IMG/VR virus record: IMGVR_UViG_3300004461_000088
Coordinates: 1 to 28,769 of that record
Length of the DNA stretch: 28,769 bases
Direction: 5' to 3' (one strand)
Origin: a virus
Below, piece by piece: positions 1-28,769 of this stretch. Position 1 is the stretch's first letter; every line of letters starts with the position of its first letter. The position numbers and the translations under genes were made by a program. The notes under the pieces are model-generated. The model had not been told where the DNA came from and did no database searches. It worked only from the letters and a program-made list of their open reading frames with translations.

Positions 1-31
1 ACAACTTTTACGTGCACTACAAATTCAAGGA

Positions 32-856
32 ATGATTACTATTCCAGTAACTGTAGCTATCCCTTATTTCAAGAAGCAGATAGATTTCTTTCAATATCAA
101 CATATCGAAGTTTATGGAGATAATGCAAAGAATAAAGTCATTATACCTATAGTTAAAAGAAATAACAAATCAGAGGAAATAAAAGAAGATATTGATTGGA
201 ATATGAGACTTCCTTATCAAATGGTAGATTCAATATTAGACATATACAATCTTGAGGAGGATTGGTATATACCGACAAATGTCTTTACAGCAGCAAAACA
301 AGTTATAAGACACTTACCAAATGATGAGATTGTAGAGATAATAGATGCAGACTTGGTTCATTTAAAAAAATATGATGGATATATTCCTAAAAGGAATGAG
401 ATTATTGCTGATGCTACTTATGAGAATTGGCACTTAAAAACATCAACTAAACAAAGCGAGCATTTTCCCGTAATAAGCAAGTACTTGAGACATCAGGACT
501 TCAAATATATGAACGGAGGGTTTAATGTTATATCTAGGGTTGACACTATAAGGAGAATAATTGATGAAGTTATTCAGGTTAGTATTGATATAAGTAGAAC
601 TGAAAAGGGTAGTACTGTGGGTTGGTGGCAAGCTATGTACGGATTAAACGTAGCGTGTCATAACAACAGAATCAAAATGATAGATACTCGTAACTGCTAC
701 TACCCAAGCGTAAACGAGTTAAAGCCTCAGCATCATATAGCTCATTACTGTTGTGATTCTATATTCAACAAAAGAGATATGGATAACATAAATGAAGAAG
801 AATTTCCTGATAATCAATTTTATAATCAAGCTAAGAAATGGTTAAAGAGTGTTTAG
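32..856 (+). CDS. Glycosyltransferase-like protein (GT-A fold), possibly 5'-partial
   Basis: Probable sugar transferase that could decorate virion proteins or a host surface glycan. The N-terminus (VTVAIPYFK) looks like the first strand of a GT-A fold. A DxD-type metal and nucleotide-sugar site is visible as IIDADLVH (D105, D107), and NGGF near residue 161 resembles the acceptor-side loop of GT-A enzymes. The C-terminus is rich in His and Cys (HHIAHYCC). The frame stays open upstream to base 2, so the ATG at 32 may be internal and the protein could be longer. The 3' end overlaps the next gene by 19 bases, which suggests coupled translation of two transferase-like genes. The fold is inferred from motifs; donor and acceptor are unknown. 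Confidence 0.6.
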   Translation: MITIPVTVAIPYFKKQIDFFQYQHIEVYGDNAKNKVIIPIVKRNNKSEEIKEDIDWNMRLPYQMVDSILDIYNLEEDWYIPTNVFTAAKQVIRHLPNDEIVEIIDADLVHLKKYDGYIPKRNEIIADATYENWHLKTSTKQSEHFPVISKYLRHQDFKYMNGGFNVISRVDTIRRIIDEVIQVSIDISRTEKGSTVGWWQAMYGLNVACHNNRIKMIDTRNCYYPSVNELKPQHHIAHYCCDSIFNKRDMDNINEEEFPDNQFYNQAKKWLKSV

Positions 857-1647
857 TATTAGCTCACAGCGATAGTGAGAAGTCAAGTAAAACTCTTGTT
901 GATTGTGTGGCATCCTTGAAAGACAAGGGATACAGGGTTGTTGTTTCGGATCACTTCTTCAACAAAGATGCTTATCAAATAGCGGATGCTTTTGTGTACA
1001 ACTACGACAACCCAATACTTAAACCTAGTGAATATAAGAAATACAATCTTAATCATACAACGCATAAAGATATAGATGGTTATAGACTATATAGCCCAGT
1101 AAGTTCTTTTGCTGCTTACGCCATAATTGAATTAATAAAGTCAGGATTTGATGCTATAACTAGTAAAAAATGTTTAGTGTTAAATTATGATTGGCATATG
1201 AAGGAAGATATAGACGAATATTACAGCATAAATAAAGATGGGGTGTTCTTTAGATATGCAGACGATAAGTCTTTCTATACTTCAATTTTTATGATGAATA
1301 AAGAGCTTTTAAGGGAGTTGTATCAAATAAACAGTATTGATGATTATGCGAATAATTTGAAGTATTTAGAGTGGTTCTTTTACGATTTGTATAGCAAAAA
1401 GAATATAAGCATAATAGACCAAGTGCCTTCGGATAGATTTGATGACAATCTTTATTATAGAGTTTCTGAAATAAATATAGACAAAAAGTTTTATAAGGTT
1501 TCTGATGGGAGAGTGATATATGTAGATGGTGATAAAATACAAGAATACACTGAACATAAACAATACAGACTGATTGAAGGCGACAAAACATATATAGCAA
1601 ATTTAGGTGAAGATTACTTTGCTCACCATATTGCTGTTAAACTCTAA
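838..1647 (+). CDS. Second glycosyltransferase-like protein
   Basis: 269 residues. The N-terminus (ECLVLAHSDSEKS, then GYRVVVSDHF and FVYNYDNPI) follows a pattern known from family-2-like transferases of capsule loci and phages, in which a first Rossmann strand is followed by a short hydrophobic strand and a YDxxNP segment. A possible metal site is LNYDWHM near residue 120, at about the position where relatives carry a Tyr-Asp motif. The start overlaps the upstream transferase gene, so the two are probably co-translated. No signal peptide or membrane segment is visible, which fits a cytoplasmic enzyme. It could be a diverged or inactive transferase, since no clean DxD was found. Confidence 0.5.
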   Translation: MVKECLVLAHSDSEKSSKTLVDCVASLKDKGYRVVVSDHFFNKDAYQIADAFVYNYDNPILKPSEYKKYNLNHTTHKDIDGYRLYSPVSSFAAYAIIELIKSGFDAITSKKCLVLNYDWHMKEDIDEYYSINKDGVFFRYADDKSFYTSIFMMNKELLRELYQINSIDDYANNLKYLEWFFYDLYSKKNISIIDQVPSDRFDDNLYYRVSEINIDKKFYKVSDGRVIYVDGDKIQEYTEHKQYRLIEGDKTYIANLGEDYFAHHIAVKL

Positions 1648-1687
1648 GGTACAAAAACGTTTTTTTAAGTAATATAAATAAAGAGAA

Positions 1688-2713
1688 ATGCCAAATCTAA
1701 CTCAAGCTCAATTAGACCTAAAGGTTTATACAGGAGGATTCTCCTCTGGTAGACCAGCCTCACCTACATACACCATAATAAAGAAAGTTATAGCTGACGA
1801 AGAAAGTGTTATGTTCGAGATAGCTGAATTGTTCAAGGATTATATGGAAGCAACGTTTAGTGGTAATTATGCAACTATATCTACATCCGTTTGGGTTTAT
1901 TGGGATATACTAAAGACTTATGATGACACAACAACTCAAACTGAAGACGGATATGGTTTGGGATTACAGGGATACGGTTATTTTGGTGGTTCAGTAAATC
2001 CACAGCTCAACACTGGTAAGCAAATGGATAATGTTAATCTATACATACCAGAAGGTGAGAGTATAACAATACCAATATTCAAAGGTACTGGAGGCGTTAC
2101 AAACGTTAAATTGTATAAGGATGGCTCAATCTTCTCTAACTTAAATTACCTGATAATTGATGTTCCTGCTGGAGATACAGATCCTGAAGACTTAATAGAG
2201 TATGTTAGAGATGCTAATGATATCGATTATGCTGTTATAACAAAAGAAGATTCAACTACGCAAACTGTATATGTAAACAAAATATGCAGCCCTAAATACT
2301 CTCCATACAAAATATCTTTCTTAAACAGATATGGTGTAATACAGGATTTGTGGTTTTTCAATAAGAGAACAGATTCTTTAAGCATTTCAAGAGAAAAGTA
2401 CACAAGAAACACAATCTCTATCCTTAATAATTTAACTCCATTCTATCCTACAAACAAAGCAACAGATGTAACGCTAGATATAAAGGCTGATAAGAAAATG
2501 ACTTTAAATACTGGATTTGTGAATGAAGAATACACTGAGGTAATTCAACAATTATTGCTATCTGAAAATGTTTGGATAACTGAATCTAGTAACGTTTATC
2601 CGGTAATTCCACAGACTCAGGAGTTAGTTTACAAAACTAGATTGAATGATAAGCTAATAAACTTCTCTGTTGAATTTAAGTATGCCTATAATGAATTTAA
2701 TATTGTTCGATAA
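1688..2713 (+). CDS. Tail tip structural protein (distal tail-like), Bacteroidetes phage type
   Basis: 341 residues, mostly predicted beta strand, with a Gly/Tyr-rich loop (GYGLGLQGYGYFGG) near residue 95. There is no catalytic motif. It sits directly before the hub-like gene and two genes before the tape measure, sharing one base with its successor (taATG). This position, and a C-terminal half that resembles structural proteins of other Bacteroidetes phages, point to a tail tip or distal tail role. The 40-base leader is A/T-rich, as is usual for strongly translated Bacteroidetes phage genes. The assignment rests mainly on context; a receptor-binding role is an alternative. Confidence 0.5.
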   Translation: MPNLTQAQLDLKVYTGGFSSGRPASPTYTIIKKVIADEESVMFEIAELFKDYMEATFSGNYATISTSVWVYWDILKTYDDTTTQTEDGYGLGLQGYGYFGGSVNPQLNTGKQMDNVNLYIPEGESITIPIFKGTGGVTNVKLYKDGSIFSNLNYLIIDVPAGDTDPEDLIEYVRDANDIDYAVITKEDSTTQTVYVNKICSPKYSPYKISFLNRYGVIQDLWFFNKRTDSLSISREKYTRNTISILNNLTPFYPTNKATDVTLDIKADKKMTLNTGFVNEEYTEVIQQLLLSENVWITESSNVYPVIPQTQELVYKTRLNDKLINFSVEFKYAYNEFNIVR

Positions 2714-4881
2714 TGCAGAACGTACAATTGTATATAGATGGAGAGCGTGCTGATTTATTTGAAGGAGACACAATTACATTACAGTCAAGCATACAGAATA
2801 TAAGAGATATTCAAAAGGTTTTTGCTGACTACACCAAAGGATTATCCCTTCCAGCTTCTAAGACAAACAACAAAATATTCAAGCACTTCTACAACTTTGA
2901 TATTGAGAATGGCTTTAATGCTAGGAAAAAAGTAAGTGCGGAAATACACATAAATTACGTTCCATTTAAAGTCGGTAAGATTGCTCTTAACTCTGTCAAG
3001 ATGAGGCATAATAAGGCTTTTTCTTACGACATAACATTTTTTAGCAATATAGTTGAATTGCCAGATAGATTAGGCAGTAAGTTGCTTGGAGACTTGCAGT
3101 TATTTATAGATGGTACTTATGATCATCCACTAAGTGAATCTAGTGTGAAGAATGGACTTACAACAGGATTGACTATAAACGGAAGCGCTAATGCTGTAAT
3201 ATATCCACTTATATCCGTAAAGAAAAGACTTTATTATGATTCTAGGGGTAATTCAGCTCCAGTAGGCGAAATATTTAGAGGCAACCTTCACTATAGTTCG
3301 GTGACAAGAGGTTTAACTTGGGATGATTTAAAGCCAGCTATAAAAGCAATTCACGTTATAGAGGCTATAGAGCAAGAAATAGGGATTGATTTCACTAGAG
3401 ACTTCTTTGGCACAACTCCTATGGATAATCTATATCTTTGGCTAAATACAGTGCCAGAAGATAACACAGAGGTTTCTAATACAGAGCAGAGTATTACTTT
3501 AGATGGTTGGAACTTGTATAATAGTACAGCTATAAACCAAATAATATTCTCTGGAACAAAGCTCAACCTACTCGTTAACGTAACTCCAGAAACATATAAA
3601 TATGAACTTACATATTCAATCCTAACAGGAGACACTACTACTCCTTATGTAGCGAGAATAATAGACGATATAACAAACACGGTTTTGTTTCAGTTTGAAG
3701 AGGCTAAAGGAGGTCAACAGCACCTTAGAACTTTGATAAATAATGGATCAGTAGATCCCTATAGATTAAGATTTGAAGTCACCTCAACAGGTTCCTTGTC
3801 TTTTAGCTCAACGGTAAAGATAGATTTACTTAGCGCAACAAATGTCTTGTATGATAGCGTAACTTATGAAACTGGTATTACAGGTGGGGCAATAAACACT
3901 GAATCAACTCTTCAGATGTACAAACAATTCCCTAAGATAAAAGCAATAGACTTTATTACTGGAATATGGAAAATGTTCAATTTAACAGCTTACTACGTTG
4001 ATGATATAAGGGATGCTAACTACGGAAAAATATACGTTGATACTTTAGACAACTTCTATAATGATAACACAAGCAATCCTTTAGGAGGTACAATAGACAT
4101 ACAGGATTATATAGATATTACTGAAAGTGTTATTGATTCAGCTCTACCATACACTGAGATAGACTTCAATTATCGAAAGCCTGACACTTTATTAGCAGAG
4201 CAGCACTTAGAAAAGTTTGGTCAAGTGTTTGGAGATGAGGAATATAGAGAGAACGAAGCTAATATAGATAATGACAGGATATATACCTTGAGTCTACCTT
4301 TCGCACACTTTAAATACGAAAGAATAAGGGATATAAATCCATCCACAAATAATGAAATAACTAGAATACAGTGGGGCTATTCAGCTTCTGGAGATATAGA
4401 TGAAACTACTGGTGATTATGATTCGGTGATATCTAGCCCCCTTTTATTTTATGGAGTAAGAGAGACTGGAATACCAAGTGGAGACGGAATAAATTGGATT
4501 AATAATTTTGGCTCTGGTTCTGCATTATCGGAGCAGCTCCTTAATTATTGGAGACCATCTAACGCAAATGAAGCTGGTGGTTTAGCAATACCTCCTACAT
4601 ACTCATTAAATTTTGACGCAGAAGTTGATGAATGGCAATCTATTGATTATGGATTGGATAGTGGCTCTCTATTTAACAATTTCTACAAAGAATATATAGA
4701 GGAGGTTTTTAATCAGAAAAGAAGATTGTCTAAGTTCACTTGCCATCTTCCAGTTCAAATTGTGCAGAACTTTAAACTGAATGACTACATAAAAATACTA
4801 TCTCACCTATATAAGATTAACACTATAAAGTTAAACCTAAATACTGGTAAGGCTGAGGTTGAATTATTAAACATTATATAA
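2713..4881 (+). CDS. Baseplate hub / tail-associated protein
   Basis: 722 residues. The N-terminal region contains DYTKGLSLPASKTNNKIFKH, a pattern I recognise from large tail proteins of Bacteroidetes siphoviruses and prophages. The middle is beta-rich with repeated Ser/Thr strands. The C-terminus (YIKILSHLYKINTIKLNLN) looks like an edge beta-strand domain. It lies between the tail tip gene and the tape measure, the usual place of a hub or Tal-like protein, although the order here is reversed (hub before tape measure). No lytic or peptidase motif was found. The start is well supported by the one-base stop/start overlap with the upstream gene. Confidence 0.55.
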   Translation: MQNVQLYIDGERADLFEGDTITLQSSIQNIRDIQKVFADYTKGLSLPASKTNNKIFKHFYNFDIENGFNARKKVSAEIHINYVPFKVGKIALNSVKMRHNKAFSYDITFFSNIVELPDRLGSKLLGDLQLFIDGTYDHPLSESSVKNGLTTGLTINGSANAVIYPLISVKKRLYYDSRGNSAPVGEIFRGNLHYSSVTRGLTWDDLKPAIKAIHVIEAIEQEIGIDFTRDFFGTTPMDNLYLWLNTVPEDNTEVSNTEQSITLDGWNLYNSTAINQIIFSGTKLNLLVNVTPETYKYELTYSILTGDTTTPYVARIIDDITNTVLFQFEEAKGGQQHLRTLINNGSVDPYRLRFEVTSTGSLSFSSTVKIDLLSATNVLYDSVTYETGITGGAINTESTLQMYKQFPKIKAIDFITGIWKMFNLTAYYVDDIRDANYGKIYVDTLDNFYNDNTSNPLGGTIDIQDYIDITESVIDSALPYTEIDFNYRKPDTLLAEQHLEKFGQVFGDEEYRENEANIDNDRIYTLSLPFAHFKYERIRDINPSTNNEITRIQWGYSASGDIDETTGDYDSVISSPLLFYGVRETGIPSGDGINWINNFGSGSALSEQLLNYWRPSNANEAGGLAIPPTYSLNFDAEVDEWQSIDYGLDSGSLFNNFYKEYIEEVFNQKRRLSKFTCHLPVQIVQNFKLNDYIKILSHLYKINTIKLNLNTGKAEVELLNII

Positions 4882-5024
4882 TGATAAAGACAATTATAGA
4901 GCTGCTAAAGACTGGTGACTTCTACGGTGTTGACCAAAGGATAGATATCGCTAAAGGCAAGTATAAAGCACCAGAGAACATAAAAGAATTAAAGGAATCC
5001 GTAAAGAGAAGAAGTAATGGCTGA
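4881..5024 (+). CDS. Small hydrophilic protein between hub and tape measure
   Basis: 47 residues, not recognised. It starts with a one-base overlap on the hub stop codon (taATG) and overlaps the tape measure start by 8 bases, so it is linked to both neighbours by translational coupling. It is rich in Lys, Glu and Ile, with a helical N-terminal stretch (MIKTIIELLKTGDFYGVDQR) and a basic C-terminus (VKRRSNG). Its place next to the tape measure could indicate a tail assembly chaperone or small tip component, but nothing in the sequence proves this. Confidence 0.65.
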   Translation: MIKTIIELLKTGDFYGVDQRIDIAKGKYKAPENIKELKESVKRRSNG

Positions 5025-6891
5025 TAACAATAAAAAAATAACATATACCGTAGAGGTAAACGACAAAGGTAAGGTTAAAGTAGAAGGTTTAACAAGGGGT
5101 TTTGTTAGATTAGATAATGCGGTAAGAAAGGTTAATACTGATTTAGCAAAACAAGCTGCTGCGTTTAACTCTACCGCTTCTGCCGGGAATAATATGATTA
5201 ATAAGACAGGTTTAGCTGGTGCTACTCTTGTCGAATTAGGTAGGACTATATCTGACTCTAATTACGGAATTAGAGGTATGGCGAACAACATATCCCAATT
5301 GTCAACTCTTTTTATAACATTAACAGTAACTAGCGGTGGATTAGCAAAGGGTTTAAAGGAATTATGGAAGGCACTTTATGGGCCACTTGGTTTGATTTTG
5401 GTTTTTCAAACTGTTGTCACTGTAATTGAAGGTTTTACAATCAAACAAGACAAAGCTGCTGCTGCTGCAAGAAGAGCAACGAAAGCATTAAAGGAACAGG
5501 CTAGTGCTGTTGAGGATTTAGAGTCTAAGATAAGCGCTTTAGAACAATCTTTAAGTATAGTAGAAACTTTTGGGGATGGGTATCTTTCTTTAGGCGAAAC
5601 AGTGGACATATTGAAGCGTAAATTTAAGGACTTCGAAAATGGATACAATAGATTAAGCAAAGAACAACAGAAAGATCCAAAAACTGTAGGAAAATTGATT
5701 GAAGCCTATAAGCAATACACTTTGGTTCGTGAAAAACTGAGTGAAAAGGAAAAAGAAGCTCTTGCAGTACAAAGAAGGATAGCAAAAGAGGGAGAAAAGA
5801 TCACTAAAGGAGGTTTAACAATTGAGAACCCAGCACTTCTTACGTTAAGCGGAATAAACAGGGAGATAGCAGAGTTATACAAGAAAGAAACAAGACTGTT
5901 TCAGTTATTTAAAAAAATACCAAAAGGAGGAAGTGAATTTATTAGGGAACAAATAGAGGCCTTACAGCCATTCTTTGAGAAATTCTTCTTTGACATAAAT
6001 ACAAAAGGCAAACAGGTGTTTCAGAGCAGTATTGAAGATGTTGAATTTTTCGGAAGGATTCTTAACGAAAACGCTGATGCTGCCACGAAAGAATTGGCTG
6101 AACAAGGCAGATTACGTGAAGAGCAGAGAAAAAGAGAAGAAGATTCACTAAAGGCAGGACTAAAAGCAATAAAAGAAGAAGCTCAAGAGATTTCTTCGAT
6201 ATTTAGAGCCACTCAATCTTCACTTGGTTATGTAAATGATGTTGTTATGTCTTACCACGACGCTAGAATGCAAGCACTAGCCAGAGAGAGGGATTATATC
6301 CTTAATTCGGGTAGATTGACAGAAGGACAGCAGAGAGTTGCAATAAGAGAAATAGAGAAGAGAGAAATTGCTGCTCAAAAAAGAAAAATAAAGTCTGAAA
6401 GAGATATGTTTACTCTAAAGCAGTCTCTACTTATAGCTGAAGAAATAATGAAGGCAAAAGCAGATATGGCTGCTCAGGCAAGAAAGATGAACATCTTATT
6501 AACTGATATTGGCACTGCTTCCGCTGTTCAAGCTGGTAAAGCTAAAATGTCTATAGGTCAGTTTGCTGCTGAAGGAGGATTGAAGGGGATTGCTGCTTAT
6601 GCTATATCTATTGCAGGTATGTTGGCCTCTATATTTGCTGCCAGAAAGAAAGCAAGTGCAGCTATAGCTAATTTGGGAGGAGTATCCGCTTCATCTAGTG
6701 GCGGTGATTCAGGAGGAACTAGCTTTATCGCTCCAGACTTCAATATAGTGGGTTCCTCAGCTACTAGTCAATTATCACAAACTATAGCAGATTCAGAGAA
6801 ATCACCATTAAAAGCATACGTTGTAACGGATGACATCAATAATGCTCAAGAATTTGACAGAAAAGTAAATGCACAGGCTTCTCTAGGTTAA
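5017..6891 (+). CDS. Tape measure protein
   Basis: 624 residues. It has the expected composition: long Ala/Lys/Glu/Gln-rich helices with coiled-coil character (about residues 145-300 and 370-490) and two hydrophobic segments, one near residues 118-136 (PLGLILVFQTVVTVIEGF) and one near 540-560 (AYAISIAGMLASIFAARKK). The C-terminus is Gly/Ser-rich. If the usual rule of about 1.5 angstrom of tail per residue holds, the tail is short, around 90-100 nm. The start overlaps a 47-residue ORF. It lies upstream of the head genes instead of after the tail tube gene. I saw no peptidase or lysozyme domain. Confidence 0.75.
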   Translation: MADNNKKITYTVEVNDKGKVKVEGLTRGFVRLDNAVRKVNTDLAKQAAAFNSTASAGNNMINKTGLAGATLVELGRTISDSNYGIRGMANNISQLSTLFITLTVTSGGLAKGLKELWKALYGPLGLILVFQTVVTVIEGFTIKQDKAAAAARRATKALKEQASAVEDLESKISALEQSLSIVETFGDGYLSLGETVDILKRKFKDFENGYNRLSKEQQKDPKTVGKLIEAYKQYTLVREKLSEKEKEALAVQRRIAKEGEKITKGGLTIENPALLTLSGINREIAELYKKETRLFQLFKKIPKGGSEFIREQIEALQPFFEKFFFDINTKGKQVFQSSIEDVEFFGRILNENADAATKELAEQGRLREEQRKREEDSLKAGLKAIKEEAQEISSIFRATQSSLGYVNDVVMSYHDARMQALARERDYILNSGRLTEGQQRVAIREIEKREIAAQKRKIKSERDMFTLKQSLLIAEEIMKAKADMAAQARKMNILLTDIGTASAVQAGKAKMSIGQFAAEGGLKGIAAYAISIAGMLASIFAARKKASAAIANLGGVSASSSGGDSGGTSFIAPDFNIVGSSATSQLSQTIADSEKSPLKAYVVTDDINNAQEFDRKVNAQASLG

Positions 6892-6927
6892 AACATAACG
6901 AATACAACTCAAAATAGTTATTTATAT

Positions 6928-7860
6928 ATGGAAAGGATTATAGAACTTATTATAGACGAAGAAAACGAGTTTAGTGGAATAGAAGCTATCTCGGTTGTTG
7001 AAAATCCAGCTATAGAAGAGGATTTTATCGCCCTAAAAGAGCATAAAGAAGTCAAATTAGCTGAAGTAGACAAAGAAAAGAGGATTTTAATGGGTGCAGC
7101 CTTAATACCCAACAAAAAGATATATAGAAACAGTGGTGAAGAGGAATATTACATATTCTTCTCTGAAGATACTGTCAGAAAGGCTTCTGAACTGTTTTTA
7201 ATGAAGGGCAATCAGAATAACAGCACTTTAGAGCATCAAGTAGAGCTAGAAGGTATGTCTGTGGTTGAATCTTGGATAATAGAAGATGAAACTAAGGATA
7301 AATCAAGAAAATATGACTTTAACCTACCTATTGGTACTTGGATGGTATCTGTAAAGGTTAATAATGATGATGTTTGGGATCAGGTTAAGGCAGGTGAAGT
7401 AAAAGGGTTCTCTATTGAAGGCTATTTTGCAGATAAAATGGAACGCCCTAAAGAGTCTGTAAGAGGCGATTACGATAAAGATGGACTCAGTGAGCTTAAT
7501 GCTGAATTTGAGCTCTTAGAAGCCCTTGAAATGCTTTCTGAGGAGGTTGAGCTAGAATCTTATGGAGGATACCCTGAATCTGCTTCAAATAATGCCAAAT
7601 TAGGTATAAAAAGGAATAAAGAGCTTGGTAATAAGTGTGCTACTCAGGTTGGTAAGGTTAGAGGCCAACAATTAGCTAGAAAAGAGAAGTTTACGCTACC
7701 TACTTTAAAGAGAATCTATTCTTATTTAAGTAGAGCTGCTGAATATTATGATCCTAGTAAGCCTGAGGCTTGTGGAACTATAAGTTATCTCCTTTGGGGA
7801 GGTAAAAGTATGTTGAACTGGACTGAATCTAAACTAAAAGGGATAGAAGATGGCAACTAA
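6928..7860 (+). CDS. Prohead protease, XkdF-type (S78-like), with C-terminal extra domain
   Basis: 310 residues. Residues 50-170 match the pattern of XkdF-like serine proteases: LMGAALIPNKKIYR, then FFSEDTVRKASELFL, then LEH with the likely catalytic His103, then GTWMVSVKV and VKGFSIEGYF with the likely nucleophile Ser162. It should mature the capsid by trimming scaffold and capsid proteins. Residues 190-210 are an acidic linker. Residues 212-305 form a separate domain (GGYPESASNNAK, CATQVGKVRGQQLA, RIYSYLSRAAEYY, ISYLLWGG) that I recognise as a recurrent C-terminal module in phage head proteins, with unknown function. The 3' end overlaps the next gene by 11 bases. Confidence 0.8.
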   Translation: MERIIELIIDEENEFSGIEAISVVENPAIEEDFIALKEHKEVKLAEVDKEKRILMGAALIPNKKIYRNSGEEEYYIFFSEDTVRKASELFLMKGNQNNSTLEHQVELEGMSVVESWIIEDETKDKSRKYDFNLPIGTWMVSVKVNNDDVWDQVKAGEVKGFSIEGYFADKMERPKESVRGDYDKDGLSELNAEFELLEALEMLSEEVELESYGGYPESASNNAKLGIKRNKELGNKCATQVGKVRGQQLARKEKFTLPTLKRIYSYLSRAAEYYDPSKPEACGTISYLLWGGKSMLNWTESKLKGIEDGN

Positions 7861-8488
7861 AAACACTTCTTACAGGGTTCACGTTCAAGATACTACAGAA
7901 GCAGTCGTTTCTAGTGTGAATATAGAAAACGGAGCTATGATGCGTACAGATGATGCTCTGTATATGGGTCATAATGGAGAAAACGTAATAGTATATCCAC
8001 AAGGCGGTTCAAAAACTTTAGGATGGGCAAGATATCAAGACACTCAATATACTGGGGCAAGTAATGCTACAAAAGTAATATTATCAGATGGAGTTACGGT
8101 AACACTTCCTAATAACGCAGGTACTACAACAAAAAGTAATGCTTCTTTAAGTTTTTACAATAATGAAACACAAAAACTAAATGTAGAAAATGTAAATGAT
8201 GTTTATATTATTACAGTAGAATTTAAGGCATCTGCATCCAACACCCAACAAACTCATTTAGATTTAAGTGTGGAAAATGGTGGTGTAATAGAAAACTTAG
8301 AAATGGTAATACCTTTTTATAAAGGAAACAATACAACTCAACAAGAACATAAGATGATTCAATATTATGCGACTAGTTCTTTTGTTTCTGACGGTGCAAC
8401 CTTAAAGATTAAATCTCACGGTGGCGCAGCTAAAATTTGGGACATACAATATTTTATTCAACGAACACAAAACGGAAGTTTATACTAA
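7850..8488 (+). CDS. Head fibre or decoration-like structural protein
   Basis: 212 residues, rich in Thr, Ser, Asn and Val and predicted almost wholly beta. The N-terminus (RVHVQDTTEAVV) and early Gly-Gly segments look like a virion attachment part. The C-terminal half (ITVEFKASASN, VIPFYKGN, IWDIQYFIQRTQNG) resembles a jelly-roll tip of the kind seen in small phage fibre proteins. It overlaps the protease gene and precedes scaffold and capsid genes, which supports a capsid surface role. Receptor binding or capsid decoration cannot be told apart from the sequence. Confidence 0.5.
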   Translation: MATKNTSYRVHVQDTTEAVVSSVNIENGAMMRTDDALYMGHNGENVIVYPQGGSKTLGWARYQDTQYTGASNATKVILSDGVTVTLPNNAGTTTKSNASLSFYNNETQKLNVENVNDVYIITVEFKASASNTQQTHLDLSVENGGVIENLEMVIPFYKGNNTTQQEHKMIQYYATSSFVSDGATLKIKSHGGAAKIWDIQYFIQRTQNGSLY

Positions 8489-8514
8489 TAGTCTTATAAA
8501 AAAACGCACCACAT

Positions 8515-8670
8515 ATGAAGAGAGAAAAAGCCACAGTAAGTTATTCATCCCCAAAGGGAGGAAGTAGGGGATGTTTATGTAAAGATGGAAAGAAATACTC
8601 CAAAGATTGTTGTAATGGAACTCTACAAGCTCAAGGAGTGGGTAGCTTGACAGGACAGGGGAACAGTTGA
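8515..8670 (+). CDS. 51-residue Cys-rich protein in the head module
   Basis: Short basic protein with the core SRGCLCKDGKKYSKDCC followed by NGTLQAQGVG. The four cysteines (C20, C22, C32, C33) form a CxC...CC pattern that could bind a metal ion or form disulfides. I recognise this pattern as recurring in small proteins near capsid genes of Bacteroidetes phages, function unknown. It stands alone between the head fibre-like gene (26-base gap) and the scaffold gene (50-base gap), on the coding strand. The start is the only ATG in frame. A minor capsid or cement protein is plausible but unproven. Confidence 0.7.
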   Translation: MKREKATVSYSSPKGGSRGCLCKDGKKYSKDCCNGTLQAQGVGSLTGQGNS

Positions 8671-8720
8671 AAATACAACACTCTACAAGTAAATAAGTAA
8701 TAATTATAAATATCAATTTT

Positions 8721-9173
8721 ATGAAAGCAAGTGAAATCGTTTCAAAACTAAAAGACGTGCTTTTATCTTCAACAGAAGAGGTGGAAACTCAAGATATTGT
8801 ACAAGAAGAAGTACAGCTTGAAGAGGCTACTCCAGAAGTTAAAGACGAAGCACAAGAAGACGTTCAACTAGAGGAAGCTCCTGAAGGGGATGTTCCTGTA
8901 GAAGATGTAGTAGAAGATGCTGCTGAATTGTCTTACGCAACTAAAGAAGAACTAGCTGAGGTTAGAGCTTTAGTAGAAAAAATGATGGGTCAATTAGAGG
9001 CTAAAGAAGAAGCTAAGGTAGAAGTTCCTGAAGAACTTTCTGCTGACGAAGCTCCTGAACAACCTTTGATGCACTCTCCTGAGGATGTCTCAGAAACTGC
9101 TGCATTAAACCTATATGCACAAAACAGAACACTAACTACTTTAGATAGAGTTCTAGCAAGAATTAGTAAATAA
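8721..9173 (+). CDS. Acidic scaffold-like protein
   Basis: 150 residues, very rich in Glu, Val and Ala in the centre (repeated QEEVQLEEA-type stretches at residues 27-65) with helical coiled-coil character at residues 70-98 (KEELAEVRALVEKMMGQLEAK) and a short basic C-terminus (TLDRVLARISK). Composition, size and position immediately before the major capsid gene fit an internal scaffolding protein that would be removed by the upstream protease. The leader is A/T-rich with no Shine-Dalgarno. A tail chaperone or minor head protein is less likely. Confidence 0.7.
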   Translation: MKASEIVSKLKDVLLSSTEEVETQDIVQEEVQLEEATPEVKDEAQEDVQLEEAPEGDVPVEDVVEDAAELSYATKEELAEVRALVEKMMGQLEAKEEAKVEVPEELSADEAPEQPLMHSPEDVSETAALNLYAQNRTLTTLDRVLARISK

Positions 9174-9199
9174 CAATAACAACAAACAAAAATTAAATT

Positions 9200-10138
9200 A
9201 TGCCAACTTCAACTTCAATTACTACTACTTATGCTGGAGAATTTGCTGGAAAGTACATTTCTGCTGCATTATTAGAAGGTGCTACTATCGCTAACGGTGG
9301 TATCACTGTAAAACCAAATGTAAAATTCAAAGAAGTAATCAAAACTGTTGCTACAGATGATATCGTAAAGGATGCCTCTTGTGACTTTGATGGAACTTCT
9401 ACTTTAACTCTTGCTGAGAGAATCCTTCAGCCAGAAGAGCAACAAGTAAACTTACAATTATGTAAGAAAGACTTTGCTTCTGATTGGGAAGCTATCCAAA
9501 TGGGATACTCTGCATTTGATAACTTGCCTCCTTCTTTTGCTGACTTCTTAGTAGCTCACGTTGCTGCTAAAGTAGCACAAAGAACTGAGACTTCTATCTG
9601 GGAAGGTTCTACTGCAACAAGTGGACAGTTTGATGGATTGACTACTTTACTTGACGCAGATGCTGCTCATACAGGTGCTTCTAAAATTGCAGGTACTACT
9701 GTAGATGCTGCAAACGTAATTGCACAATTAGGAAGTATCGTTGATGCTGTTCCTTCTACTATCTACGGAAGTGAAGATTTAAACCTTTATGTATCTCAAA
9801 ATATCGCTAGAGCTTATGTAAGAGCTTTAGGTGGATTTGGAAGTTCTGGTTTAGGAGCTAACGGTACAAACGCTATGGGAACTCAGTGGTGGAACAACGG
9901 AAGTTTAACTTTTGACGGAGTTAAAATATTTGTTGCTAACGGTCTTGCTGACAACACTGCAATCGCTGCTGAAAAGTCTAACTTATTCTTTGGTACTGGT
10001 CTATTATCTGACTATAACCAAGTAAAAGTTATCGATATGGCTGACTTAGATGGTTCTCAAAACGTTCGTGTTGTAATGAGATTTACAGCAGGTGTACAGT
10101 ACGGGATCGTAGGAGATATCGTATCTTACGGAATCTAA
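9200..10138 (+). CDS. Major capsid protein (HK97-like)
   Basis: 312 residues. Size, position after scaffold and protease, and the Ala/Gly/Thr-rich composition fit a capsid subunit. Features include a long helix-like region near residues 110-135 (FADFLVAHVAAKVAQRTE, a spine-helix candidate), a Gly-rich loop (GGFGSSGLGANG) and a C-terminal strand (VRVVMRFTAGVQYG). The leader is very A-rich, typical of strong Bacteroidetes translation starts. Codon use is distinct: isoleucine is almost always ATC or ATT, with one ATA, while neighbouring genes favour ATA, which indicates selection for high expression. It is followed by a strong terminator. Confidence 0.85.
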   Translation: MPTSTSITTTYAGEFAGKYISAALLEGATIANGGITVKPNVKFKEVIKTVATDDIVKDASCDFDGTSTLTLAERILQPEEQQVNLQLCKKDFASDWEAIQMGYSAFDNLPPSFADFLVAHVAAKVAQRTETSIWEGSTATSGQFDGLTTLLDADAAHTGASKIAGTTVDAANVIAQLGSIVDAVPSTIYGSEDLNLYVSQNIARAYVRALGGFGSSGLGANGTNAMGTQWWNNGSLTFDGVKIFVANGLADNTAIAAEKSNLFFGTGLLSDYNQVKVIDMADLDGSQNVRVVMRFTAGVQYGIVGDIVSYGI

Positions 10139-10161
10139 TAAAACAATTAATTAACTTAAAG

Positions 10162-10197
10162 GGGTGGGTAAGCCGAAAAGCCTACCTACCCTTTTTT
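10162..10197 (+). terminator. Rho-independent terminator after the major capsid gene
   Basis: A twelve-pair stem (10162-10173 with 10180-10191) contains one mismatch and one G-U pair, closes on a six-base loop (CGAAAA) and is followed by six T. It begins 23 bases after the capsid stop codon, and the next gene starts only 15 bases after its end, so it is likely to be partially read through. Confidence 0.85.
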
Positions 10198-10211
10198 AAT
10201 ACAATAATAAT

Positions 10212-10760
10212 ATGGCTTGTGATTTAACTAGAGGTAGAAAAGAACCCTGTAAAGACGTAGTTGGTGGTCTTAAAGCTGTTTACTTTGTTGACTATTCAGA
10301 CTTAGGAACAGTAACTCAAACGGAGGATGAGATTACCGATATGACAGGAACTTTTTCTGCTTACAAATATGAACTAAAAGGAAATAGTAGCTTCGAGCAA
10401 GCTGTTAATTCCTCAAGAGAGAATGGAACAACATTCTTTGAGCAAACATTAAACCTTACCCTAAAGAAGTTGTCTAAGGAAGACCATAAAGAGATAAAAC
10501 TCTTGGCTTACGGACATCCTCACGTTGCTGTTGAAGATTACAACGGTAATGTGTTTCTAATGGGTCTTGAAAATGGAGCTGATGTATCTGGTGGTACTAT
10601 TGTTACTGGAGCTGCTATGGGAGATTTAAGTGGTTACACTTTAACTCTTGCTGGTATGGAAGTAAAACCTGCAAACTTTGTATCTAGCCCAACTGCTGCT
10701 GATCCTTTTGCAGGAATGACTAGTGCAACAGTAACTATTGTAGAAGGAACAAACTCCTAA
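10212..10760 (+). CDS. Tail tube-like structural protein
   Basis: 182 residues. The N-terminus (CDLTRGRKEPCKDVVGGLKA), followed by SSRENGTTFFEQTLNLTLKK and GLENGADVSGGTIVTGAAMG, belongs to a protein type I recognise as common in Bacteroidetes phages and probably the major tail tube subunit. Two Cys lie in the first 13 residues (C3, C13). It is beta-rich with a hydrophilic, flexible C-terminus. It sits between two terminators, as expected for a protein needed in many copies. The tail tube role is inferred from composition and context. Confidence 0.65.
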   Translation: MACDLTRGRKEPCKDVVGGLKAVYFVDYSDLGTVTQTEDEITDMTGTFSAYKYELKGNSSFEQAVNSSRENGTTFFEQTLNLTLKKLSKEDHKEIKLLAYGHPHVAVEDYNGNVFLMGLENGADVSGGTIVTGAAMGDLSGYTLTLAGMEVKPANFVSSPTAADPFAGMTSATVTIVEGTNS

Positions 10761-10774
10761 TAAGAGTAAAAAAT

Positions 10775-10797
10775 ACCCTTGTTAATAGAACAAAGGT
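10775..10797. other. Hairpin in the tail tube downstream region
   Basis: A nine-pair imperfect stem (10775-10783 with 10789-10797, one mismatch, five-base loop). It is not followed by T residues on the plus strand, but on the minus strand it is followed by ATTTTTT, so it could stop antisense transcription. It could also act as a protective 3' mRNA structure. Confidence 0.4.
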
Positions 10798-10823
10798 AAA
10801 AAAGAGTTTCATTTTGATAAATT

Positions 10824-10851
10824 AGGGTGGCAGAAATGCTGCCCTTTTTTT
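10824..10851 (+). terminator. Rho-independent terminator after the tail tube gene
   Basis: A nine-pair stem (10824-10832 with 10837-10845, two wobble pairs) capped by a GAAA tetraloop and followed by T residues. It lies 64 bases after the tail tube stop and 35 bases before the next gene. Its core is nearly the same sequence as the terminator near 21231. Confidence 0.85.
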
Positions 10852-10885
10852 GTGAACAGAAATAAGGTTATTTAGTTATAATTAT

Positions 10886-11308
10886 ATGATAAGGTTATTA
10901 CCAAATACAGATCCTCAAACAATAAGCATTATACCAAGAAGATATATTGTAGCTGACGATATATCAATAGCAATAATAGAGGACGGTACTAGAAAGAAAC
11001 AAGCTGTATATGACTTAACTTCTGAATTAAATGGTAGTTTTTTAGATATAGATTGTGCTTTTAATATTTTGTCTGAAGAGACAACCTATTCTATGGAGGT
11101 TAGGCAAGGTGAGATACTTCTTTACAGAGGTAAAATATACTGTACTTCTCAAGTTGATGAAACGATATCTCACACTCTTAACCTAAATGAATACGTTTTA
11201 TTCGCACAACCATATTCTGTAGATTCAATATTAGTTTCTGCGGATAATTCAGTTATAACCGTTGACTTAATAACAACAGACGGAGAACAGCAATACATAA
11301 TTATATGA
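10886..11308 (+). CDS. Unknown virion-module protein
   Basis: 140 residues, not assigned. It is predicted beta-rich, with two repeated beta-type halves: IIPRRYIVADDISIAIIED near residue 15, and a YSMEVRQGEILLYRGKIYCT segment near residues 70-90. No catalytic motif was found. The position between the tail tube-like protein and the portal, with an ATGA overlap to the portal gene, supports a structural role such as a neck or tail completion protein. The leader is A/T-rich. Confidence 0.6.
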   Translation: MIRLLPNTDPQTISIIPRRYIVADDISIAIIEDGTRKKQAVYDLTSELNGSFLDIDCAFNILSEETTYSMEVRQGEILLYRGKIYCTSQVDETISHTLNLNEYVLFAQPYSVDSILVSADNSVITVDLITTDGEQQYIII

Positions 11309-12588
11309 GCAGAAAAAATATAAAGAGAAATCGACCAGTTGATACTCCTAAGAAGTCTTATGATTCTAGTCTTAGAGTCTTAAATTTATCAGGATATGAA
11401 GTGCCTAGTGTAACTGAAAGTAAGCGTTACGATTGGGTGGAGTATGGTGATGATAATGACTACTTTGCTGAACTTATAGAGAGATATTTAGGTAGTCCAA
11501 CCAACTCAAGATGTATTAACGGTATCGTAGATATGATTTACGGTAGAGGTTTAAACGCAACAGACTCTACAGAGAAGCCTGAAATGTTCGGTAAGATGCA
11601 AGCTATCCTAGCTCCTAAAGACGTTAGAAGAATGGTTAATGACTTAAAGATATTAGGTCAAGCTGCTATTCAGGTTGTATATAAAAAAGGTAAGAAAGAA
11701 ATATCAGGATTGTATCACTTTCCTATGGAGACTTTAAGAGCTGAAAAGGCCAAAGATGGTAAAGTTAACGCTTATTACTATCACCCAGACTGGATCAATA
11801 TAAAGCCTAACGACAAACCTAAACGAATACCTTCTTATAAGAATGGAAGTAAAGGTGAGAATATAGAAATATACTGCGTAAAGCCCTATAGAACAGGCTT
11901 TTACTATTACAGTCCTGTTGATTATCAAGGCTGTTTACAGTACTGTTCTTTAGAAGAAGAGGTATCTAATTATCACTTAAACAATATTAAGAATGGTTTA
12001 CAACCTTCTTTATTGTTAAACTTTAATAATGGAATCCCTACTGATGAGATTCAAGAGATTATAGAGAGAAAGATTTATGATAAATTCAGTGGGTCTTCAA
12101 ACGCTGGTAGATTTATATTGGCCTTTAATGAGAGTTCTGAAAGCCAGTCCACTGTAGAACCGATACACTTGCCAGATGCTCACGCTCAGTACGACTTCTT
12201 AGCTACAGAGAGTAGAGAAAAAATTATGATAGGACACGGAGTTGTATCACCTATTCTTTTAGGTATTAAAGATAACACTGGATTTGGTAATAATGCAGAG
12301 GAGCTTAGAACTGCTTCTATCCTTATGGATAATATAGTTATTAGACCGTTTCAAGCCCTTTTAATAGATGCTTTTAAAGAATTACTTTCCTTTAACGGTA
12401 TTATGCTTGACTTGTACTTTACAACACTTCAGCCAATTGAATTTACTGAACTAGATAATATTGCTACTAAGATCAAGAGAGAGGAAGAGACTGGTGAGAA
12501 ACTATCTTCTGACAAAGTTGAGTTATCTGAAGAGGAGATATTAGATTTTGAAGTAGATGCTGAACCAATAGAAAACACAGAGGAATAA
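11305..12588 (+). CDS. Portal protein
   Basis: 427 residues. It forms the dodecameric DNA channel at one capsid vertex. The order of elements fits the portal family: a basic N-terminus, DWVEYGDDNDYFAELIERYL, SPTNSRCINGIVDMIYGRGL (wing and clip region), a stem-helix region around DEIQEIIERKIYDKFSGSS, then GVVSPILLGIKDNTGFGNNA and EELRTASILMDNIVIRPFQ, which resemble the C-terminal helical part of PBSX-type portals. The acidic C-terminal tail is flexible. It overlaps its upstream neighbour (ATGA) and is one base from the connector gene. The portal is downstream of the capsid gene here, not upstream as in most siphoviruses. Confidence 0.8.
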   Translation: MSRKNIKRNRPVDTPKKSYDSSLRVLNLSGYEVPSVTESKRYDWVEYGDDNDYFAELIERYLGSPTNSRCINGIVDMIYGRGLNATDSTEKPEMFGKMQAILAPKDVRRMVNDLKILGQAAIQVVYKKGKKEISGLYHFPMETLRAEKAKDGKVNAYYYHPDWINIKPNDKPKRIPSYKNGSKGENIEIYCVKPYRTGFYYYSPVDYQGCLQYCSLEEEVSNYHLNNIKNGLQPSLLLNFNNGIPTDEIQEIIERKIYDKFSGSSNAGRFILAFNESSESQSTVEPIHLPDAHAQYDFLATESREKIMIGHGVVSPILLGIKDNTGFGNNAEELRTASILMDNIVIRPFQALLIDAFKELLSFNGIMLDLYFTTLQPIEFTELDNIATKIKREEETGEKLSSDKVELSEEEILDFEVDAEPIENTEE

Positions 12589-12589
12589 T

Positions 12590-13087
12590 ATGAAAGCATT
12601 ATTTATAACTTTAAAGGAGCTTAAAAGAAAGTCAATATTTGACGGTAATATTGATGCCGACAAATTAGTTCAATTTATTGAGGTTGCTCAAGACACGAAC
12701 ATTCAAACCTATTTAGGAACTGCTCTATACGACAGACTACAGAATGATGTACTTAATAATACTCTAGGTAATAGTTATCTCACGCTAGTAAATGAATATA
12801 TCAAACCTATGCTTATTTGGTATGCTCAGGCTGCATATATTCCTTATGCTGCTTATCAGATATCAAATGGAGGTATTTATAAGCACAGCTCTGAAAACTC
12901 AGTCTCTGTTGATTCAACGGAGATAAGAACGCTTACGGAACACGCACAAGAAACTGCTGAATTTTATACTCAAAGATTTGTTGATTATATGAATTTTAAC
13001 AGCGAATTATTCCCTGAATTTATAACTAATCAAGATGATGGTATGTATCCTCACAGAGACATAAACTTTACTGGATGGGTTTTATAG
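12590..13087 (+). CDS. Head-tail connector-like protein (DUF6712-like)
   Basis: 165 residues, mostly alpha-helical. The pattern of helices (LVQFIEVAQDTNIQTYLGTA, then LYDRLQNDV, then IKPMLIWYAQAAYIPYAAYQ) matches a small helical adaptor recognised in Bacteroidetes phages as a DUF6712-type protein. It would fit beneath the portal as a head-tail connector. It starts one base after the portal stop codon, so the two are probably co-translated. The family name is from memory and less certain than the positional argument. Confidence 0.65.
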   Translation: MKALFITLKELKRKSIFDGNIDADKLVQFIEVAQDTNIQTYLGTALYDRLQNDVLNNTLGNSYLTLVNEYIKPMLIWYAQAAYIPYAAYQISNGGIYKHSSENSVSVDSTEIRTLTEHAQETAEFYTQRFVDYMNFNSELFPEFITNQDDGMYPHRDINFTGWVL

Positions 13088-13188
13088 AAAACAAACAAAA
13101 GAAGGCTTATAGGCCCAAACAAGAAAACGAAAAGAAATTAAACATTTACTTAAAAAATAAATCTAAAGATGGCAAAAGAAATAATTAA
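13075..13188 (+). CDS. Possible 37-residue basic peptide across the connector-fibre gap
   Basis: An ATG-started frame overlapping the 3' end of the connector gene by 13 bases and the fibre start by 20 bases. It encodes a Lys/Asn-rich peptide without a recognisable motif. It fills an 81-base gap that is otherwise unexplained in a genome with small gaps. There is no start signal and the composition is low in complexity, so it may simply be an A-rich leader. Confidence 0.25.
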   Translation: MGFIENKQKKAYRPKQENEKKLNIYLKNKSKDGKRNN

Positions 13189-16100
13189 TGTAGGTCAAGC
13201 AGCAAATGATGGGACTGGAGACCCATTAAGAAATGCATTTGAAAAGGTTAACAGCAACTTTACAGAATTGTATGATACTGCGGACACGCAAGATTTAGAC
13301 TTTACAGGGGATAGCGGTACTGGTGCTGTTGAGTTGGATAGTCAAACGTTAAACCTAGTTGGTACTAACGGTGTTCAGACTACTGCTAATGGCCAAACTA
13401 TTACTATTGACACTTCATCTTTAGACACAAGATTAACAACAGCAGAAGCTGATATAGACACTAATACAGCTAGTATCACAACAGAAGAAACTGCTAGAAT
13501 TGCAGCAGATACAACACTACAAACAAATATTGATGCAGAAGCTACTACACGTGGAAGTGCTGATACTACTTTACAAACCAATATAGATAGTGAAGCTGCA
13601 ACAAGATTAGCAAACGATAATACTTTACAGTCTAATATAGATGCAGAAGCAGCTACTAGACTTGCTAACGACAATACACTTCAAGGTAATATAGACACAG
13701 AAGCTAGTACTAGAAGTAGTGCAGATACTGCTTTACAAGGTCAAATAGATTCGAACGATACAGATATAGCTACAAACGCTGCTAATATTGCTACCAATAC
13801 AACTAACATATCTAGTAACGATACTGATATTTCAGGATTAGATACACGCTTAACAACTGCTGAAGGAAACATTACTTCTAACGATACGGATATAACTGGT
13901 CTTGATAATAGACTTACAACAGCTGAAGGAAATATATCAAGTAACGATACCGATATTGCTACTAACGCATCTAATATAGCTACTAATGTTACAAATATAG
14001 CAAGTAATGATACTGATATTAGCAACCTACAAAGTGGTAAACAAGATATAAGTGAAAAGAATCAAGCGAACGGATATGCGCCTTTAGATAGTGGTGCTAA
14101 AATTCCAATCGCTAACTTACCTGATTCAGTAGTAGGACAAGTAGAATATCAAGGGACTTGGGATGCAAGTATTGATGACCCTACGCTTCCTTCTGCTTCA
14201 ACTGTTAAAGGACATTATTATGTTGTTTCAGTAGGTGGTACTTATGAAACTATTACTTATGCTATTGGGGATTGGATCATTTCTAATGGTGTTGCTTGGG
14301 AGAAAATAGATAACACAGATGCTGTAACAACTGTATTTGGTAGATTAGGTGCTATTGTAGCTAATGAAGGCGATTATTCTTCTTACTATCCTTTAATTGC
14401 TGACTTAACAGCAGCAGAAGCAGATATTACTGCTTTACAAAACGACAAGTACGATAAATCAGGGGGTACTATTTCAGGAAATGCTACAATTACAGGTAAT
14501 TTAATAGTAGACACCAATACTTTATATGTTGATTCTTCTACTAATAACGTTGGGATAGGGACTACGAGTCCTGCCACTAAAATGCACTTAGAAGGACTTA
14601 ACCCAAAGTTTACAATTACAAACACAAATACAACTGCTTCAGGTAATCACGGTATTATTTTTGAAAGTTTAGATGGTGCAGGTTTTACAACTCAATCTTT
14701 AGGTCAAATTGACTTTATTACTTCAGCTGGAGCAACGGGACTTTCTGCAAGAATTGAAGCAGAAATGGCAAACTCAAATGGAGCGGGTACTATTGTCTTT
14801 TCAGCAGGAGCAGCAGGTTCTGCTTCAGAACGAATGCGCATAAGGGGTGGGAGTGTATCCTTTAGAGACACTTCTAACAACGAAGCGTTTTATTGGAATG
14901 CAAGTGCTGCAAGGCTTGGGATAGGGACTGGCTCAAGTCCTAGTGCTAAACTTGACGTTATTGGCAGTAGTGGTTTATTAGGTCAATTTGGAAATGATAA
15001 TAATCCTTATTATATACAACTTGGTGGCGTAAGGTCAATGTTCGGGTACGATGGAAACAATGCTATAATGCAAGGTGGCACAACCAAAGGCGTTGCTTTT
15101 TATACTGGGGGTGGTACTTTTGCCGATTCAACATTAGAAAGAATGCGTATTACTTCTGCAGGCAACGTTGGGATAAAAGGAACAGGTACAAAACTTGGAT
15201 GGGAGAGAACAAGTGATAATTCTGCTAATATTGTTTATTTAACTAAAAATGAGGATTTAGGTGTTAATGGAAACGCTAAACTGCACGGATATGATGGTAT
15301 AATATTTACTACTGCAGGAAGTGAAACAGAACGAATGCGTATAGACAGTAGTGGTAATTTTGGATTTAATGAAACACCTGAAAACTCAAACGGAACTTGG
15401 AGAAACTTTCAAATAGGTGGTGCTAATATAGCTTCAAGATTTTCAGGTTTTAACGACACTATGTTCGGTACAGGTTATGTTTTTAAAACTGATAATAGCG
15501 AAGTATATAAGAACACCGAAGCAGTAAGTAGAGTATTTTTCAATAATGACATAATCGAATTTCAACAAGCTGCAAGTGGAACAGCAGGGACTGCTATATC
15601 TTGGGATATACCATTAAAGATCGATTCGAGTGGCAACGTTGGGATAGGGGTTAGTCCTAGTGCTAAGTTACACGTCTTTAAACCTTCTCATCCTAATACT
15701 ATGTTAGCAAGATTTGAAAATCCCTCAGGCGAAGCATTAGTAGAAATAAAAGCACAAAATGATGCTTTAAGTGTTTTGCAATTTGCAGATTCAGAGGATG
15801 GAAATGTTGGTGCAATTCAATATAGTCATCCTGAAAATAGTATGCGTTTTAAGACTGCTGATGCAGAACGTATGCGTATTGATTCTAGTGGTGTTGTGCA
15901 AGTGCGAAACCAAACACCTACTATTCAGCTTTATAATACTGATGCAAGTTTATCGTTAAATCAAACTTTAGGGGATATTGACTTTTATCAATCAGATGCT
16001 TCAGACCAAGGAGTTGGTACAGTTGCTAAAATTAGAGCAGTAAATATCGGTTCTATTGCAGGGTATGGTGAATTAGCTTTCCATACAGGTAGTGCTACAA

Positions 16101-17257
16101 GTATTGATGAGCGTGTCAGAATTGACTATCAAGGCAACGTTGGGATAGGGACTGATAGTCCTAGTGCTATTATTGATATTGCGGGAGATATGGGTCAAGC
16201 TGCTAATTTTGCCGAAACAAAAACAAAAGCAGGATTTAATTTAAATAGCAGCGTATTAACAGGGTCTAATTCTTTGACTATTGGAGAACTTTCCGATTCA
16301 GTAGCTTATTATATACAGCACGCAAATTCAGCAGGAACTACTGCATATGGTTTAGCTTTAAATCCGTATGGAGGCAACGTGGGGATAGGGACTGGTTCAA
16401 GTCCTAGTGCTAAACTTGAAATTACAGCTCCTACCCTAAATACTTTTTTATCTAATATAACATCAACTACTTCTGCGAATGTCCATCAAATTAAAAATGA
16501 TAATTCCAAAGGTATAGAAACTGTAATTTACAGTTCAGCATATTCAGGAGGTACTTATTTAAGTGTTGGTGCTGATGGTTCAGCTATTACTAGTAATTCA
16601 AAAACAGCAATTACAACGACTGGCGCTTTTGATTTGCTTTTTGGTACTAACAGCACTACACGTATGCGCATATTGAGTGGGGGAAGTGTTTTACTAGGTA
16701 AAGCAACAGATGATGATAATACTAATGGTATAAGGTTCGCACAAGTTGGAGCAATTTCAGCTTCAAGACCAAGTAATGTTGCTTTAATTTTAAATAGAAC
16801 AGGAAGTGATGGGACTATAGCTCTTTTTAGAAAGAATAGTACACAAGTTGGTTCTATTTCGGTTACAGGTTCAGCTACTTCTTATGTTACTTCTTCCGAC
16901 TACCGACTAAAAGAAAACGTAGTGGAAATGACTGGTGCTTTAGATAGAGTAGATGCACTAAAACCAAGTCGCTTTAACTTTATTGCAGATGCTGAAAAGA
17001 CAGTAGATGGATTCCTAGCACACGAAGTAGCCGAAGTAGTACCTGAAGCTATTACAGGAGAAAAAGATGCAGTAGAAGATTATGAAGTTACTCCTGCGGT
17101 TCTTGATGACGAAGGAAATGTTATTGAAGAAGCGGTAATGGGAACAAGACCCGTTTATCAAGGTATAGACCAAAGCAAACTAGTGCCTTTATTAGTAGGT
17201 GCAATACAAGAACTAAAAGCAGAAATAGAAACTTTAAAATCACAAATAAATAATTAA
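13169..17257 (+). CDS. Long tail fibre with self-cleaving S74 chaperone domain
   Basis: 1362 residues. The N-terminus (INVGQAANDGTGDPLRNAF) is typical of a phage fibre base. Residues about 110-290 are coiled-coil repeats: an 18-residue repeat of the type TLQTNIDAEAATRLANDN, then NDTDI and LTTAEGN repeats. A small domain follows near 320-400 (VEYQGTWDAS, GDWIISNGVAWEKI). Residues 455-1240 are a repetitive shaft with NVGIGTxSP and ERMRI motifs. The C-terminus from about 1240 is an S74 intramolecular chaperone with the Ser-Asp-x3-x-Lys site (S1243, K1248), so the last ~120 residues should be cut off after trimer folding. It determines host range. Confidence 0.85.
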   Translation: MAKEIINVGQAANDGTGDPLRNAFEKVNSNFTELYDTADTQDLDFTGDSGTGAVELDSQTLNLVGTNGVQTTANGQTITIDTSSLDTRLTTAEADIDTNTASITTEETARIAADTTLQTNIDAEATTRGSADTTLQTNIDSEAATRLANDNTLQSNIDAEAATRLANDNTLQGNIDTEASTRSSADTALQGQIDSNDTDIATNAANIATNTTNISSNDTDISGLDTRLTTAEGNITSNDTDITGLDNRLTTAEGNISSNDTDIATNASNIATNVTNIASNDTDISNLQSGKQDISEKNQANGYAPLDSGAKIPIANLPDSVVGQVEYQGTWDASIDDPTLPSASTVKGHYYVVSVGGTYETITYAIGDWIISNGVAWEKIDNTDAVTTVFGRLGAIVANEGDYSSYYPLIADLTAAEADITALQNDKYDKSGGTISGNATITGNLIVDTNTLYVDSSTNNVGIGTTSPATKMHLEGLNPKFTITNTNTTASGNHGIIFESLDGAGFTTQSLGQIDFITSAGATGLSARIEAEMANSNGAGTIVFSAGAAGSASERMRIRGGSVSFRDTSNNEAFYWNASAARLGIGTGSSPSAKLDVIGSSGLLGQFGNDNNPYYIQLGGVRSMFGYDGNNAIMQGGTTKGVAFYTGGGTFADSTLERMRITSAGNVGIKGTGTKLGWERTSDNSANIVYLTKNEDLGVNGNAKLHGYDGIIFTTAGSETERMRIDSSGNFGFNETPENSNGTWRNFQIGGANIASRFSGFNDTMFGTGYVFKTDNSEVYKNTEAVSRVFFNNDIIEFQQAASGTAGTAISWDIPLKIDSSGNVGIGVSPSAKLHVFKPSHPNTMLARFENPSGEALVEIKAQNDALSVLQFADSEDGNVGAIQYSHPENSMRFKTADAERMRIDSSGVVQVRNQTPTIQLYNTDASLSLNQTLGDIDFYQSDASDQGVGTVAKIRAVNIGSIAGYGELAFHTGSATSIDERVRIDYQGNVGIGTDSPSAIIDIAGDMGQAANFAETKTKAGFNLNSSVLTGSNSLTIGELSDSVAYYIQHANSAGTTAYGLALNPYGGNVGIGTGSSPSAKLEITAPTLNTFLSNITSTTSANVHQIKNDNSKGIETVIYSSAYSGGTYLSVGADGSAITSNSKTAITTTGAFDLLFGTNSTTRMRILSGGSVLLGKATDDDNTNGIRFAQVGAISASRPSNVALILNRTGSDGTIALFRKNSTQVGSISVTGSATSYVTSSDYRLKENVVEMTGALDRVDALKPSRFNFIADAEKTVDGFLAHEVAEVVPEAITGEKDAVEDYEVTPAVLDDEGNVIEEAVMGTRPVYQGIDQSKLVPLLVGAIQELKAEIETLKSQINN
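13505..13722 (+). repeat. 54-base coding repeat in the fibre coiled coil
   Basis: About four units of 18 codons, each of the type ADTTLQTNIDAEAATRLA. Units are diverged at the DNA level but clearly related. They encode a trimeric coiled-coil shaft. A second, shorter repeated segment (NDTDI / LTTAEGN) continues to about 14035. Confidence 0.75.
14546..16417 (+). repeat. Dispersed conserved DNA repeat in the fibre shaft
   Basis: The string GGCAACGTTGGGATAGGG, or close variants, occurs at 14546, 14916, 15161, 15632, 16133 and 16373, several times followed by a second conserved part, AGTCCTAGTGCTAA. All copies encode the same NVGIGTxSPSAK-type turn in the same frame. The third codon positions are conserved too, with GGG and ATA codons kept. 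Confidence 0.75.
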
Positions 17258-17279
17258 TTAACCTTTAAATTTAAGTAAA

Positions 17280-17489
17280 ATGGCAAAAGAAAAAAAGACA
17301 CCAATTACTATTGATGACAAAGAATATTTCTTTGAGGACTTAACACAAGAACAGCAAACAATTGTAAACCACATTTCAGACTTGCAACGCAAGATACAAT
17401 CTTCTGAATTTAATTTACAGCAATTAGCGTTTGGTAAAGATGCTTTTGTTAAAGCCTTAAAAGAAGCACTAGACAATATAGACGAATAA
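17280..17489 (+). CDS. Small protein after the fibre (DUF6447-like)
   Basis: 69 residues: an N-terminal ITIDDKEYFFEDLTQEQQTIV segment, then a helical coiled-coil region (ISDLQRKIQSSEFNLQQLAF). It resembles a small family described from phages as DUF6447, of unknown function; the name is from memory. It opens the lysis cassette and may be a fibre assembly factor, as many small helical proteins directly behind fibre genes are. The function is not shown by the sequence. Confidence 0.6.
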   Translation: MAKEKKTPITIDDKEYFFEDLTQEQQTIVNHISDLQRKIQSSEFNLQQLAFGKDAFVKALKEALDNIDE

Positions 17490-17490
17490 A

Positions 17491-17634
17491 ATGCAAGATT
17501 TGAAGATAGCCTTTACTAATATATTTGCACTTGGATTAAGTGTATCGGAAGCGAATCCAATATTACAAACTGTATCACTTATATTAGCTATTGGCTATAC
17601 TTTAATCAGTATTTATAAAAAACTAAAAAAATGA
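17491..17634 (+). CDS. Small membrane protein of the lysis cassette
   Basis: 47 residues with one clear membrane segment (PILQTVSLILAIGYTLISIY) and a basic C-terminal end (KKLKK). It overlaps the next gene by four bases (ATGA), so translation is coupled. The positive cytoplasmic tail and position beside other TM proteins fit a holin or antiholin part. Confidence 0.65.
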   Translation: MQDLKIAFTNIFALGLSVSEANPILQTVSLILAIGYTLISIYKKLKK

Positions 17635-18041
17635 AGTTACCAAAGAATGGAGTAGCAAGGGAAATAAGAAGTTATGTAGGTAGCTTATTTATATTTCTTT
17701 TTGTTATAGGACTTATAATTGCCTTAATTCAGTTTCCTGTACTTGACACCAATAAGGAAGTTGTAATGATGTTAATTGGTACTATAAGTGCTTCTATTGG
17801 TATTACAGTAGCTACAATTACAGGAAGTAAACCTGATGACATAAATTCTTTAAAGCAGGATTTAGAAAAGAAAGAAAATCAAATAGAATTACTAATAGCT
17901 GCTAAAGACAATCTTGAAGAAATGGTAATTAACTTGCAAAAGCAAATGCTAGAGAACCAAGATAGTATGATGGATAAATTCATCCTAAAGGCAGCTATAG
18001 ACTTTGATAATAAAAATAACCCACCAAAAGGTAAATTATGA
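17631..18041 (+). CDS. Holin-like protein with two TM segments and a coiled coil
   Basis: 136 residues. Two hydrophobic segments are visible at residues 16-37 (SYVGSLFIFLFVIGLIIALI) and 45-66 (MMLIGTISASIGITVATIT), followed by a long coiled coil (residues 72-110, LKQDLEKKENQIELLIAAKD). The C-terminus is basic and hydrophilic. The layout fits a membrane protein of the lysis cassette. It is joined on both sides by four-base ATGA overlaps. A holin role is inferred from topology and place; a structural membrane anchor is also possible. Confidence 0.55.
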   Translation: MKLPKNGVAREIRSYVGSLFIFLFVIGLIIALIQFPVLDTNKEVVMMLIGTISASIGITVATITGSKPDDINSLKQDLEKKENQIELLIAAKDNLEEMVINLQKQMLENQDSMMDKFILKAAIDFDNKNNPPKGKL

Positions 18042-18196
18042 TAAAAATATATTTTGAATTAGCAAAACAAAAAGTAATTGATTACTTTAAAACAAGTTGG
18101 AATAGCGATAGTATTTTTGATAAAGGTAAAGTTATCTTTATTGGAATAGGTTTATTTTTTGTACTTTGCAAGATAATTTATAACTTATTTGTATGA
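18038..18196 (+). CDS. Small single-TM protein before the endolysin
   Basis: 52 residues. A soluble, aromatic N-terminal part is followed by one membrane segment near residues 31-50 (KVIFIGIGLFFVLCKIIYNL). Both ends overlap neighbours by ATGA. Its place between a holin-like protein and the endolysin suggests a role in holin or spanin function, but no lipobox was found. Confidence 0.65.
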   Translation: MIKIYFELAKQKVIDYFKTSWNSDSIFDKGKVIFIGIGLFFVLCKIIYNLFV

Positions 18197-18549
18197 ATCT
18201 TAATTACTTTTCCCTATCAGAGTTTGACTGTCCTAGCATATTTAATTCAGGTGTTAATATGGATAAACAGTTTCTTACCAAACTTGAACACGCAAGGGAA
18301 CTTGCAGCAATACCATTTAGAATCACAAGTGGTTACAGAAGTGTCAAGCACAACAAGGAAGTTGGTGGAGTTCAAAATTCATCACACCTTTTCGGACTTG
18401 CAGCAGATATCGCAGTTGGAAGTGGAAACGAAAGATACATTATACTTAACGCACTTATCAGAGCAGGATTTAAACGTATTGGAGTTGCAAAAGGATTTAT
18501 TCACTGCGACACAGACGATTCAAAACCAGACTCTGTTTGGACTTACTAA
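18193..18549 (+). CDS. Endolysin, M15A-type peptidase
   Basis: 118 residues, the length of a minimal M15A D-Ala-D-Ala carboxypeptidase-like domain. The motif SSHLFGLAADIAV supplies zinc ligands H65 and D72, and FIHCDTD supplies H104 and D106. SGYRSVKHN precedes the metal site as in the family. It should cut peptide cross-links in peptidoglycan. There is no signal peptide, so it needs a holin to reach the wall. It overlaps the preceding membrane protein by ATGA. A paralogue with a changed ligand lies at 19659. Confidence 0.85.
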   Translation: MNLNYFSLSEFDCPSIFNSGVNMDKQFLTKLEHARELAAIPFRITSGYRSVKHNKEVGGVQNSSHLFGLAADIAVGSGNERYIILNALIRAGFKRIGVAKGFIHCDTDDSKPDSVWTY

Positions 18550-18567
18550 TACCGTAGGAAGCACCTT

Positions 18568-18990
18568 ATGTCTGAAAAAAAGAAATTTAAAGATACCCAA
18601 GTAGGACAATTCCTTTTAGATAAGATACCTGACGTTGTACAAGCAGTTGCAGGAGATACTTTAGCAGGAAACGTTATACAGGCCATTATAGGAGGTTCTG
18701 ATATGTCAGAGGAGGATAAGTCCGTTGCACTAAAGAAACTCGATTTAGAGAGAGCTGAGATAGACGGAGTGACTCGTAGGTGGGTTGCTGATGCTCGTAG
18801 TGGTTCTTGGTTAGCTTCTAACGTTAGGCCCTTAACACTAGCTTTTTTTTCTATTAGTTATGTTATCGGTTGGTTTAATGGTTTAGAATTAACTTCTATT
18901 ACAGGATTATTATCAGTTGTTATTGGAGGATATTTTGGTAGTAGAGGAGTAGAAAAAGTATTTGGTAATAAACTTCATAAGGATGGCTAA
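18568..18990 (+). CDS. Holin, three-TM (GTA-like) family
   Basis: 140 residues. The conserved centre, RRWVADARSGSWLASNVRP followed by TLAFFSISYVIGWF, then the C-terminal membrane segment with GLLSVVIGGYFGSRGVEK, matches the GTA_holin_3TM family. The N-terminal 60 residues are soluble and helical (KFKDTQVGQFLLDKIPDVV). It should form the membrane holes that release the endolysin. It follows the endolysin by 18 bases, and its stop overlaps the next gene by 8 bases. Confidence 0.8.
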   Translation: MSEKKKFKDTQVGQFLLDKIPDVVQAVAGDTLAGNVIQAIIGGSDMSEEDKSVALKKLDLERAEIDGVTRRWVADARSGSWLASNVRPLTLAFFSISYVIGWFNGLELTSITGLLSVVIGGYFGSRGVEKVFGNKLHKDG

Positions 18991-19117
18991 AGTTCAAATA
19001 AGCTCATATAAGACACGAAATAAAGTAAAACGTAAGGGAGTACACTCTAAGTCTAAAACAAGCTCTCTAAAGACCTCTAAGAACTATTCTAAGGCATATA
19101 GAGGACAGGGTAGATAA
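18983..19117 (+). CDS. Small, very basic protein
   Basis: 44 residues with many Lys, Arg and Ser and almost no acidic residues (KRKGVHSKSKTSSLKTSKNY, ending YRGQGR). I recognise this as a recurring small protein in Bacteroidetes phages and prophages, function unknown. It overlaps the holin stop. Nucleic acid binding or packaging with the genome is plausible. It is the last gene of the late operon, and its stop abuts the convergent minus-strand gene. Confidence 0.7.
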   Translation: MAKVQISSYKTRNKVKRKGVHSKSKTSSLKTSKNYSKAYRGQGR

Positions 19118-19432
19118 TTAAATTATATTACCATATCTCTCATTATTGAATTTACCCATTTCGTGCCAAAAAAATTCTTTATCTTTAGTAAATTCTTTGT
19201 GTGATTTTTTCCACCAGTTATAGTCTTTCTTGGTTTTTTTGTTAGAAGCACTATAATAACCTTCAAATTTCAAAGTATTAGGTTCAGTCCAATTTCTTAT
19301 AAGAATTTCAGTACTAGGATTGTCTTTAGAATAAAGAATCAAACTTATTGTATCATCATCACTAAAGTAATATAATACTTCATTTTCTGATATTAATTTA
19401 TTAGCTTTTTCAGATATTTTATATTGTACCAT
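19118..19432 (-). CDS. Orphan minus-strand protein, moron-like
   Basis: 104 residues, not recognised. The sequence is hydrophilic, rich in Lys, Glu, Asn and aromatic residues (DYNWWKKSHKEFTKDKEFFW), without membrane segment or helix-turn-helix. It is the only convincing minus-strand gene in the window. Its stop codon directly abuts the stop of the 44-residue plus-strand gene, without an intervening base. A promoter of Bacteroidetes type lies 26 bases upstream of its ATG. Such isolated genes with their own promoter are often cargo (superinfection exclusion or host takeover), but this is inference. Confidence 0.7.
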   Translation of the reverse strand: MVQYKISEKANKLISENEVLYYFSDDDTISLILYSKDNPSTEILIRNWTEPNTLKFEGYYSASNKKTKKDYNWWKKSHKEFTKDKEFFWHEMGKFNNERYGNII

Positions 19433-19458
19433 ATTTAAATTATTTAATATTTATTAAA

Positions 19459-19487
19459 CAAATATAATATATTTAAAAGAAAACAAA
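19459..19487 (-). promoter_or_regulatory. Promoter of the minus-strand gene
   Basis: Read on the minus strand: TTTG at 19484-19487, 17 bases, then TATATTTG at 19459-19466, the Bacteroidetes -33/-7 pattern. Transcription should start about 20 bases before the ATG at 19432. Confidence 0.6.
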
Positions 19488-19534
19488 GAAAGAAAAAAGA
19501 GTAAAAAAGAAAGAAAGAAAAGAAAAAGCCCCCC
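19475..19534. other. Polypurine tract followed by six C
   Basis: 54 bases of plus strand, almost all A and G (two pyrimidines), ending in CCCCCC at 19529-19534. It lies between the divergent promoters and partly covers the -33 box of the minus-strand promoter. It may be a replication or regulatory element; no function is shown. The surrounding 226-base gap (19433-19658) holds this tract, the two promoters and a short inverted repeat. Confidence 0.6.
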
Positions 19535-19602
19535 TAGAAAAACAAACAATCTAAAAGTATCTGATCCAACAGGCTATCTCAACTGAAGTATTGTAATTTT
19601 TA

Positions 19603-19619
19603 TAGTAGATTTACTGCTA
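19603..19619. other. Short inverted repeat upstream of the rightward promoter
   Basis: TAGTAG, a five-base spacer and CTGCTA form an imperfect six-pair stem, ending five bases before the TTTG box of the 19624 promoter. It could be an operator, but it is short. Confidence 0.3.
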
Positions 19620-19623
19620 CTGT

Positions 19624-19654
19624 TTTGCAAATATATATATTTTATTTAATTTAG
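19624..19654 (+). promoter_or_regulatory. Promoter giving a probably leaderless mRNA
   Basis: TTTG (19624-19627), 19 bases, TAATTTAG (19647-19654): good Bacteroidetes spacing. Only four bases separate the box from the ATG at 19659, so transcription should begin at or next to the start codon. Confidence 0.65.
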
Positions 19655-19658
19655 CAAT

Positions 19659-20024
19659 ATGGATTACAAATATTTTTCTTTTGATGAATTTGATTCCCCT
19701 GATAAAGTCGGTAGTGGCTATAAATATATGGATAGGGAATTTATAGAAATGTTAGATGAAGCTAGAGATATAGCTAAACTAGAATTTAAAATACTTAGTG
19801 GATATAGAACAAAGTATGCCAACACTAATATATGGTGTGCTTCAACTGCAAGCTCACACTTGATTGGTAGAGCTGCTCATATAAGATGTTTGAACTCTAA
19901 ATTCAGATTAAGGATTGTCGAGGCTGTTTCTATGGTAGGATTTAGGAGAATTGGAATACACAGGGATTATATTCACGTAGATAATGATGATTTAAAACCT
20001 CCATCCCTTTGGTTAATAGCGTAA
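19659..20024 (+). CDS. Second M15-like protein with altered zinc site
   Basis: 121 residues, clearly a paralogue of the endolysin at 18193 (same opening FSxxEFDxP, same SGYR, same SSH and HxD motifs). It keeps H67 and H106 with D108, but the Asp ligand is His74 (SSHLIGRAAHIRC), a GAT-to-CAT change. It also has two extra Cys (C60, C77). It is either an inactive relative or uses a His-His-His site. It lies outside the lysis cassette with its own promoter, so it may act early, for instance as an exclusion factor or a modulator of lysis. There is no signal peptide. Confidence 0.75.
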   Translation: MDYKYFSFDEFDSPDKVGSGYKYMDREFIEMLDEARDIAKLEFKILSGYRTKYANTNIWCASTASSHLIGRAAHIRCLNSKFRLRIVEAVSMVGFRRIGIHRDYIHVDNDDLKPPSLWLIA

Positions 20025-20039
20025 CCTTTTGTATATTTG
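20008..20039 (+). promoter_or_regulatory. Strong Bacteroidetes-type promoter
   Basis: TTTG (20008-20011), 20 bases, TATATTTG (20032-20039): a full match to the consensus. It overlaps the 3' end of the M15-like gene. The first start codon of a recognised gene downstream lies after a terminator. Confidence 0.7.
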
Positions 20040-20043
20040 CAAA

Positions 20044-20104
20044 GTAATCGGACATTATTTCTTTGGTAGAAAGGAGGGTGAAGTTAAGTAGCCCTCTTTT
20101 TTTT
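20044..20104 (+). ncRNA. Candidate short RNA between promoter and terminator
   Basis: About 60 bases from the predicted start of the 20008 promoter to the T tract of the terminator. It encodes no convincing peptide. It contains a Shine-Dalgarno-like AAGGAGGG inside the terminator stem and a possible competing hairpin (CTTT/AAAG, 20061-20073). It could be a small RNA or an attenuated leader for the replication operon. Confidence 0.45.
20070..20104 (+). terminator. Rho-independent terminator before the early operon
   Basis: A six-pair core (20074-20079 with 20091-20096), extended by A-T pairs to the T run, with an 11-base loop and eight T. It lies 45 bases after the stop of the M15-like gene. 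Confidence 0.75.
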
Positions 20105-20130
20105 GTCTATATGTTAAAGTTTTGTTAAAA

Positions 20131-20162
20131 TTTCTGTTGGTAACATATTTTTTGTACCTTAG
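20131..20162 (+). promoter_or_regulatory. Promoter of the replication operon
   Basis: TTTC (20131-20134), 20 bases, TACCTTAG (20155-20162), a one-base variant of the consensus. The start codon at 20178 follows 15 bases after the box. The same TAnnTTAGC ending recurs at 19647 and 25535. Confidence 0.5.
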
Positions 20163-20177
20163 CTGAAAATAACAAAG

Positions 20178-20363
20178 ATGAAACACTTTTACGACTTATC
20201 CTCTTACTTAAAACTTCGTATAGAGGCATTACAATCCAGAAACGCTAAACTAGAGTATGAGGTAGACCGACTAAGAACATTCTTATTCGAGGTTACTGAT
20301 GCGGACTGTCCTGTAGAGTACAAGGATATAGTTAGAAAAGAAATCGTCAAAGAAGAAGTTTAA
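20178..20363 (+). CDS. Small coiled-coil protein opening the early operon
   Basis: 61 residues, mostly one long helix with coiled-coil pattern (residues 10-40, LKLRIEALQSRNAKLEYEVD) and a charged C-terminus (KEIVKEEV). It is the first gene behind the 20131 promoter and 18 bases before the ERF gene. It resembles a small dimerising factor, and no catalytic or DNA-binding motif is visible. Confidence 0.6.
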   Translation: MKHFYDLSSYLKLRIEALQSRNAKLEYEVDRLRTFLFEVTDADCPVEYKDIVRKEIVKEEV

Positions 20364-20381
20364 CCGATTAATTTATTTATT

Positions 20382-20933
20382 ATGAACATTACTGAAAAAC
20401 TATTGAAGATTCAAACAGAGTTAAAAGCTCCTAAGAATCAAAGAAACGCATTTGGGAAGTATAACTACCGAAGTGCAGAAGACATCCTAGAGGCCATTAA
20501 ACCTTTAGCTGCTAAGCACAACGTGCTGTTTAAAATTACAGAAGAAGTGAAAGAGATAGCAGACAGAGCTTGTCTTATCTCAACAGCCAAGATGATTGAT
20601 GCTAGTGACCCTAGCTCCTCTGTAGAGTCTAATGCAACAGCATTTATAGACTTTGGTGCTAAAGGTATGCAAGCACCTCAACAGACAGGTTCTGCATCCT
20701 CCTACGCTAAGAAGTATGCTTTAGGTAATTTATTACTTATAGACGATACTAAAGATTCTGATGCTACTAACGACCACAGCACTACAGGTGCTATTCCTTC
20801 TTTAATGAAAGGTTCAGCTAACTGGTCAAAGGTTGTTAAGTATCTACAAGAAGGTGGAGATTTAGATCCTGTTCTTAAAAAGTATAGTGTTAGTTCTACA
20901 CTTAAAACTGAACTACAAAGTTTAACCAATTAA
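20382..20933 (+). CDS. erf: ERF-family single-strand annealing protein
   Basis: 183 residues. The pattern fits ERF recombinases: N-terminal helix with KLLKIQTELKAPKNQ, the AFGKYNYRSAEDILEAIKPL segment, the central beta strand region, then GMQAPQQTGSASSYAKKYAL, and finally the acidic DDTKDSD stretch. It would anneal complementary single strands during phage recombination. It precedes the SSB-like gene by 10 bases and belongs to the same set as the RecE-like nuclease at 25547. A Lys-rich C-terminal helix follows a linker. Confidence 0.8.
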   Translation: MNITEKLLKIQTELKAPKNQRNAFGKYNYRSAEDILEAIKPLAAKHNVLFKITEEVKEIADRACLISTAKMIDASDPSSSVESNATAFIDFGAKGMQAPQQTGSASSYAKKYALGNLLLIDDTKDSDATNDHSTTGAIPSLMKGSANWSKVVKYLQEGGDLDPVLKKYSVSSTLKTELQSLTN

Positions 20934-20943
20934 TATATATATT

Positions 20944-21225
20944 ATGATTTTTAATGCAAGTATTGACTTAACTAAAATTGAGAAGTCTAAGATTAACAAA
21001 GGCAAGTATTTAAACATTAGTGGATTCATTAATGATGAAGTTGACAAGTATGGTAATAACGTTGCCATTATTGTATATCAATCTAAAGAAGAAAGAGAAG
21101 CAAAAACTCCTAGAGTTTATTTAGGTAACGGTAAAACAAATACTATTAATACACCAGCTAAAGCTGCGCTAGAGACTAACACTCAAGCACCTGCTTCAGT
21201 AGGTGTGGATGATTTACCATTCTAA
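20944..21225 (+). CDS. SSB-like protein with acidic tip
   Basis: 93 residues. It starts with a beta strand (MIFNASIDLTKIEKSKINKG), then VAIIVYQSKEEREAKTPRVY with an OB-like profile, then a Thr/Ala-rich linker and the C-terminal tip DDLPF, which mimics the tip of bacterial SSB (DDDIPF) that recruits partner proteins. It should bind single-stranded DNA beside the ERF protein. Similar proteins occur in Bacteroidetes phages. It is shorter than cellular SSB, so the OB fold is inferred. A terminator begins five bases after its stop. Confidence 0.65.
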   Translation: MIFNASIDLTKIEKSKINKGKYLNISGFINDEVDKYGNNVAIIVYQSKEEREAKTPRVYLGNGKTNTINTPAKAALETNTQAPASVGVDDLPF

Positions 21226-21230
21226 TTATA

Positions 21231-21263
21231 AGGGGGGTAGCAGAAATGTTGCCCCTCTTTTAT
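21231..21263 (+). terminator. Rho-independent terminator inside the early operon
   Basis: A twelve-pair stem (21231-21242 with 21247-21258, a few wobbles) with a GAAA loop and a T-rich tail interrupted by A. Its core differs by few bases from the terminator at 10824. It ends about 10 bases before the next start codon, which suggests partial termination. Confidence 0.85.
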
Positions 21264-21272
21264 TATCCGATT

Positions 21273-21713
21273 ATGATAGAACGTCAAGTAAGAATATTAT
21301 CCGATTATATCTCAAAACAGAATAATGCAACTTGGAGAGAGAAGCAGGCTTTTAATGATTTAATAAATCACTGTGAAATGCTTGACAACAACTACAAGGA
21401 TAAGACATTATACTTAGAGAGATTGGCTTCTTGGTATATTGACCATATTTTTGAGTTGAACCAAGACCATATTAAAGAAATTAGTTGGGAGTTCTTTAAA
21501 CATATACTGCTAGATAAACTATCTATAGTATTAAACACTCCTTCACAATATAACTATAATAGCTTAGAAAATAATATATTAGGTTTAGACATACAGAACG
21601 GGAATAAGTTAAAGCCTTATGGAAGCGTTTCAAGAGCCTCTGAGCTACTAATAAAAGATATTATAGTAAATAACACCAAAGATAAATATGAACCAATTAA
21701 AGATAGATTATGA
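21273..21713 (+). CDS. Unknown replication-module protein
   Basis: 146 residues, predicted helical, hydrophilic, rich in Asn, Leu and Lys (YISKQNNATWREKQAFNDLI, then YIDHIFELNQDHIKEISWEF). No motif was recognised. The start was placed at the ATG at 21273 because the earlier in-frame ATG at 21246 lies inside the terminator hairpin. It overlaps the downstream ATPase by 26 bases, which suggests it works with it, perhaps as a loader or partner. Confidence 0.65.
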   Translation: MIERQVRILSDYISKQNNATWREKQAFNDLINHCEMLDNNYKDKTLYLERLASWYIDHIFELNQDHIKEISWEFFKHILLDKLSIVLNTPSQYNYNSLENNILGLDIQNGNKLKPYGSVSRASELLIKDIIVNNTKDKYEPIKDRL

Positions 21714-22515
21714 GCAGAAATATAAAGCAATCTTGGAAAGCAGCTACGTTGATCCTTTGGGAAATGTATCGCAGCCGCCCCTTGCCCTTTCTTATGGCAA
21801 CAGTGTTGGTTATAATCCTACTCCCACTGGTATTGCCAGTTATGGGAATTTCAGCTTTGTACAGGCTCCTCCGAAATCCAAAAAGACGTTCTTCCTTTCA
21901 CTTATAGCAGCAAGCTATATAGGGGGAAAAACAGAAAGAACTGGTGATATGATAGGTTATAGAAAAGGTAAGAAGTTAATCCACTACGATACAGAGCAAA
22001 GTACATTCCACGCTCAAAAGGTTTTTCGTAGAGTTTATGATATCTGTGGAACTGCTGAAGACTACCACACTTACGCCTTGAGACAATATTCTGCACCTGA
22101 AAGATTAGACTTTATAGATTGGCATTTATACAATACTGACAATATTGGGTTAGTAATAATAGACGGTATTGCTGATTTGGTATTAGACAGTAATGATTTG
22201 ATACAATCAAGTAAGCTCGTTCAATATCTTATGAAGTGGACTCAAGAGTTAAACATTCATATAATAACAGCTATCCATTCCAATTGGAACTCTGAAAAGC
22301 CTACAGGACACTTAGGTTCGTTCTTGGAGAAGAAAGCTGAAACCCAAATAGCTTTAGAGTTAACAAGCGACAAGAGTGTTGCTGTAGCTAAATGTAAAAG
22401 GAGCAGGGGATATTCTTTTGATGATTTTGCTTTTCAAGTAGATCCAAAAGGATTACCTTTTATATTAGAATCAATCCCTGATCAGATAGATAAAGATAAA
22501 TATATAAAGATATGA
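21688..22515 (+). CDS. RecA/RepA-fold ATPase, replication helicase-like
   Basis: 275 residues. The Walker A region is unusual (APPKSKKT, residues 60-67, lacking the normal Gly before Lys-Thr), followed by the Walker B strand LVIIDG (155-160). LIHYDTEQS is the next family-typical strand, and HSNWNSEKPTGHLGSF near 208-223 may hold the sensor residues. The fold resembles AAA_25/RepA-type helicases that act in phage replication. It overlaps the previous gene and its ATGA stop starts the next micropeptide. It may be a helicase or helicase loader; the Walker A variant appears in relatives known to me. Confidence 0.7.
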   Translation: MNQLKIDYEQKYKAILESSYVDPLGNVSQPPLALSYGNSVGYNPTPTGIASYGNFSFVQAPPKSKKTFFLSLIAASYIGGKTERTGDMIGYRKGKKLIHYDTEQSTFHAQKVFRRVYDICGTAEDYHTYALRQYSAPERLDFIDWHLYNTDNIGLVIIDGIADLVLDSNDLIQSSKLVQYLMKWTQELNIHIITAIHSNWNSEKPTGHLGSFLEKKAETQIALELTSDKSVAVAKCKRSRGYSFDDFAFQVDPKGLPFILESIPDQIDKDKYIKI

Positions 22516-22595
22516 TAGTTTATTTACTATTTCTTTTTGTGTTAATAGTGATTTTGATTAAATTGTTCACTTATAAACCATCAAATAAAGAATAA
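22512..22595 (+). CDS. 27-residue membrane micropeptide
   Basis: One hydrophobic segment (VYLLFLFVLIVILIKLF) with a short charged tail. Its ATG overlaps the ATPase stop (ATGA). Its TAA is followed at once, in the same frame, by the TTG that opens the nuclease gene. Translation is expected but has not been shown. Confidence 0.5.
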   Translation: MIVYLLFLFVLIVILIKLFTYKPSNKE

Positions 22596-23045
22596 TTGAG
22601 GAGAAGACCTAGAAAGAAAGGCCCAGTACAGTCAAAGAAGATATCTTATGATGGTGTCAACTTTGCCTCTGGACTTGAAAAGTATATGTATATGGCTCTA
22701 AAGAAACATAAGATAAAAGCAAAGTATGAAGGTGAAACCTTTGTGCTGATTAATGGATTCCATTTTGAGAATGAATCTTATGAGAGACAGGCCAACGGAA
22801 AAGGAGAACTTATAAATAGAGGTTCAAAAAGAATACTACCTATTAAATACACGCCAGATTTTATTGGTGAGGATTTTATAATAGAGACTAAAGGAAGGGC
22901 CAACGAATCTTTTCCTTTAAGATGGAAGTTGTTCAAGAGATTGATTACAGAACAGTTTCCTGCTTACACCTTATACAAGCCACAAAACCAAAGAGAATGT
23001 GATAGGGTGATTGAATTAATTTTAAATAAATATGAGAACAATTAA
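22596..23045 (+). CDS. PD-(D/E)XK endonuclease, resolvase-like, TTG start
   Basis: About 149 residues. Visible catalytic elements are E28 (SGLEKYMYMAL), D88 (KYTPDF) and the E97-x-K99 pair (FIIETKGR), followed by FPLRWKLFKRL. The pattern resembles DUF1064-type and phage Holliday-junction nucleases. The N-terminus is basic (RRRPRKKG). The first ATG in frame is far inside the domain, so the start is likely TTG at 22596, directly after the TAA of the micropeptide and in the same frame. It may act in recombination or DNA processing. Confidence 0.7.
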   Translation: MRRRPRKKGPVQSKKISYDGVNFASGLEKYMYMALKKHKIKAKYEGETFVLINGFHFENESYERQANGKGELINRGSKRILPIKYTPDFIGEDFIIETKGRANESFPLRWKLFKRLITEQFPAYTLYKPQNQRECDRVIELILNKYENN

Positions 23046-23046
23046 A

Positions 23047-23139
23047 ATGCTTTTTGTTTCACTAGGATTTTTAATTACGAGTACCTTGTGGGGCTATATA
23101 ATTTTAGTAGTATTAAAAAAATTAAGATATATAATATGA
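23047..23139 (+). CDS. 30-residue membrane micropeptide
   Basis: One hydrophobic helix (FVSLGFLITSTLWGYIILVV) followed by a basic end (KKLRYII). It begins one base after the nuclease stop and shares ATGA with the next gene. It is the second small membrane peptide in this operon. Confidence 0.5.
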   Translation: MLFVSLGFLITSTLWGYIILVVLKKLRYII

Positions 23140-23300
23140 ATATACAATTTGAAATGATAAGAGGATTCCTTTTGGGAATTGATTATTTAGAAGATATTAA
23201 GCAAGAGGATGTTCACGGAGTGATTACTTTTGATTTGCTCAGAATAAGTCTAGGAATAGTTTTTATACATATAATGGTTAATGCTAGAGATTCTCAGTAA
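23136..23300 (+). CDS. 54-residue protein, partly hydrophobic
   Basis: Starts at ATG 23136 (ATGA overlap). A GTG start at 23088 would add 16 residues but runs across the micropeptide. It has a hydrophilic middle (YLEDIKQEDVHGV) and a hydrophobic C-terminal stretch (ISLGIVFIHIMV). It overlaps the sigma-like gene by 20 bases. Not recognised. Confidence 0.5.
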   Translation: MNIQFEMIRGFLLGIDYLEDIKQEDVHGVITFDLLRISLGIVFIHIMVNARDSQ

Positions 23301-23835
23301 ATATCACAGCACTTGGGTGTCTATGGGATTATCTATTGGTATTCCAGATACTATCGTTGAGGACTTTGTTCACGAGACGTATCTTAGGCTAAACAAGTAT
23401 GTCGGTAATCCAGAGAAGATTATGTATAATGAAACAGAGGTTAATAGATTCTACGTCTATATAACCTTAAAGAACTTGTGGACTGATTACTGCAAGGAAA
23501 GGTCAAGATATCAAAGAAGGGATATCACTGACTACTACGAGTTTGAAACTCCTGATTGGGCCATTTATGAAGAAGTGGACTTTGACAAGCAAAAGGCTGA
23601 GGAATATATTATAGCTAAGATAGATATGGAAATTGATTCTTGGGAACACTGGTACGATAAAAAGCTCTTTAAATTATATTACAATACTGATATAAGTATG
23701 AGGAAGCTGGCTAAGGAGACTAGGATATCTGTGACTTCTATATTCAATAGCTGCAAGAATTACAAAGAAATATTGAAGAGTAAATTTGGAGAGGACTTTG
23801 AGGATTACCTTAATGGAGACTTCGATAAAATATAA
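23281..23835 (+). CDS. Sigma-70-like factor (ECF type)
   Basis: 184 residues. DFVHETYLRLNKYV (residues 29-42) resembles sigma region 2, and FYVYITLKNLWTDYCKERSR (57-76) resembles its second half. Residues 126-162 (DKKLFKLYYNTDISMRKLAKE, RISVTSIFNSCKNY) look like a region 4 helix-turn-helix. A middle linker rich in Asp and Glu separates them. It would steer host RNA polymerase to phage promoters, probably late ones. It overlaps the gene upstream by 20 bases. Region 2 is diverged, so it may instead be a DNA-binding relative. Confidence 0.65.
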   Translation: MLEILSKYHSTWVSMGLSIGIPDTIVEDFVHETYLRLNKYVGNPEKIMYNETEVNRFYVYITLKNLWTDYCKERSRYQRRDITDYYEFETPDWAIYEEVDFDKQKAEEYIIAKIDMEIDSWEHWYDKKLFKLYYNTDISMRKLAKETRISVTSIFNSCKNYKEILKSKFGEDFEDYLNGDFDKI

Positions 23836-23840
23836 CGATT

Positions 23841-23963
23841 ATGAATGAAATAGATTTAGTAGACTTTATAGACTGGTACAACGTAATGCACGAGGATGTA
23901 AATAGTAAGACTTCAGAAGAGGTTAAGAATATGTATTATTATTATTTAAACAATAAATTATGA
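23841..23963 (+). CDS. 40-residue acidic protein
   Basis: Asp/Glu-rich with many Tyr at the C-terminus (MYYYYLNNKL). The ATG follows the sigma-like gene by five bases, and the stop overlaps the next start (ATGA). No homologue recognised. Confidence 0.6.
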   Translation: MNEIDLVDFIDWYNVMHEDVNSKTSEEVKNMYYYYLNNKL

Positions 23964-24397
23964 GTGAAGAACAAATACCACAAAAACCAAAGGATAAAAG
24001 AACTAAGCAATACAAGGATTGGGTTGCTAAGTATGAGACTGCCTCAGAAGGTGTTGGAGACACAGTAGCTAAGATTACAGAAGCTACAGGAATAGATAAG
24101 GTTGTTAGATTTCTAGCCGGTGAGGACTGTGGGTGTGATGAACGAAAGGATACGCTAAACCACTTATTCCCCTACAATAAACCTAATTGCTTTACTGAGT
24201 ACGAATTTGATGTATTGAATGAGCTTTTCTCTGATGAGCTTTGGAGAGACCGAGCAAAACTTAGTAGTGAAAAAATCAAAGGACTTTATGCAATATACAA
24301 TAGAGTTATGAATACTGCTGATGTTCCTAGTGGATGTAAAAGCTGTGTTTTAACTAGACTGAATAAGTTAGAGCGTTTATATAAAGAGTATTTATAA
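23960..24397 (+). CDS. Conserved Cys-motif protein, unknown function
   Basis: 145 residues. It contains EDCGCDERKDTLNHLFPYNK (CxC near residues 57-59), followed by CFTEYEF and, near the C-terminus, a GCKSCVL segment (CxxC), so it could bind zinc. The ITEATGIDKVVRFLAGEDCG segment is one I recognise from other Bacteroidetes phages. It lies in the early operon and is linked to both neighbours by short overlaps. A DNA- or protein-binding role is plausible but not shown. Confidence 0.65.
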   Translation: MSEEQIPQKPKDKRTKQYKDWVAKYETASEGVGDTVAKITEATGIDKVVRFLAGEDCGCDERKDTLNHLFPYNKPNCFTEYEFDVLNELFSDELWRDRAKLSSEKIKGLYAIYNRVMNTADVPSGCKSCVLTRLNKLERLYKEYL

Positions 24398-24786
24398 TGG
24401 AGATGTGGAATGAACAGAGATTGTTCGATTATCTCGTAGGGTGTTGTTATAGTGATTTAGTCAAGGCTAAGAAACAAATGAGTAGATGGGATTGCTATAG
24501 CCCTCAAACATTCCACAGAATAGAATTGAAGTGCAGAAGTAAGCATTTTGATGGTTTATTGATAGAGAAGAAAAAGTTTAATGCACTGATAGAAAAGTGC
24601 CACGACAACTTAGACATTCCTATTTATATTAACTCAACCCCTAATGGGGTTTTTAGGTTTAATCTATATAATGTAGAACCTAATTGGAGAGTTGATCACT
24701 TTAAGAAAACAACCCAGTTTGCTAATAACAATAGGATACCTAAAGAGGTGGCTTATTTAGATGTAAAAGATGCAGAGATATTATGA
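24397..24786 (+). CDS. PD-(D/E)XK-like nuclease candidate
   Basis: 129 residues. The pattern WDCYSPQTFHRIELKCR gives a likely D32 and an E43-x-K45 pair, spaced as in PD-(D/E)XK nucleases, followed by LLIEKKKFNALIEK. The remainder (IPIYINSTPNGVFRFNLYNV) is beta-rich, as expected. It overlaps upstream by one base and downstream by ATGA. Its target is unknown. The call rests on a short motif, so it is less certain than the nuclease at 22596. Confidence 0.5.
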   Translation: MEMWNEQRLFDYLVGCCYSDLVKAKKQMSRWDCYSPQTFHRIELKCRSKHFDGLLIEKKKFNALIEKCHDNLDIPIYINSTPNGVFRFNLYNVEPNWRVDHFKKTTQFANNNRIPKEVAYLDVKDAEIL

Positions 24787-25052
24787 GTGATTCAATAAAG
24801 AAATACGAAGAGATGATGGAGGATGGGCAGTGGTCTACCGATAGTACAGGCTACTCCTACAATAACTTACCCAAAGACCCAATAGTATTGAGTGTTCTAG
24901 ATAAGTATAAGGCACGTTCTAGGGATGGTATTATAAAGTATGGTACAACCCTTCACGATAGTCCTGATGGCTTCTACGCTTTCCTTACTCACTTACAGGA
25001 GGAGCTTATGGATGCTACTTTATATATAGAGAAACTAAAACAACAAAAGTAA
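24783..25052 (+). CDS. MazG-like helical protein
   Basis: 89 residues. The segment SRDGIIKYGTTLHDSPDG followed by LTHLQEELMDATLYIEKLK resembles the all-alpha MazG-type NTP pyrophosphohydrolase pattern, where ExxxD (EELMDA) coordinates magnesium. It is shorter than a full MazG domain, so activity is uncertain. It might cleanse odd nucleotides or alter the host alarmone response. It is linked to both neighbours by short overlaps. Confidence 0.5.
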   Translation: MSDSIKKYEEMMEDGQWSTDSTGYSYNNLPKDPIVLSVLDKYKARSRDGIIKYGTTLHDSPDGFYAFLTHLQEELMDATLYIEKLKQQK

Positions 25053-25309
25053 TGGATATAGAGGAAAGAATTAGAAAGATACAAGGATACAAGACTTGGT
25101 CTATTAAGAGAAAGGTTGATGAACTGCTAGAGATTGATGCTATCAATTACACCAATCTAGGTATTGATTCTTCTAAGGCTGATAAGAAAGCTGTAAAGGA
25201 TATAAGCAGAAAGATATATAGAGCTATCTCTGTAATTAATCCTTTAGACGGATATATACTAGAAGCTCATATGAATGAGAAAGATTTAACTAAAGCAATA
25301 CAACAATAG
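25052..25309 (+). CDS. Small helical basic protein, unknown
   Basis: 85 residues, rich in Lys and Ile, mostly helical (KTWSIKRKVDELLEIDAINY). The DISRKIYRAISVINPLDGYI region resembles a conserved segment seen in Bacteroidetes phage proteins. It shares one base with the upstream gene (taATG) and its TAG overlaps the next micropeptide by none. No motif allows a function call. Confidence 0.6.
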   Translation: MDIEERIRKIQGYKTWSIKRKVDELLEIDAINYTNLGIDSSKADKKAVKDISRKIYRAISVINPLDGYILEAHMNEKDLTKAIQQ

Positions 25310-25402
25310 ATGTTACTTGATATAGCAAACGCTATTGGTGTAATAGCAGGAGTAGTTCTTTGGTTCTTTGTAATTAAATATTTTATAGACGGAAAGATAT
25401 GA
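25310..25402 (+). CDS. 30-residue membrane micropeptide
   Basis: A single hydrophobic segment (IGVIAGVVLWFFVIKYF) with a short charged end. It begins directly after the stop of the previous gene and shares ATGA with the next. It is the third such peptide in the early operon. Confidence 0.5.
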   Translation: MLLDIANAIGVIAGVVLWFFVIKYFIDGKI

Positions 25403-25515
25403 AAGAGTCAGTTTTAATAAAAATGCAGTACGACCTTAAACTTGTGCAACAGGCATTAGTAGTGGCCCTAACTAGGCTAGATAGATTAGAGGAAAAAAAA
25501 GTAGAAGAAAAGTAG
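25399..25515 (+). CDS. 38-residue helical peptide
   Basis: Hydrophilic and amphipathic (DLKLVQQALVVALTRLDRLE, then repeated Glu/Lys). Coiled-coil character suggests a partner-binding role. It overlaps the micropeptide by ATGA and precedes a promoter. Confidence 0.55.
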   Translation: MKESVLIKMQYDLKLVQQALVVALTRLDRLEEKKVEEK

Positions 25516-25534
25516 TGGTTGTTTAAAAAATGTT

Positions 25535-25542
25535 TATATTAG
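25535..25542 (+). promoter_or_regulatory. Promoter-like TATATTAG box before the RecE-like gene
   Basis: TATATTAG at 25535-25542, four bases before the ATG at 25547, the same geometry as at 19647-19659. No clear TTTG box lies 19-21 bases upstream; the nearest TTG is 13 bases away. Confidence 0.4.
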
Positions 25543-25546
25543 CAGT

Positions 25547-26335
25547 ATGAAAACAATTAAACTACTAGACAATAAGGATTGGGATGTATCTGAAATCCTA
25601 GACAAGATGGAGAATGATTCATTTTATTATGGATATTTGGGTAAGTATGCCCTATCTTCTTCATCTTCTAAAGACCTTTATAAGTCCCCTAAGAGTTACT
25701 TTAATAAGACTCAACAGGTTAATGGTGATATACCTGCTCTAAGAGAGGGAAGGTTAATTCACACTGTAGTGCTTGAAGAGGAAAAGATTAATGACAAGTA
25801 TGACTTTGTTGATATAGGTGGGAGAAACACCAAGACCTTCAAAGATGCTAAGGAAGAGGCTACCAGTAAAGGCAAAGAGATTATGTTAGTTAGTGAACTT
25901 AATAAGGCTAACGAGCTTTGTAACTCTATTAGATTCAATAGAGATGCTAATGAACTATTCACTGGTGGAGCTTCTGAAGTTCCTGCTATTGGTAATTTGT
26001 TTGGCGTACCTTTTAGAGGTAAGGCTGACTATTTAAAAGATGGCCACTTAATAGACTTGAAGACTACAGCTAAGTTAGATGGATGGGAGAGAGCTGCTAA
26101 GTATAGTTGGCACTACGATATGCAGGGCTGGATTTACTGTGAACTATTTGGAGTTGAGAGGTTTACTTATGTAGTGATAGAGAAAGGCTCTGGTGATATA
26201 GGAATATTTGAACTCACTAAGAACACAAAAGAAATAGGTGGTGATAAGGTTAAGCAAGCTGTAAACACTTACAAGGAATATTTTATAGAAAAAAGAAGCA
26301 AGGTTAATGACTTTACAATCAGAGGATTCCTTTAG
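25547..26335 (+). CDS. RecE/exonuclease VIII-like PD-(D/E)XK nuclease
   Basis: 262 residues. GRLIHTVVLEEE with His72 is followed by FRGKADYLKDGHLIDLKTTA, giving D161, D170 and K172, and then YSWHYDMQGWIYCE. This order is typical of PDDEXK exonucleases that resect double-stranded ends. It would make 3' overhangs for the ERF annealing protein at 20382. It sits under its own promoter-like box. The downstream gene overlaps its end by 29 bases unless that gene starts later. Confidence 0.8.
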   Translation: MKTIKLLDNKDWDVSEILDKMENDSFYYGYLGKYALSSSSSKDLYKSPKSYFNKTQQVNGDIPALREGRLIHTVVLEEEKINDKYDFVDIGGRNTKTFKDAKEEATSKGKEIMLVSELNKANELCNSIRFNRDANELFTGGASEVPAIGNLFGVPFRGKADYLKDGHLIDLKTTAKLDGWERAAKYSWHYDMQGWIYCELFGVERFTYVVIEKGSGDIGIFELTKNTKEIGGDKVKQAVNTYKEYFIEKRSKVNDFTIRGFL

Positions 26336-26567
26336 TTTATTTGAGGAAGAGAAGATGCTATATTACTATTTATCCTTAATTGACTTACTTCACGGAGTGA
26401 GTATAAAACAACTAGAAGAGGATATATCTATCTACGAGCAGATAGAGTCTTACGAGGCTTGTGCAGGGATTAAGGAAGCAGTTGAAGTAGCTAGATATAA
26501 AACGTATCAAGATATAAAATTGATAGCGTTAGAAGTGCAAGAGAAGTACCAATTTGAAATAGATTAA
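26307..26567 (+). CDS. Small acidic helical protein, unknown
   Basis: 86 residues if the ATG at 26307 is used; 70 if the ATG at 26355 is used, which would leave a 19-base gap after the RecE-like gene. It is rich in Glu and Tyr and helical (LEEDISIYEQIESYEACAGI, IKEAVEVARYKTYQDIKLI). It is not recognised. Its place behind the nuclease may indicate a partner or inhibitor. Confidence 0.55.
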   Translation: MTLQSEDSFSLFEEEKMLYYYLSLIDLLHGVSIKQLEEDISIYEQIESYEACAGIKEAVEVARYKTYQDIKLIALEVQEKYQFEID

Positions 26568-26589
26568 ATAACAATTAAAAACGATTAGA

Positions 26590-27117
26590 ATGATTACAGA
26601 TTTATTAAAAAATGTAGTAGAAGAATACTACGAATTAGATTTAACTTTAAACACTAGACAAAGAACTCACGTTGAAGCTAGAGCTATCTACTTTAGATTA
26701 CTAAGAGACAAAACTAAAATGAGTCTTGAAGCTATAGGTAAGACTGTTAATAGGGATCACGCCACTGTCTTGTATGCTAACAGAAAGTTAAAAGATTGGA
26801 TTCAATATGATTCAAAGATTAAAAAGGAGTACGAGATTATTAGAAACAAATTTGAACACGCTTTGTCATTATCTGATACAAGTATTGAAGAAGAATATTC
26901 AACAACAGAAGGGTTTTATGAAGCAAAGTATAAGGAGCTGGAAGGAAAAATAATGGAAGCCCTTGCTAAAGCTGAAGGTAAAGAGTTTGAAGATATCAAT
27001 TCAGTACAAGCCTTTGAAGCACTAGACAACTTGTTTACTAAGTACAACTTCTTAAAGGCAAGTTTTTATAGAACTCACCCTAAGAGAGCTTTAGCTCGTA
27101 AATTTGATTTAGTGTAG
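26590..27117 (+). CDS. Stand-alone DnaA domain IV-like protein
   Basis: 175 residues. EAIGKTVNRDHATVLYANRKL (residues 47-67) matches the DnaA origin-recognition signature (DHATVLYA). The ATPase domain of DnaA is absent. The C-terminal 90 residues are helical and unrelated. It could bind DnaA boxes in phage or host DNA, acting as an initiator, a decoy or a repressor. It is followed by a three-codon gap and a small protein. The motif match is strong; the role is inferred. Confidence 0.75.
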   Translation: MITDLLKNVVEEYYELDLTLNTRQRTHVEARAIYFRLLRDKTKMSLEAIGKTVNRDHATVLYANRKLKDWIQYDSKIKKEYEIIRNKFEHALSLSDTSIEEEYSTTEGFYEAKYKELEGKIMEALAKAEGKEFEDINSVQAFEALDNLFTKYNFLKASFYRTHPKRALARKFDLV

Positions 27118-27119
27118 TT

Positions 27120-27386
27120 ATGGCTAAGAAGGTTGCAGTAGACTATTCAGTTGTAAATCAAGAAGCAGCTAAGTGGTGTATGGATAGAGGTTATAAGATA
27201 TATCCTACACCAATTGAGTTTAAGAATTTAAATGAAAGAACTAAGAAGGGGATTAAGTTTAAATTGGTTGTAGAGTTTGGTGGTGCTAAGAAAGTTGGTA
27301 CTAAACTTTATGAAGATGTTGAATGGTCTAATGCAATTTGGTCAGTATATAGTTACCTATATAACAAACACGGAAGGAATGGATAA
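27120..27386 (+). CDS. Small basic protein before the methyltransferase
   Basis: 88 residues, basic, beta/alpha mix (RTKKGIKFKLVVEFGGAKKV). No motif was recognised. It overlaps the methyltransferase start by 8 bases and is two bases behind the DnaA-like gene, so the three are co-expressed. It may be a partner of either neighbour. Confidence 0.6.
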   Translation: MAKKVAVDYSVVNQEAAKWCMDRGYKIYPTPIEFKNLNERTKKGIKFKLVVEFGGAKKVGTKLYEDVEWSNAIWSVYSYLYNKHGRNG

Positions 27387-28047
27387 TTTAAAAATATTAG
27401 TCGCTTGTGAAGAAAGCCAGGCGGTAACAAAAGAGTTCAGAAGATTAGGTTACGAGGCATATAGTTGTGATATGCTACCCTGTAGTGGTGGTCATCCTAA
27501 ATGGCATATACAAGGTGATGCAATTAAAGAAGCTTATAGCGGCAAGTATGATTTAATGGTGGCTCACCCTCCTTGCACATACCTAGCAGTAAGTGGAGCT
27601 AGGTGGATGTATAATAAAGATGGCACTGTAAACCAGGATAGGTTAAAAAATCAAAATGAAGCTTTAGATTTTGTAAAGAAATTAATGGATGCTCCTATAA
27701 AACATATAGCAGTAGAAAACCCAGTTAGTGTTATAAGCTCTAAGATTAGAAAACCAGATGATATTATTCAGCCCTATATGTTTGGTGATAAAGCAACAAA
27801 AACAACTTGTTTGTGGTTGAAAAATTTACCGAAACTCCAGGCAACAAATGTAGTTGAGAAAGGTGATTTCTTTGAATGGGTAGATAAAAACGGTAAAAAG
27901 AAGAGACAAGCTCAGTGGTATATGGATGCTCTGTCTAAAGCAAAGTCTCCAGAGGAAAGAAGAACTTTAAGGAGTAAAACTTTCACAGGAATCGCTCAAG
28001 CTATAGCGACTCAATATTCGGATTATATATATAAAAGTAATGGGTAG
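27379..28047 (+). CDS. DNA cytosine methyltransferase-like protein
   Basis: 222 residues. The start was placed at the ATG at 27379; a longer frame from 27277 would overlap the previous gene by 110 bases. HPPCTYLAVSGARW holds the catalytic Pro-Pro-Cys (C66), and AVENPVSVIS resembles the ENV motif. ILVACEESQAVTKEFRRLGY acts as the cofactor strand, with D31 next to it. The QPYMFG motif follows at 131-136. It is about half the length of a standard C5 methyltransferase and lacks a recognisable target domain. It may modify phage DNA against host enzymes. Confidence 0.65.
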   Translation: MDNLKILVACEESQAVTKEFRRLGYEAYSCDMLPCSGGHPKWHIQGDAIKEAYSGKYDLMVAHPPCTYLAVSGARWMYNKDGTVNQDRLKNQNEALDFVKKLMDAPIKHIAVENPVSVISSKIRKPDDIIQPYMFGDKATKTTCLWLKNLPKLQATNVVEKGDFFEWVDKNGKKKRQAQWYMDALSKAKSPEERRTLRSKTFTGIAQAIATQYSDYIYKSNG

Positions 28048-28423
28048 AAAGCCAAAAGAAAGGAAGTTCGTTAAAGCTACAGATGGTAGACGTAATAACG
28101 GTAGGAAGAAAGGTGATAAGGTAAACAAACCTGTTATGGCCACTCCTAGTGCTATTAATGAAGCTAAGAAAAATAGGGTAGGGATATATGCCCTGAACGC
28201 TATGCAGAAAGTATTTGGATCTGAGGAAGAGGCTTGGGCCTCACTAGCAGAACAAGCTAAGGATTCCTTCCCTCATATGAAGCTACTGTTTGAATACAAA
28301 TATGGTAAGCCTGATGATGCTAGGATAGGTGGAGAGAAGCCTAAGGTAAATATAAATATAAAGAACCTGTTTGCAGGTAGTCAAGAAGATAACAAAGATA
28401 TAATAGACATTACAGATGAATAA
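28040..28423 (+). CDS. Terminase small subunit candidate
   Basis: 127 residues. A very basic N-terminus (GRKPKERKF, RRNNGRKKGDK) is followed by a helical central part (NRVGIYALNAMQKVFGSEEE, AWASLAEQA) and an acidic C-terminus (IDITDE). Position directly before the large terminase, size and charge pattern support it. It would bind the packaging site. It overlaps the methyltransferase by 8 bases and the 52-residue ORF by 8 bases. No clear helix-turn-helix was seen. Confidence 0.55.
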   Translation: MGRKPKERKFVKATDGRRNNGRKKGDKVNKPVMATPSAINEAKKNRVGIYALNAMQKVFGSEEEAWASLAEQAKDSFPHMKLLFEYKYGKPDDARIGGEKPKVNINIKNLFAGSQEDNKDIIDITDE

Positions 28424-28574
28424 TGAATTGCCAAACGACTGGTGGAATTACGGTATTAATCCAATACTAGGTTATAGATATAACCCAGAGGGAAAGCGTT
28501 TTCACCTCAAAACAAAAACCCCAAATAATGAAAACCCCAGAACTAAACCCAAAATACCAATCCTTAGGGAATGA
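28416..28574 (+). CDS. 52-residue protein overlapping both terminase genes
   Basis: It starts inside the 3' end of the small subunit candidate (8 bases) and runs over the first 47 bases of the large terminase gene. It is rich in Asn, Pro and Lys (NDWWNYGINPILGYRYN). The triple overlap suggests translational coupling. No homologue recognised. Confidence 0.45.
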   Translation: MNNELPNDWWNYGINPILGYRYNPEGKRFHLKTKTPNNENPRTKPKIPILRE

Positions 28575-28769
28575 TAGTAGATACTTTGTAATTACAGGTG
28601 GTAGGGGTAGCGGTAAATCTTTTAGCGTTACCTCTTTTCTTGCGTTACTTACTTTAGAGAAAGGTCATAAGATATTGTTTACTCGATATACTATGACCTC
28701 TACAGCTAACTCAATTATCCCTGAATTTATAGAGAAGATTGAACTGTATGGTATTGGTGAGCATTTTAG
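28528..28769 (+). CDS. terL: Terminase large subunit, 3'-partial
   Basis: The first 80 codons of the packaging motor; the frame is still open at the window edge. The Walker A site TGGRGSGKSFSV (residues 23-34) is complete, with FTRYTMTSTANSI behind it. The remaining ATPase, including Walker B, and the nuclease domain lie outside. It overlaps the 52-residue frame by 47 bases. Its place at the far end of the early operon, rather than next to the portal, is part of the rearranged gene order. Confidence 0.85.
   Translation, partial: MKTPELNPKYQSLGNDSRYFVITGGRGSGKSFSVTSFLALLTLEKGHKILFTRYTMTSTANSIIPEFIEKIELYGIGEHF

Follow-up and report, generated by a model that had tools for sequence, protein, structure and literature searches.

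A Peptidase_M15_3 paralogue with a substituted zinc ligand, encoded behind a phage holin, is probably an endolysin-derived pseudoenzyme

The stretch of DNA analysed here, a virus record of 28,769 bases that we call the window, carries two proteins of the Peptidase_M15_3 family, P0001 and P0002. In P0001, a paralogue of 121 amino acids encoded on the plus strand at 19659-20024 and assigned to the M15_3 (LAS) fold by reading frame, profile and AF2 model, His74 replaces the zinc-ligand Asp. We propose that P0001 is probably an endolysin-derived pseudoenzyme, in which an ancestral M15_3 peptidase of the same gene position (the slot) was altered and kept by selection for a non-hydrolytic task, with its cleft used for binding and its action late. 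The first-pass annotation had already raised a pseudoenzyme as one option. At the level of sequence, the altered residues favour this option, and so do same-slot relatives of other phages in which the second zinc His and the substrate-binding Arg are gone as well; purifying selection acts on the three clades examined for it (H, E and I).

Results

P0002 (18193-18549, plus strand) is an intact M15_3 endolysin by reading frame, profile and PHROG match, with the ligands H65, D72 and H104. The M15 zinc triad His-x6-Asp ... His is absent from P0001, where the corresponding positions read His67 (codon CAC, 19857-19859), His74 (CAT, 19878-19880, at the position of the Asp) and His106 (CAC, 19974-19976), all on the plus strand. 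The initial description of two M15A-type proteins, one with the ligands H65, D72 and H104 and the other with both His kept and His74 at the position of the Asp, is therefore borne out. Both proteins score above the curated cut-off of PF08291 (32.3 bits for P0001 and 58.7 bits for P0002, with the cut-off at 23.2), both match the PHROG 894 endolysin family, and they are 42% identical to each other. P0001 thus shares its fold and sequence family with the Peptidase_M15_3/phrog_894 endolysins, but these have an Asp ligand where P0001 has His74. The substrate-binding Arg is present as Arg50 (19806-19808, plus strand), which by alignment we read as the equivalent of R138 of the Streptomyces enzyme. 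The portal protein of the window is 39% identical to that of the Nonlabens phages P12024L/S, and its ERF protein is 46% identical to that of Riemerella phages among the matches listed; together with the TAnnTTTG sites, this makes a Bacteroidota host likely.

The AF2 model of P0001 has a pLDDT of 96.3, and its best fold match is 1lbu (Z 14.3, rmsd 2.6, 115 residues aligned), which supports an LAS/M15A fold at the level of prediction; the next matches are M15 endolysins and hedgehog N domains at Z 8-10. Foldseek also placed 1lbu on top, with E 1.1e-3 and no match at or below 1e-3. The search result for 1lbu reads metallo DD-peptidase, and we take the entry to be the Streptomyces albus G DD-peptidase (M15A). 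This peptidase has D161 at the position of His74 in P0001. For the Streptomyces M15 enzyme, the ligands are given as H154, D161 and H197, together with R138 (PMC11266112).

Relatives with an altered metal site were collected in several scans. The first gave 11 loci, with His at the position of the Asp in nine and Asp in two (L012 and L013), an alignment-based scan gave 70 loci, and a scan with the divergent member L069 led to the E clade and to L104. When ligand states are written as the residues at the first-His, Asp and second-His positions, 113 aligned rows comprised 62 HDH, 22 HHH, 20 HEY, 4 HIY and 1 HKY, plus four fragments, L057 among them. A profile of the intact type yielded 563 confirmed loci, and the best 80 of these were taken, a best-first choice that favours intact forms; 78 new locus identifiers were examined, a few of them on contigs already in the set, and the main match was H-D-H in all 78 (76 by script, L164 and L177 by eye). 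An extra ligand-altered protein in one of these loci, L166, opened the R clade, whose own scan gave 53 loci. Among the 173 rows of at least 105 amino acids, the states were HDH 77, HKY 28, HRY 24, HHH 22, HEY 17, HIY 4 and HQY 1, and the first His was never altered (173 of 173). Counted by contig, there are 103 altered slot proteins (H 23 with the window counted, I 4, E 20, K 3, namely L104, L266 and L293, and R 53), but because some contigs are near-identical these are not 103 independent phages.

The H clade, to which P0001 belongs, consists of 22 full-length rows and one truncated row (L057, cut at a contig end) that are 68-100% identical to P0001; five of the 22 are one identical protein, the window's included. 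Both codons, CAT and CAC, are used at position 74, and both His codons are in use at each of the three His positions. The other ligand-altered slot clades have Ile/Tyr, Glu/Tyr or Lys-Arg-Gln/Tyr at the Asp and second-His positions, so that the second His has become Tyr there, and their Arg has become Val, Thr, Ile or Lys. The median net charge is +8.1 for HKY, +3.0 for HRY, +1.9 for HEY, +1.4 for HHH, -2.5 for slot HDH and -3.0 for HIY, and as it differs by state, one common ligand for all states is not assured. The R clade is homologous to intact M15_3 proteins (hhalign E 1.1e-20 over 118 columns), and its representatives L205, L248 and L241 had no significant match in Pfam or PHROG. Its model (pLDDT 90.1) matches 1lbu with Z 12.9 at an rmsd of 5.7 and 8q2g with Z 8.6 at an rmsd of 2.9, and the clade appears to be LAS-like, with lower support than for P0001. 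Among cellular sequences, 0 of 139 pattern stretches were confirmed as homologues in genome contigs. In phage records, the best match to P0001 among those listed is 40% identical, and the four inspected of the 124 records with P0001 relatives were all H-D-H. The R-clade query L205 had no match in phage records, and L248 matches M15 peptidases of Rheinheimera and Aeromonas phages at 27-29% among the matches listed.

In the window, P0001 is preceded by a holin gene (phrog_3427, 18568-18990, plus strand), a small basic ORF of 51 amino acids (18962-19117, plus strand, with limits set from its length and the stop at 19117) and an ORF of 104 amino acids on the minus strand (19118-19432). It is followed by an ORF of 61 amino acids (20178-20363, plus strand), with 22 cluster members in the loci compared, and by the gene for the ERF single-strand annealing protein (20382-20933, plus strand; Pfam and PHROG). 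The 104-amino-acid ORF had no family match below E 0.04 in Pfam or PHROG, and the window and L017 are the only loci with an ORF of about this length listed here. Look-alikes of the small basic ORF, with the motifs K-R-P-G-V-H-S-K and Y-R-G-Q-G, were seen by eye in several D-, E- and H-clade loci. The usual order in the listed loci is late genes, an intact M15 or other lysin where present, holin, often a small ORF, the slot protein, often a 60-amino-acid ORF, ERF and a 90-amino-acid ORF; an ERF-like gene also lies downstream in both first-scan loci with genes listed. P0001 had been described as lying outside the lysis cassette, which is correct in that it is separate from P0002, behind the holin, the small basic ORF and one minus-strand ORF, but its position is that of the only M15 protein found in 18 related contigs.

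A separate wall-lysis gene or candidate is found upstream of the altered slot protein in 88 of the 103 contigs (H 22 of 23, I 4 of 4, E 15 of 20, K 3 of 3 and R 44 of 53), and the remaining 15 (1 H, 5 E and 9 R) have less than 1.2 kb of upstream DNA. The upstream lysin is an amidase in three R contigs (L240, L241 and L242) and two K contigs (L266 and L293) and a DUF5675 protein in one K contig (L104), so that the slot protein goes with more than one type of lysin. The five amidase contigs weaken the idea that it is an obligate partner of an intact M15 enzyme. For Pfam Amidase_2, hmmscan gave matches in L240 and L241, and a search of the records gave matches in L241, L266, L293 and L291. As this record search did not pick up L240 and L242, which score equally against the L240 query, its negatives are not absolute. 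The DUF5675 protein of L104 (1179-1628) is at the position of the lysis enzyme and adjoins the ligand-altered M15 protein, and from this position we would guess that it represents an unrecognised lysin family. The intact-type copies in L016 and L028 are cut by contig ends. In L027 the intact-type endolysin copy (4747-5133) is split by a frameshift, which could be an assembly error.

An H-D-H protein occupies the slot in 28 contigs, 21 with upstream DNA and 7 with too little. In 18 of the 21 (at least 1.4 kb upstream) the whole record has exactly one PF08291 match; the whole records also gave no Amidase_2 match in the record search, with the reservation on its negatives made above, and no protein like the DUF5675 protein of L104 was present in the DNA examined. 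We infer that, as far as the families searched are concerned (PF08291, Amidase_2 and L104-type DUF5675), the slot H-D-H protein is the sole endolysin of these 18 contigs. The other three (L050, L051 and L056) have a second M15 protein despite an H-D-H protein in the slot, and these exceptions oppose a strict rule that ligand loss accompanies a second lysin. In L050 a Mom-like DNA modification gene (PF25680, 2588-3256) lies directly 5' of the slot M15 gene, and L056 has an ORF of 222 amino acids at the matching place.

Three trees were made, leaving out seven fragments shorter than 100 amino acids in the first, rows shorter than 92 in the second, and rows shorter than 105 in the third, which was reduced to 70 rows by thinning at 90% identity or more. 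In the tree without the R clade and with three variable columns omitted (109 rows), the slot proteins form one group of 64 rows (99/93), inside which the H clade (99/93) and an E/K clade (99/89) are found; the I clade groups with slot H-D-H proteins. This tree requires at least four changes at position 74, at least two at position 106 and at least three at position 50. When the R clade is included (70 thinned rows, midpoint root), its proteins group together (100/100), and a long branch separates them from every other row, intact or altered, so that it is gene order that places them in the slot; here there are 9 changes at position 74, 3 at position 106, 11 at position 50 and none at position 67. 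When only the slot rows are scored as dead or live, unordered parsimony gives one change. Likewise, ligand loss and a second lysin give one independent pair (in 57 rows, 42 altered ones have a lysin or candidate, counting L104; of the intact ones, 12 lack it and 3 have it), and with only one pair the association is not significant. Counting of changes is compatible with one loss plus one regain, but as a regain must restore several residues, repeated loss seems to us the more likely course.

We also looked at the signals for expression. P0001 had been given its own promoter and an mRNA probably starting at its ATG. The strict upstream TTG-N18-22-TAnnTTTG site proved to lie on the minus strand, and the plus strand has only an imperfect core (TAATTTAG). 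With the strict promoter on the opposite strand (19628-19657, TTG at 19657 and core at 19635-19628, a promoter-like site of the TTG-N-TAnnTTTG type that would serve the minus-strand element described below), a leaderless mRNA of P0001 is unproven. The Bacteroidota promoter has TAnnTTTG at -7 and TTTG at -33, of which only the -7 element was confirmed in Flavobacterium johnsoniae, according to PMC7366714; only about 3.7% of Bacteroides 5' UTRs are shorter than 10 nt (same source), so a leaderless mRNA needs evidence.

Strict plus-strand sites are present within 200 bases ahead of the slot gene in 5 of 104 slot loci, some of which have little upstream DNA, and between -90 and +200 of the slot-gene stop in 44 of 104 distinct slot loci (R 30 of 46, H 8 of 20, E 3 of 18, H-D-H 2 of 16, K 1 of 1 and I 0 of 3); the control, letter shuffles of one 290-base stretch, that of the window, gave 3%. 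In the R clade and in some H-clade loci, the promoter of the replication genes thus appears to lie behind the slot gene, and the lysis unit would then end with that gene. In the slot H-D-H, E and I loci the motif is infrequent behind the gene and does not decide lateness. The window has such a strict promoter-like site (TTG-N20-TAnnTTTG, 20009-20039, plus strand) at the 3' end of P0001, directed towards the replication genes, and behind it a 12-bp hairpin running into a U-run that resembles a terminator or attenuator (20068-20102, plus strand); 21 of 200 shuffles fold at least as well as this hairpin. The promoter-like site, with the hairpin and U-run within about 70 bases behind it (20009-20104, plus strand), could yield a short RNA or an attenuated leader of the replication genes. 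A simple terminator scan found none, and a sigma-70 scan found 12 sites compared to 8.1 (sd 2.6) in shuffles.

Upstream of P0001, the minus strand holds a conserved structured element (19558-19622), a candidate small RNA with two covarying hairpins that would be transcribed away from the paralogue. The 65-base element is conserved across the H, I, K and slot H-D-H clades, 98% of the cells in its hairpins are paired with 0 of 500 shuffles as high, and the outer pair is CG in 12 cases, AU in 10, GC in 5, UA in 1 and unpaired in 2. Folding of single sequences speaks against it: the window sequence does no better than shuffles (z +1.8), and that of L104 only slightly better (z -0.5). An exact pattern of the element occurs in 48 viral contigs, 14 of them new to the set; in these 14, the slot M15 gene adjoins it in 12, is missing in L291, and L270 ends there. 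Rfam at the gathering threshold gave no match for the window and three loci, and the searched E- and R-clade loci had no match to the element at E below 0.4.

Discussion

In our best reading, binding is the reason why P0001 has been kept, as an M15 homologue that is either non-hydrolytic or strongly altered. The ancestor of the H, I, E/K and slot H-D-H clades would have been an M15_3 peptidase encoded between the holin and ERF genes. Contigs where no second M15 or Amidase_2 protein was found have an intact H-D-H enzyme in the slot to this day, and in phages with a separate lysis enzyme the catalytic residues of the slot protein would have changed, here the Asp and elsewhere the second His and the Arg as well. 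The fold and the first His would have been kept, with selection holding the protein for a non-hydrolytic task, and the old substrate cleft would most likely bind a peptidoglycan stem peptide or a protein partner. Promoter-like motifs suggest that the slot gene is late, and action with the lysis genes is the most economical guess for what it does.

The main alternative is that P0001 is a working three-His zinc peptidase, which would have His74 as its third ligand and would still cleave peptidoglycan, perhaps with another specificity or metal. H67, H74 and H106 are invariant in all 22 full-length H-clade rows, with both His codons in use at each, and the seven rows of the window's subclade have kept both Arg50 and Asp103, so that hydrolysis with a three-His metal is possible. 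We nevertheless think it unlikely. In the H clade as a whole, position 50 is Arg in 12 rows, Val in 6 and Ile in 4, a loss of the Arg in 10 of 22, and position 103, by alignment that of the catalytic base, is Lys in 11, Asp in 7, Asn in 2 and Ser in 2, so that 15 of 22 have K, N or S there, although this position is variable even among H-D-H proteins. As 67 of the 120 columns of the clade are invariant, the invariance of the three His alone is a weak argument, and in other clades of this slot Tyr has taken the place of the second His.

The first-pass annotation also suggested a wall-binding exclusion factor. A wall- or envelope-binding protein that prevents superinfection would be compatible with a pseudoenzyme that retains its substrate cleft, but sequence inspection found no signal peptide or membrane segment in P0001, and the slot and promoter layout hint at a gene of the lysis module, so we hold this role to be quite improbable. 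Still less can be said for a decaying duplicate without function, which would account for the altered catalytic residues. All 22 full-length H-clade rows have full-length open frames, the altered protein is also retained in the R, E and I clades, and the median dN/dS (Nei-Gojobori, pairs with 0.05<dS<1.2) is 0.121 for the H clade (96 pairs), 0.069 for the E clade (32), 0.098 for slot H-D-H proteins (51) and 0.082 for the I clade (2 pairs only), with 0.167 for the intact lysis-cassette enzyme of the same phage group (68). The H, E and I clades, to which the computation was confined among the altered proteins, are thus under purifying selection no weaker than that on the enzyme, which disfavours plain decay. 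An error of sequencing or assembly, with GAT read as CAT, can be dismissed, since all 23 H-clade rows, from separate contig records, have CAT or CAC here, and the case that the first-pass annotation named as a refutation, Asp in all homologues, did not arise.

If P0001 is a pseudoenzyme, hedgehog offers a precedent for an M15-type zinc site that is used for binding and not for cutting (PMC11266112, PMC4102407), although it has been argued that hedgehog may be a peptidase after all (PMC6027127). The Sonic hedgehog N domain has the LAS fold in common with P0001 (Z 8 to 9), but it retains H-D-H, whereas in P0001 (H-H-H) the Asp itself is altered, and a signalling role is not implied. The review of inactive metallopeptidases PMC11266112 names Shh for M15, and the words phage and peptidoglycan are absent from its text. 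A search of the open-licence full-text literature, by title and start of the abstract, found no paper on an M15 or endolysin pseudoenzyme.

More tentatively, and with the odds somewhat short of even, many Bacteroidota phages may encode behind the holin an endolysin-derived LAS-fold pseudoenzyme whose metal site has been progressively dismantled (H-H-H, H-I-Y, H-E-Y, H-K/R-Y). It would be a non-hydrolytic factor of the lysis module that binds stem peptides or a lysis partner, and the counterpart in prokaryotic viruses of the hedgehog pseudopeptidase. In the most basic group, the Lys at the position of the zinc-ligand Asp might be a stand-in for the charge of the metal. If this is true, phages re-use the fold of their own lysin as a non-catalytic part, and as related phages hold an apparently active version in the same slot, such re-use is directly testable. 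It also calls for caution in annotation, as not every M15_3 match should be named an endolysin.
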